Positions 1 through 47,835 of a stretch of 47,835 nucleotides of DNA are shown here, piece by piece. Location: NCBI GenBank assembly GCA_005787685.1, contig SYAC01000018.1, positions 1 through 47,835 on the forward strand. Direction: 5' to 3'. This stretch comes from Planctomycetia bacterium. Lineage in GTDB: Bacteria > Planctomycetota > Phycisphaerae > Phycisphaerales > SM1A02. Below the pieces are notes generated by a model. It was not told the DNA's origin and did not search any database. It worked only from the letters and a program-made list of their open reading frames with translations. Position 1 is the first letter of the stretch; the number at the start of each line of letters is the position of its first letter. Made by a program: the position numbers and the translations under genes.

Positions 1-1733
1 TCGACCGCGAGATCGGTGAGCGTGATGGTTCCAGCGCCATTGACAAGCGTCACGGGTTGCGACGCTTTGAGCGTGTAGCCATTGGCGCCGTGAATGTTCA
101 GCGTCAGAAAACGCGCGCTACTGGCCGCGTAACTACCGTTGTTGGAGTAGGACACCTTGAATTCACCCGTGTGGGAGTTGTTCACCGTGACGGTGGTCGT
201 ATCCGTAGTGGTGTTGCCGCATGTATCGGTGACTGACCAAGTCACAGTTGTTGTTCCAACAGGGAAGGCCGCGTTCAAAGACGCGCCGTCACTGCGCGCA
301 GAAGACTCTGTCAGCGGGGAGCACGCATCTGTTGCGGTTGGTGGCGTCAACGCGACATTGGCAAATGAGCCCATGCCAGCTTCCGCTTGAACCATGACAT
401 TCGCAGGCACATTGCTCAGCACTGGTGCGCCGTCGTCCACCTTGAAGCCACTGCTAGCAACAAGAGCTGGAGCTGGAATTAACTCACTACCCAAACCATC
501 CGTGAAGGTGGTAGGAAGTGTGCCGTCAGGGAAGAACTGAACACCAGTTCCGCTACCGTCACATGTTCCACCACGAATTGTGAATTGCATGCGCGCCACA
601 ATCTTGGAGATCACGCTGACAGGTGGCTGGCCAGGCCCAATGGAAGTCACAAGCAGTGCGGTTCCAGCGGATTGGTTGATGGTGTGCAGCGGCAGTTGAT
701 CAAACGGCGCATCACCCGCGGTGATGGAGTTCAATGACATGTTTGCTGGGTTCCACGAGATGTAAATTTGACCTGACACAATTGGGCTAAGCACACCACT
801 TAAGGTCGCATCAACATTTACTGATCCACCGACGCGATTGCATGCACCAGCGTCGTTGGTCAGAGTGAGGGTTGCGGGAGCTTCGCATTCATCGGGAATT
901 TCGTTGCCGTTTACATCGCGCGAATTGCCGATCTCAATGTCGCAGTCGCATGAATCTGGAATTTCGTTGTCGTTGCAGTCTTGCGAAGTTCCATTAGAAA
1001 TATCGATTGCATCTAGAATATTATTACCGTTGCAATCAGGTCCTGCCAACACAACAACTTGATCCATTCCCCACTTGTCAGGGGTGCCAGAAATGACGAT
1101 TGACTTTGTATTTGAATTTAAAGCCATGGTAAATGTTTTCCAAACATTGAAAGGCCCGTATGGCAGGGTCGCGGCAGCTGTACGAGAATTGATTGGGGTA
1201 CCAGTACCGTCCGTGGAAATGAATTGACTTACGGTCAGCACCGCAGAAGAGGTGTACGCAAACGAAATTTCAATTCCTGAGAAATTCACTAAGCTAAGAA
1301 CAATGAGTCCATTCGGTGAGTAAACAATGCCTAGATTTGGCTGATTTGCGCCATAATAAGAGTTCAAAACTTTTGCGCCGTTAAATGAAATCTTTTGATT
1401 GGGTTTGACTACACCGTTGGAGCTCGTTCCACCGTTGTACGCATTATTGACAAAATCATTTTGGTCAAATCCACTAAAATCGCAGATGCGTTGGCTATGA
1501 TTGACTTCAGAACTAGTGGAGGTATCGCCGGTTGTAGAGGCGTCCGTATCAGAAGAGTCCGCGGTGTTGGCAATAGTGGTGAAGCCAGTGCTAATTCTTG
1601 GGGCTTTGAATGAGGCAACAACTTTTGTGGTTTGGTCAGAAATGCCGCCTTTTTTAGCAGCAAATACAGAACCTGTAAAAGAAAAAGAAAATAAAATAAC
1701 GGAAACCACGAATTTTTGATTAAATGAATGCAT
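1..1733 (-). CDS. Secreted multidomain protein with TSP3-like repeats, cohesin-like and HYR domains (3' end cut off)
   Basis: The frame is open from an ATG at 1733 to the window edge, giving 577 codons without a stop, so the C-terminus is missing. AAGGG seven nt upstream supports this start. Residues 1-25 form a signal peptide (hydrophobic SVILFSFSFTGSVFA). Residues 230-290 hold three calcium-loop-like repeats (DCNGNNILD, DCNDNEIPD, DVNGNEIPDEC) of the thrombospondin type 3/dockerin style common in planctomycete surface proteins. Residues 293-410 resemble a cohesin-like beta-sandwich. Residues 437-515 are a HYR domain (starts PVLSNVPANV, ends with a DTCGNTTTDTTTVTV strand). More beta-rich sequence follows. 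It is probably exported and surface-bound or extracellular, with a structural or adhesive role. The domain names are by pattern recognition; the function is not known. Confidence 0.8.
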   Translation of the reverse strand, partial: MHSFNQKFVVSVILFSFSFTGSVFAAKKGGISDQTTKVVASFKAPRISTGFTTIANTADSSDTDASTTGDTSTSSEVNHSQRICDFSGFDQNDFVNNAYNGGTSSNGVVKPNQKISFNGAKVLNSYYGANQPNLGIVYSPNGLIVLSLVNFSGIEISFAYTSSAVLTVSQFISTDGTGTPINSRTAAATLPYGPFNVWKTFTMALNSNTKSIVISGTPDKWGMDQVVVLAGPDCNGNNILDAIDISNGTSQDCNDNEIPDSCDCDIEIGNSRDVNGNEIPDECEAPATLTLTNDAGACNRVGGSVNVDATLSGVLSPIVSGQIYISWNPANMSLNSITAGDAPFDQLPLHTINQSAGTALLVTSIGPGQPPVSVISKIVARMQFTIRGGTCDGSGTGVQFFPDGTLPTTFTDGLGSELIPAPALVASSGFKVDDGAPVLSNVPANVMVQAEAGMGSFANVALTPPTATDACSPLTESSARSDGASLNAAFPVGTTTVTWSVTDTCGNTTTDTTTVTVNNSHTGEFKVSYSNNGSYAASSARFLTLNIHGANGYTLKASQPVTLVNGAGTITLTDLAV

Positions 1734-1840
1734 TTGTAAGCCCTTTTGAAAACCACGTTAAACATTACAAGGCACACCTACTCCGGAAAAATAACCTTAT
1801 AAATATTTAAGAATACATCAATACGCAGTAATCACAAATT

Positions 1841-1872
1841 AATTTTGAAATATTTCAAAATTATTTCAAAAT
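1841..1872. promoter_or_regulatory. Operator-like palindrome with a third half-site
   Basis: Positions 1841-1862 are a perfect 22-bp palindrome (half AATTTTGAAAT). A third half-site ATTTCAAAAT at 1863-1872 repeats the right half (1852-1861) exactly 11 bp on, so the half-sites are one helical turn apart. It lies in the AT-rich spacer between divergent genes starting at 1733 (-) and 2013 (+) and may bind a regulator of either. It could also be chance structure in AT-rich DNA. Confidence 0.4.
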
Positions 1873-2000
1873 AATTTGTCAATTTAGTTTATTGATGACG
1901 CAGCATCATTAAAAATTCAATATAATTATTTGAAAATTTTTGATTATGGCAGGTACTTAATATGCCTTTATAGATCAGAATCGTGACTTTTTGTCCTTGG

Positions 2001-2006
2001 TACCCT
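2001..2006 (+). promoter_or_regulatory. Leaderless-type -10 hexamer TACCCT
   Basis: TACCCT ends 6 nt before the ATG at 2013. There is no Shine-Dalgarno, and this favours ATG 2013 over the in-frame GTG at 1983. Confidence 0.45.
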
Positions 2007-2012
2007 TACATC

Positions 2013-3140
2013 ATGGCTAAGGCATACACCCCAGGTCTGCGCGTCAGCGCCCGTTGCATCTACCGAACTCGTCGCGCTTTGCCCACCACGGGCACCGTGC
2101 AAGTGGCCCTAGGCGACCTCGTGCAAGGCGCAACCGTGATTGCCTCCACGCATTTGGAGGGGGATGTCACGCCTATGAAAGTGGCCAGCCTACTTGCATG
2201 TCCTCCTAAAGATATGCCGGCATTGATGTTGAAGAAAGTTGGCGAAGCCGTGCTCGCGGGCGAGGTGATGGCGCGCAGCAAGGGAATGTTTGGCTTGATG
2301 AAGACCGAAGTCAAAGCCGCCGCCACCGGAACCATTGATAGCGTGAGTGATTCCAGCGGCATGGTTTTTGTGCGCGGTGCTCCGCAGCCTATTGAAATTA
2401 TGGCGCATGTGCCTGGGCGCGTTGTTGAAGTGTTGGCCGGCGAAGGCGCGGTGATAGAAACCACCGCCGCGCTTGTGCAAGGAATTTTTGGCGTGGGCGG
2501 CGAGGCGCGCGGAGCGATTGCGCTTGCGTGCCGCGCGGCGAACGAGGAGTTGCACCAAGATTTAATTCGCCCCGAGATGAAAGGATGCGTTGTGATCGGC
2601 GGCGCGCGCATGACGGCAGCCGCGATTACAAAAGCAAAATCACTTGGCGTGGCGGCGATTGTTTCGGGCGGCATGGATGATGCCGACCTGCGTGATTTTC
2701 TTGGCTACGACTTGGGCGTCGCTATTACGGGTAGCGAAAAATGTGGCCTAACGTTGATTTTGACCGAAGGCTTTGGTGAGATTGCCATGGCGCGGCGTAC
2801 ATTCGATTTGCTCGCGGAGCATCAAGGGCGCCAGTGCAGCGTGAATGGCGCAACGCAAATTCGCGCTGGTGTCATGCGGCCAGAAATTGTTGTTCCGCTT
2901 GATGACGCGGGGGGCCTGGTAAGCGAAAACACGCGGGATTCTGGCGGAGAATTGGCCGCGGGTGTTGCGGTGCGCATTATTCGCGATCCGTATTTTGGCT
3001 TGCGGGGAACAGTTGCCGCGTTACCCGAAATGCCAGCGTTGCTTGACTCTGGCGCCAAGGCGCGCGTGCTTGAAGTTGCGCTGGAGCGCGGTGGAACCGT
3101 GACCGTGCCGCGCGCCAATGTTGAGCGCATAGCGACATAA
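2013..3140 (+). CDS. Conserved protein of unknown function, barrel-sandwich plus C-terminal KOW-like segment; first gene of the DUF6754 operon
   Basis: A 375-residue protein with no signal peptide or membrane segment, so probably cytoplasmic. Residues 50-120 (VGEAVLAGEVMARSKGMFG, then VKAAATGTIDSVSDSSG) look like the lipoyl/biotinyl-like barrel-sandwich hybrid seen in RnfC-type proteins, but no lysine in a canonical lipoylation or biotinylation motif is evident. A glycine-rich middle (GVGGEARG, VVIGGARMTAAAI, IVSGGMDDADL) and a strongly motif-like stretch (VNGATQIRAGVMRPEIVVP) follow. The last 65 residues (IRDPYFGLRGTVAALP to VPRANVERI) resemble a KOW-like small barrel. It precedes the DUF6754 gene by 18 nt. 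A cytoplasmic partner of the downstream membrane proteins is plausible; the function is unknown. Confidence 0.75.
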   Translation: MAKAYTPGLRVSARCIYRTRRALPTTGTVQVALGDLVQGATVIASTHLEGDVTPMKVASLLACPPKDMPALMLKKVGEAVLAGEVMARSKGMFGLMKTEVKAAATGTIDSVSDSSGMVFVRGAPQPIEIMAHVPGRVVEVLAGEGAVIETTAALVQGIFGVGGEARGAIALACRAANEELHQDLIRPEMKGCVVIGGARMTAAAITKAKSLGVAAIVSGGMDDADLRDFLGYDLGVAITGSEKCGLTLILTEGFGEIAMARRTFDLLAEHQGRQCSVNGATQIRAGVMRPEIVVPLDDAGGLVSENTRDSGGELAAGVAVRIIRDPYFGLRGTVAALPEMPALLDSGAKARVLEVALERGGTVTVPRANVERIAT

Positions 3141-3146
3141 TTTAGT

Positions 3147-3152
3147 TATGTT
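3147..3152 (+). promoter_or_regulatory. Leaderless-type -10 hexamer TATGTT
   Basis: TATGTT ends 6 nt before the ATG at 3159. This suggests an internal promoter, so that gene two of the operon can also be transcribed separately. Confidence 0.4.
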
Positions 3153-3158
3153 ACCTAC

Positions 3159-4295
3159 ATGCGCATTACGCACATGATCCCACGCTGGATCGCCACAAGT
3201 CCGTCGTGCAAGCTCGTCGCCATCTTTGTATTGATGTTCGCATGTTGCACAAATGTACTTGCAGTTGAAACAAATAAAGGCGTGATCGAAGCAAGTGCGC
3301 AAGATATTGCTGCGCAAAATACAATCGCACACCCCCACGTTGCTACTGAAAATATATTTACGAAAGATGTTCTCGCCCACAACGAGCCAGCGCAAGACAC
3401 CACCGCGTCCTTGATTGAGCCCGTCAACGCAGTTGCGGGCGCATCGCCAGCAGTCGCGAATGCCACTCCAACAACCACACCCGTGCGCCCGTGGTTTAAC
3501 AGTAAAAAGACCGCGCTTTTTCTTTGGATTGTGTTTATTGGCGCGGCCGTGACCGTGTCAGTGTGGCTGGCTCATAGCGGCCGGCCAATTCGTATTCGCC
3601 GCATCGCCGCGCTGGAAGCCGTGGACAACGCCGTGGGACGCGCCACGGAAATGGGTCGATCCATTTTGTTCGTGCCAGGCATTCAAGATATGGACAACAT
3701 TCAAACGGTTGCGGGCTTGACCATGCTTGGCCGCGTTGCAAAGACCGCCGCCGAATACGACGCGACTATTGAAGTGCCAACATGCCGATCGCTTGTCATG
3801 GAGGCCGCGCGCGACACGGTGCGCGCTAGTTATCTTTCAGTGGGCCGCGCTGATGGTTTTTCAATCGACCGTATTACCTACATCACTGACGATCAATTTG
3901 GATATGTCGCGCATGTGGTTGGATCCATGGTGCGCGAGAAGCCCGCGACCTGTTTTTACATGGGCTACTTCGCCGCCGAGAGTTTGATTTTTTCCGAAAC
4001 TGGCAACGCCATCGGCGCAATTCAAATAGCCGGTACCGCGGAAAGCAGCCAACTTCCGTTCTTTGTGGCGGCCTGCGACTACACATTGATCGGCGAGGAA
4101 TTTTTCGCGGCCAGCGCGTATCTAAGTGGCGAACCCGCGCAACTTGGAACGCTGCGCGGACAAGACATTGGCAAATTTGCCGTGGGAGTATTCATCACAT
4201 TGGGGGCGCTCGCGGCCACCATTCTTGTCATCGCGCCAAATGCCCCCATCATCAGCGCATTGCTGGGCGGTTTGCAGAAAGTGCTGGGCGGATAA
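3159..4295 (+). CDS. DUF6754 family membrane protein
   Basis: A 378-residue protein. Residues 1-35 are a signal-like segment, residues 36-112 a low-complexity Ala/Thr-rich linker, 118-138 a membrane helix, 139-335 a soluble domain and 339-360 a second helix. The soluble domain carries the features I recognise as DUF6754: RATEMGRSILFVPG, LTMLGRVAKTAAEY, ITDDQFGYVAHVVGSM, FYMGYFAAESLIFSETGN and CDYTLIGEEFFAASAYLS. By topology this domain faces the cytoplasm. Next to it are a cytoplasmic barrel protein upstream and three membrane proteins downstream, spaced 4 nt or overlapping, which suggests one membrane complex. Neither substrate nor reaction is known to me. The family assignment is from memory of its sequence; the topology is inferred. 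Confidence 0.75.
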   Translation: MRITHMIPRWIATSPSCKLVAIFVLMFACCTNVLAVETNKGVIEASAQDIAAQNTIAHPHVATENIFTKDVLAHNEPAQDTTASLIEPVNAVAGASPAVANATPTTTPVRPWFNSKKTALFLWIVFIGAAVTVSVWLAHSGRPIRIRRIAALEAVDNAVGRATEMGRSILFVPGIQDMDNIQTVAGLTMLGRVAKTAAEYDATIEVPTCRSLVMEAARDTVRASYLSVGRADGFSIDRITYITDDQFGYVAHVVGSMVREKPATCFYMGYFAAESLIFSETGNAIGAIQIAGTAESSQLPFFVAACDYTLIGEEFFAASAYLSGEPAQLGTLRGQDIGKFAVGVFITLGALAATILVIAPNAPIISALLGGLQKVLGG

Positions 4296-4298
4296 CCC

Positions 4299-4997
4299 AT
4301 GAAGCGCATCATTCCAATGTGGATCGCAATCATTGGCGGCTTCGCCATGATGCTGAGTTCATTTGTTCCACTGGCTGAAAGCGCGGGCGAAGTGTTCGCC
4401 GATATATTCAATGTAGTCGCCGCGATTGCGTTTGTGTTGGGCGCCGGAAGCCTAGCCAAACAACATTTGGAAAAACTCAGCAGGCGTGAAGCGGGGTGGG
4501 GTTATAGCGTTGTCACGCTTGGAAGTTTTATAGTGACGCTGTTTATTGGCATGTTCAAGATTGGCGTTCATCCCAATCCAAATTTTCCGCAGGCGGCCTA
4601 CAGCGGCAGCAATGATGCTGAGGGTTCGGCCTGGAGTTGGATTTATGAATACATGCTCACGCCCCTCACGAGCACCATGTTTGCATTGCTGGCATTCTTT
4701 GTGGCCAGCGCCGCGTTTCGTGCGTTTCGCGCCAAGAATACCGAGGCTATTTTGCTTTTGGTCACGGCGTTCATTATGTTGCTTGGCCGCACCTTCGCAG
4801 GCGTTGTCCTGACGGGTTGGTTTCCAGAATGGGCGTCGGGTTTGCGTTTAGAAAATTTCAGCATCTATATCATGCAGGTTTTCAACACCGCGGGCAACCG
4901 CGCAATCATGATTGGAATCGCGCTTGGTGTCGCAGCCACGGGTTTGAGAATTCTATTTGGTATTGATCGCAGTTGGCTTGGTGGAGGTGAAGCGTGA
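4299..4997 (+). CDS. Polytopic membrane protein of the DUF6754 operon
   Basis: A 232-residue protein with about six hydrophobic segments (roughly 5-25, 33-52, 68-86, 118-137, 146-165 and 199-218). A polar loop with GSNDAEGSAWSWIYEYM lies between the third and fourth. It starts 4 nt after the DUF6754 gene, and its stop overlaps the next start in GTGA, so it is probably translated in a coupled fashion. I do not recognise a characterised family. The dense packing with four other envelope genes suggests a subunit of a shared inner-membrane complex. Confidence 0.65.
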   Translation: MKRIIPMWIAIIGGFAMMLSSFVPLAESAGEVFADIFNVVAAIAFVLGAGSLAKQHLEKLSRREAGWGYSVVTLGSFIVTLFIGMFKIGVHPNPNFPQAAYSGSNDAEGSAWSWIYEYMLTPLTSTMFALLAFFVASAAFRAFRAKNTEAILLLVTAFIMLLGRTFAGVVLTGWFPEWASGLRLENFSIYIMQVFNTAGNRAIMIGIALGVAATGLRILFGIDRSWLGGGEA

Positions 4998-5917
4998 GCG
5001 CCGCCAATTTCAACAACACAAACGCTTCGGCGCTTCCGTGGTTTGAGCGGCTTGATCGCATCGACCGCCGCTGGATTTTCCTGCTGATGTTCCTTGCGGT
5101 ATCGGGACCAATTTTGTGGATTGGCGTGACTGGAAAAACGTTGCCCGAGGCGCCAACATTGGCCGCGCGCGCGGTCTTTCAAGAGATCGATCAACTGCCT
5201 GCGCGCAGTTTGGTGTTGATTTCAATTGATTTCGACCCCACCAGCGCCGGCGAGTTACAACCCATGGCTACCAGCTTGGTGCGCCAATGCGCCGCCAAAA
5301 ATCTTCGCATGGTGTTCATTGCATTGTGGCCGCTGGGGAGTCAAGTAGCGCAGCAAACTATTCAAGAAGTGATTCGTGATGACTATCCCGCGTTGAAAGA
5401 GGGCGATGATTTTGTGAACATGGGCTTTCAAGCCGGCAACGAGGCCGTGATGAAATTGCTGCTGACGGATTTTGCCAAGGCGTTTCCAAAAGATTCGCGC
5501 GGCGAGGCCGCCAGCAACATTCCAATATTGAATAGCGTGAAGAGTGTCACGGATTTTCCTCTGCTCATTAGCGTCAGCGCCGGCTATCCTGGCAGCAAGG
5601 AGTGGGTGCAATATGTCATCAGCGCCCACAACGAGAAAATGAATTTTGTCAGCGGGTGCACCGGCGTGAACGCGCCGCAGTTGTATCCATATTTTCCACA
5701 GCAAATCGCGGGATTGTTGGGCGCCATCAAGGGCGCGGCAGAATATGAATCCATGGTCAACTCATCGCTTGCGGTGGAAGGCGTGGTGACGCCGCCAAAA
5801 TATTCGCAGGCGCAGCGGCGCATGGGCCCGCAATTGGTGGCGCACTTGTTCATGGTGGGATTGATCATTGTGGGCAACATCAATTTCTTTGCGCGCAAGC
5901 GCAGAGGTGCCGCATGA
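4994..5917 (+). CDS. Bitopic membrane protein with alpha/beta soluble domain, DUF6754 operon
   Basis: A 307-residue protein starting with GTG inside a GTGA overlap. Residues 29-46 and about 279-298 are membrane helices, flanking a 230-residue soluble domain. The domain opens with a strand and acidic turn (RSLVLISIDFDPTSAGELQP), a Rossmann-like beginning, and ends with GLLGAIKGAAEYES just before the second helix. If the N-terminus (positive RLDRIDRR) is inside, the domain is periplasmic and the C-terminal RKRR tail is cytoplasmic. I recall similar proteins near DUF6754 genes in other phyla but cannot confirm this here. No catalytic motif is recognised and the function is unknown. Confidence 0.65.
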   Translation: MSAANFNNTNASALPWFERLDRIDRRWIFLLMFLAVSGPILWIGVTGKTLPEAPTLAARAVFQEIDQLPARSLVLISIDFDPTSAGELQPMATSLVRQCAAKNLRMVFIALWPLGSQVAQQTIQEVIRDDYPALKEGDDFVNMGFQAGNEAVMKLLLTDFAKAFPKDSRGEAASNIPILNSVKSVTDFPLLISVSAGYPGSKEWVQYVISAHNEKMNFVSGCTGVNAPQLYPYFPQQIAGLLGAIKGAAEYESMVNSSLAVEGVVTPPKYSQAQRRMGPQLVAHLFMVGLIIVGNINFFARKRRGAA

Positions 5918-6942
5918 CGCGCCAAGGCAAGACATGGTTAGTCATTGGCGCGGTCTTTGTAACGCTGCTTGTGGTGCGCGGCATGATCGGTCAAGGTCTT
6001 GGCCGCGTGTATGTCAAGCGCACGGATGTCACCGTGAACATGCCCGATGCGGTGGATATGAATACCGCGGCGGCATCATCAAGCACAACGACAGTTGCGC
6101 CAACTACCTCATCAAATGGCAAACCGCTTTCGTGGCAAGAGTGGAAACAAGTTGCGCCGTTGGCATTTGCCGCCGCGCAAAAAGCCAATCCCGCGCAAAC
6201 CGAAATAACGCTTTCTTGGCCGCGCACTATTGGCTTATGGCTTGCCGCATTCTTCACGCTCGCCATATTCAGTTTCTTGTACGCGGACAATTCTTTCTAC
6301 AAAATCGCCGAATCATTGGTGGTTGGAGTCAGCGCGGCGTACTGGGGCGTGATTGGTTTTTGGGACACGCTGGTTCCAAAAATGTTTGGAGCGCTCACGC
6401 CAGGGCTTGTGAAAAGCATGGTGCAGCCATCGCTGGTTTCGCCTGAACCGTTGCAGCAGATCAGCATGGCATTGGCACTTATTCTTAGCGTGATGATGTT
6501 GTGGCGTCTTCTGCCGCGTGGCGGTTGGATCAGTGCGTGGCCGCTTGCGTTTATTGTTGGCGTGACAGCTGGACTGAAAATAGTCAGTCATGTTGAAAGC
6601 GATTTAATGGCGCAGACCGCGGTCACCATGAAGCCGCTCGTTGTTCGCGTTACGGACGCCTCGGGCGCAACCAATATGTGGGATAGTTGGTGGGCAAGCG
6701 TCGCCAATGTGTTGCTGGTGGTTGGCGTCATTTGTTGCTTGACATATTTTTTCTTCAGCGTGCAGCACAAGGGCGTGGTTGGCGGCGCCGCGCGCGTGGG
6801 TATTTGGTATCTCATGATTACCTTTGGCGCGGCGTTTGGCTTCACGGTCATGGGCCGTATTGCGTTGTTGGCGGCACGTATTGAATTCTTATTTGATGAT
6901 TGGCTTTGGTTGATCGATCCAAATCATTTACGAGGTTTGTAA
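5914..6942 (+). CDS. Polytopic membrane protein, last gene of the DUF6754 operon
   Basis: A 342-residue protein that overlaps the previous gene in ATGA. It has an N-terminal helix (about 6-25), a Ser/Thr-rich segment (50-65), and then about six or seven hydrophobic segments between 100 and 330, including FFTLAIFSFLYA and VANVLLVVGVICCLTYFFF. An 'SWQEW' segment precedes the second helix. No family is recognised. The operon ends here: the stop codon at 6940-6942 is followed within 12 nt by the TTGACA repeat array, and I see no terminator hairpin in between. Confidence 0.65.
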   Translation: MTRQGKTWLVIGAVFVTLLVVRGMIGQGLGRVYVKRTDVTVNMPDAVDMNTAAASSSTTTVAPTTSSNGKPLSWQEWKQVAPLAFAAAQKANPAQTEITLSWPRTIGLWLAAFFTLAIFSFLYADNSFYKIAESLVVGVSAAYWGVIGFWDTLVPKMFGALTPGLVKSMVQPSLVSPEPLQQISMALALILSVMMLWRLLPRGGWISAWPLAFIVGVTAGLKIVSHVESDLMAQTAVTMKPLVVRVTDASGATNMWDSWWASVANVLLVVGVICCLTYFFFSVQHKGVVGGAARVGIWYLMITFGAAFGFTVMGRIALLAARIEFLFDDWLWLIDPNHLRGL

Positions 6943-6953
6943 GACAAAGTGTC

Positions 6954-7107
6954 TTGACAAGAGATTGACAAGGGGTCTTGACAAGAGATTGACAAGAGAT
7001 TGACAAGGGAGTTCTTGACAAGCGATTGACAAGAGATTGACAAGGGGTCTTGACAAGAGATTGACAAGGGAGTTCTTGACAAGAGATTGACAAGGGGTCT
7101 TGACAAG
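6954..7107. repeat. Array of 13 TTGACAAG units with three unit lengths
   Basis: TTGACAAG occurs at 6954, 6965, 6978, 6989, 7000, 7015, 7026, 7037, 7050, 7061, 7076, 7087 and 7100. The spacing is 11 (TTGACAAGAGA or TTGACAAGCGA), 13 (TTGACAAGGGGTC) or 15 nt (TTGACAAGGGAGTTC). The core equals the sigma70 -35 consensus. No stop-free conserved reading frame suggests coding. The array lies between the membrane operon and the exported protein at 7283. Confidence 0.9.
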
Positions 7108-7282
7108 AAAATAAATTTTCAAATTTTTCCAGAAAAAAGGTGGCAAATTAAAAATTGGCCTTGGTTGTGTCATACAAGAGGACCACGCGGAAATAAATCC
7201 GTTATTGCGTTCTTGAAAGTGTTTCGGGAAGCAATTTTCAGAAGTCGGTTTATCAAACAATCCATAGAGAAGGAGTAGGGAA
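7108..7282. other. Non-coding spacer downstream of the TTGACA array
   Basis: AT-rich near the array, then mixed. It ends with the Shine-Dalgarno sequence AGAAGGAG (about 7267-7274) for the gene at 7283. I see no gene, RNA or convincing -10 box at a fixed distance from the last TTGACA. Confidence 0.5.
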
Positions 7283-8011
7283 ATGTCAGCAAGCAAGAAA
7301 TGGTTCGCCTTCATGGCGACAATGTTGTTCTGCGCGAACAGCGCGTTGGCGGATATGGTGGCCGCGTGGAATTTTAATTCACTCACAGGCACCGTACCGG
7401 CATCGCTGGCGGCGAATGTTGGTCAAGGCGGGTTATCACTTGCGGAATTCACGGGCGGTTTAAGTGGTTTGGTCGGAACGGATATCAACGCCACCAATGG
7501 CGATGTCGCCGGGCAATCTTTAACGGTGACAGGCATGACGCAAAATACAAAATCTATTCTCATCGAGGTCGACACGCGTGGCAAAAAGCAGTTGCAATTC
7601 AGTATGGCAGCGCGGCGTAGTTCCAGCGGCTTTGCAGGCCTGCTCGTACAAGTGTGGGACGGTCAAATTTGGAGGGATGTTGGCAATGTTTCCGCAAACA
7701 CCTCGCAGTGGCAACTCTACGCAATGGATTTGTCCAGCTACACATTCGCCGACAACAGTTCGCTTCGTATGCGAATTCAATTATCTGGTGCGACAAGTTC
7801 TAGTGGCAATGTGCGGATAGACAATCTTCGTGTTGATGGAACTCTCATTCCTGCACCAGGCGCAATTGCCGCAGTGGCTGTCGCCGCCGCTTCGGGCGCA
7901 CGTCGTGGCGCTCGAACAAATGACACAACCAATTCCAAGCCCGCAATCGCAACTCCAGTGGTCAAACCGATGGTGGAACCAGCGCCAACATCAGTACGCG
8001 CGAAAAAGTGA
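7283..8011 (+). CDS. Exported protein with PEP-CTERM-like PAPG segment
   Basis: A 242-residue protein with a strong AGGAG ribosome binding site. Residues 1-24 form a signal peptide ending at ANSALA. Residues 25-185 are a beta-rich domain starting VAAWNFNSLTG, as in planctomycete proteins with lectin/jelly-roll-like folds. A segment PAPGAIAAVAVAAASGARRG (about 192-211) resembles the PxPG-hydrophobic-RR sorting tail of PEP-CTERM-like proteins. Unusually, about 30 more residues rich in Thr, Pro and Lys follow, ending SVRAKK. Its likely location is the outer surface; its function is unknown. Its expression may depend on the upstream TTGACA array. Confidence 0.7.
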   Translation: MSASKKWFAFMATMLFCANSALADMVAAWNFNSLTGTVPASLAANVGQGGLSLAEFTGGLSGLVGTDINATNGDVAGQSLTVTGMTQNTKSILIEVDTRGKKQLQFSMAARRSSSGFAGLLVQVWDGQIWRDVGNVSANTSQWQLYAMDLSSYTFADNSSLRMRIQLSGATSSSGNVRIDNLRVDGTLIPAPGAIAAVAVAAASGARRGARTNDTTNSKPAIATPVVKPMVEPAPTSVRAKK

Positions 8012-8074
8012 GCTCTCAAGCCGAAATAAATGTCGCAAGTGAAAGCTTAAAATGACATTGAGAGAATCATGCTT

Positions 8075-8104
8075 GGCGCCAGAATGTTTGGCGCCTTGTT
8101 TTAC
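8075..8104 (+). terminator. Putative intrinsic terminator
   Basis: GGCGCC (8075-8080) pairs with GGCGCC (8090-8095), with a further A-T pair inside, and is followed by TTGTTTTACTTTT. It lies 63 nt after the exported-protein gene. The stem is short, and GGCGCC is itself palindromic. Confidence 0.4.
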
Positions 8105-8190
8105 TTTTGGCGCATGTTCACGCACGAAGTCGCGCTGGATCTCATGAATAGCTTGGGCTTGGCGAAGTTGGCACAACCTTTGGGGTGTGC

Positions 8191-9345
8191 TTATTCCGCG
8201 TCGGTGTCTTCCAAGTTCAGCGGGTCTAGGGCCGCGTCTTTGGCATCGCGTTTTTGAGCGCTGTATTCCTTGCCATGCGCGCCGTGGGCGGCTTGGTCAA
8301 ACTTGGCGTGTGCCAGTTTCACCGCCAATTCAATCGCGGCCTTCATACTGTTGGGGCTAGCGGTGTTTTTGGTGGCAATATCAAAAGCGGTTCCGTGATC
8401 CGGACTGGTGCGAATAATTGGCAGCCCAATGGTGACATTCACGGCGCGGTCAAATCCAAGCAATTTCACTGGAATCAAACCTTGATCGTGGTATAGGGCA
8501 ACGACCAAATCCCATTTCCCCGCGGCCGCGTCAATGAAAATAGTGTCGCCTGGAAATGGACCGCGTACATCAATGCCATTGCGTCTGGCAATCTCAATCG
8601 CGGGGGCGATTACGCGCTCCTCTTCATCGCCAAACAAACCGTTTTCACCGGCGTGGGGATTTAAACCACACACCGCAATCTTTGGTTTTTCAATTCCAAG
8701 CTGACGGCAGTAATTGTAGCCCATGTCAATTGGATCAAAGACGCGGCCAATCGTGAGCATGTTGCGGATGTCCATCAGCGGAACATGCGCCGTTGCTAAC
8801 GCCACGCGTAGGCGCGGACTTTCAAACAACATGGTGTGACGCGCAGCTTTGCAACGCGCCGCGAATAATTCCGTATGGCCCGGCCACTTGAAACCAGCCA
8901 CCGACCAACTCTCTTTTGAAATCGGTCCGGTCACAACCGCATCAACTCGGCGCGCATCGCCAACAGGTCGAAGCGCGTCAGCGATAGCGTCCTCCACAAA
9001 CGCTTTGGACAACAATCCGCCAGCGCGGCTGGGCGCATGCGCGTGCGCAAGGGAATCTTCGTGCCCGTAATCCAGTACAACTGGCTCCGCCGCCACGCCG
9101 CGGGTGGCGGGAATATTTTCCTTGGCAATACGAAACCAAAAAGGCCGCATACCCGCGCGATCGGCGGCGTCCACAAGTGGTTGATTTTGTCCGTACACCA
9201 CAAATTTTCCCAGTCGCATAATCGCTGGGTCACACAACGCTTTCGCCACAACTTCCGGGCCAATACCCATGGGGTCGCCCATGGTGATGGCAATCACTGG
9301 CTCAAAGCGAGCGCTTGATTGAAGGAATGGTTCGTGCGTATTCAT
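8191..9345 (-). CDS. pdxA: 4-hydroxythreonine-4-phosphate dehydrogenase
   Basis: A 384-residue protein of the PdxA family. It catalyses NAD(P)-dependent oxidation of 4-phosphohydroxy-L-threonine in the DXP-dependent pyridoxal phosphate pathway. The family hallmarks are TMGDPMGIGPEVVAKAL near the N-terminus, VVTGPISKESW, the metal-binding histidine in WPGHTELFA, NPHAGENGLFGDEE, LYHDQGLIPVKLL with a second ligand His, and SPDHGTAFDIA. The usual length is about 330. Here a charged tail of about 40 residues (HGKEYSAQKRDAKD onward) extends the C-terminus. TATCAT ends 9 nt upstream of the ATG. It lies 32 nt downstream of rlmE on the same strand. The assignment is secure. Confidence 0.93.
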   Translation of the reverse strand: MNTHEPFLQSSARFEPVIAITMGDPMGIGPEVVAKALCDPAIMRLGKFVVYGQNQPLVDAADRAGMRPFWFRIAKENIPATRGVAAEPVVLDYGHEDSLAHAHAPSRAGGLLSKAFVEDAIADALRPVGDARRVDAVVTGPISKESWSVAGFKWPGHTELFAARCKAARHTMLFESPRLRVALATAHVPLMDIRNMLTIGRVFDPIDMGYNYCRQLGIEKPKIAVCGLNPHAGENGLFGDEEERVIAPAIEIARRNGIDVRGPFPGDTIFIDAAAGKWDLVVALYHDQGLIPVKLLGFDRAVNVTIGLPIIRTSPDHGTAFDIATKNTASPNSMKAAIELAVKLAHAKFDQAAHGAHGKEYSAQKRDAKDAALDPLNLEDTDAE

Positions 9346-9354
9346 GGCATTTCA

Positions 9355-9360
9355 ATGATA
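9355..9360 (-). promoter_or_regulatory. Leaderless-type -10 hexamer TATCAT
   Basis: TATCAT on the minus strand ends 9 nt before the pdxA ATG at 9345, in the 32-nt gap after rlmE. Confidence 0.35.
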
Positions 9361-9377
9361 GATGACCAAGTCCATAT

Positions 9378-10028
9378 TCATCTACCGCTTTTCCATCCTG
9401 CTCCAGGTGGCGGCTTTACGCGGGTGGTCGTGGTCGGTTGATCAAATTTACGACCCTTGTATCCGCTGCACACAATAAACATTTCCACGCTTTCGGCGCG
9501 GCTTGAAGTGGGTTTATATCCTTGCGCTTCGCAAAAAATATTTTTGGCGCGCGCCAGCAATTCTAGATATTCACCACCTTCAAAAACTTTCATTACCAAG
9601 TCGCCGCGAACTTTCAGCACTTCTTTGGACAAATCCAGCAACGCGTGGCATAAACGCGCGCTGATCGCCGCGTCGGCCATGGGAACGCCCGTGGTGTCCG
9701 GCGCCATGTCGGAAAGAATCACATCGAAATAGCCGCCAAAATCCGCTTGGGAAATTTGGCGCAAATCGCCGCACATCAGCCGCACATTTTTAGGAAGCCC
9801 ACGCGGGTCGATTGTCTTCAAATCCACGCTTACAACTTCGCCGCGTTCACCCACAATTTTGGCCGCAACTTGTGTCCACGATCCAGGCGCAGCGCCCGCG
9901 TCCAGCACGCGCATGCCACGCTTTAAAATTCGAAAGCGCTCATTGATAGCCAGCAACTTGTAGGCGCTGCGCGCGCGGTAGCCATCTTCTTTGGCTTTTT
10001 TAAACCAATGGTCTTGGACTTCTTTCAT
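9378..10028 (-). CDS. rlmE: 23S rRNA (uridine-2'-O-)-methyltransferase, FtsJ/RlmE family
   Basis: A 216-residue protein. RlmE methylates the 2'-hydroxyl of U2552 in the 23S A-loop using S-adenosylmethionine. The family N-terminus DHWFKKAKEDGYRARSAYKL carries the first catalytic Lys. The SAM-binding motif is LDAGAAPGSWTQVAA. LSDMAPDTTG contains the catalytic Asp, LVMKVFEGGEY the second Lys, and SRAESVEMFIVC the Glu, so the K-D-K-E tetrad is complete. The basic Thr/Pro-rich tail after GYKGRK is short. A TACAAT box lies only 3 nt before the ATG, and no Shine-Dalgarno is seen. Confidence 0.93.
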   Translation of the reverse strand: MKEVQDHWFKKAKEDGYRARSAYKLLAINERFRILKRGMRVLDAGAAPGSWTQVAAKIVGERGEVVSVDLKTIDPRGLPKNVRLMCGDLRQISQADFGGYFDVILSDMAPDTTGVPMADAAISARLCHALLDLSKEVLKVRGDLVMKVFEGGEYLELLARAKNIFCEAQGYKPTSSRAESVEMFIVCSGYKGRKFDQPTTTTRVKPPPGAGWKSGR

Positions 10029-10058
10029 GGCATTGTATTCGCATGATTGCCACGGGCC

Positions 10059-10925
10059 TTAAGGCCAATGAAACGTACCGGTGCTATGCGGATCCTCGAC
10101 AATTTTGATTCGTATATCGCCATCAACATTGCGCATGACAATTGGATTTTTCCCATTGTTCAAGGTTGCGTGCAGTGAATTGCCATCGTTTCGATTGACT
10201 CGTTTTCCATTCACATAGTTTCCTTCATCCAGCATAAGCCACCGACCATAGCGGCAATAAGAATGAATAGTTCCACCCACGGTTTCGCAATCGTATGCTC
10301 CGGCGCTCTCGCCACGAATCACCCATTCAATGTCGGCGTCCTTAGTCACCATGGCGGATGGCTTTGTCATAGGCCATGGGGTTCGCACCCTGATTTCTCC
10401 GCGAGTTGTGCTTAAATCCACCGAGCCGCGGTTGTCATCCACAATAATTTTTCCGCGCTTGGTATCGATCGTCACATCGCCCAATCGCGCCGCGTCAACT
10501 TCTATATCCGAGCCAGCGAACCAAGCTTCGTGGTCCTTGCTTTTCAGAGTAATAAACAATGTCTGTCCACCATGATCATTTTGATCCATGCGCACATCCC
10601 ATTGAATTTCTTCAAGTTTATCCTCGATGTTGTTCACCGATCGAATTTCAAGTCGAGGCTCTATGCGAACAGTGGTGTCACCCATGGACTCCGCAGGGTT
10701 GCCGCGAACAACCACATCCCCAGAAGCATTGTGAATGACCACATCAATCACCAGGCCCTTATCGGGAAATGTGTGGTACATGGGTTCGTCCACAGCGCCC
10801 GTCAATCCATCCGTGGTGCTGTTGAGCATCCGGTTGGCAAGACGTTCGGTGCTGCTATTTCCATTGCATGAAGCCAATGTCGCACATGTCATCAATGCAA
10901 AAACAATTTGAAGTGTAAATCGCAC
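10059..10925 (-). CDS. Lipoprotein, DUF4097-like beta-helix
   Basis: A 288-residue protein with a lipoprotein signal peptide: hydrophobic residues 4-17, then lipobox TLASC with Cys20. From about residue 90 the sequence is a run of short beta repeats (GDVTIDTKRGKIIVDD, GSVDLSTTRGEIRVRT, GGTIHSYCRYGRW, GDIRIKIVED), as in the DUF4097/putative-adhesin beta-helix family. It is therefore probably anchored in the outer or inner membrane with a periplasmic domain. It is divergent from the esterase at 10956, with 30 nt between the two starts, so the promoters overlap. The function is unknown. Confidence 0.65.
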   Translation of the reverse strand: MRFTLQIVFALMTCATLASCNGNSSTERLANRMLNSTTDGLTGAVDEPMYHTFPDKGLVIDVVIHNASGDVVVRGNPAESMGDTTVRIEPRLEIRSVNNIEDKLEEIQWDVRMDQNDHGGQTLFITLKSKDHEAWFAGSDIEVDAARLGDVTIDTKRGKIIVDDNRGSVDLSTTRGEIRVRTPWPMTKPSAMVTKDADIEWVIRGESAGAYDCETVGGTIHSYCRYGRWLMLDEGNYVNGKRVNRNDGNSLHATLNNGKNPIVMRNVDGDIRIKIVEDPHSTGTFHWP

Positions 10926-10931
10926 ATGCGG

Positions 10932-10937
10932 AGTCTA
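10932..10937 (-). promoter_or_regulatory. Leaderless-type -10 hexamer TAGACT
   Basis: TAGACT on the minus strand ends 6 nt before the lipoprotein ATG at 10925. It is back to back with the TAGCAT box of the divergent esterase gene. Confidence 0.45.
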
Positions 10938-10941
10938 CCGA

Positions 10942-10947
10942 TAGCAT
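10942..10947 (+). promoter_or_regulatory. Leaderless-type -10 hexamer TAGCAT
   Basis: TAGCAT ends 8 nt before the ATG at 10956. There is no Shine-Dalgarno. Confidence 0.45.
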
Positions 10948-10955
10948 GGGGTTGA

Positions 10956-12536
10956 ATGCTTACATCCATTCTTATCTTTATGGCGCTTGCAATAACGCAG
11001 GCAAATGGCGCCCGCGCAGGCGAAACGGATCGCATAGAAGTTGTTCTGCCTGTTGAATTTCAGCAACTTCTTGCCCCAGATGCCACATCGGGTCGGATGC
11101 AGCTTTTCTTAAACAGTACGCGTTCAAAAAATAATGGAGATCCAGCCGACGGCCCTTTTTTTGTCGATCCGCAGCCAATTTTCAGCGTCCCCGTTCAATC
11201 GTTCAAGGCCGGTCAGCCCATTGTGATTGATTCAACCGCTGTTGGTTGGCCATGTTCATTGGATGCGCTGGCCGGTGAATTTGAAGTGCAAGCGGTGTTG
11301 AACAACCATTACACCGAGCGTGGGCACATGAGTCCTGGAAATTTATTTTCCAAGCCAGTGGTCATGCAATTTGATCCCGCGGCGCGTGACACGAAAGTGA
11401 TTGAACTTACCCAAAGTATTCCCGAAATCGAATTGCCCGACATAGAGAATGTTGTTTGGATAAATGAAATTAGCCCAATGTTGACCCAAGCGCTGGGTCG
11501 TCCAACCAGGCAGCGTGCGGCGGTGTTGTTGCCATTTGGATACAACGATGTGCAGTTTCCGCGGCGCATGTGGCCTACCGTGTATGTGATCCCAGGTTTC
11601 GGCGGACGCTTCACGGATATTCAAAGTTATGTCCGCATGTTGCGCAGCCCACTGCCGGGCGCCGTGCCGCAAGCGGTGTGGGTGATTCTGGATCCTGAAT
11701 CACCGCTTGGTCATCACGCTTTCGCCGACTCGCAACTAAATGGTCCACGCGCACAGGCGCTGGTGAACGAATTTATTCCCTTTCTTGAGCAGCGATTGAG
11801 AATCATCCGTAATCCAGAGGCGCGCTTGATCACCGGGCATTCCAGCGGCGGTTGGAGCGCGTTGTGGTTGCAACTCACGCAACCCAATTCTTTCGGCGGG
11901 TGTTGGGTCAGTTCGCCAGATCCAGTGGACTTCAGCGCGTTTCAACAAAGCAATTTATATCTTGACGAAAATATATTCACCGATGTGCGGGGTAAACCAC
12001 AGGGTTCCTATCGCATGCCTATTGGACCTGTTGACGAAAAAATTCTTATGACGGTTCAACAAGAGGTTGGTATGGAACATGCTCTGCAACCTGACGGTCG
12101 TAGCGGAGAGCAGTGGGATTCTTGGACCGCATGTTTTAGTCCGCCAGGAATTCGTCAAGATGTTCCACTTCGGGCGTTTGATCCCATCACTGGGAAAATA
12201 AATCGCAATGTGATTGAAAAATATTGGAGCAAGTACGACATTGTTCGATTGATTGCAAAAAATTGGAAAGAATTGGCGCCCGTGTTCGCGGCCAAAGTTC
12301 ATTTGCTTGTTGGTGAGCGCGACTCATTTTATTTGCAGCGTGCGGTGGCAAATTTGCAAAAGAAAATTGTGCAGTTGCAGGCAGCCGATCTTCAGGCGGG
12401 CATAGCGCCCGCAAAAGGCGATGGCTTTCTAGAGATTCTTCCTGGCGCAACCCATGACACCGCGGCCGTTGTGGCGCGTGGGCGCTTCGCATTGTCCATG
12501 TGTGCATATCTGAAAAAGCATGGTTTTAGCGAGTAA
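10956..12536 (+). CDS. Secreted alpha/beta-hydrolase, putative esterase (PF00756-like)
   Basis: A 526-residue protein with a signal peptide (residues 1-21, cleavage near ANGARA). An N-terminal beta-rich region of about 190 residues precedes an alpha/beta-hydrolase core. TVYVIPGFGGRFTDI is an oxyanion-type loop, and LITGHSSGGWSALWL has the nucleophile elbow GHSSG (Ser near residue 294). LVGERDSFYL may supply the acid and PGATHDTAA the histidine. It fits the esterase D/feruloyl-esterase-like family, which cleaves carboxyl ester or acyl groups, probably in the periplasm or outside the cell. The substrate is unknown. It is 24 nt upstream of purE but has its own promoter-like hexamer and no obvious functional tie to purE. 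Confidence 0.75.
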   Translation: MLTSILIFMALAITQANGARAGETDRIEVVLPVEFQQLLAPDATSGRMQLFLNSTRSKNNGDPADGPFFVDPQPIFSVPVQSFKAGQPIVIDSTAVGWPCSLDALAGEFEVQAVLNNHYTERGHMSPGNLFSKPVVMQFDPAARDTKVIELTQSIPEIELPDIENVVWINEISPMLTQALGRPTRQRAAVLLPFGYNDVQFPRRMWPTVYVIPGFGGRFTDIQSYVRMLRSPLPGAVPQAVWVILDPESPLGHHAFADSQLNGPRAQALVNEFIPFLEQRLRIIRNPEARLITGHSSGGWSALWLQLTQPNSFGGCWVSSPDPVDFSAFQQSNLYLDENIFTDVRGKPQGSYRMPIGPVDEKILMTVQQEVGMEHALQPDGRSGEQWDSWTACFSPPGIRQDVPLRAFDPITGKINRNVIEKYWSKYDIVRLIAKNWKELAPVFAAKVHLLVGERDSFYLQRAVANLQKKIVQLQAADLQAGIAPAKGDGFLEILPGATHDTAAVVARGRFALSMCAYLKKHGFSE

Positions 12537-12547
12537 TTTTGGTTTCG

Positions 12548-12553
12548 TAGCAT
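12548..12553 (+). promoter_or_regulatory. Leaderless-type -10 hexamer TAGCAT
   Basis: TAGCAT ends 7 nt before the purE ATG at 12561. Confidence 0.45.
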
Positions 12554-12560
12554 AGGTCAT

Positions 12561-13091
12561 ATGGACATGACTTCGCATCCCAAACCACTTGTTGGAGTGA
12601 TCATGGGAAGCCAAAGCGATTGGGAAACCATGGCGCACGCATCCGCCATGTTGGGCAAGCTTGGCGTGCCACATGAATGCCGCGTGGTGAGCGCGCACCG
12701 TACGCCCGATTTACTTTTTGAATACGCATCCACCGCGGCCGCGCGCGGCTTGCGCGTCATTATTGCGGGCGCCGGCGGCGCCGCGCATTTGCCAGGCATG
12801 TGCGCTAGCAAAACAATCTTGCCGGTGCTTGGAGTGCCCGTGAACACGACCGCTCTGAATGGAGTTGATTCTCTTTTGTCCATTATTCAAATGCCCGCTG
12901 GAATTCCCGTGGGCACGCTTGCCATTGGCCGCGCTGGCGCCGAAAATGCGGGTCTGCTTGCGGCGTCCATTCTTGCGCATGATCATCCAGATATTCGCGC
13001 CGCACTGGCGGCCGACCGAACTGCTCGCGCCAATATTGTGTTGAACAAACCAGACCCTTCGATGGGTGATGTGAAGGATGCCATTCGGTGA
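12561..13091 (+). CDS. purE: N5-carboxyaminoimidazole ribonucleotide mutase (class I PurE)
   Basis: A 176-residue protein. It converts N5-CAIR to CAIR in de novo purine synthesis. Motifs are [24 protein letters not shown] with the catalytic His, [11 protein letters not shown] and the substrate-loop region [21 protein letters not shown]. The length fits the family. Pairing with purK marks it as the class I enzyme, not the AIR carboxylase type. It overlaps purK by 4 nt in GTGA. Confidence 0.95.
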
Positions 13092-14203
13092 ATATTGGAA
13101 TTGTCGGCGGCGGGCAGCTTGGCCAAATGTTGGCGCACGCTGGCCAAAAAATCGGGCATTCGTTCAAGTTTCTTGTTCCGCCTGGTGAATGTTGTGTTGA
13201 ATCCTTAGGCCAAGTGGTGCACAGCGACTTTCTTGATCACCGAATGCTTGCGGAATTCGCGCGCGGTATTGATGTGTTTACCTTTGAATGGGAGAATGTG
13301 CCACTTGCCATGCTTGAGGCGCTCGCAACATTCGCGCCCATGCGGCCCGCGCCAAGTTGCGCGCGGGTTGCCAAGGATCGTATTCAAGAAAAAAAGTCTT
13401 TTCAGGACGCTGGGTTGCGGGTGCAAAAATTCGCCGCGGTTTCGTGCCAAGCCGATCTTGCGGCCGCGCTAGAACATGTCGGCGTGCCCGCCATGTTGAA
13501 GACTCGCGGGCAGGGCTATGACGGAAAAGGGCAGCGACGCATCGTTGAAAAATCCCACGCAGCGCTTGCGCTGGCGCAACTAGAAAATGTTCCTTGCATT
13601 CTTGAAGCCTTTGTTCCATTTGATTTTGAAATTAGTTTGATCGCCGTTCGCGGCAAGTGTGGCGTGCAGGCGGCGCCAAACGCCACGCCAATAGCCACGA
13701 CTATTTTTTATCCTCCGTGCCGCAATCAGCACATCAACGGCATCCTTCATCAGACCACCATTCCAGCCGAAGGTGTGTTGCCAAGTGTTCTGCAATCAAC
13801 CAAGGCGGCACTGCAAAATATGATGGAAACCATGGATTATGAAGGGGTTTTATGCGTGGAATTTTTTGTCATGAACACCCCGGATGGTCAACAACTCATC
13901 GCCAATGAAATGGCGCCGCGCGTTCACAACAGCGGTCATTGGTCTATTGAAGGCGCTGTAACAAGTCAATTTACAAATCATATTTTGGCTATCACGCGTC
14001 AACCACTTGGTTCAACCACCACGCATGGCAAGTCCGTCATGATAAATCTTGTTGGCGTAGTTCCGCGGGTGCATGGACCCATTGAAAATGTCGCGGTCCA
14101 TGTGTACGGAAAATCGCCTCGGGCAGGGCGCAAACTTGGACACATTACCGCCGTGGGTGAAAATGCTCAGCTTTTGGCTGAGCGCGCCTTGAACGGTTAT
14201 TGA
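13088..14203 (+). CDS. purK: N5-carboxyaminoimidazole ribonucleotide synthase
   Basis: A 371-residue ATP-grasp enzyme. It makes N5-CAIR from AIR, bicarbonate and ATP, the step before PurE. The N-terminus [17 protein letters not shown] is the classic Rossmann-like PurK start. Further motifs are FTFEWENVP, the ATP-grasp [43 protein letters not shown] and [13 protein letters not shown] with the metal ligands. It starts with GTG overlapping the purE stop, indicating coupled translation. Its stop is 14 nt from the convergent stop of the Xer gene, and I see no hairpin there. Confidence 0.95.
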
Positions 14204-14217
14204 AGGCGCAAGTTCTT

Positions 14218-15210
14218 TCAACCAGCTTCGGCCCGCGGATGCGCCTTGTCATACACCTCGCGCGTGCGCGAAGATGTGAGATGCGTGTAGATCTGCGTGC
14301 TGCTTAAACTTTGATGTCCAAGCAACTCCTGCACTTCGCGCAAATTCACGCCATCGCTCATTAAAAGATGCGTGGCGAAGGAATGTCGAATGGTGTGTGG
14401 GCTGATGTCTGGATCTAGGCCGGCTTGCGTCAAATACTTGGCAACCTTGCGGCGTACGGAACGGGTGCTCAGGCGCGTGCCATTTTTATTCACGAAAAGC
14501 GGAGAAGTTGGAGTTCGACCAACCGTGCGTTCCGCATCCAGCTTTGCAAGGTAATTCTGCACGGATTCAACGGCTTTCGGATTCAGCGGCACAATGCGTT
14601 CGCGCTTGCCTTTACCACGCAAACTTACGCTTTCCGATCCAGCCTCAAACACCACATCGCCGCGATTTAGGCCAACAACTTCACTAACCCGCATGCCGGT
14701 GGCATACAAAGATTCAAGAATGGCGCGGTCGCGTGAACCAAGGAGTTGCTGTGCATCCGGGGCAGCGAGTAGTCGCTCAATTTGATCAACCGTAATCGCC
14801 TTGGGCAAACGCTTGGGTTGCTTTGGCGAGCGAATCATGGTCATAGGGTTGCTGGCGGTCAAACCAGTTTTCTCCATCCATTTATGAAATGATCGCAGCG
14901 TGGCAATTTTGCGCGCCATGGTTGCGAGTGAGTATTTCTTCTCGCTCAAGTCAGCCAAGAATGCGCGCAGTGTTTCCAAATCGCACGCCAATATGCGCGC
15001 GGTTGCGGTGCGCCCTTTCAGATCGGTCTTGCGCGAATCAAGCGCATTTTTCTCCGCAGCCAGGTCAACGGAAATTTGCCCATCAGCCGCCAAGAAATCC
15101 GTGTACTGACTCAGGTCCATGGCGTAGCAACGCCCGGTGTATGGACTGAAATGTCTTTCGTCAGCTAGATAAGCAATGAAACGATCAACGATTGGAATAT
15201 TGACATGCAT
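14218..15210 (-). CDS. xerD: Site-specific tyrosine recombinase, XerC/XerD family
   Basis: A 330-residue protein with the SAM-like N-terminal DNA-binding domain (1-115) and a catalytic domain (130-325). The full active site is visible: Arg174 (ATGMRVSEVVGL), Lys200 or Lys202 (SLRGKGKRERIVP), His272 and Arg275 (PHTIRHSFATHLL), His299 (LLGHQSLSSTQIYTH) and nucleophile Tyr308. AAGGAG at 15219-15224 sits 8 nt before this ATG. An upstream in-frame GTG (15219) overlaps it and is unlikely. Xer enzymes resolve chromosome dimers at dif. No phage or integron context is seen, so this is probably the housekeeping enzyme. C versus D cannot be settled from the sequence alone. Confidence 0.85.
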   Translation of the reverse strand: MHVNIPIVDRFIAYLADERHFSPYTGRCYAMDLSQYTDFLAADGQISVDLAAEKNALDSRKTDLKGRTATARILACDLETLRAFLADLSEKKYSLATMARKIATLRSFHKWMEKTGLTASNPMTMIRSPKQPKRLPKAITVDQIERLLAAPDAQQLLGSRDRAILESLYATGMRVSEVVGLNRGDVVFEAGSESVSLRGKGKRERIVPLNPKAVESVQNYLAKLDAERTVGRTPTSPLFVNKNGTRLSTRSVRRKVAKYLTQAGLDPDISPHTIRHSFATHLLMSDGVNLREVQELLGHQSLSSTQIYTHLTSSRTREVYDKAHPRAEAG

Positions 15211-15385
15211 GTGGCTCACTCCTTAATAAATTTGATTTCAATGGCAGTCAAAAAAACTTTGGATAAACAAAATGGTCTAACTACACGGTCCGATACAAAC
15301 AGAGGTTCTGCAAATCCAAATACACACATTTATTGACCTTTATTAATTCAAATACAGAAAGCTAGTAACAGTTATTCGGCAAATC

Positions 15386-15418
15386 ATATTCTCGGACTTT
15401 AGTAAAGTCCTAGAATAT
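15386..15418. promoter_or_regulatory. 33-bp near-perfect inverted repeat between xer and tRNA-Lys
   Basis: ATATTCT-C-GGACTTTA-G-TAAAGTCC-T-AGAATAT pairs 15 of 16 positions around a central G at 15402. It lies in the AT-rich spacer (15211-15474) between the divergent xer gene and tRNA-Lys, where I find no other feature. TTTTC follows on the + strand, but no + gene precedes it. It may be an operator, the terminator of an unseen transcript, or a recombination site. It does not resemble the known dif consensus. Confidence 0.6.
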
Positions 15419-15474
15419 TTTCAAAAAAAACGCAAAAAACTCAAGGGCATATGCCTGTACCATTGTTCGTTCGA

Positions 15475-15547
15475 GATTGCGTAGCTCAATTGGTAGAGCA
15501 GCCGGCTTTTAACCAGCATGTTCTGGGTTCGAGTCCCAGCGCAATCA
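15475..15547 (+). tRNA. tRNA-Lys(TTT)
   Basis: A 73-nt cloverleaf. Acceptor GATTGCG/CGCAATC is fully paired with discriminator A. The D arm is GCTC/GAGC, the anticodon loop CTTTTAA with anticodon TTT, the variable loop ATGTT, and the T arm CTGGG-TTCGAGT-CCCAG. The anticodon stem GCCGG/CCAGC has one C-A mismatch (29-41). CCA is not encoded. Confidence 0.93.
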
Positions 15548-15587
15548 TTCTTGTTCGGCGCACTTTAAAAAAGAATTCGTATCCCTG

Positions 15588-18500
15588 ATGTTTGTACTTC
15601 ATGCAAATTGGCACGGTGATCAACTCCATATTTGGGGTGAATCAAGTTCTCTTTTTTTACATTTGGCGCAAGCTTCCAATGGCAAGAAAAATAATGAAGT
15701 CACCGATGATGTGAAATTAGACACGGTCATGGATCATCCCTTCGCATGTGGTGAAGCGGAGTTGCGCCAACTTGCCGCCAGGGTGGGATTTGCGATTTCG
15801 GAAAATGCGCCAAGCAGTTCAATACAATTGCTGCTTCCATTTGACCACCAAATTCCCGCGCCAAGCGATCGACTTGCCGCGGCCATGGACACGGATGTAG
15901 ACAACGGCGCAGATCTTCATTTGGACTCCGCGCAAGTACCAACGCTTATTGTGGCGGTGGGTGAAATGCAAGAAAAACTTCTGGCGTTTGAAACTGCCGG
16001 CGGACTGGATCATGAACAAACGGGACATGAATTTCACTTTTGGTGCGCTGCTGCGGGCTTTGGTCTGGAGTTAATGGAAGATCAACGCGTTGTTCCAACC
16101 GTGCAGCAAGATCGCAGCGGAATGGTGAAGGCGCATTGGCGGCCGTGGTTGCACGACGCTGCAATCGCGGAGCGCGCCGCCACGCTTTTAGCGGGAATGC
16201 CGCCAATTTGCAGGGCTGTTGCCGAGGCCCACGACGGGGACGGGTGGCATGTATTGGAGTCGTTTCTCAATGCGTGCGTGGATTCATTCCTGCGTCAAGT
16301 GATGTTGGCGGAAAATTATGTGGAGGCGATTGAAGACCGCGACCCCACAACCGATCCTCATGTGGCCTGGCTTGGTGGACTTCTTGGCAACAACATTGAG
16401 GTGAAAAATCTCGCGGTGGGCGATGTCAGTTTGGTGCGTGGCGTGCGCCAGTGGCTAGCCATTCTGGAGGACATTGGCGAAGGTCGCCCCATGCACCTGC
16501 TGTTGCATTTAGAAGAACCATCCAGCGCTCTCTTTAGCAAGCAAGAGGGCGAAGAGGACAAACATGCGTGGCGACTGTCGTTTCAACTGATCACCGCGGA
16601 GGATCCGCCAACAATTATTGACGCTGAAACAATTTGGGCGCAAGCATCCGGCCGCGGTGGTGCCAATCAAGCAGCGGAAAAAACCGCTGAGTTGCTCTTG
16701 GGCGAGCTTGCGCGCATCTCGCGCTTGTGGCCAAAGTTTGAGGACGCTCTTCAAGAAACTTCTCCGACCGGATTGGATCTGACAACTGCGGAGGCCTATG
16801 TGTTCTTGCGCGATATGAAACCGCTGCTTGAAGAGAGCGGTGTGCAGTGCTCTGTTCCCGAGTGGTGGGGCGCTTCCAATACACGCATTGGCGCCAAGTT
16901 GTTTATTGAGGGCGACGGACCAAGCCCGGAAATGCTGACAAACTCGCTGGTTTCTGGGCGAAAAGGTGGATTTGGTTTGCACAGCGTGGTCAATTATTCC
17001 TGGCAAATCGCCCTGGGCGATCAACCGCTGACCATGGAGGCCTTTGAAGCGTTGGCGCGCAAGGGTTCGCCGTTGGTGCGCATCAACAATCGCTGGGTTG
17101 AGATGCGCAAGGAAGATCTTGAAGCAGGATTAAAATTCTTGAAGCAGCATCCAGGTGGACAAATGTCCTTGCTAGAGGCTTTGCGTTTAGCCCACGGTGC
17201 GGCCGATGATGCGATTGGAATTCCAGTGGTGGGAATGGACGCCAAGGGTTGGGTCGCGGAAGTCTTTGGCCCCGTCGACGCGATTGACCGTATGCCCCAA
17301 CTAGAGCAGCCAAAATTATTCCAAGGCTCTCTGCGGCCATATCAATTATCCGGGCTTCGATGGCTTGCGTTCCTTGGTCGTTACGGTCTTGGCGCATGTT
17401 TAGCCGACGACATGGGTCTTGGAAAAACAATTCAGTTGATTGCGCTCCTTCAGATTGAGCGTCAAGATGCCACCGAAGGCGAGCGCGTTGGCCCAACATT
17501 GTTGGTCGCGCCAATGAGCGTGCTTGGAAATTGGAATCGTGAACTGACTCGATTCGCGCCCGAACTCACGGTGCATATCCATCACGGACTTGACCGTCCT
17601 CAAGGCGACAAGCTGAAGGAAGTGTTTGACAAATCCGACGTGGTGATCACCACATACGCCCTGGTTGCCCGCGATCAAGAGGATTTGGAGAAACTTCCTT
17701 GGCGCCGAGTTGCCCTGGACGAGGCGCAACACATTAAGAATCCGCCCACCAAACAAACCGCGGCCATTCGCGCCATTCAATCCGATCACCGCATCGCGCT
17801 GACGGGTACGCCGGTAGAAAATCGGCTGACCGAGTTGTGGTCCATCATGGAATTCTGCACGCCTGGCTACCTTGGAACGCTGGCGGATTTCAAGCGCCGC
17901 TTCGCTGTTCCCATTGAGCGGCATCGCGATCGCAATCGCTCGGAGAAGTTGCGCAATTTAGTGCGACCATTTGTGTTGCGCCGCCTGAAGACGGACTTGA
18001 ATGTCATTAGCGATTTACCACCGCTGATTGAGTCGCGCCAACATGTTCCGTTGACCAATGAGCAAATCACCTTGTACGACCAAGTGGTCGAGGAAATGCT
18101 TTCTAAGGTTGACCGCGCCGAGGGTTTGCGCCGTCGAGGATTGGTGTTGAGCGCTCTCGTGAAGCTGAAACAAATTTGCAATCATCCGTTGCATTTCCTG
18201 CGTCAGACGCAACTACCGGATATGGCAACCGAGGACGCGCTGAAGCGGGTTGGCGAATCCGACGATTCGCTAGAGGTCGCGCTTGCCATTCCGGAAAGTC
18301 AAGGTGACAGGTCGCTTTCAAGTCGCAGCGGCAAGAGCACGCGCCTTATTCAAATGTTGGAGGAGGTGGTGGCGGCGGGCGATCGCGCGCTTATTTTCAC
18401 GCAATATCGACAGATGGGGCATTTGCTAGTGACCATGATTCGCCGCGAGTTGGACACGGAATCGCTCTTCTTGCATGGTGGAACTCCGCAAGCCAAGCGC

Positions 18501-18872
18501 GATCAATTTGTGGATCGCTTCCAGGATCCGCAAGGCAGCGCGCCGATTTTTGTGCTGAGCTTGAAGGCTGGTGGAGTTGGCTTAAATCTGACCGCCGCCA
18601 ACCATGTGTTTCATTACGATCGTTGGTGGAATCCCGCCGTTGAAAATCAAGCCACTGACCGCGCGTTCCGTATTGGCCAGTTGCGCACCGTCAATGTGCA
18701 CAAAATGATTTCAGATGGAACGCTTGAAGAGCGCATTGATCAAATGATTCAGCAAAAGATGGAGTTGGCCACTCAAATTATCTCTAGCGGCGAAGCGTGG
18801 CTCACTGAGCTGAGCACTGGACAATTGCGCGAGATACTTTCTTTGCGCACCACCGCATTGGAGGACGCATGA
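15588..18872 (+). CDS. SNF2/RapA-family helicase-like ATPase
   Basis: A 1094-residue protein. The N-terminal half (1-570) matches the SNF2-helicase-associated region of bacterial SNF2 proteins (for example ARKGSPLVRINNRWVEMRKE near 490). The C-terminal half is the two-lobed SF2 motor: motif I LADDMGLGKTIQLI near residue 607, Ia LLVAPMSVLGNW, II DEAQHIKN near 714, III LTGTPVENRLTELW, V GGVGLNLTAANHVFHYDRWW and VI QATDRAFRIGQ. It is a dsDNA-translocating ATPase, probably remodelling protein-DNA complexes such as RNA polymerase on DNA. Its stop overlaps the SWIM-protein start in ATGA. Pairing of a bacterial SNF2 protein with a SWIM protein is a known arrangement. Confidence 0.9.
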   Translation: MFVLHANWHGDQLHIWGESSSLFLHLAQASNGKKNNEVTDDVKLDTVMDHPFACGEAELRQLAARVGFAISENAPSSSIQLLLPFDHQIPAPSDRLAAAMDTDVDNGADLHLDSAQVPTLIVAVGEMQEKLLAFETAGGLDHEQTGHEFHFWCAAAGFGLELMEDQRVVPTVQQDRSGMVKAHWRPWLHDAAIAERAATLLAGMPPICRAVAEAHDGDGWHVLESFLNACVDSFLRQVMLAENYVEAIEDRDPTTDPHVAWLGGLLGNNIEVKNLAVGDVSLVRGVRQWLAILEDIGEGRPMHLLLHLEEPSSALFSKQEGEEDKHAWRLSFQLITAEDPPTIIDAETIWAQASGRGGANQAAEKTAELLLGELARISRLWPKFEDALQETSPTGLDLTTAEAYVFLRDMKPLLEESGVQCSVPEWWGASNTRIGAKLFIEGDGPSPEMLTNSLVSGRKGGFGLHSVVNYSWQIALGDQPLTMEAFEALARKGSPLVRINNRWVEMRKEDLEAGLKFLKQHPGGQMSLLEALRLAHGAADDAIGIPVVGMDAKGWVAEVFGPVDAIDRMPQLEQPKLFQGSLRPYQLSGLRWLAFLGRYGLGACLADDMGLGKTIQLIALLQIERQDATEGERVGPTLLVAPMSVLGNWNRELTRFAPELTVHIHHGLDRPQGDKLKEVFDKSDVVITTYALVARDQEDLEKLPWRRVALDEAQHIKNPPTKQTAAIRAIQSDHRIALTGTPVENRLTELWSIMEFCTPGYLGTLADFKRRFAVPIERHRDRNRSEKLRNLVRPFVLRRLKTDLNVISDLPPLIESRQHVPLTNEQITLYDQVVEEMLSKVDRAEGLRRRGLVLSALVKLKQICNHPLHFLRQTQLPDMATEDALKRVGESDDSLEVALAIPESQGDRSLSSRSGKSTRLIQMLEEVVAAGDRALIFTQYRQMGHLLVTMIRRELDTESLFLHGGTPQAKRDQFVDRFQDPQGSAPIFVLSLKAGGVGLNLTAANHVFHYDRWWNPAVENQATDRAFRIGQLRTVNVHKMISDGTLEERIDQMIQQKMELATQIISSGEAWLTELSTGQLREILSLRTTALEDA

Positions 18873-19762
18873 ATTTTAATTCAGCCGCGGGTCAGCCCAA
18901 AAAACCGGACGCGCCACGGCGTGTCCGCCATGGAATTAAGTTTCGCCGCAAAAATGGCTTGGAAGAATTGCCGTGGACCGCGCGCACCTTTGTGCAGACC
19001 ATTCACGAGAAAGCGGCGTTGGGCGCGCAAGTATTGGGCATGGAGTACGCGCTCAGCGGGCAGGTTGCCAGTTTTTCAGTGGACGCTGGAGTCGTGGAAG
19101 CCCAAGTGCAGGGGCGCGCCTTCAAACCCTACAATGTGCGCATTGCATTGCAGCATCTGACGCCCCAAAAGTGGTCGGAGGTTGTGCAACTGATGGCCAA
19201 AGAAGCCGTGTTTGCCGCCAAATTGTTGGTGGGAGAAATGCCCATAGACATTGAGGAGGTGTTTGAAGAGTGTGAAGTGCAATTATTGCCGCGTGCGTTG
19301 AAAGATTTCACTTTAACGTGCGATTGCGGCGAAAAAATTCCTTGCAAGCACATTGTGGCAGTGACTTATTTGCTCGCGGAGCGCATTGAAGTTGATCCGC
19401 TTGTCATTTTTGCGTTGCGTGGTTTGTTTGGAACACACTTGCTTGAGCGGTTGCAAGAGGCGCGCAATGTTCACTCGGCGGGAGTGAGTCAAAGTCATCA
19501 GAGTGTGCAATTGCCCTCGCAAAAAGCCAAACTACCTCCGCTGGAAAGTTGCCTAAATGAATATTGGCGTCCGGGTCGCAAGTTGAGCGACTTTGCTGCC
19601 TTGCCCGCGCAAGAACATATTCCGCACGCGGTGCTTCGTCGTCTTGGCGCAAGTCCGTTGGGCGGTAAATTTCCACTGGTTGGTTTGTTAGCCAGCGTAC
19701 AAGACAGTTTGCGCGCCAAAGTGATTGAAATGCGTCGGCGAATTGATGAGGGAGCCTCATGA
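18869..19762 (+). CDS. SWIM zinc-finger protein
   Basis: A 297-residue protein. The zinc-binding SWIM motif CxC-x5-CxH is visible as Cys151, Cys153, Cys159 and His161 in [20 protein letters not shown]. The basic N-terminus ([14 protein letters not shown]) could contact nucleic acid. It is joined to the SNF2 gene and to the pyrophosphatase gene by 4-nt ATGA overlaps. In many bacteria SWIM proteins neighbour SNF2 ATPases and are thought to act as their partner in DNA or protein binding; the exact role is unproven. Confidence 0.88.
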
Positions 19763-20364
19763 TTCAACCACCGTATTACCACTATCGACCGCATCCTTGG
19801 CACGGGCTTGACGCGGGAAGTTCGCCGCCTGATTTAATGAACGCATATATAGAGATCACGCCGTTTGATTTGGTGAAATATGAAGTGGACAAGCGCAGTG
19901 GATTTCTGCGCGTGGACCGGCCGCAGCGAACTAGCAGCACGCCGCCCACGCTGTACGGATTTATTCCAAAAACGCTTTGTGGTCCGCGCGTGGCGCAGGT
20001 TGGCGGCATTCAAAGCGGCGACAATGATCCACTTGATATTTGCGTTTTGTCCGAGCGTCCGATTGACCGCGTGGAAGTGATTCTTGAAACACGCGTGCTG
20101 GGCGGCCTTTTAATGGAGGACAACGGGCAAGCCGATGACAAGATTGTTGCCGTACTCAAGGATGACGCTATTTGGTCCGAGGCGCGGGACATAAGCGATT
20201 TGCCACCGCGGCTTGTCGAACGCTTGCAGCATTATTTTTTGACCTACAAAATGCGTCCAGGCGAAAAGGCGACCGTGCAAGTGAAATCGATCTACGCCGT
20301 GGATCGCGCCCGCGCCGTGATTGAAGCTTCCATGAAGGATTATCGCGAAGCGTTTCCCGGCTGA
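19759..20364 (+). CDS. ppa: Inorganic pyrophosphatase (family I)
   Basis: A 201-residue protein that hydrolyses pyrophosphate to phosphate with Mg2+, pulling biosynthetic reactions forward. Family I features are [30 protein letters not shown], the acidic metal site [14 protein letters not shown] (Asp88, Asp90, Asp93), [18 protein letters not shown] and HYFLTYK. The N-terminal extension [17 protein letters not shown] is longer than in the E. coli enzyme and is typical of a subfamily. It is the third gene of the SNF2-SWIM operon by ATGA overlap, an unexpected partner for a housekeeping enzyme. Confidence 0.9.
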
Positions 20365-20411
20365 GCCGGTTGATTCAGTTGTCAGGAAATGAATTAAAAA
20401 GAGCGGGGCGG

Positions 20412-23400
20412 TTATTCATTTTTTTCGCCCTTTGCGTCCGCGGCATCCAATGTGGTTTGCGTTTGGTAGGCGGGCAGTCGTGGCAGCAAATCATCCACAG
20501 CGGCGCGCAGTTGCGCGTCGAAATTATTATTTTCATCAATGGGGTTTGCGGGCACGCGCACCGTGGGCATGGCTCCGTTGTTCTCCATGTCGGTGCCGTC
20601 AAGTGTGTACCAGCCGCGAAACGGCGTGCGAATAGAGGTTCCATCTGTGAGCGAAGTGCTTCCGGTAGAAATAACGCCGCCGTATGTCTGTTCACCGACC
20701 AGTGAACCACGCTTGAGATTTTTAAATGCGTGGCTGACAATTTCAGCGTTTGAAAAGCTTTTTTCATTACACAACATGTTGGCGGGCAATGTCCAGCGTT
20801 GAATGAACAAGCGATCTTGCGGATATCCGTTGGTGTATGCGCGATCGGCGCCGCGTGGAATGGTGTACGCGTGTACTGGCGCCATTAAACTGGCCAACAC
20901 TCGATCAGCCGTGCTGCCGCCGCCATTGTTGCGTACATCAATAAGTAATCCATCCTTGCCTTGAGCCGCGGCGCAGAGATCGCGTTCAAATTCATCAAGG
21001 CTGGATTGATTCATGCTTTGAATGTGCAAATAGCCGATGCGACCTTGGCTCCAATTCTGAACCAATGCTGCGTTTTTGAGCACTTCGTTTTGGTACGCCA
21101 AATCCATTTCTTGCGCGCCGGTGCATGGAGTAATTAGGCAATCCACATTGACATGAGTGCCATCCGCCTTGGTGCGGCGCACCGACACCATGGTTTCAAG
21201 TGCAACTCGGCCGCGCAGGCGCTGCTCCAGAACTTCATTGCCAGCAAGCGGTTCACCGCCAATCGCCACAATCACATCACCGACAACTAGCGGAGTTTGA
21301 CTTAGAGATGCCGGACCTTTTGCGAACACATCTACCACTTCAAAGCCGTCAGCCAGTGCGCGCGTACGCACGCCCAACCGGCCAATCGATTGGCGACTTG
21401 CGTTGGTGCTTTCAGAGGAGAGCGAAACTCCAAGATGACTGGCGTTGAGTTCACCAAGCAGTCGAGCCATGACCCATTCAAATTCGCTATCGGTGCGGGC
21501 CGCCATGGCCAGTGTTTTGTAGCGTGCGGTCAAAGCCTCCCAGTCCAAGCCTTTCATGGTTGGGTCATAAAATATTTCGCCCACAACGCGCGTGGCTTCT
21601 TCAAACCGATGCTCATTCCACGCGGTTGGATTGATGGCGGTGTTTGCCTCAAAGTCAACCGACTTGGCTTCGCCACCGGCGACACCCGTGGTGCTGATTT
21701 TTCCGTCGTTGGATAAAACAATTTTGTCGCCCGCCAAATTGATGTGGGTCACGCGGCCCGCGGGCGCCAATTTTTTCTGATCGGTGCCATCCCACTTCAC
21801 ACTGAACACACCGGGTCCGCCATCATTGCCCGCAAACAGAACTCGCTCTCCACTGGGAGTGATGATCAAGCCGGTTTCCTCGCCAGCAAGACGCGTCAAT
21901 CGACGAACGCGCAAGTACGCATCGTCCAACTCGTAGGCGAAGGTTTCCTTTGTTTCATCGGCTTTGTCGGAGTCGGCCGCGGTTTTCTGAACGCCGTCGC
22001 TTTCAGTGGTCGCCAAGACGGGCTTGTCACTATTTTTTTTCTCGACTTCATCTTTCTCGTCGGATTTTTTCTCGTCCGCATCTTTGTCGGCATCATCTTT
22101 ATTAGAATTCTCTTTGGCATCCGCGCCCTTCTTGGGTTTTTTCTTGGCGCCAGGCGCGGCGGGGGGCTTGCGCTTCTTCACGGCTTCGCCCGCGTCCTTG
22201 AAATATGCCTCTTGCTCTGCGGCGGAAAACCCATCGACGGATTTATCCAAGGCAACAACAAAAATGTCCGCCTCATTGTTCACACGATCAGAAAGGTACG
22301 CCAGCAACTTTCCATCCGCGCTGAATCTTGGCGAGCGATCATTGTCGGGGTGGCGTGTGATATTCACCGCCGCCTGGGAGCCATCCACGGGAACAAGCCA
22401 AATGTCGCGGTTGAAATCACGGTCATCTTGCGCGAACGCCATCCACTTGGAATCCGGACTCCATTGAAATTCAAGTTCCGTATCCCAACCATCTCGCAAG
22501 GTCGCGCCTTCATTCGTGGCCAAATTCAAGACCATTAAATCATTGCCTTGGCGATACGCCAACATTTTCCCATCCGGACTGGGAGTTGGTTCACGCTCTG
22601 GCAAGGGTGATTGCACCACGGGACGAATTTCAAAAGTCACTGCCTCGGTCCATCTTTCTGGATCCAATCTTTGATCGACCGAGGGCTTGATCTCCGCTGC
22701 ACTTGTATCCGCCGAATCAGCGACGGTCGTTGCCGCCTCCGATGGAATCTCCGCGGTTGGAGTTGATGGCGCATCGTCGGTTGGTGGCGTGGAATTTGTT
22801 GCGCTGGCTTGTGTGCTAAGCGCGGATTCCGCTGGTGCTTGTTCGCTTAACACCGGCTTGGGAGGCGCGGTCGCGGCTTTGGCCTCTTTGCGCACTTCAC
22901 GACGCGTGCGAGCCACAATGGCTTCAACAATATTCTCGTTGCCACTGGCGTCGCTGACAAAATACAAACGGCTTCCATCTGCGCTCCAAGCAATGTCGCG
23001 CTCACGCGATGGCGGCGACGTCACGCGAACCACGGGTGACTTCTCATCCATGCTGCGAACAAACACATCTCCATAGGCGACAAACGCCATGGTCTTTCCA
23101 TCGGGACTCATAGCGGCTTCGGAAATATCTTTTCCAACTTTGCGCACTTGAATTGGAGTGGTGGTTTCCGCGGCGGCGAAAATTTGAATGGCTTTTGGCG
23201 CCGCCTCGGGCGTTGCAAGATCAAGCGTGTACACCGTGTTCCAAGAGACAATCACCGCCGTTCGTCCATCCGCCGAGATATCAAAATGTGAGATGTCGTT
23301 CTTGAAGTCGGTCAACTTTTCGCCCATCGCACTAGGCGCGTCGTTCACGCTACGACGATACAAATTGGTCACACCATCGCGCTCGGAAAGCATGAGATAT

Positions 23401-24080
23401 TGATTTGGCCCGCACCATTTTGCCTGGCCATCATTGCCGGCGAAATCGGTTTGTCGCGAAAACGCCTGCTGAATTGGCTTGGCGGAGTCATACAGCCACA
23501 CATCGCGTTGATCCGATCCACGGTACCCGCGGCGAGCCCACGAACTTCCACCACGCTCAATGAGATATTGACCGCGGCCATTGGGCGACGCGCTGGCGCC
23601 AAACACTTGATTGAGGCGTTCAATGCGACCACCCGTGGCAGGCACGCTGTAGCAGCGGGGTACGCGATAAAAGTCCGCCTCGCGCAAGGAATCAAAATAG
23701 AGAGTTGGCTCGCCCGCCGCATTATTTACAAACGCACTGAGCGAACAAGGTGACTCACCAAAAGTAATTTGTGTCGCCTCGCCACCGGTTGCGGGCATAG
23801 TCCAAATATTGCGAAAGCCATCGCGCGAACTTTCAAACGCAATCGTTTTGCCATCTGGACTCCAAATAGAGCGGGATTCATCCGCCGGATGATTGGTGAT
23901 GCGAATTGCGTTGCCACCACTTGCCGGCGCCAACCACAAATCGCCTTGCCACGAAAAGACAATGCTTTGCCCGTTGGGACTCAGTGAGGGCCAACGCGGA
24001 AGGTCAACCGTGGAGGCCGCCACCATCGATTCAAACGCAATAGAAAGCAGGCATAGGGCAGAAAAAATGTGGTATTTCAT
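20412..24080 (-). CDS. Tricorn-like protease with signal peptide
   Basis: A 1222-residue protein starting at the ATG at 24080, with AAAGGA 8 nt upstream; a TTG at 24107 would only add nine residues ahead of the signal peptide. Residues 1-22 form a signal peptide. Residues 25-600 hold beta-propeller WD40/TolB-like repeats (IRITNHPADESRSIWSPDGK, PDGKTMAFVAYGD, WSPDSKWMAFAQDD). Residues 615-700 include a K/D/E-rich insert. Then come the second propeller region, the tricorn core domain, a PDZ domain (VVDVFAKGPASLSQTP) and an S41 peptidase domain. Candidate catalytic residues are His in GELNASHLGVSLS, Ser in EKSFSNAEIVSHA and Glu in GTDMENNGAMP. It probably degrades peptides in the periplasm. It stands alone, facing the ppa operon. 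Confidence 0.88.
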   Translation of the reverse strand: MKYHIFSALCLLSIAFESMVAASTVDLPRWPSLSPNGQSIVFSWQGDLWLAPASGGNAIRITNHPADESRSIWSPDGKTIAFESSRDGFRNIWTMPATGGEATQITFGESPCSLSAFVNNAAGEPTLYFDSLREADFYRVPRCYSVPATGGRIERLNQVFGASASPNGRGQYLIERGGSSWARRGYRGSDQRDVWLYDSAKPIQQAFSRQTDFAGNDGQAKWCGPNQYLMLSERDGVTNLYRRSVNDAPSAMGEKLTDFKNDISHFDISADGRTAVIVSWNTVYTLDLATPEAAPKAIQIFAAAETTTPIQVRKVGKDISEAAMSPDGKTMAFVAYGDVFVRSMDEKSPVVRVTSPPSRERDIAWSADGSRLYFVSDASGNENIVEAIVARTRREVRKEAKAATAPPKPVLSEQAPAESALSTQASATNSTPPTDDAPSTPTAEIPSEAATTVADSADTSAAEIKPSVDQRLDPERWTEAVTFEIRPVVQSPLPEREPTPSPDGKMLAYRQGNDLMVLNLATNEGATLRDGWDTELEFQWSPDSKWMAFAQDDRDFNRDIWLVPVDGSQAAVNITRHPDNDRSPRFSADGKLLAYLSDRVNNEADIFVVALDKSVDGFSAAEQEAYFKDAGEAVKKRKPPAAPGAKKKPKKGADAKENSNKDDADKDADEKKSDEKDEVEKKNSDKPVLATTESDGVQKTAADSDKADETKETFAYELDDAYLRVRRLTRLAGEETGLIITPSGERVLFAGNDGGPGVFSVKWDGTDQKKLAPAGRVTHINLAGDKIVLSNDGKISTTGVAGGEAKSVDFEANTAINPTAWNEHRFEEATRVVGEIFYDPTMKGLDWEALTARYKTLAMAARTDSEFEWVMARLLGELNASHLGVSLSSESTNASRQSIGRLGVRTRALADGFEVVDVFAKGPASLSQTPLVVGDVIVAIGGEPLAGNEVLEQRLRGRVALETMVSVRRTKADGTHVNVDCLITPCTGAQEMDLAYQNEVLKNAALVQNWSQGRIGYLHIQSMNQSSLDEFERDLCAAAQGKDGLLIDVRNNGGGSTADRVLASLMAPVHAYTIPRGADRAYTNGYPQDRLFIQRWTLPANMLCNEKSFSNAEIVSHAFKNLKRGSLVGEQTYGGVISTGSTSLTDGTSIRTPFRGWYTLDGTDMENNGAMPTVRVPANPIDENNNFDAQLRAAVDDLLPRLPAYQTQTTLDAADAKGEKNE

Positions 24081-24258
24081 GGGTTGATTCCTTTGAAAAT
24101 TGCTCAAAAAGGCAATTTACACCGTCTGAATAAAACAAGTTTGAAATTTAAGTGAAATTCAATAAATGATTTTTTGCATTTCAGCATTTCATATTGGATG
24201 GTGAACTCCGTAGGCATGGTGTCGGCAATTCGCAGTCTTAATGAAAGGAAAGGGAGTT

Positions 24259-24537
24259 ATGCAAAACAGCAACGGTCAGACCCAAAAAGTTGAAATTGAA
24301 ACTCCAGGCTCAAAGTTGGAGCATTTGCGCGGTATTTTGTTCAAACTGCAGCAAGCAATGCAGGCCCGCAGGGATGAGCGAACAGGCCACAAACCAGCGC
24401 CCAAAGTGGAGCAAAGCATTGCCTTTCCAAAGACAGTCTCAACCGCTTCAGTCAGTGGCAAGCCGCGTGCGACCCCAAAGTCCCTGAGCGAATTTGAGGC
24501 CGCGTTCGCGCGCTTGACCAATAGGCAAGCGAGTTAA
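24259..24537 (+). CDS. Small hypothetical protein
   Basis: A 92-residue protein. ATG 24259 has AAGGA 9 nt upstream, better placed than the in-frame ATG at 24241. It is hydrophilic, basic and Gln/Lys/Arg-rich. A probable short helix is at 22-40 (LEHLRGILFKLQQAMQARRD), with a second at the C-terminus (LSEFEAAFARLTNRQ) and a flexible Pro/Ser/Thr linker between. No signal peptide or membrane segment. It lies divergent to the tricorn-like gene and 56 nt before the M42 peptidase. I do not recognise a family. Coding is supported by the ribosome binding site and the frame, but the evidence is modest. Confidence 0.55.
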   Translation: MQNSNGQTQKVEIETPGSKLEHLRGILFKLQQAMQARRDERTGHKPAPKVEQSIAFPKTVSTASVSGKPRATPKSLSEFEAAFARLTNRQAS

Positions 24538-24582
24538 TCCAGCAACAAAGGCTAGTCCGAAGAAGGCCAAAGAGTAACGGCG

Positions 24583-24588
24583 TAGGCT
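24583..24588 (+). promoter_or_regulatory. Leaderless-type -10 hexamer TAGGCT
   Basis: TAGGCT ends 5 nt before the GTG at 24594, supporting that start for the M42 peptidase gene over the ATG at 24612. Confidence 0.4.
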
Positions 24589-24593
24589 GTAGC

Positions 24594-25706
24594 GTGTACA
24601 TTCCGCAACCCATGCGCCCAGACTCCTTGACCTTTCTTCGGACTTTGCTTGATACACCTAGCCCCTCTGGTTACGAAAGAGCCGGTCAACAAGTGTGGCT
24701 TTCGTATGTCAGGCCGTTTGCCGACCGTTGTTGGAACGACGCGTATGGAAATTGTTTCGCCAGCATTGAGCCAGCCAAAAGTGCTAAAAGTATTTTCACT
24801 GTGGCGCTGTGTGGTCACGCTGATGAAATTGGCTTGATGGTGAACTTCATCGATCCGAATGGTTTTGTGTATTGCAAATCCATAGGCGGCATTGACGCGG
24901 GAAGCATTGTTGGCAAGCGCGTGCAATTCATGAGTTCGGTCGCCGGCGTGACGCAACCCGTGGTTGGCTTGATTGGCGCCACCGCCATTCATTTGCAGGA
25001 TAAAAGCAATGAAGGCAAAATGCGCAAGTTGCACGAGTTGTATGTGGATATTGGCGCCAAGGATTTGGCGTCCGCGCAAGCGCTGTTGAACATTGGCGAC
25101 CCTGGCGTTTTCATGGATCAAAGCATGTTGATGGGCAACGGATTGATCGTGGCGCGTGGATTGGACAATCGCATAGGAACATTCGCGGCCGCCGAGGGAT
25201 TGCGTTTGATCGCGGAGCAACGCGCGCAGTTGAATGTGCGCGTGGTGGCGGTCAGCACCGTGCAAGAGGAGGTCGGTTTGCATGGCGCAAGCATGATCGC
25301 GGGTTCGCTCAATCCAAATGTTGCGCTGATCACGGATGTGGGTCACGCCACGGATAGCCCCGGCATTCATCATCCGCAGCATGGACATTTTAAATTGGGC
25401 GGTGGACCCAAAGTTTCCGTGGGTGGCGCTTCGCAACCTGAAGTGGTCGCGCGCATATTTGAGGTGGCCAAGACCAAGAATATTGTGGTGCAACGCGTCG
25501 GTGCGGCGGGTCGCACTGGCACCGATACCGACGCCATCTTTATAAAAGGTGGGGGTATTGCAAGCGGTTTGGTGAGTTTGCCAATTCGTTACATGCACAC
25601 CACCGTTGAAATGACGGCCCTGAAGGATTTGGAACAGATCGCAGAAATTTTTGCGGGTTTCGCCCTGAGTCTTCAAGGCAATGAAGTCTTCGCTCCTCAA
25701 TTGTGA
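24594..25706 (+). CDS. M42-family metallo-aminopeptidase
   Basis: A 370-residue protein; the start is GTG 24594 or ATG 24612. Di-zinc M42 features are CGHADEIGLMV (His and Asp ligands), GLDNRIGTFAA with the bridging Asp, STVQEEVGLHGA with the catalytic Glu pair, LITDVGHATD, and PIRYMHTTVEMTAL with the last His ligand. The TPSPSGYE start is typical. It removes N-terminal residues from peptides in the cytoplasm, probably as a dodecameric shell like TET peptidases. It lies across the small-protein gene from the tricorn-like protease, so both could serve peptide turnover, but they are on opposite strands and a direct link is only suggestive. Confidence 0.9.
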   Translation: MYIPQPMRPDSLTFLRTLLDTPSPSGYERAGQQVWLSYVRPFADRCWNDAYGNCFASIEPAKSAKSIFTVALCGHADEIGLMVNFIDPNGFVYCKSIGGIDAGSIVGKRVQFMSSVAGVTQPVVGLIGATAIHLQDKSNEGKMRKLHELYVDIGAKDLASAQALLNIGDPGVFMDQSMLMGNGLIVARGLDNRIGTFAAAEGLRLIAEQRAQLNVRVVAVSTVQEEVGLHGASMIAGSLNPNVALITDVGHATDSPGIHHPQHGHFKLGGGPKVSVGGASQPEVVARIFEVAKTKNIVVQRVGAAGRTGTDTDAIFIKGGGIASGLVSLPIRYMHTTVEMTALKDLEQIAEIFAGFALSLQGNEVFAPQL

Positions 25707-25721
25707 GGGCGATACTTTGGG

Positions 25722-25727
25722 TAGACT
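25722..25727 (+). promoter_or_regulatory. Leaderless-type -10 hexamer TAGACT
   Basis: TAGACT ends 9 nt before the ATG at 25737. TTGTGA lies 15 nt upstream of it. Confidence 0.4.
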
Positions 25728-25736
25728 CTTTCAGTC

Positions 25737-26384
25737 ATGTTGAAATTTGTCCGTGAAGCCTTTCGAGATATGAAAAACACCGGCAGTGTGTGGCCAAGCA
25801 GTTCCGCGCTTGCCAACGCCATGACCAAGGGCCTTGCCATGCGTACGGGCAAGCGGCGCGTGTTGGAGGTTGGTCCTGGCACTGGTCCATTCACCAAAAA
25901 ATTACTGAAAGATTTACGACCAGGCGATCATCTTGATATCGTGGAATTGAACGAATTGTTTTGCAACGCGCTTGAGAAAAATATCCTTGGACCATTTCGA
26001 AGGGCGCATTCCAAAATTCATATTGAGTTGCATCAGAGCAGAATTGAGGACGCGCAACTAGAAGGCAACTACGACTTAATCGTGTGTGGACTGCCATTCA
26101 ATAATTTTCCGCCGGTACTTGTGCGCGCCATCTTCAAAGACCTTATGGATTTATTGATCGAGGGAGGCGAGTTGGTGTACTTTGAATACGCCGGCGTACG
26201 CGTGATTAAAGGAACCTTGATTGGCTCCCAAGGCAAGAAGCAACTGAAGGAAATCCGCAATATTCGCAGCGAATTAATCAACATGCACGCTGGCCGAGAG
26301 CAATTGGTCATGGCCAACATTCCGCCTGCTTTGGCGGTGCGTTTGCGCAAGGCGACGATTTCGGCCAAGGTCGTTGCTCAGTAG
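25737..26384 (+). CDS. SAM-dependent methyltransferase, PmtA/OlsG-like
   Basis: A 215-residue class I methyltransferase. SAM motif I is RVLEVGPGTGPFTKKLL (about 40-56), and an acidic strand end follows (LDIVELNELF). The segment GSVWPSSSALANAMTKGL before motif I and LIVCGLPFNNFPPVLVRAIF near 113-132 are hallmarks of the rRNA-dimethylase-like phospholipid N-methyltransferases (PmtA type). Related enzymes (OlsG) of planctomycetes methylate ornithine lipids. It probably methylates membrane lipid head groups at the inner membrane. A KsgA-type rRNA methylase is less likely because the length and N-terminus differ. dapL follows after 9 nt. Confidence 0.7.
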   Translation: MLKFVREAFRDMKNTGSVWPSSSALANAMTKGLAMRTGKRRVLEVGPGTGPFTKKLLKDLRPGDHLDIVELNELFCNALEKNILGPFRRAHSKIHIELHQSRIEDAQLEGNYDLIVCGLPFNNFPPVLVRAIFKDLMDLLIEGGELVYFEYAGVRVIKGTLIGSQGKKQLKEIRNIRSELINMHAGREQLVMANIPPALAVRLRKATISAKVVAQ

Positions 26385-26387
26385 GGT
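26382..26387 (+). promoter_or_regulatory. Leaderless-type -10 hexamer TAGGGT overlapping a stop codon
   Basis: TAGGGT includes the TAG stop of the methyltransferase gene and ends 6 nt before the dapL ATG at 26394. Confidence 0.4.
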
Positions 26388-26393
26388 GCCTAT

Positions 26394-27644
26394 ATGGCGT
26401 GGATAAACGACAATTTTTTAAAATTAAGCGCAGGCTATTTGTTTCCCGAAATTGCGCGTCGTGTGAATGTGTTTTGCAATTCGAATCCTGAGTTGGCCAA
26501 GAGGGTCATTCGTTGTGGTATTGGCGATGTCACCGAGCCGCTTCCAGAAGTTGCCGTGACGGCTTTGCGCGAAGGCGTGGAAGATTTGGCCAGTCGCGAG
26601 CGCTTTCAAGGCTACGGACCACCTACGGGCCACGACTTTGTGCGAGCGGCGATTGCCCAGAGCATGTTCCGCGAGCGTGGAGTGGACATTGCTGACGGTG
26701 AAATTTTTCTGTCCGATGGAAGCAAGCCCGATGCCAGCCACTTTCTTGAATTGCTTGGCAGTGGAAACGTGATCGCGGTTCCTGATCCGGTGTATCCGGT
26801 TTATGTCGATACCAATGTCATGGCGGGTAACACCGGCGCGATGGTCAATGGCCGCTATCAGGGCTTGGTCTATCTGGACGCAACGGCTGAAAATGGATTT
26901 GTTCCACAGCCGCCTTCGCAGCCAGTGGATGTGGCGTACTTGTGTTCGCCCAATAATCCAACGGGTTCCGCCATGAACCGCGCCGCGCTGACCCATTGGG
27001 TGAATTGGGCATTGAGCAATGACGCGCTGATATTGTTTGATGCCGCGTACGAAGCATTCGTTCGTGAAAGCGACATGCCGCGCAGTATTTTTGAAATTCC
27101 CGGCGCCAAAAAATGCGCGGTTGAGTTTCGCAGCTTTTCCAAAAATGGCGGATTCACAGGGCTTCGATGCGGATTTACAGTTGTTCCCAAGGAACTCACT
27201 GGCCGCGCGCGTGATGGCAAGCGAGTTCCATTTCATGATTTGTGGTCGCGTCGGTGGAGCACATGTAGCAACGGCGTAAGTTGGCCGGTGCAGAAAGCCG
27301 TGGCCGCGTTGTGCACGCCACAAGGGCAAAAGCAAATGACCGCGTTGTGCGACTTTTATTTGGCCAACGCCGCCATTCTTCGCAACGCCATTGCCGCGCA
27401 AGGACTGCAAGTGTGGGGCGGTCAGAACGCGCCGTATGTGTGGCTGAAATGTCCGACGGGTCTTTCCAGCTGGGACGCAGTCGATCTGTTGCTGCGGGAA
27501 GCGCAGTTGGTCACCACGCCTGGCGCCGGCTTTGGAAATTGCGGTGAAGGATTTCTGCGCGTGAGCGCGTTTAACTCGCGCGCCAATGTGCAAGAGGCTG
27601 GTCGGCGTCTTGCTTTTTTGACCACTTCCGCTTCAAAGCGTTAG
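26394..27644 (+). CDS. dapL: LL-diaminopimelate aminotransferase
   Basis: A 416-residue PLP fold-type I aminotransferase. DapL converts tetrahydrodipicolinate directly to LL-diaminopimelate, giving peptidoglycan cross-link precursor and lysine. It is the variant of planctomycetes, Chlamydiae, plants and some others. The start NDNFLKLSAGYLFPEIARRV is diagnostic. Other motifs are YGPPTGHDFVRAAIA, DPVYPVYVDTNVMAG, LCSPNNPTGSAMN, DAAYEAF (Asp216, Tyr219) and SFSKNGGFTGLRCG with PLP Lys250. It follows the lipid methyltransferase gene by 9 nt. The assignment is secure. Confidence 0.95.
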   Translation: MAWINDNFLKLSAGYLFPEIARRVNVFCNSNPELAKRVIRCGIGDVTEPLPEVAVTALREGVEDLASRERFQGYGPPTGHDFVRAAIAQSMFRERGVDIADGEIFLSDGSKPDASHFLELLGSGNVIAVPDPVYPVYVDTNVMAGNTGAMVNGRYQGLVYLDATAENGFVPQPPSQPVDVAYLCSPNNPTGSAMNRAALTHWVNWALSNDALILFDAAYEAFVRESDMPRSIFEIPGAKKCAVEFRSFSKNGGFTGLRCGFTVVPKELTGRARDGKRVPFHDLWSRRWSTCSNGVSWPVQKAVAALCTPQGQKQMTALCDFYLANAAILRNAIAAQGLQVWGGQNAPYVWLKCPTGLSSWDAVDLLLREAQLVTTPGAGFGNCGEGFLRVSAFNSRANVQEAGRRLAFLTTSASKR

Positions 27645-27693
27645 GTATTTGCGCGCCACATGCAATCCGTGTTCATGCGTTGCAATACGCCGA

Positions 27694-28731
27694 TTAAAAT
27701 TTATAGCTCGCAAACACTCCAAGCACCAGCGATGTTCCACCGTCTTGGCTGGCGACAAAGTTGTTTGAACTATCGCGCAGTTCTAATTGATTCATCAGCG
27801 CCGCACCGGCCACAAAGTCAATGCGGAATTGTGGAACAGGTTTCCACTCAAACCGTCCATACAAGGTGATTTGCTGCTCTAAGCCGGAACCATTGGCGTT
27901 TGGCCCGGTGTCGTTCAGGCGGAACATTCGATATTCCCACGCGCCGCCAAGCGCCACATTGAATTGCGTTGAAAGTTCCTGAACAAGTTCCAATCCCACA
28001 AATGGATTGGCCTCGGGTCCGCGCACATTGGAAATGCGTAAGCCCTTTTTAATTTCCCAATCAACAAGTGGAATCGGAACCACAAGCACGGAATTATCCA
28101 GTTGGCCCTTGACTAACAGACCAAGTCCAAGCACATGCGTTTGGTCAAAGGCATAGCGGAAGTTGGCTAGTCCACCACCGGTGATGGTCTTGCCTGCGTC
28201 AGCGTTTGATTCACCGGACAGTTGCAGAATGGGAGCCGCGCCGACGGACCAATGTTCGTTCAATCGAACATCAAAGCGCGGAACAATGCTCAGTGTTTCC
28301 ACGTTGTTCCATGCTGTCGTGGCAAATACACTGTTGCCAGTGAATTGGTAATAGTCATATTCGTAGGCAATTGCCGCCGAAAGCGTCACTGTTTCACTGA
28401 TGGTGTAGCGGCTGGATAATCCAAAGAACGCTCGGTCGGCGGTGTAGGAGCCTCCCTCTTCAATGGATGTATTGAATTGATGCGAGTAGCCGCCAGAGAT
28501 GTTTATTTTATGTTGAGTTTTCGTGCTTGGAGGAGCGGGCTCCGTGGTGGCCGCGCTTGTTGTGTTGGATGTGGCGGAGTTTGGCGCTGCCGCGGGCGTT
28601 TGCGAGGCGGTGGTTGCGGGCGCAACTTTGGGCGGGTTCATTGGCGCTGACTTGTTGTCGTTGCCAATATTTTGTGCAAGCGCACAGCTGCAGGACAAGG
28701 CAATAGAAGTGATGCAGATAGAGTTGCGCAT
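27694..28731 (-). CDS. Outer-membrane beta-barrel protein, DUF6268-like
   Basis: A 345-residue protein with a signal peptide (1-19, SCSCALAQ). A Pro/Ala/Thr-rich linker (25-75) is followed by 270 residues of alternating amphipathic strands (for example SLSAAIAYEYDYYQF-like and ITLYGRFEWKPVPQFRIDF) and a C-terminal aromatic residue (FASYKF), as in outer-membrane barrels. The pattern fits the DUF6268 type, with possible transport or structural roles. Its ATG overlaps the moxR stop in TAATG, so the two are translated together. This pairing is not a known functional module. Confidence 0.65.
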   Translation of the reverse strand: MRNSICITSIALSCSCALAQNIGNDNKSAPMNPPKVAPATTASQTPAAAPNSATSNTTSAATTEPAPPSTKTQHKINISGGYSHQFNTSIEEGGSYTADRAFFGLSSRYTISETVTLSAAIAYEYDYYQFTGNSVFATTAWNNVETLSIVPRFDVRLNEHWSVGAAPILQLSGESNADAGKTITGGGLANFRYAFDQTHVLGLGLLVKGQLDNSVLVVPIPLVDWEIKKGLRISNVRGPEANPFVGLELVQELSTQFNVALGGAWEYRMFRLNDTGPNANGSGLEQQITLYGRFEWKPVPQFRIDFVAGAALMNQLELRDSSNNFVASQDGGTSLVLGVFASYKF

Positions 28732-29759
28732 TATTTTTTACTTTCTACGGTTTGTGTTTCCAAACGAATATCTGCAAGAGTGGTCTCAAGAAGATTTTCT
28801 AAAATACCGTCGGCGGTCTGGCCTTCGGCTTCAGCTTCAAAGTTTAGTAACATGCGATGGCGCATGGCGGGTAGCAGCGCGGGTTTGATGTCGTCAAAGA
28901 CCATGTGCATTCTTCCGGCGAGCAACGCCTTCACTTTGCCCGCCAAAATAAGCGCCTGCGCGGCGCGAGGACTGGCACCAAAGCGCACAAATTGATTCAC
29001 CATGGGGGTGGCAAACTCACTTTTGGGATGCGTTGCCAGCGTGAGGCGAACCGCGTAATCCTGCACGGCGGCGTCCACGCTGACTTTGCGCACTAACTTT
29101 TGATACGCCATGATTTGCTGGGCATCAAGCAAGGCCTGAACGGACGCGGACTTGCCAGTGGTGGTGCGCTCCAAAATAGTGGTGAGTTCCGCGCGCGTGC
29201 TGTAGCCCACAAGCAACTTGAAAAAGAATCGATCGAGTTGCGCCTCTGGCAACGGATACGTTCCCTCTTGCTCAATTGGATTTTGGGTCGCCATGACCAG
29301 GAACGGTGGCTCGAGCACATGTGTTACTCCGCCAACCGTCACGCTTCGTTCTTGCATGGCTTCGAGCAGCGAACTTTGCGTCTTTGGAGTTGCGCGATTG
29401 ATTTCGTCTGCCAAAAGAATTTGCGCGAAAATGGGACCTTTGCGAAATTGAAAGTCGCGGCCGTGCTCGCCCTCAACCACAATGGTGGTGCCGGTGACAT
29501 CGGCGGGCATAAGGTCAGGCGTGAACTGAATGCGTCCAAATTTCAGTTGCAAAGCTTGACTAAGCGTGCGAATAAGCAGTGTTTTTCCAAGACCCGGAAC
29601 GCCTTCAAGCAAGACATGACCGCCCGCGAACAGGGCAATGAGCACGCTATCCACAACATGCGTTTGTCCAACGATCACTTTCAATACTTCGTCTTTCACG
29701 CGCGCAAAATCATCGCCAAACTTCTCCAATGACTTTTGCGCATCGAGGGAATCACTCAT
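28731..29759 (-). CDS. MoxR-family AAA+ ATPase
   Basis: A 342-residue protein. Walker A EGVPGLGKTLL (residues 52-62), Walker B LADEINRATPKTQSSLLEAM and the MoxR signature TQNPIEQEGTYPLPEAQLDRF are all clear. MoxR proteins are chaperone-like ATPases that mature or assemble other proteins, usually with DUF58 and von Willebrand A partners encoded next door. Here the only neighbour in the operon is a beta-barrel protein, overlapping by TAATG. The ATG at 29759 is chosen because TATGAT ends 6 nt upstream, and the family N-terminus begins near this point. Confidence 0.9.
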   Translation of the reverse strand: MSDSLDAQKSLEKFGDDFARVKDEVLKVIVGQTHVVDSVLIALFAGGHVLLEGVPGLGKTLLIRTLSQALQLKFGRIQFTPDLMPADVTGTTIVVEGEHGRDFQFRKGPIFAQILLADEINRATPKTQSSLLEAMQERSVTVGGVTHVLEPPFLVMATQNPIEQEGTYPLPEAQLDRFFFKLLVGYSTRAELTTILERTTTGKSASVQALLDAQQIMAYQKLVRKVSVDAAVQDYAVRLTLATHPKSEFATPMVNQFVRFGASPRAAQALILAGKVKALLAGRMHMVFDDIKPALLPAMRHRMLLNFEAEAEGQTADGILENLLETTLADIRLETQTVESKK

Positions 29760-29765
29760 AGGCGC

Positions 29766-29771
29766 ATCATA
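29766..29771 (-). promoter_or_regulatory. Leaderless-type -10 hexamer TATGAT
   Basis: TATGAT on the minus strand ends 6 nt before the moxR ATG at 29759. Confidence 0.45.
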
Positions 29772-29846
29772 GGGGAGAACAAATATATATTGTGTATCAT
29801 CACGATTGTTTGCAGGTCGTGCCTTATCCGCAGAACGCACTCAACC

Positions 29847-30527
29847 ATGTCCATTTTTGAAACTCATCCACGGAATGAATCGCGTTCGGCGCTTGCGGGC
29901 CAGGCGTTGCGTGTGAAACCACTGCTGGCAACGGCGTGGGGCAGGGCATTGGTCGCTGGAATATATATGGGATTGATTCCAATTATTGCGGTCATCTGGG
30001 TTTTCTTTGACACACAATTTGCTAATCAATTCACACAAAAAGAATGGGAGCAGTGGGTATTTCTACGCTCGCTTGGGTTGCTGGGTGACGCGTTGCCATG
30101 GATTTGTCTTTCGGTGGGCGTCTTTCTTTTGGGAATTTTGATCAAGCGCCGCAATATTGCAACATGGGCGGTGTTTCTTTGCATTTCCATTGCGGTCAGT
30201 GGCTTGGTGGTCAATGTGATTAAATTTATTTTTATGCGAACGCGTCCAAATTGGTATAGCGTAATTCCAGATGGTGGAAGTTTTTCATTTCCATCTGGCC
30301 ACTCGGCCACCATTGGCGCCGTGGCGGTTGTGTGCATGTTGCGCTGGCCCAAATTATCTCCCGTCGCCCTGACATGTATCGCACTTGTGGGGCTGAATCG
30401 AATCATGTCGCAGAATCATCACATCACAGATGTGATTGCCGGAGTCGCCTTTGGTATGACCAGTACGCTTGTGGTTCAGTGGTATTGGTGGAAATATCAG
30501 CCAAACACATTTACGGACATGGCATAA
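29847..30527 (+). CDS. PAP2-family membrane phosphatase
   Basis: A 226-residue protein with about five to six membrane helices. The three-part PAP2 signature is present: KFIFMRTRPN (KxxxxxxRP), FPSGHSAT, and NRIMSQNHHITDVIAG (Arg, His, Asp of the third motif). It removes a phosphate from lipid phosphates such as phosphatidic acid or undecaprenyl pyrophosphate at the membrane. Which lipid it uses cannot be told. The start is the first in-frame ATG with a typical N-terminus. It is divergent from moxR, with 87 nt between the starts, and I see no fixed-distance hexamer or Shine-Dalgarno. Confidence 0.88.
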   Translation: MSIFETHPRNESRSALAGQALRVKPLLATAWGRALVAGIYMGLIPIIAVIWVFFDTQFANQFTQKEWEQWVFLRSLGLLGDALPWICLSVGVFLLGILIKRRNIATWAVFLCISIAVSGLVVNVIKFIFMRTRPNWYSVIPDGGSFSFPSGHSATIGAVAVVCMLRWPKLSPVALTCIALVGLNRIMSQNHHITDVIAGVAFGMTSTLVVQWYWWKYQPNTFTDMA

Positions 30528-30585
30528 TTCCCCATTCTTCAGGGAGGATTCAGTCGTCTTTGAAATGAATTCACAGCAACCGCAA

Positions 30586-31194
30586 TTAAGCCGCAGGTGG
30601 ACGAATTTGCAATTTATCCAGCACGCTGTCAATCAAGCCGTACTTCAGCATTTCTGGAGCGGTGAGCCAGTTGTTACGCTCACAATCCTCGGCAATTTGC
30701 GCTTCGCTGCGACCCGTGGCCTTGGAATAAATTGCGTACAGCTGACTGCGCATGCGAAGAATGTGTCGAGCCTCAATCTCAAGATCGGTGGCTTGGCCTT
30801 CAAGCACGCCAGCGATCAGCGGTTGATGCATTAAATTTTCGGAGTTGGGCAGCGCGAAACGCTTGCCCTTGGTGCCGCTGCAGGCGATGACCGAGCCCAT
30901 GCTTGCGGCTTGTCCAATGATGTAGGTGCAGATGTTGCATGGAATAAAGTTCATGGTGTCCACAATCCCTAGGCCCGCGGTGACGCTGCCACCAGGACTA
31001 TTGACATACAAGTGGATGTCGGACTTCTGATCTTCGTTGGCCAGGAAAAGCAATTGCGCCACGACCAAATTGGCCATCATGTCGCTGACTTGTCCGCCCA
31101 CGAAAATGATTCGATCATTCAGTAGACGGCTGTAAATGTCATACGCGCGTTCGCCGCGGCCGGTTTTTTCAATCACGATTGGAACAAGTGTCAT
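30586..31194 (-). CDS. clpP: ATP-dependent Clp protease proteolytic subunit, second copy
   Basis: A 202-residue serine peptidase. The catalytic triad is Ser98 ([11 protein letters not shown]), His123 ([10 protein letters not shown]) and Asp170 ([13 protein letters not shown]). The handle segment after His is [20 protein letters not shown] instead of the usual GGxxGQAxDI pattern, so this copy is more divergent than its neighbour. It forms tetradecameric chambers fed by a Clp ATPase. It lies 73 nt downstream of the other clpP on the same strand; mixed rings of two ClpP types are known in other bacteria. No clpX is in the window. Confidence 0.93.
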
Positions 31195-31267
31195 GGTCGG
31201 GGATCTCGTTGTTGAGGTATTGGAAATCAGATCAGTGAGTCGATAATTTTTGCAATCACATTGTCAA

Positions 31268-31906
31268 TTACTTTTTAGATTTTTCGGGGAACGAGGCGAT
31301 CTCGTCCACAAGGCCGTAAGCCTTGGCCTCCTCGGCGGAGAAAAACTTATCACGCTCGCCGTCCTTGGCAATCCGTTCAACCGGATTGCTCGTGTGGCGT
31401 GCCAAAATTTCATTCAGTGCGCGCTTGTCCTTGATGATTTGCTCCGCCTGAATTTGGATGTCGGAGGTCTGACCACCCACGCCGCCTGAAGGTTGGTGAA
31501 TCATGACCTTGGCGTTGGGCAAAATAAACCGCTTCTTGGATTGACCAGCAGCAAGCAACAACGCGCCACCCGAATAGGCGCGGCCGATGCAATAGGTGGA
31601 AACTTCGCTGGAAATAAATTGCATGGTGTCGTAAATGGCCAAGGTGTCGTCCACATTTCCGCCTGGCGTGTTGATGTAGAAGTTAATGTCCTGTCCGCGC
31701 TTTTGGCTGTCCAGGTAGAGCATCTGCATCATCACGCGGGCCGCGCTGGAATAGCTGATCTCACCGATTAAAAAGACGACGCGATTTTCGAGTAACAACT
31801 CGTCAATGGTCATTTCGCGAGTTCGCTGATAGCTCGTCGAATTGGTGTTGGGTCGGATAATCGAAGATAAAACTTCGTGCGGTAGTTGAATCGATGGCGT
31901 CGACAT
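31268..31906 (-). CDS. clpP: ATP-dependent Clp protease proteolytic subunit, first copy
   Basis: A 212-residue serine peptidase with the triad Ser112 (GRAYSGGALLLAAG), His137 (VMIHQPSGGVGGQTSDI) and Asp182 (IAKDGERDKFFSAEEA). The Tyr-Ser-Gly in place of Ala-Ser-Met around the nucleophile is a variant. The ATG at 31906 is chosen over a much longer open frame because the preceding 85 residues lack ClpP similarity and overlap astB, and TATCAT ends 9 nt upstream. It is the first of two clpP genes in a row. Confidence 0.93.
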   Translation of the reverse strand: MSTPSIQLPHEVLSSIIRPNTNSTSYQRTREMTIDELLLENRVVFLIGEISYSSAARVMMQMLYLDSQKRGQDINFYINTPGGNVDDTLAIYDTMQFISSEVSTYCIGRAYSGGALLLAAGQSKKRFILPNAKVMIHQPSGGVGGQTSDIQIQAEQIIKDKRALNEILARHTSNPVERIAKDGERDKFFSAEEAKAYGLVDEIASFPEKSKK

Positions 31907-31915
31907 GGAGGTGGA

Positions 31916-31921
31916 ATGATA
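31916..31921 (-). promoter_or_regulatory. Leaderless-type -10 hexamer TATCAT
   Basis: TATCAT on the minus strand ends 9 nt before the ATG at 31906 of the first clpP gene. Confidence 0.35.
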
Positions 31922-31967
31922 ACGACGACACGCTTCTTGTGACGCGCCCTTGGGTGAACTTTTTATT

Positions 31968-33353
31968 TTACGATTTGAAGGGCGAAATGCTTTGAAATGG
32001 ATAAATGGCCGGAAGCCCAAGTTGCGTGGTGAGCGCGTCAAGAGCGTCGCGCTGACGGACGAGCAGTTTGGGATCGGCAAGATCTTCGGGCGTGAGTTGG
32101 TCTGGGTACCAACGCTCAATCCAGGCGCGCAGTTGGGCCGCGCGGGCGGTATTGAACACACAACCCGAATGAATGCCCTTCAATTTGCTATTTTCAAGCG
32201 GCACGCGTAGGCGCAGGCACGCAGGTCCGCCGCCGTTGCGCATGCTCTCGCGCACATCCATATAGAGAATCCGTGAAATCACATTGCGCGGATCTTGCTG
32301 AATACGCCGCGCCACGGCGCTGGCGCGCGCGTGGTGCTCCACTTCGCTTGGACACACCAGTGTCATGGAGCCATCGGGCGTTGTAATCAGTTGCGAGTTG
32401 AACAAATAGGTGGTCACTGCCTCCGCGATGGTGAGTTCCTCACGACTGACAGCGATGGGACAAAACGCATTGCCCACGCTTTGCGCAAGCTCGTCTAGGA
32501 CGCGGTCGTGGTGCAGCCAAGCATCTTGGTGATACAGCAGCGTGGAAGCGTTGCCAACCGCCACCACATCGTTGTGAAAAACACCCTGATCTATGGCGTC
32601 GGGATGTTGCTGCGCAAACACGCAGCGCGCGGGATCAAGTTGCAATATTTTGGCCACGCGCTGGCTGGCTTGCAGCGTTTGGCGCGCGGGATGAATCTTG
32701 GGTTTGATTTGCGGATTGAGCGCGTCCATTCCATACACAAAGAAGTGCGTTGCGGGCTGATTGGCGTTGGACGAGTGAAAGAATCGCGTGTGATTTGCGG
32801 CGCCCTCGTCACCCATGTCGGCGCTGGTGGGCAACGCTTGGTGAATTTCAAATTGCGCGCGATCGGCCAACACCGCGTTCAACATGGTGCGAGTGCATGG
32901 CGGCTCAATGGCGCGATGGGGCATTGATTTCAAATTGGCAACAACCACATGCGTTCGTTCGTCGTGCGTGTCTTGCGCGGGCGCAACGGTTGCGGCGTTG
33001 GCGCTCCACATGAAACTAGAACTGCAACATTGCGCAAGCACATGCGGCTTGTTGATGTGCGCTTGCGCAAGCACGTCGGCGTCGCTCCCGGTGAAGCCAT
33101 GTTCACGCAGTGCCCAAATGGCGGGACGCTCTTGCGGCGGGAAAAAACATTGCACCACGCCCAACGCGGCGACCGCCTCCATTTTGGCGACGCCTTGGAG
33201 GGCCGCTGCCTTGGGTTTTGAAACCCGACCCGCGTTGTTCTGGCTGGCCATATTACCTGCGGAAAGACCGGCGTAATTGTGGGTCATGCCAACAAGTCCG
33301 TCAAAGTTGGCTTCGGTGGCGGCGTTGGAAGATTGCATGGTGGAAACTGACAC
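31968..33353 (-). CDS. astB: N-succinylarginine dihydrolase
   Basis: A 461-residue protein. AstB splits N2-succinylarginine into N2-succinylornithine, ammonia and CO2, step two of the arginine succinyltransferase pathway. The family start NFDGLVGMTHNYAGLSAGN is intact. The catalytic residues appear as Glu183 (MGDEGAANHTRF), His260 (QGVFHNDVVAVGN) and Cys379 (NGGGPACLRLRVPL), as in the guanidine-modifying superfamily. The start is GTG 33353, with TACCTT ending 7 nt upstream. No astA, astC, astD or astE is nearby. The gene sits between clpP and holA, so it is an orphan in this window. Confidence 0.92.
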   Translation of the reverse strand: MSVSTMQSSNAATEANFDGLVGMTHNYAGLSAGNMASQNNAGRVSKPKAAALQGVAKMEAVAALGVVQCFFPPQERPAIWALREHGFTGSDADVLAQAHINKPHVLAQCCSSSFMWSANAATVAPAQDTHDERTHVVVANLKSMPHRAIEPPCTRTMLNAVLADRAQFEIHQALPTSADMGDEGAANHTRFFHSSNANQPATHFFVYGMDALNPQIKPKIHPARQTLQASQRVAKILQLDPARCVFAQQHPDAIDQGVFHNDVVAVGNASTLLYHQDAWLHHDRVLDELAQSVGNAFCPIAVSREELTIAEAVTTYLFNSQLITTPDGSMTLVCPSEVEHHARASAVARRIQQDPRNVISRILYMDVRESMRNGGGPACLRLRVPLENSKLKGIHSGCVFNTARAAQLRAWIERWYPDQLTPEDLADPKLLVRQRDALDALTTQLGLPAIYPFQSISPFKS

Positions 33354-33360
33354 GGGGTAG

Positions 33361-33366
33361 AAGGTA
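33361..33366 (-). promoter_or_regulatory. Leaderless-type -10 hexamer TACCTT
   Basis: TACCTT on the minus strand ends 7 nt before the astB GTG at 33353. Confidence 0.35.
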
Positions 33367-33412
33367 TGCGATTACGTCTGGCTTTTGAACGCCGCGAACC
33401 GCGACGCAAAGT

Positions 33413-33418
33413 TACTCT
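33413..33418 (+). promoter_or_regulatory. Leaderless-type -10 hexamer TACTCT
   Basis: TACTCT ends 8 nt before the holA ATG at 33427, which helps choose that start. Confidence 0.35.
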
Positions 33419-33426
33419 TATGTCCT

Positions 33427-34452
33427 ATGGCCAAGCGCGAAAGTTCCAGCATTCACCAAGCCAACGCCGACATGCGCGTTGTGGTTCTCACTGGCAAGGA
33501 TTCGCTGCTGCGAATGGAACGCTCCCATGCATTGGAAGCCGACTTAAACAAACAATTTGGCAGCGTGGACAGATTTGATTTTGATGGCGCCACCACTTCG
33601 CTGGCCACGGTGCTGGATGAGTTGCGTATGTTCGGTCTTCTGGCCACCCACAAATTAGTAATCGTGGACAATGCGGAGGCGTTCATGGGCAGCGAGGATC
33701 GCCGCCGTGCCATGGAACGCTATGCGGAAAATCCGCAAGCGGAGTCCACGCTTCTCATGCGCAGCGCCTCGGGTTGGCGCCCTGGAAACTTTGACAAGAT
33801 GGTGGCCAAAGTTGGCGCCGTGTTGAAGTGCGATTCACCTGGCGATGCGGAGGCTCGCGATTGGTGCGTACAGCGCGCCAAGCAAACCTACACGGCCACG
33901 CTTGAATCAAGCGCCGCGGATTTGTTGATCGAAAAAATTGGCTGCGACTTGGCGCGCCTTGACATGGAATTGTGCAAACTTGCCAGCGCCGCCGCGCAAC
34001 CCAGCGAAGCCAGTGTGGTGATCACGCGCAAACTGGTGCAGGAATTCACCGGGCTCAGCCGCGAGGAGCAAGCGTGGGAAATTCAACAGCCAGTTCTTGC
34101 GGGCGACGCCGCAGCCACATTGCAACTACTGCATGAGTTGCTCACCGTGAGCCGCGTACCGGAAGTCATGATTGGTTGGAGCCTGGTTGATCTCACGCGC
34201 AAAATTCATGATGCCAGCCGTATGTTGGCCAGCGGAAAAAATGAAGGCGATGTGGCCAAGGCGTTGAAATTGTGGGGCCCAAGCGCCGGCAGTATTTCAC
34301 GCATTGCCCGTCGTGTGCATCCGCGCGTAGCCGCAAAAATGTTTGCCGCCGCCATCGCTGCCGATCAATCCACAAAAAATGGAACATCGCTTGATTCGGC
34401 GCGCACATTTGAAATGTTCGCTGTGCAAGTGGCGCGGCAAATCGCGGTTTGA
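33427..34452 (+). CDS. holA: DNA polymerase III subunit delta
   Basis: A 341-residue protein. HolA is the clamp-loader wrench that opens the sliding clamp. Seen are a Rossmann-like N-terminus (RVVVLTGKDSLLRMERSHAL), the DFDGATTSLATVLDELRMFGLLATHKLVIVDNAEAF-region split over residues 40-75, a helical lid around 150-200 (LIEKIGCDLARLDMELCKLA) and a helical C-terminal collar (LLTVSRVPEVMIGWSLVDL). The order and length match the HolA family. Upstream of it, astB runs the other way. Confidence 0.8.
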   Translation: MAKRESSSIHQANADMRVVVLTGKDSLLRMERSHALEADLNKQFGSVDRFDFDGATTSLATVLDELRMFGLLATHKLVIVDNAEAFMGSEDRRRAMERYAENPQAESTLLMRSASGWRPGNFDKMVAKVGAVLKCDSPGDAEARDWCVQRAKQTYTATLESSAADLLIEKIGCDLARLDMELCKLASAAAQPSEASVVITRKLVQEFTGLSREEQAWEIQQPVLAGDAAATLQLLHELLTVSRVPEVMIGWSLVDLTRKIHDASRMLASGKNEGDVAKALKLWGPSAGSISRIARRVHPRVAAKMFAAAIAADQSTKNGTSLDSARTFEMFAVQVARQIAV

Positions 34453-34482
34453 TGCTTCCAGAAATCGCAACGCATTTTAAGG

Positions 34483-34488
34483 TAGAAT
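34483..34488 (+). promoter_or_regulatory. Putative -10 element TAGAAT upstream of kup
   Basis: TAGAAT in GGTAGAAT lies 25 nt before the kup ATG, so unlike the leaderless cases it would give an mRNA with a short 5' leader. Confidence 0.3.
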
Positions 34489-34513
34489 CGTTCACCCTTC
34501 GGGGCACTCGCCT

Positions 34514-36475
34514 ATGCAGGACAAAGCACATCCGACTTCAGCATCACATCATTCGCCGAAAGCGGTCGTATTCACCCCCAAGCAAACCGCCGCGCTTTCA
34601 CTAGCCGCCATTGGAATTGTCTTTGGCGACATTGGAACCAGCCCCCTGTACGCGCTGAAAGCCTGCATAGAGCATCGCAGCACCGCCAGTCCAATCGATG
34701 AGAAATACATTATTGGAATTCTGTCCATGATGACATGGGCGCTGTTGATCACGGTGAATCTGAAATATCTACTTATCATTCTGCGCGCCACCAATCACGG
34801 TGAGGGCGGAATATTTTCGTTGCTCTCGCTTATTCCAAGATCGCTGAATAAGGGTCGGGGCTTGTCAACGCGCATGATTGTGTTGCTGGCCATGTTGGGG
34901 GCTGGACTTTTATTTGGCGATGGTTTGATCACTCCAAGCATTTCGGTGCTCAGCGCGGTGGAAGGTCTGAAGGAGTTGCCCAACTCGCCAACATGGATTG
35001 ATCAGGCGATTCTGCCAATTACATTGACTATTTTAATCGGACTGTTTGCGGTGCAGCAATTTGGAACTGGCAGCATTGGAAAGTTTTTTGGTCCCATCAT
35101 GATTGCTTGGTTTCTTTTGCTTGCGGTCATGGGGCTTTATCAGATTCAGAAGAATCCGCAAATCATTCAAGCGTTGAATCCCATGTACGTTTGGTACTTC
35201 ATTCAAAGCGATCCATTTCAAGCATTCACCGTGCTGGGTTCCGTGGTGCTTGTGGTCACGGGCGCGGAGGCGTTGTACGCCGATGTTGGCCACTTTGGAA
35301 AGTTTCCAATTCAACTCGCTTGGTACGCCATTGTGCTGCCATCGCTTTTGTTGAATTACTTTGGACAGGGCGCGTATGTGTTGAATTTCATCCAACAGGG
35401 CGCGCTGGATATGGAATCGATGAAATCGCTTCGGCCATTCTTTGACATGGTGCCAGCATGGGGAATTGTTCCGCTGGTCATGATCTCAACCATCGCCGCA
35501 ATTATCGCTAGTCAAGCCATGATCAGCGGCGTATTCAGTATTGCGCGGCAGGCGGTGCGGCTGGGATATTTGCCGCGCTTGCGCGTGGTGCACACGAGTA
35601 GCGATACCGAAGGTCAAATTTATTTGCCCGCGCTGAATGTAATCATGTTGGTTGGTTGCGTGATGACCGTGATTCTTTTCCCAAGCAGCGAAAAACTTGG
35701 CAGCGCGTATGGCATCGCGGTCACGGGCGACATGATCATTACCACGCTCTTGTTCAGCATTATGGCGCGGCGTCGTTGGCGCTGGCACCGATGGCAAGTT
35801 GTGGTGGTGGGGTCATTCTTCCTGGCGATCGATGGTCTTTTCTTTAGCGCGAATTTGCTCAAGGCGCTCACCGGTGGGTGGTTCACTATTACCATTGCGC
35901 TGGGCGCCACCATGATCATGCTGGTTTGGCAGCAGGGCTCTTATTTGATGGGCAAAAAATTCGCGGAAACATCCAGCAATATCCATGAGTTTTTGGCAAC
36001 CTTGTGGGTGAAAGAAGTTCCCCGCGTGCCGGGCACAGCGGTGTTTCTGACCACCAACAACGCCACTCCCTTCTCGCTGGCCTCGTTTGTGGAGCACAGC
36101 CATGTCTTGCATCAACAGGTTTTGCTGGTCAGCGTGACGCCAATCAATTTGCCCGTGGCTCCCGCCCATCGGCAAGTTCGGGTCACTTGGATGCCCGATG
36201 GTTTTTATAAAATTTCCGCGCAGTGTGGATTTATGGAGAGCCCCGACATTCCAAAATTATTGGAGAAGGCGCGCGCGCATGGTCTTCAATGGGATCCCGA
36301 AAGCACCACCTATTTCTCGCGGCGCGTGGTGGTGTTGACCACAGGCAATTCACCCATGGCGCTTTGGCGCAAGCGCTTATTTGCCTCCTTGTCCAGTGTG
36401 TCGACCGACAGCGTTCGCACTTTTAATTTGCCGCCAAGCCGCGTGGTTGAGTTCGGCGTGCAAATGGAGTTGTAA
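34514..36475 (+). CDS. kup: Low-affinity potassium transporter, Kup family
   Basis: A 653-residue protein with about 12 hydrophobic segments in the first 450 residues and a C-terminal cytoplasmic domain, as in Kup/HAK/KT proteins. The family start LSLAAIGIVFGDIGTSPLYALKA is diagnostic. Further motifs are NHGEGGIFSLLSLIP, LGAGLLFGDGLITPSISVLSAVEG, TGAEALYADVGHFGK and ASQAMISGVFSIARQAVRLG. It imports K+ with H+ at the inner membrane. Its stop is 3 nt before the next gene (36479), so it may form an operon with the ABC-type exporter downstream. Confidence 0.95.
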   Translation: MQDKAHPTSASHHSPKAVVFTPKQTAALSLAAIGIVFGDIGTSPLYALKACIEHRSTASPIDEKYIIGILSMMTWALLITVNLKYLLIILRATNHGEGGIFSLLSLIPRSLNKGRGLSTRMIVLLAMLGAGLLFGDGLITPSISVLSAVEGLKELPNSPTWIDQAILPITLTILIGLFAVQQFGTGSIGKFFGPIMIAWFLLLAVMGLYQIQKNPQIIQALNPMYVWYFIQSDPFQAFTVLGSVVLVVTGAEALYADVGHFGKFPIQLAWYAIVLPSLLLNYFGQGAYVLNFIQQGALDMESMKSLRPFFDMVPAWGIVPLVMISTIAAIIASQAMISGVFSIARQAVRLGYLPRLRVVHTSSDTEGQIYLPALNVIMLVGCVMTVILFPSSEKLGSAYGIAVTGDMIITTLLFSIMARRRWRWHRWQVVVVGSFFLAIDGLFFSANLLKALTGGWFTITIALGATMIMLVWQQGSYLMGKKFAETSSNIHEFLATLWVKEVPRVPGTAVFLTTNNATPFSLASFVEHSHVLHQQVLLVSVTPINLPVAPAHRQVRVTWMPDGFYKISAQCGFMESPDIPKLLEKARAHGLQWDPESTTYFSRRVVVLTTGNSPMALWRKRLFASLSSVSTDSVRTFNLPPSRVVEFGVQMEL

Positions 36476-36478
36476 ACC

Positions 36479-37642
36479 GTGCGCCTGATCGCCTTAAAAA
36501 TGTTGTTTGGTGATAGCGCAAAGTTCTACGGCATTTTGCTGGGACTCACGTTTGCCACACTTCTGATTACGCAGCAAGCCGCCATTTTTGTGGGTTTAAT
36601 GAGCCGCACCTACGCCTTGATTGAGGAAACGCCGCAAGCCGATTTATGGGTGACCGATCCAACCATGCAATTCGTGGACGACACAAAACCCATGCAGGTG
36701 ACCGCGCTTGACCGCGTGCGTAGTGTGAGTGGAATTGAGTGGGCTAGTCCACTGTTCAAGGGATTGCTTGTGGCCAAGTTGCCAAACGGTGGTCGGCAAA
36801 TATGCGATGTGATTGGCGTGGACGACGCCACTCTAATTGGCGCGCCTGCCACCATGTTGAAAGGCAAGTTGGAGGATTTACGAAAGACCGACGCAATTTT
36901 TATTGAGAGTCGCGGCGCGGGCAAGCAACTCTTACAACCACTCACGCAGGACAAGAATGGACCAAAGAGGCCAATGCAAGTTGGTGATGAATTGGAGTTG
37001 AACGAACGCCGAGCGGTGATCGCCGGCATTGCAGACACGCGTCCGTCGTTTCAAAATGTTCCAATCATCTATACGACATATTTACGCGCCGTGGGATTTG
37101 CGCCGGCGAATCGCCGCACGCTCAGCATTATTTTGGTGAAGGCACTGCCTGGTCAGGACTTGCCTGCATTGCAAAACCGCATTCAATTGCAAACCGGACT
37201 CGCCGCCTACACGCCTGCTGAATTTAGCTGGAAAACCCTAGATTATTGGATGACGCAGACTGGCATTCCAATTAATTTTGGCATGGCCATCATGCTTGGT
37301 TTTTTAGTGGGCGTGGCCATCGCCGGGCAAATGTTCTACAACTTTACGCTTGATAATTTACGCTATTTCGGAGCCATGAAAGCCATGGGCGCCACAAGTC
37401 GTCAGCTTTTGCAAATGGTGGCGATGCAAGGCTTGGCCGCGGGCGTGCTTGGTTTGGGTTTAGGTCTTGGAGCCACGGCGCTTTTTGGTTTATTGATTCC
37501 AGGTGATCGCTTGGCGTTCAAACTGACATGGCATCTTCCAATCATGTCAACCATTTCGGTGATCATTATTGTGCTGGGCTCAAGTGGACTTTCCATGTGG
37601 AAAGTGATCCGCCTTGATCCCACGGAAGTGTTCAGCGGATGA
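36479..37642 (+). CDS. ABC exporter permease, DevC-like (FtsX domain)
   Basis: A 387-residue protein starting with GTG 3 nt after kup. There is a membrane helix near 18-38 and a large extracytoplasmic domain (about 40-260, with LIEETPQADLWVTDPTMQFV at its start). Three C-terminal helices (about 265-290, 315-345, 355-380) match the FtsX/MacB permease domain (FGAMKAMGATSRQLLQMVAM). The sequence is close to the DevC permeases of the heterocyst-glycolipid exporter family. With the overlapping ATPase and the following HlyD-type protein it would move a lipid-like or other small substrate across the envelope; the substrate is unknown. Confidence 0.85.
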   Translation: MRLIALKMLFGDSAKFYGILLGLTFATLLITQQAAIFVGLMSRTYALIEETPQADLWVTDPTMQFVDDTKPMQVTALDRVRSVSGIEWASPLFKGLLVAKLPNGGRQICDVIGVDDATLIGAPATMLKGKLEDLRKTDAIFIESRGAGKQLLQPLTQDKNGPKRPMQVGDELELNERRAVIAGIADTRPSFQNVPIIYTTYLRAVGFAPANRRTLSIILVKALPGQDLPALQNRIQLQTGLAAYTPAEFSWKTLDYWMTQTGIPINFGMAIMLGFLVGVAIAGQMFYNFTLDNLRYFGAMKAMGATSRQLLQMVAMQGLAAGVLGLGLGLGATALFGLLIPGDRLAFKLTWHLPIMSTISVIIIVLGSSGLSMWKVIRLDPTEVFSG

Positions 37643-38379
37643 GCGGCCAGCCAGCGATTTTTTGCGAAAGAGTCGCCAAGACCTACGGCGAAGGCGAATC
37701 CGCGGTCAAGGCTTTGCGCGGAATAGATTTAAACGCCAACTTTGGCGAGATTGTGGCGTTGGTGGGTCCAAGCGGTTGTGGAAAGACCACGCTCATTTCA
37801 ATATTTGCCGCCATTTTGTCGCGCAGCAACGGCATACTGCGCCTTGTTGGGAAGGATCCAGATGCCATGAGCAATCAAGCGCGCGCGTTGTTTCGTCGCA
37901 AGCAAGTTGGATTTATTTTTCAGCAGTTCAATTTAGTTCCGCAAATTTCCGTTTTGGAAAATGTGGCTATTCCGCTGCTTTTACGCGGCGAAAACCGAAA
38001 CGAGGCCTTGGATCGAGCCGAAAAATTATTGACCGATGTTGGTCTGCACAGCCGCGCTCGAACCAAGCCGTCCAAACTTTCGGGTGGTCAACAACAGCGC
38101 GTGGCCATTGCCCGCAGTTTAATTCACGAGCCAAGCATTTTGGTGTGTGACGAACCCACCAGCGCGCTTGATGGCGCGACGGGCCAGCGCGTCATGGAAC
38201 TTATACGCGAGCAGGGGCGTCGCCCCGATAGACTTGTTGTTCTTGTGACCCACGACGAGCGCATTTACCACTTTGCCGACCGCATTGCCCACATGGACGA
38301 TGGATTGATCACACGCATTGTGAGCAGCGATGTGGAACTCGCCGCATTGCAAGCCGCCGCATTTGAAAAAGGAAAATAA
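37639..38379 (+). CDS. ABC exporter ATP-binding protein, DevA-like
   Basis: A 246-residue ATPase. Walker A GPSGCGKTTLIS, Q-loop IFQQFNLVPQ, signature LSGGQQQRVAIARSL, Walker B ILVCDEPTSAL and the switch His in VTHDERI are all intact. The class is the MacB/LolD/DevA type that drives FtsX-domain permeases. It overlaps the permease stop by 4 nt (ATGA) and is followed 1 nt later by the membrane-fusion gene, giving a permease-ATPase-adaptor order. Confidence 0.92.
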   Translation: MSGQPAIFCERVAKTYGEGESAVKALRGIDLNANFGEIVALVGPSGCGKTTLISIFAAILSRSNGILRLVGKDPDAMSNQARALFRRKQVGFIFQQFNLVPQISVLENVAIPLLLRGENRNEALDRAEKLLTDVGLHSRARTKPSKLSGGQQQRVAIARSLIHEPSILVCDEPTSALDGATGQRVMELIREQGRRPDRLVVLVTHDERIYHFADRIAHMDDGLITRIVSSDVELAALQAAAFEKGK

Positions 38380-38380
38380 A

Positions 38381-39508
38381 ATGAAATTACGATTCATCCT
38401 TCTTCCCATCGTCGCCATCGTTGGTATTGGTCTTGCCGTCTACACCGTTTACAAGCAAAGTCGACCAGTTCCCAACGCGCCTCCAAGCGGCCAACCCACC
38501 AAGAGTCCGTTTTCAAATCGGGTTGCCGGCAGTGGCTTGGTTGAACCCGCCACGGAAATTATGAACATTGGAACTTCCATTTCTTGCATCGTTCAAAGTG
38601 TGCAGGTAGTTGAGGGGCAATTGGTCAAGAAGGGCGATGTGTTGTTCACCCTAGATCAACGCGACTTTGCGGCGCAATTGGTGGCCGCCAAGGCCAAATG
38701 GGAGGTGGCCCTTCGCAAGGTGGATCAGTTGAAATCCATGCCGCGTGCGGAGGAGGTTGATCGTTGCAAAGCCATCGTGGCGCAGCGGCAGTCGGCACTA
38801 GATGACGCCACGTTGCGTCTTGAACGCCTCAACGCCGTTGAGGATCAAACGGCCATCAGCGCCAACGAAAGACCAACGCGCATATTTGAAATCAATCTCA
38901 CCACATCGCGCCTAGCCGAAGCCAAGGCCGAGTTGGCCAAGATGATGAAAGGCACGTATCCCGAGGACCTTGCGGTGGCTGTGGCCGATGCCAAAGTAAG
39001 CGAATCCGAAGTTCAGATATTGCAGACCGACATTGATCAGAGCTTGGTGAAGTCGCCGATCGATGGCACCGTGCTACGGGTCAATATTCGTCCTGGTGAA
39101 TTTGCCTTGGCCGGTGCGATGCGTGATGGATTGGTGGTGGTGGGGCAACTCACGCCGCTGCATATTCGTGTGGATGTGGATGAGCTTGACGCGTGGCGCT
39201 TTGATCCCAAAGGCAAGGCCGTGGCGGTGCTACGCGGTGGAAAAATTGTTGAGTTTCCCATTGAATATGTGCGTACGATTCCAGTGGTTATTCCCAAGCG
39301 CACGCTCACGGGTGAAAATTCCGAGCGTATTGACACGCGCGTGATGGAGATGATTTATCGATTCACTCAGGATGACCCCAAAGTGTTGCCAGGGCAATTA
39401 TTGGATATTTACATTGATAGCGGTTTGATTTCGCCGTCAACGCCTGCAAGTCTTCCAGGACAAACTACTGAGCCCACAAAACCCGTTGAGCCAACCCAGC
39501 CTGTGTGA
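38381..39508 (+). CDS. HlyD-family membrane-fusion protein, DevB-like
   Basis: A 375-residue protein with a single N-terminal membrane anchor (residues 6-23) and then a periplasmic part. A lipoyl-like barrel half (GSGLVEPATEIMNIGTSIS and VVEGQLVKKGDVLFTLDQRD) is followed by a long helical hairpin (about 95-220) and the second half (SPIDGTVLRVNIRPGEFA). A Thr/Pro/Glu-rich tail ends the protein. It links an inner-membrane exporter to an outer-membrane channel, but no TolC-type gene is in the window. The ATG at 38381 is chosen; a longer open frame upstream overlaps the ATPase gene. Confidence 0.85.
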   Translation: MKLRFILLPIVAIVGIGLAVYTVYKQSRPVPNAPPSGQPTKSPFSNRVAGSGLVEPATEIMNIGTSISCIVQSVQVVEGQLVKKGDVLFTLDQRDFAAQLVAAKAKWEVALRKVDQLKSMPRAEEVDRCKAIVAQRQSALDDATLRLERLNAVEDQTAISANERPTRIFEINLTTSRLAEAKAELAKMMKGTYPEDLAVAVADAKVSESEVQILQTDIDQSLVKSPIDGTVLRVNIRPGEFALAGAMRDGLVVVGQLTPLHIRVDVDELDAWRFDPKGKAVAVLRGGKIVEFPIEYVRTIPVVIPKRTLTGENSERIDTRVMEMIYRFTQDDPKVLPGQLLDIYIDSGLISPSTPASLPGQTTEPTKPVEPTQPV

Positions 39509-39548
39509 CACAACCCAAGCTGTTTCAAGTTCAACGCGATCGTAATCC

Positions 39549-40397
39549 TTAGCGAACAATCAACACTGGTCGAGTGCTGCGATGCACCAAGTCTGTGGCA
39601 ACACTGCCTAGCAACAGTTTGCTCATGCCGGTTGCTGCCGTCGTTCCAACCACAATTACATCAGCGTTGCGATCCTCGGCCACATCAAGCAGCACTTCAA
39701 CGGCGGAGCCTGGGCATGTAAGCCCTTGCACACGCACTCCAGCGGCCGAAAGTTTTTTAGTTCGCTCGGATAATCCAGTGCGCGCAATGGTGTCACTTTC
39801 GCCAGCCTCCACAATAGGAACGGCTGGAACTTCCACGCCCACAAATGGACCGGCTACTTGCGTGGAATGCAGCAAACTCACTTCGGCGTTCTCAAATGGA
39901 GCCGCCACACGCACAGCGAATTCGCTGGCGCGGTCTGCTTCGGGTGAAAAATCGGCGCTCACCAGCAAGTTTTTGAAAGACACGGGGCGCACGGCGTCCG
40001 TTGGATGTACCACCAAGGTTGGAGTGGTCGCCAATTTCAATGTGGCATCGGCCACCGAACCCATGAAAATACGGCTCAGCATATTTCTGCCGCGGCTTCC
40101 AATGACCAACAAATCGCAACCGGATTCGCGCGCAATCTTGGACACCACTCCAGCGGGTGCGCCTTGGAGCAATTGAACTTCCGTTGGAATTCCTCGTTCC
40201 ATTTCGCACGCGGCCAAGCCGTTCAAACACACTCGTACCTCTTCTTCGCTTAATCCGTGGTCATCCTTGGTGTATGCATGTACCAACAACAGCGAGGCTT
40301 TATGAACGCGCGCCAATTCAGCGGCCCAACTCAACGCCGTAGCGGCCGGTAGTGAAAAGTCCGTTCCAACAGTGATCAGCCGAAGCGAATTTATCAT
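39549..40397 (-). CDS. Universal stress protein with two Usp domains
   Basis: A 282-residue protein. Two tandem Usp folds each end in the ATP-binding-type motif: LVIGSRGRNMLSRIFMGSV in the first, IVVGTTAATGMSKLLLGSV in the second. Start ATG 40397 has AAGGAG at a spacing of about 9 nt. Usp proteins help survival under stress, sometimes by binding ATP and regulating transporters. It is divergent from the cation transporter gene, 61 nt between starts, so the two may share regulation. Confidence 0.9.
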   Translation of the reverse strand: MINSLRLITVGTDFSLPAATALSWAAELARVHKASLLLVHAYTKDDHGLSEEEVRVCLNGLAACEMERGIPTEVQLLQGAPAGVVSKIARESGCDLLVIGSRGRNMLSRIFMGSVADATLKLATTPTLVVHPTDAVRPVSFKNLLVSADFSPEADRASEFAVRVAAPFENAEVSLLHSTQVAGPFVGVEVPAVPIVEAGESDTIARTGLSERTKKLSAAGVRVQGLTCPGSAVEVLLDVAEDRNADVIVVGTTAATGMSKLLLGSVATDLVHRSTRPVLIVR

Positions 40398-40445
40398 GGA
40401 TGCGTTCTCCTTGAAGATGGTACTTCTAATTTGCCCATGCAGGAG

Positions 40446-40451
40446 TAACAT
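40446..40451 (+). promoter_or_regulatory. Leaderless-type -10 hexamer TAACAT
   Basis: TAACAT ends 7 nt before the GTG at 40459 and supports it over the ATG at 40417. Confidence 0.4.
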
Positions 40452-40458
40452 TTCCTTT

Positions 40459-41340
40459 GTGAGCACCGCAAAGGTCGAACATCGCGCCGCGCGCATTGGG
40501 TTGGTCACCTCGGGGGTGATTTTACTCACAAAGCTTGCGGCGTGGCGCGTTACTGGAAGCACCGCCGTCTTTAGCGACGCCATGGAAAGCGTGGTGAATG
40601 TTGCGGCTAGCGCGTTGGTGATGTGGAGCGTGTGGATGGCCAATCGTCCCGCCGATCAAACCCACCCGTATGGCCACGGTAAAGCCGAATTTTTAAGCTC
40701 CGCCATGGAAGGCGGCATGATTAGCGTGGCCATGTTGGTGGTCATGGTGCGCGCCACGCTGGAGCTCATTGATGGCGGCGCGTCCATTGTGAAAATTGAT
40801 ATTGGCTTATTGCTTCTTGCGTTCACCATTATGGCTAATGGTGGCGTGGGATTGTGGTTGACTCACATTGGTCGCAAAACCAAAAGCAGCGCGCTGCATG
40901 CCGATGGAATCCATTTCATTTCCGATGCGTGGACCAGTGGCGCGGCCGTGGTCTCGCTGTTACTTGTTCGTTGGACGGGTTTGGAATTCATTGATCCAAT
41001 TATTGGCTTGATCATGGCGTGCTGGGTTGGCTTTATTGGCTATCGACTTATTCGCCGCGCGCTTGGTGATTTGCTCGATGAGCAAGATCTTGCCGATCTT
41101 GCCAAGGTTGAAACAATTTTGAACGACCATGTTCGTCAAAATGGACCTTTGCCGCGCATCCTTTCATTTCACAAAGTTCGCACGCGCCACAGTGGGCGCG
41201 ACCATTGGGTGGACTTTCATTTGCAACTTTCCCCCAACATGGATTTAAAAAGCGCGCATGATGTGGCCAGTGAAATAGAAAATAAGATCGAGGCTGCGCT
41301 GGGTGGAACAGCCACGGCGCACATAGAGCCCGCACACTGA
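40459..41340 (+). CDS. Cation diffusion facilitator transporter
   Basis: A 293-residue protein with six predicted membrane helices and a soluble C-terminal domain. Family motifs are FSDAMESVVNVAASALVM in helix two and SALHADGIHFISDAWTSG in helix five, each with metal-site Asp/His. A His-containing loop (THPYGHGKAEFLSSAMEGG) matches the DxH(x)PYGHG/FxR pattern. It exports Zn2+, Fe2+, Co2+ or similar in exchange for H+; the metal cannot be told. The start is GTG 40459. Confidence 0.9.
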   Translation: MSTAKVEHRAARIGLVTSGVILLTKLAAWRVTGSTAVFSDAMESVVNVAASALVMWSVWMANRPADQTHPYGHGKAEFLSSAMEGGMISVAMLVVMVRATLELIDGGASIVKIDIGLLLLAFTIMANGGVGLWLTHIGRKTKSSALHADGIHFISDAWTSGAAVVSLLLVRWTGLEFIDPIIGLIMACWVGFIGYRLIRRALGDLLDEQDLADLAKVETILNDHVRQNGPLPRILSFHKVRTRHSGRDHWVDFHLQLSPNMDLKSAHDVASEIENKIEAALGGTATAHIEPAH

Positions 41341-41363
41341 ATTGAAGGTCTTTTCAAGCTGTT

Positions 41364-42548
41364 TTATAGCAACAGCCAGCCAGTCAGCGCGCACAGTGCC
41401 ACGATTGCCGGCACGGGGATGCGTTTGCGCCGCAGCAAGGCGAACGCCCCCAAACAAATCAAGATCATGATTGTTGTTGGTCCGACTAAAAGATTGCCAA
41501 ATGTTCGAATTAACAACGCTGGCGCAATGGAGCCAACAATTGCCGCAAACAACAAGCCAACCACCGCCGCGTTCACGCCCGACAACATTGCGCGCGCCCA
41601 TGTGCGGTGTTTCAGCGTGTCCCAGAATGGAAGCGCCGCCGTCATAAGCAGTAGGCCTGGAATAAATATCGCGCATGTGGCCACAGACGCGCCAAGAACT
41701 GGTGAAACCCGCAGGTCGCTTATGGCGCCAAGAAATGCAGCAAAGGCAAACAGCGGTCCGGGAATTGCTTGCGCCACCCCGTATCCAGCAAGAAATGTAT
41801 TCTCGTCAATCAGACCACCAAGCACAAAGCGTGTTTCTAAAAGTGGCAGCAACACATGGCCTCCTCCAAAAACCAGTGAGCCACTTTGCGCAAACAACGC
41901 CCATGGTGTCCATGTCACCAGCATGCAGCATGCAAACAGCGCTAGTGCGATCACCGCCACGCCTTTGGAGATTGGACTTGTGAAATGTGTCGCCAACGTT
42001 TCTCTAGCTTCTTGGCTCGTCAATGCGAACAAGCCAAGCACCGCGCCAATGAGTAAAACCCAACCCGGCGCAATTGTGTCGCGTAATACAAAACTGAATA
42101 ATCCCGCGGCGATCGCAAGCACTTTGCGCCGCGTATCTGGCGCAAGCAAGGCAAACATTTGTATGGACGCCAGTGCCACCACCGCAGTGGCCGCCGCTTT
42201 CAGTCCCTGCAACCAACCCGCGTTTGAAAGTTCACCGGGATAGAGCACCGTGATAGCCACCGCGTACATCATGCAGGCGCTGGGTAAAGTGAAACCAACC
42301 CACGCAGCGATTCCGCCCGCAATTCCGGCGCGCTCCAAGCCAATTGCAAATCCAACTTGGCTGCTTGAAGGCCCTGGTAAAAAATAGGACAGTGCAACTA
42401 GATCGGCTAGGCGCGACTGAGTCACCCATTGGCGACGCGTGACAAACGCTTCTTGAAAATATCCAAGATGAGCTATTGGTCCACCAAAGGAAAAACATCC
42501 AAGACGCAGGAAGACCATAAATGTTTCACCAACGCGTTTGATATTCAT
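41364..42548 (-). CDS. chrA: Chromate transporter, two-domain ChrA
   Basis: A 394-residue protein with about 12 helices in two similar halves. Each half begins with a CHR-domain signature: FLRLGCFSFGGPIAHLGYFQ near residue 14 and FAQSGSLVFGGGHVLLPLLE near 220. Pro-Gly-Pro motifs appear in both (YFLPGPSSSQVG, QAIPGPLFAFAAF). ChrA expels chromate, giving resistance. It is divergent from the fluoride-channel genes with about 25 nt between starts, so each promoter must lie inside the other gene or overlap. Confidence 0.93.
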   Translation of the reverse strand: MNIKRVGETFMVFLRLGCFSFGGPIAHLGYFQEAFVTRRQWVTQSRLADLVALSYFLPGPSSSQVGFAIGLERAGIAGGIAAWVGFTLPSACMMYAVAITVLYPGELSNAGWLQGLKAAATAVVALASIQMFALLAPDTRRKVLAIAAGLFSFVLRDTIAPGWVLLIGAVLGLFALTSQEARETLATHFTSPISKGVAVIALALFACCMLVTWTPWALFAQSGSLVFGGGHVLLPLLETRFVLGGLIDENTFLAGYGVAQAIPGPLFAFAAFLGAISDLRVSPVLGASVATCAIFIPGLLLMTAALPFWDTLKHRTWARAMLSGVNAAVVGLLFAAIVGSIAPALLIRTFGNLLVGPTTIMILICLGAFALLRRKRIPVPAIVALCALTGWLLL

Positions 42549-42573
42549 GTGATTGATAGACTCGCCAATTCAA

Positions 42574-42957
42574 ATGCTAACTTCGTTTGGCACCACATTG
42601 CTGATTGGATTGAGCGGAGGGCTAGGTGCGGCCATGCGCTTCTTGATTTATTTCATTCTGGATCGCGGACGTCTTTGGCCGCAGTGGAAAATATTGTTAA
42701 GCATCAATTTGCTGGGCTCGTTGGCAATAGGACTTTTTACTGGTTTTATATTGAAAATACAGGGCGACTCTTCCAAATTCGTGAGCGATGTCATGCTGAC
42801 CGGTTTTCTTGGCGGCTTCACGACCTTCAGCGCATTTGCGATTGAATCCACGGAAGGTTTGCAACAGAAGAGCGCCCGCGGGGCCATATTTTTTATGGTC
42901 ACAAGTATTGTTGGTGGTGTAGCACTGGCGTGGCTTGGCCAAAGGCTTGTGCCATGA
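42574..42957 (+). CDS. crcB: Fluoride channel subunit, CrcB/Fluc
   Basis: A 127-residue protein with four helices. Family motifs are GLGAAMRFLIYF, SINLLGSLAIGLFTGF with the pore Asn, and GFLGGFTTFSAFAIES with the Phe-box track. It forms dimeric channels that release fluoride. The ATG at 42574 is chosen; a TTG at 42553 would extend it by seven residues. It overlaps the second crcB by 4 nt (ATGA). No fluoride riboswitch sequence is seen upstream. Confidence 0.9.
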   Translation: MLTSFGTTLLIGLSGGLGAAMRFLIYFILDRGRLWPQWKILLSINLLGSLAIGLFTGFILKIQGDSSKFVSDVMLTGFLGGFTTFSAFAIESTEGLQQKSARGAIFFMVTSIVGGVALAWLGQRLVP

Positions 42958-43400
42958 ATATGAAGCCGCCACCACAGCTGCCCTCGATCTGGCTCATGCT
43001 TGCGGCGGTTTTTTTAGGAGGCAGCATGGGAACTACGCTTCGATTTAGCGCGGAGCAAGCGTGCCACATTGTGTGGGTCGATCTGTGGGTGTCAGTGCTT
43101 GTGGTGAACATACTCGCCACTTTCTTTGCGGCGTGGATTGGCCGCAAGTATCTAATTCGCACACGCGACCGCTTTGTGGATGTGATTGATCCATTTCACA
43201 AAAAAAATCCATTGTTCAATTTGTTTTTTGTCACCGGGTGTATGGGCGGCTTAAGCACGTTCAGTTCATGGGCGCAAGAATTGTGCGAACAGATTTCGCA
43301 TGGTGACATGCTAGATTTTGGGCTGAACCTTGGTCTTTCTCTGCTTTTTGGCATTGCGGCGGCAGTGCTTGGTTTAAAGCTTGGTCAAGCCACAACCTGA
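42954..43400 (+). CDS. crcB: Fluoride channel subunit, second CrcB/Fluc
   Basis: A 148-residue protein starting inside ATGA of the first crcB. Motifs are GGSMGTTLRFSAE, VVNILATFFAAWIG with pore Asn and GCMGGLSTFSSWAQE. The loop between helices two and three is longer than in its partner (about RKYLIRTRDRFVDVIDP). Two overlapping, unequal crcB genes imply a heterodimeric channel, as in some Gram-positive bacteria, not a homodimer. Confidence 0.88.
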   Translation: MNMKPPPQLPSIWLMLAAVFLGGSMGTTLRFSAEQACHIVWVDLWVSVLVVNILATFFAAWIGRKYLIRTRDRFVDVIDPFHKKNPLFNLFFVTGCMGGLSTFSSWAQELCEQISHGDMLDFGLNLGLSLLFGIAAAVLGLKLGQATT

Positions 43401-43405
43401 TGCGA

Positions 43406-43411
43406 TAGGCT
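43406..43411 (+). promoter_or_regulatory. Leaderless-type -10 hexamer TAGGCT
   Basis: TAGGCT ends 6 nt before the ATG at 43418. TTGGTC lies 19 nt upstream of it. Confidence 0.45.
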
Positions 43412-43417
43412 TGCCGC

Positions 43418-44158
43418 ATGGCAACAAAGAACACGGTACGCCCTCCAAAACCAGTGGACGCCTGGGGCGGCGCGCCACTCAGCATGACCACATTGCGCAA
43501 GTTGTGGAAGCCGCGACGCGACGCATATTCCAAGGCGCATTTGTATGAAGAAGTGCGCGTACGCATTCATCGCGCGCTGACATGGCTGGAATTTTCAGAG
43601 CGTTGCGATATCCGCGAGGACCTTGATGCGAAATTGATCGCTCAGTGGATTGCTTTCGCGGCATTGATAAGCCAGTGGAACAAAAGAACCAAATCACCGG
43701 AACCCGATGCCACCGCCACGCGCTTGTTCATACAACAAATTCTTCAACATGATCAAGATGGCCTTCTGCAAATGGTTTTGGAAACCAACGACCGCGCCGC
43801 TCGTAGTTTGTTTGAGGACGCGTATCTGGCCAAGCACTTTCAATCTCGTGAGTCATGGAATAGTTCGAAGCCACGCCACGCAGGCGGCAAGCATTTCACA
43901 ACCAAATCCACCATGCAGAATATTGTGGAACAGGCCCAATTTCAGCCATGGCTTGAGGCCGTTCTTGAACGCGTTTTGTTTATACGCAATCAACTTGTGC
44001 ATGGCGGAAGCACCTACAACAGCCGTTTAAACCGCGTCGCCGTGCGCCGCGCCAGTTCACTGCTTGAACACTTGACCGCGTGCTTCATGCAAATTCTTAT
44101 GGAGCATGGCTACACCGATGACTGGGGGGACTTGTGCTTTTCGCCCCTTGAAGATTGA
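43418..44158 (+). CDS. HEPN-like (ApeA-type) protein of unknown function
   Basis: A 246-residue helical protein, soluble, with no signal. Near its end it carries R190-NQLV-H195 followed by GGSTY, the RxxxxH motif of HEPN domains in the 'Apea-like' arrangement (EAVLERVLFIRNQLVHGGST). HEPN domains often act as RNases in defence or toxin systems but many serve other roles. It has its own promoter-like hexamer and lies 17 nt after the crcB pair, convergent with dinB. No antitoxin-like partner is adjacent. I do not recognise the N-terminal 150 residues. Confidence 0.6.
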   Translation: MATKNTVRPPKPVDAWGGAPLSMTTLRKLWKPRRDAYSKAHLYEEVRVRIHRALTWLEFSERCDIREDLDAKLIAQWIAFAALISQWNKRTKSPEPDATATRLFIQQILQHDQDGLLQMVLETNDRAARSLFEDAYLAKHFQSRESWNSSKPRHAGGKHFTTKSTMQNIVEQAQFQPWLEAVLERVLFIRNQLVHGGSTYNSRLNRVAVRRASSLLEHLTACFMQILMEHGYTDDWGDLCFSPLED

Positions 44159-44218
44159 ACTATTCAACGCGATTGTGGTTGCGAAAGCTTGCGCGCCACG
44201 CTTTCAACATGAAACTAT

Positions 44219-45469
44219 TCAATGTGCTTCGGGGCGCGGTCCGTCATGGGTCGCGTCGCGCCTGTTGCGTCGGCTAGCCTCTCGCGCCACCCCACGATGT
44301 AGTGCTTCTGGTCCATACTTGCGCGCCACTGCGTCGGTGATGGAATCCAGTTTGCGCTGAACCTCCGCGCCTGGATCTGGAAATAGCTCGGGCTGCACCT
44401 CGGCTGCGGCGCGATCGACTCGTTCCACGCTGACACCGATTAAGCGCAGTGGCTGAGCGCTTTCGCCACGCCACGCCGCCAACAATGAATCAGCCGCCCG
44501 CCAAATTGCCTTGGTTGAATCAGTGAAAGAATCCAGGGTTTTTTGCCTGGAAAAAGTATTAAAATTGGCGAGTCGTACTTTTAGTGTCACACATTTCGTC
44601 AGCCCGTCACTTGAGCGCAGACGCAGAGCCACACGATCGCACTGCTCTTGCAGAGTAAGGCGCAAGGCATCCATGTCGCCAATGTTGCTCTCAAATGTTT
44701 CCTCTTGTCCAACACTTTTTGCATCGTGTTCAGTGATCACTTCGCGGTCATCAATGCCCAGCGCAAACTCCCGCCACTGCGCGCCGGATTCGCCAAGTCG
44801 CGCCCGCGCTTGTTCCTGGCTCAAGTTTTGCAAATCGCCAAATGTATGAATGCCAGCGTTGATACATTTTGGAAGCGTCTTTGGACCTACGCCCCACATT
44901 TTTGCAATACTAAGTGGCGCCAACATCGCGCGTGTGTTCACGGCTGAAATAATTGTCATGCCATTTGGCTTCTGCAAGTCGCTGGCAATCTTCGCTACAA
45001 ATTTTGACGTGGCTACGCCAACGCTTACGGTTAATTTTAATTCTTCGTGCACACGTCTCCGAATGCTTTGTGCAATTGTTGGACCGCTTCCCAACAGTAA
45101 TTGCGAACCAGTGACATCCACAAATGCCTCATCCACGCTAATGGCTTCAACGAGAGGCGATTGATCACGCAAGATGTTCAGAAATTGACGACTGACTTCG
45201 CTGTAACGATCAAAGCGTGGCGCTCGCACCAAGGCTTGCGGGCATTTGGCTAGTGCCAGCGCCATAGGCATAGCGCTATGGCAACCAAACTTCCGCGCCT
45301 CGTAACTTGCGGCTGCAACCACGCCGCGGCCACCTTCGCCACCCACTAAAACCGGCATGCCTTGAAGAGTTGGGTCGTCTAATTGTTCAACACTGGCAAA
45401 AAAGGCATCCATATCCGCATGCAAGACGCATTTTTGCCAAAAAAAGTTGTTATTCTCGGACTCTATCAC
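44219..45469 (-). CDS. dinB: DNA polymerase IV (Y-family)
   Basis: A 416-residue translesion polymerase. Palm residues are Asp19 and Asp21 (LHADMDAFFASVEQ) and Asp113-Glu114 (AISVDEAFVDVTG). YEARKFGCHSAMPMALA is the finger region, SVGVATSKFVAKIASDLQKP follows, and WGVGPKTLPKCINAGIHTFGDL is the helix-hairpin-helix. The little finger lies in about 240-350. PELFPDP near 365 could mark a clamp-binding region. It starts with GTG 45469 and TAAAGT ends 6 nt upstream. I see no clear LexA box. Confidence 0.92.
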   Translation of the reverse strand: MIESENNNFFWQKCVLHADMDAFFASVEQLDDPTLQGMPVLVGGEGGRGVVAAASYEARKFGCHSAMPMALALAKCPQALVRAPRFDRYSEVSRQFLNILRDQSPLVEAISVDEAFVDVTGSQLLLGSGPTIAQSIRRRVHEELKLTVSVGVATSKFVAKIASDLQKPNGMTIISAVNTRAMLAPLSIAKMWGVGPKTLPKCINAGIHTFGDLQNLSQEQARARLGESGAQWREFALGIDDREVITEHDAKSVGQEETFESNIGDMDALRLTLQEQCDRVALRLRSSDGLTKCVTLKVRLANFNTFSRQKTLDSFTDSTKAIWRAADSLLAAWRGESAQPLRLIGVSVERVDRAAAEVQPELFPDPGAEVQRKLDSITDAVARKYGPEALHRGVAREASRRNRRDATHDGPRPEAH

Positions 45470-45475
45470 GGCAAG

Positions 45476-45481
45476 ACTTTA
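45476..45481 (-). promoter_or_regulatory. Leaderless-type -10 hexamer TAAAGT
   Basis: TAAAGT on the minus strand ends 6 nt before the dinB GTG at 45469. Confidence 0.4.
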
Positions 45482-45630
45482 GCTTATATTTGATAAATTT
45501 ATTGACAATGCAACAATTTCATACACACTACGAATGTAAGAATGTTCCCAAACTTTCTCAATCTGTTGCTCTAAATTGCAGTAAATGAGATTTGGTAAAT
45601 CGGGTCGAGTGTCTTGGATGGGTAAATACC

Positions 45631-45709
45631 CCCAAACTGCTTTAGTTTGGGCTGAATTAGCAAAAAAGGGCGTGGGCGCTTAAGAAAACTTAAGCGACTC
45701 ACGCTCTTT
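45631..45709 (+). ncRNA. Two stacked hairpins in the dinB/DUF2231 spacer: candidate small RNA end or leader
   Basis: The first hairpin is CCCAAAC (45631-45637)/GTTTGGG (45645-45651). The second is AAAGGGCGTG (45665-45674) with CGCTTAAG (45677-45684), an AAAA loop, CTTAAGCG (45689-45696) and CACGCTCTTT (45700-45709). It is followed by CTATTTTTAG on + and by TTTTTT on -, so it can end transcripts in either direction. A TTGACA box is at 45502-45507. No gene occupies 45470-45802. An independent small RNA (about 170 nt) or an attenuator for the gene at 45803 would fit. Confidence 0.45.
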
Positions 45710-45790
45710 CTATTTTTAGACTGTGAATAAGACGAATCATCTAGAAATATTTTAAGAAATTGCATCCGCATTGTGGACACCAAAAATTAT

Positions 45791-45796
45791 TAGAAT
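45791..45796 (+). promoter_or_regulatory. Leaderless-type -10 hexamer TAGAAT
   Basis: TAGAAT ends 6 nt before the ATG at 45803. The hairpin unit at 45631-45709 lies upstream of it, so it would not be part of this mRNA. Confidence 0.5.
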
Positions 45797-45802
45797 ATAC
45801 AA

Positions 45803-46939
45803 ATGATGAACCAAACTGTCGTTGATTCTTCGTTGATCAAGGCTTGGTTGGAAGTTTTGGGCGCAATTCACCCTCTTGTAGTGCATTTCCCAATTGCGTT
45901 GGCCATAGTTGCAACGCTTGCCATGTCGTGGCACTGGATTATGCGCCACGAAGGTTTTGGTGAATTCGCATTTCATTGCACATGGATCGCGGCCCTGACG
46001 AGCGTGGTCGTAGCTGCAAGCGGTTGGTTCTTTGCCGATCCGAAAAATCTCAGCCAGGAATTATTTCTGCACCGCTGGTTTGGCATTACAAGTTTAGTGG
46101 GATTAGTTGCGCTGGCGTTTATGACTTCTCTTGTCCGTAGCGATTCCTGGCCAAGCTTGTTAAAAATTTCACGTCTATTATCCCTTGGGATTGCAATTTG
46201 CATAGGTGTTACCGCGCATTTTGGTGGTGACATGGTGTGGGGAGAAGGGCAAGTCACAACTCCGCTATCAAAGGCTTGGTCAGTCACCTGGGTATCCGAG
46301 GATGAAAACAAGGGTGTTACGCCAACAGCGCCAACTGAGCCAACAGCGCCAACTGAGCCAACAGCGCCAACTGAGCCAACAGCGCCAACAGCGCCAACTG
46401 AGCCAACAGCGCCAACCGAGCCAACAGCGCCAACCGAGCAAGCATCCAAGCCAATTGTAAATGCATTCACATTTGATGTGCTCAACTTGAGCATCACGCT
46501 TGCAATGTCAGCTACGCAGGCTACGCCGCCAACTTCCACACCAACTACGCCGCCAACTTCCACACCAACTACGCCGCCAACTTCCACACCAACTACGCCG
46601 CCAGCCATTCCAAAAGATCTGGAGTACAACAAAAATATTCTTCCAATATTGGAAGCCCGCTGTTGGGACTGTCACGGCAAAGGCGCTGCCAAAGGTGGAG
46701 TGGCCTTTGATCACGTGGAAGAACTCATCTTGCAAAAACCAATGGTAAAAGGCAAGACACTGCCAATTATTCTTGTCGGCAAGCCAGCATTGAGCTCCAT
46801 GGTGAAAGCCATTCGCAAACCCAAGAGCGCCAAAGGCCACATGCCCCCAAAGGGTGAGCGACTGACGCCAGAGCAAATTGCATTGATTGAAGCTTGGATT
46901 GAACAAGGCGCCAAAGTGGTGAATCCGCCCAAGTCTTAG
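45803..46939 (+). CDS. DUF2231 membrane domain fused to planctomycete-type cytochrome c domain
   Basis: A 378-residue protein. Residues 15-165 hold four hydrophobic helices with AIHPLVVHFPIALAIVATLA, the DUF2231 signature. Residues 174-212 are TAPTEP repeats and about 241-266 TPPTSTPT repeats, forming a flexible periplasmic linker. Residues 275-378 are a small cytochrome c domain of the PSCyt type: heme-binding CWDCHGKGAAKGG, and Met in KGHMPPKGERLTPEQIALIEAWIEQGA. Electron transfer at the inner membrane is likely; the partner is unknown. Its stop overlaps the convergent TauE/SafE stop by 4 nt. Confidence 0.88.
   Translation: MMNQTVVDSSLIKAWLEVLGAIHPLVVHFPIALAIVATLAMSWHWIMRHEGFGEFAFHCTWIAALTSVVVAASGWFFADPKNLSQELFLHRWFGITSLVGLVALAFMTSLVRSDSWPSLLKISRLLSLGIAICIGVTAHFGGDMVWGEGQVTTPLSKAWSVTWVSEDENKGVTPTAPTEPTAPTEPTAPTEPTAPTAPTEPTAPTEPTAPTEQASKPIVNAFTFDVLNLSITLAMSATQATPPTSTPTTPPTSTPTTPPTSTPTTPPAIPKDLEYNKNILPILEARCWDCHGKGAAKGGVAFDHVEELILQKPMVKGKTLPIILVGKPALSSMVKAIRKPKSAKGHMPPKGERLTPEQIALIEAWIEQGAKVVNPPKS
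46322..46440 (+). repeat. 18-bp tandem coding repeats (TAPTEP)
   Basis: About six units of ACAGCGCCAACTGAGCCA or its ACCGAG variant, with one shortened ACAGCGCCA unit. They encode the TAPTEP linker inside the DUF2231-cytochrome protein. Near-identical DNA units suggest recent expansion by slippage or recombination. Confidence 0.85.
46523..46594 (+). repeat. 24-bp tandem coding repeats (TPPTSTPT)
   Basis: Three identical 24-bp units beginning ACGCCGCCAACTTCC encode TPPTSTPT inside the linker just before the heme domain. Confidence 0.85.
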
Positions 46940-47670
46940 ACCAGTACGAATTTTACCGCGGCAATCACAAGTACGCATCCAAGTAGAATTCGTAAACCCG
47001 ATTGAGATGAGTTGTCCGCGCTCCATTTGGAGCCAAACCAACCACCAATAACCGCAGAGGCGCACGCCCACCACAACCAAGGTGGAAAGTTGACGCTTTG
47101 ACTGATCAATCCCAATAGTCCGGCGATGGAATTGATCAATATAAATGGCGCTGAAACTGCGGCGGCCTCACGCGGCGTGGCCCACGCGCACAAAATGAGC
47201 AGGGGCGTTAAGAATATTCCGCCACCCACCCCAACCAATCCAGATAGAAATCCAATCGCCGCGCCACATGCCAACGCATCCACGATAACCAGAGATTTCA
47301 ATTGGACTGTCCCCTGTGGCACGCACAATCTTGCTGCGGCTATCAATAGTGTTGTCGCCACCACAATTTTGAACGCGGTTTCATCAATCGAAAGCGTTGC
47401 GCCCCAAAACGCAAATGGAATGGAGGTGACAATAAATGGCCACAGCAAGCGCCAACGAAAATGTCCGGTCTTCATAAACGCCCAGGTTGCCAGCGCCGAT
47501 ACAACTACATTCAGGACAAGCGCGCTGGGCCGCATAAATAAACTGCTGATACCAAACAATGCCATGATGGCTAAATAGCCCGAGGCGCCACCATGGCCCA
47601 CGCTTGCGTACAACGCGGCAACGACGCCAATAAGCAGTATGCAAATCATAAGAGCAAGATCGCTTGGCAC
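46936..47670 (-). CDS. TauE/SafE-family anion exporter
   Basis: A 244-residue membrane protein with about eight helices. It carries the family signature GAAIGFLSGLVGVGGGIFLTP split across residues 135-160 and the start GVVAALYASVGHGGASGYLA. Members export sulfite, sulfoacetate or related anions, though the substrate cannot be assigned. It starts with GTG 47670, and TAAACT ends 8 nt upstream. The gene is convergent with the DUF2231-cytochrome gene, their stops overlapping. Confidence 0.88.
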   Translation of the reverse strand: MPSDLALMICILLIGVVAALYASVGHGGASGYLAIMALFGISSLFMRPSALVLNVVVSALATWAFMKTGHFRWRLLWPFIVTSIPFAFWGATLSIDETAFKIVVATTLLIAAARLCVPQGTVQLKSLVIVDALACGAAIGFLSGLVGVGGGIFLTPLLILCAWATPREAAAVSAPFILINSIAGLLGLISQSVNFPPWLWWACASAVIGGWFGSKWSADNSSQSGLRILLGCVLVIAAVKFVLV

Positions 47671-47678
47671 AGTTGCAA

Positions 47679-47684
47679 AGTTTA
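47679..47684 (-). promoter_or_regulatory. Leaderless-type -10 hexamer TAAACT
   Basis: TAAACT on the minus strand ends 8 nt before the GTG at 47670. Confidence 0.35.
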
Positions 47685-47792
47685 GTATTTGTTACTACTT
47701 CGAGTTTTACTTGAACAGCAGCTTGCATATGTTTGACGCATGGACGCGGAACTTCGTGAGCGCGCGATCTATACGATTGGGCGTTGCAAACA

Positions 47793-47835
47793 AGCGTCCC
47801 GAGGTGGATTCGAACCACCGACCTGCAGCTTAGAA
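47793..47835 (-). tRNA. tRNA-Arg(TCT), 5' part outside the window
   Basis: The minus strand shows the 3' part of a tRNA: anticodon loop end TTCTAA with anticodon TCT, stem strand GCTGC, variable loop AGGTC, T arm GGTGG-TTCGAAT-CCACC, acceptor strand TCGGGAC and discriminator G. CCA is not encoded. Confidence 0.85.

Follow-up and report, generated by a model that had tools for sequence, protein, structure and literature searches.

The operon and its setting

The window, by which we mean the whole 47,835-nucleotide stretch that was analysed, carries five contiguous genes on the forward strand between positions 2013 and 6942. G1 (2013–3140) encodes a soluble protein of 375 residues with no transmembrane helix by hydropathy, and G2 (3159–4295) a DUF6754 protein of 378 residues. 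G3 (4299–4997; 232 residues) and G5 (5914–6942; 342 residues) encode polytopic membrane proteins, each with six helices predicted from hydropathy. Between them lies G4 (4994–5917; 307 residues), the product of which has two helices flanking an α/β domain according to hydropathy and an AlphaFold2 model. The ORF coordinates bear out the head-to-tail arrangement described in a first-pass annotation of this DNA, including an 18-nt gap after G1 and two 4-nt overlaps at the distal end; the gap between G2 and G3 is 3 nt, not 4 nt as given there. Three motifs quoted in the same description were located in the translations of G1, G2 and G4, and the assignment of G3, G4 and G5 as membrane proteins agrees with their 6, 2 and 6 hydrophobic stretches. 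The start of G1 at position 2013 is preferred over an in-frame GTG at 1983 because it agrees with the majority N-terminus of the family alignment, M-A-x-A-Y-T-P-G-L.

A locus from an uncultured bacterium (L072) contains all five genes with protein identities of 77–91% and pN/pS values of 0.14–0.27. These values, together with a gene order that recurs across phyla, indicate that the operon is more than a chance arrangement. Relatives occur in at least nine phyla, as judged by the names of the sequence records, and the earlier view that these genes are not orphans of one lineage holds. The operon in the window is truncated by the contig end; its other members are an ATPase of the MutL family and the small proteins C1 and C2.

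The soluble partner

A barrel-sandwich hybrid occupies part of the region from about residue 16 to 113 of G1 and the conserved central part carries the sequences GVAITG, TEGFG and GATQIRAGV. All Pfam matches of the protein itself are below threshold (Biotin_lipoyl E = 0.0032, RnfC_N E = 0.019, KOW E = 0.098, Nitroreductase E = 0.18), the weak KOW match being to the C-terminal part. At E ≤ 0.1, 35 of 46 family members match Biotin_lipoyl and 24 of 46 match RnfC_N. A cytoplasmic protein with barrel-sandwich and KOW-like parts, as first proposed, is consistent with the lack of a transmembrane helix and with these sub-threshold matches. Profile comparison with hhalign aligns G1 to NqrA (P = 2.3e-6) and to RnfC (P = 1.8e-4) over the barrel-sandwich part only, and the alignments stop at about residue 113. 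G1 was considered as a full NqrA or RnfC and this was ruled out, since no other part aligns.

The membrane subunits

G2 is a full-length member of PF20539 (375.4 bits, cut-off 27, E = 1.4e-112, profile positions 4–249 of 257), a family whose name gives no function. Hydropathy identifies three hydrophobic stretches, the first of which is signal-like. The order is therefore a signal-like N-terminus, a helix, a six-strand α/β domain at about residues 150–325 and a further helix; the AlphaFold2 model has a mean pLDDT of 83.5. Counts of lysine and arginine alone predict that the α/β domain is cytoplasmic, in keeping with the original description of a DUF6754 protein with one cytoplasmic domain between two helices. 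G4 consists of a helix, a six-strand α/β domain and a second helix with conserved His284 and Asn295 (mean pLDDT 94.3), and the same type of count predicts its domain to lie outside the cytoplasm. In both models several highly conserved residues are placed at or directly past the ends of strands, a pattern like that of a ligand pocket. Counting against this pattern are the highly conserved Arg147 and Gly160–Glu164 of G2 and Glu87, Pro90 and Glu252 of G4, all of which are away from strand ends.

Comparison of the models with the PDB using Foldseek gave no solved fold at E ≤ 0.001, the best values being 0.0097 for G2 and 0.0018 for G4; TM-scores by query length were 0.15–0.30 among the 50 matches listed. 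The Moco carrier protein 2iz7 matches G2 with a probability of 0.99 and a TM-score of 0.49 by target, but the E-value is 0.033 and the match was not used. When G1, G2, G4 and MutL were searched against PDB sequences, no E-value was better than 0.059. The two structures that were predicted, those of G2 and G4, accordingly do not match a characterized system, in line with the lack of an assignable function in the first-pass annotation.

No Pfam or NCBIfam family matches G3, G4 or G5 above its cut-off, and for the window members of G3 and G5 there is no Pfam match at E ≤ 0.01. G3 and G5 each form a conserved family among the relatives, and comparison of their profiles gives P = 0.0099 over 56 columns. 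The shared helix, six-strand α/β domain and helix of G2 and G4 raised the prospect of homology and a first profile comparison aligned the two in register (P = 0.003). Broader alignments shift the match to a single helix (P = 0.0094); the proposal was dropped and no common descent is claimed.

The MutL ATPase

The MutL of this genome is encoded on a second contig (C50), the end of which overlaps the start of the window by 104 bases. The reading frame is of 652 residues and matches PF13941 over the entire profile (positions 1–450 of 450, 427.8 bits, cut-off 27), the match ending at residue 499. It falls below all three NCBIfam cut-offs, those of GlmL, Or-4 and glmL_fam; against the GlmL equivalog NF040745 the score is 235.6 bits where 475 are required. 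Among ORFs of at least 560 residues the phosphate-1 motif is present in 58 of 60 and the phosphate-2 motif in 60 of 60, and MutL, a member of the ASKHA (actin-fold) ATPases of the MutL/GlmL family, may with these motifs be active in ATP hydrolysis. MutL and G1 are fused in three Neomarinimicrobiota loci (L076, L080 and L098). A divergent fused MutL-G1 paralogue occurs elsewhere, as do divergent MutL-G1 pairs without adjoining G2–G5.

Locus organization and co-occurrence

The order across relatives is C2-C1-MutL-G1-(G2-G3-G4-G5)n. The four-gene block is unbroken in 101 of 119 relative loci and present in two or three copies in 19, whilst G1 adjoins MutL in 55 of the 119 and is fused to it in 3. 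In seven loci with a triple block, each of the 21 blocks has as its nearest relative, for all four genes, a block that holds its position in a different triple-block locus, and patristic distances of G2, G3, G4 and G5 correlate at 0.83–0.88 over 120 blocks. These comparisons indicate that G2-G3-G4-G5 has been inherited and duplicated as one unit, and that G1 with MutL forms a partner pair which accompanies the block and is sometimes a single fused protein. Five triple-block genomes were searched in full. Three have a single MutL match, one has two matches that jointly cover the profile once and one has an additional fused paralogue.

Genome-wide counts were made for G1, G2, G4, G5 and MutL, with G3 sought in the loci only. 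In 294 Planctomycetota genomes DUF6754 is found in 76, G4 in 77, G5 in 73, G1 in 71 and MutL in 80; all five coincide in 64, a nearly all-or-none distribution, for which the co-occurrence p-values take no account of phylogeny. That DUF6754 keeps company with its neighbours, on which the initial reading depended, is evident in the 76 genomes that have it, with G4 in 76, G5 in 72 and G1 in 68. The parts are retained even when dispersed; on the one contig of genome G024, DUF6754 and G1 are at about 0.29 Mb, MutL at 0.79 Mb, G5 at 2.30 Mb and G4 at 3.53 Mb. In genome G153 (99% complete) C1, MutL and G1 are present and DUF6754, G4 and G5 have no match. This genome, and the divergent MutL-G1 pairs that lack an adjoining block, suggest that MutL-G1 may have other partners. 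Three viral contigs matched the search pattern and none is a relative.

The recurrent flanking genes, in 21 neighbour clusters, vary by lineage and none names a substrate. Judged by eye, five loci (cluster c13) carry genes for solute-binding proteins and ABC transporters close to a block. The open-access papers searched mention neither DUF6754, PF20539 or PF13941 nor an operon of this kind in Planctomycetes and Zixibacteria.

A possible ATP-linked membrane machine

What might these proteins do together? That MutL and G1–G5 form one system is well supported, and the best reading is that a single pair, the MutL ATPase with G1 as its presumed adapter, serves one to three four-subunit inner-membrane cores. 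Co-occurrence and gene content support the proposal made at the outset, a putative inner-membrane complex of several subunits that has a partner in the cytoplasm. We tentatively suggest, at somewhat less than an even chance, that most parts of an ATP-linked machine of the inner membrane are specified by these five genes. MutL would bind and hydrolyse ATP on G1, which would dock on the cytoplasmic domain of G2; a change of shape might then travel by way of G3 and G5 as far as the outer domain of G4, and a solute, a lipid or a precursor of the envelope would in this way be transferred across the membrane or otherwise handled there. The MutL-G1 pair would act as an energizing module shared by the one to three cores. 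Gene order, co-occurrence, retention when dispersed, the MutL-G1 fusions, ATP-binding motifs, co-inheritance of the block, the MutL counts of the triple-block genomes, the conserved residues at strand ends of G2 and G4 and charge bias support the machine. Weighing against it are G153, the divergent MutL-G1 pairs that lack an adjoining block, neighbours that vary by lineage and the chaperone role given to MutL in an excerpt of PMC4682846. Our guess is that the machine serves transport or remodelling and not the repair of an enzyme.

Repair is nevertheless the substance of a serious rival, if an unlikely one, in which MutL-G1 is a reactivating chaperone whose client, the membrane-bound enzyme G2–G5, is repaired or given its cofactor, in the way that GlmL is said to serve B12-dependent glutamate mutase. 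The excerpt of PMC4682846 describes MutL as a chaperone involved in reactivation of that enzyme. The accessory ATPase of methylaspartate (glutamate) mutase, GlmL, and its relative in ornithine degradation, Or-4, belong to PF13941, the family that the present MutL matches over the full profile; most relatives of this MutL retain both phosphate-binding motifs. In a genome of the same phylum (G040, locus L169) MutL adjoins MutE and a B12-binding protein, and one fused paralogue has a sub-threshold match to EutA (E = 0.0036). Set against this, GlmL partners MutE and a B12-binding protein whereas the present MutL partners G1 and a membrane core, its scores are below the GlmL-type cut-offs, a search for MutE (PF06368) in the genome of the window, which is 91% complete, gave no match, and no Pfam family for B12 or a redox cofactor exceeds its cut-off in G1–G5, the Nitroreductase match of G1 included.

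A scaffold for the cell envelope or cell shape, with MutL as an actin-like organizer on the inner membrane, comparable to FtsA, MreB or PilM, and the core as its anchor, is distinctly less probable. One fused paralogue gives a sub-threshold FtsA match (E = 0.011) and the fused copy at L155 is followed directly by mraZ and by genes for a penicillin-binding transpeptidase and a Mur ligase. Of the fused-paralogue loci L155, L156, L157, L218, L219 and L220, only the first showed the mraZ neighbourhood among the neighbours scanned, and L157 is too short to judge; the idea that mraZ ties the system to cell division comes from this one locus and was set aside. DUF6754 is moreover absent from all 14 well-known control genomes, which argues that it is no general division component. 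PilM and GspL are actin-fold cytoplasmic proteins of the type IV pilus and type II secretion platforms that work with inner-membrane proteins. The MutL system would have the same combination. Inspection by eye of the 21 neighbour clusters, few of which were scanned with Pfam, revealed no gene for a pilin, a secretin or an assembly ATPase. A relative of Na+-NQR or RNF that works as a redox or ion pump, G1 taking the role of NqrA or RnfC, is highly improbable. G1 has in its N-terminal part the same kind of barrel-sandwich hybrid as those cytoplasmic subunits, which likewise lie next to membrane proteins, but the likeness ends with that domain. Pfam families of the Fe-S, flavin or NqrB/D/E type are not found above cut-off in G2–G5, and Pfam reveals neither a redox module nor a related membrane subunit.

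To return to the ATP-linked machine, a bolder form of it, which we consider doubtful, is a new class of ATP-driven machine present in at least nine phyla. An actin-fold ATPase, rather than one of the ABC, AAA or rotary type, and a barrel-sandwich adapter would energize one to three interchangeable cores, each with one α/β domain inside the inner membrane and another outside. If the machine is real, then roughly one in four of the Planctomycetota genomes sampled (76 of 294), and many other phyla, have a membrane system without an assigned function, in which an actin-fold ATPase of the chaperone type is employed on a membrane complex. DUF6754, G1 and MutL are all present in the cultured strain Thalassoglobus neptunius, which makes the question testable there.

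The five genes in the window

The first-pass annotation described a run of five genes at 2013-6942 on the + strand. This is borne out by the ORF coordinates, except that the gap after the second gene is 3 nt, not 4. We call the genes G1 (2013-3140), G2 (3159-4295), G3 (4299-4997), G4 (4994-5917) and G5 (5914-6942). G2 is a complete DUF6754 protein. G1 lacks membrane helices, both G3 and G5 are polytopic, and G2 and G4 each carry a soluble domain flanked by two helices. All five are found in L072, a locus from an uncultured bacterium, with 77-91% identity and pN/pS of 0.14-0.27, values indicating purifying selection.

Immediately 3′ of G5, at 6943-7108, TTGACAAG-type units are repeated in tandem with periods of 11, 24, 35 and 61. 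Beyond this repeat, 7283-8011 encodes a short protein of secreted type. Its C-terminal VPAPGA motif resembles a PEP-CTERM-type sorting signal; by eye, the protein is similar to an operon neighbour cluster of L032/L092, L072, L075 and L078. Short tandem repeats of 9 and 12/24 nt at 46320-46603, inside the protein encoded at 45803-46939, code for threonine-proline rich linkers.

A larger operon

Five family profiles were built and neighbours inspected at 119 loci: 40 from Planctomycetota and 79 named loci representing the best 80 of at least 566 relatives confirmed in a scan of genome contigs. The locus counts include at least one contig entered twice (L032 is L092). The commonest neighbour cluster, at 44 loci, is a MutL-family protein; 29 of the cluster's 45 members are encoded upstream in the same orientation. 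Once profiles for MutL and two small proteins, C1 and C2, were added, the gene order seen was C2-C1-MutL-G1-G2-G3-G4-G5. The G2-G3-G4-G5 run, the membrane core, is unbroken at 101 of 119 loci. Nine of the other 18 reach a contig end within the run (L058, L060, L068, L070, L084, L095, L106, L132 and L145), and in the remainder these genes are split or non-adjacent. G1 lies immediately 5′ of G2 at 66 of the 111 loci having room upstream; at the other 45, G1 and MutL are downstream, on the opposite strand, elsewhere or beyond view. MutL and G1 adjoin on the strand of the core at 55 loci and are fused at three with Neomarinimicrobiota record titles (L076, L080 and L098). C1 precedes MutL at 44 loci and C2 precedes C1 at 27. 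In a deltaproteobacterial record (L221:6405-9450) the MutL and G1 frames are broken into several pieces, reflecting either assembly errors or decay.

The window is contig C5 in its entirety (47,835 bases), and its genome (2.37 Mb, 65 contigs, 91% complete) contains a single MutL, which lies on contig C50 and is preceded there by C1 and C2. Reverse-complementing the 104 bases at the start of C50 gives the 104 bases with which the window begins. The most economical interpretation is that C50 continues into C5, which would place MutL and G1 on one strand, separated by an opposite-strand gene. That gene (3-1733, - strand) starts at 1733, encodes a protein that looks secreted and begins with a signal-like segment, and runs off the left end, presumably continuing on C50. 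About 2 kb also lies between MutL and G1 in G251, a genome of the same family; in L072 the two adjoin.

Distribution

Genome-wide counts of DUF6754, MutL, G1, G4 and G5 were made in 294 Planctomycetota genomes. DUF6754 occurs in 76, MutL in 80 over cut-off (86 at E ≤ 0.001), G1 in 71, G4 in 77 and G5 in 73; 64 genomes have all five and 86 have any one. Every one of the 76 DUF6754 genomes has G4. In twelve of them, between one and three of the remaining families are missing, all twelve being assemblies of at least 240 contigs. MutL is alone in seven genomes, G067 lacks DUF6754 only, and MutL with G1 only is found in two. One of these two, G153, is a real exception, since its assembly of about 40 contigs is 99% complete. 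In it C1, MutL and G1 stand in a row (L166:6463-10204), with no DUF6754, G4 or G5 match in the near-complete genome. Some members of family f30, for example G024 and G194, have the genes scattered yet retained; G194 matches Thalassoglobus neptunius in contigs and coordinates. Fisher p-values for co-occurrence, which ignore shared ancestry, range from 1e-47 to 2e-70. Distribution is patchy, because neither the 13 other sampled genomes from the window's order nor the seven from its class matched DUF6754, G1, G4 or G5, or had a MutL above the cut-off.

Going by depositors' record titles, groups represented among the named loci include Planctomycetota, Zixiibacteriota, Neomarinimicrobiota, Acidobacteriota, Gemmatimonadota, Riflebacteria, Caldithrix, Cloacimonadota and Fermentibacteraceae, along with a deltaproteobacterial record. 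Whole genomes were searched for 25 of the 79, 20 of them picked because MutL was not adjacent. MutL was found in all 25 at E ≤ 0.001 and in 24 over cut-off, the match being weak in G314 and in fragments in three other genomes. G1 was found in 24, with weak or divergent matches in G313 and G314. DUF6754 is absent from all 14 well-known control genomes.

Comparison establishes which genes are members of the system and makes a MutL-G1 pair likely.

Duplicated cores

Two G2-G5 blocks occur at 11 loci and three at eight. In the seven triple loci having enough of every gene, the nearest relative of each block among triple loci is the same-position block, for each of the four genes (21/21 blocks). 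Position pairing fails for some Planctomycetota blocks. Across the 45 blocks of multi-block loci, all four genes share one nearest block in 16; in the others they disagree among close candidates. Patristic distances of the four genes correlate at 0.83-0.88 (120 blocks). The four core proteins therefore duplicate and diverge together. Five of the eight triple-block genomes were searched for MutL: three have one, one has two pieces covering the profile once, and one has a second, fused paralogue. On these counts, one MutL-G1 pair for several cores is the usual state in triple-block loci.

Structure and topology of G2 and G4

AlphaFold2 models (mean pLDDT 83.5 for G2, 94.3 for G4) show a six-strand α/β domain in each; Foldseek found no match to either in the PDB at E ≤ 0.001. 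In folds of this type ligands bind at the strand ends. Several highly conserved residues are found at or shortly after these ends: G174, G269, F271, E274, G292, Q298, G312, E313 and E314 in G2 and D79, P82, G144, G197, G221 and T223 in G4. Others lie elsewhere (for example R147 and G160-E164 in G2; E87, P90 and E252 in G4).

Topology was judged from mean Lys plus Arg counts per 15 residues. For G2 these are 1.89 before the first helix (from the 28 of 92 rows with enough sequence) and 4.26 after, then 1.82 before and 0.74 after the last. For G4 they are 3.43 before and 1.47 after helix 1, and 2.33 before and 4.01 after helix 2. By these counts the domain of G2 is predicted to be inside and that of G4 outside.

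Possible function

No Pfam match over cut-off was obtained for the window genome's C1, C2, G3, G4 and G5, five of the eight families, and its G1 gave sub-threshold hits only. Of the remaining two families, one is a domain of unknown function; the other, a chaperone-type ATPase, occurs here in a new setting. A search of mainly open-access papers found no mention of DUF6754, PF20539 or PF13941 and no such operon. The window genome's MutL matches the whole PF13941 profile, is barely above the hydantoinase family cut-off and falls under those of GlmL, Or-4 and glmL_fam; by contrast, a MutL of G040 adjoins MutE and a B12-binding protein.

Among 60 MutL ORFs at least 560 aa long, 58 carry the phosphate-1 motif and all 60 carry phosphate-2, the two misses being a near variant and an ORF truncated by its contig. 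The MutL-G1 pair may energise or maintain the core, and we tentatively favour an ATP-driven membrane machine, at somewhat under even chances. A reactivating chaperone acting on a membrane enzyme is a less probable reading, and an envelope scaffold is unlikely. An NQR/RNF-like pump seems very improbable: G1 has only its barrel-sandwich part in common with NqrA and RnfC.

Some Planctomycetota, Zixiibacteriota and Cloacimonadota carry another, divergent fusion of MutL with G1, of 839-1007 aa at L155, L156, L218, L219 and L220 and shorter at L157. The fused paralogue at L155:6298-8817 has mraZ, a penicillin-binding transpeptidase and a Mur ligase just downstream (L155:9012-15001). L158:6391-9332 and L159:1995-5017 hold a second kind of MutL paired with a divergent G1, G2-G5 not being alongside.
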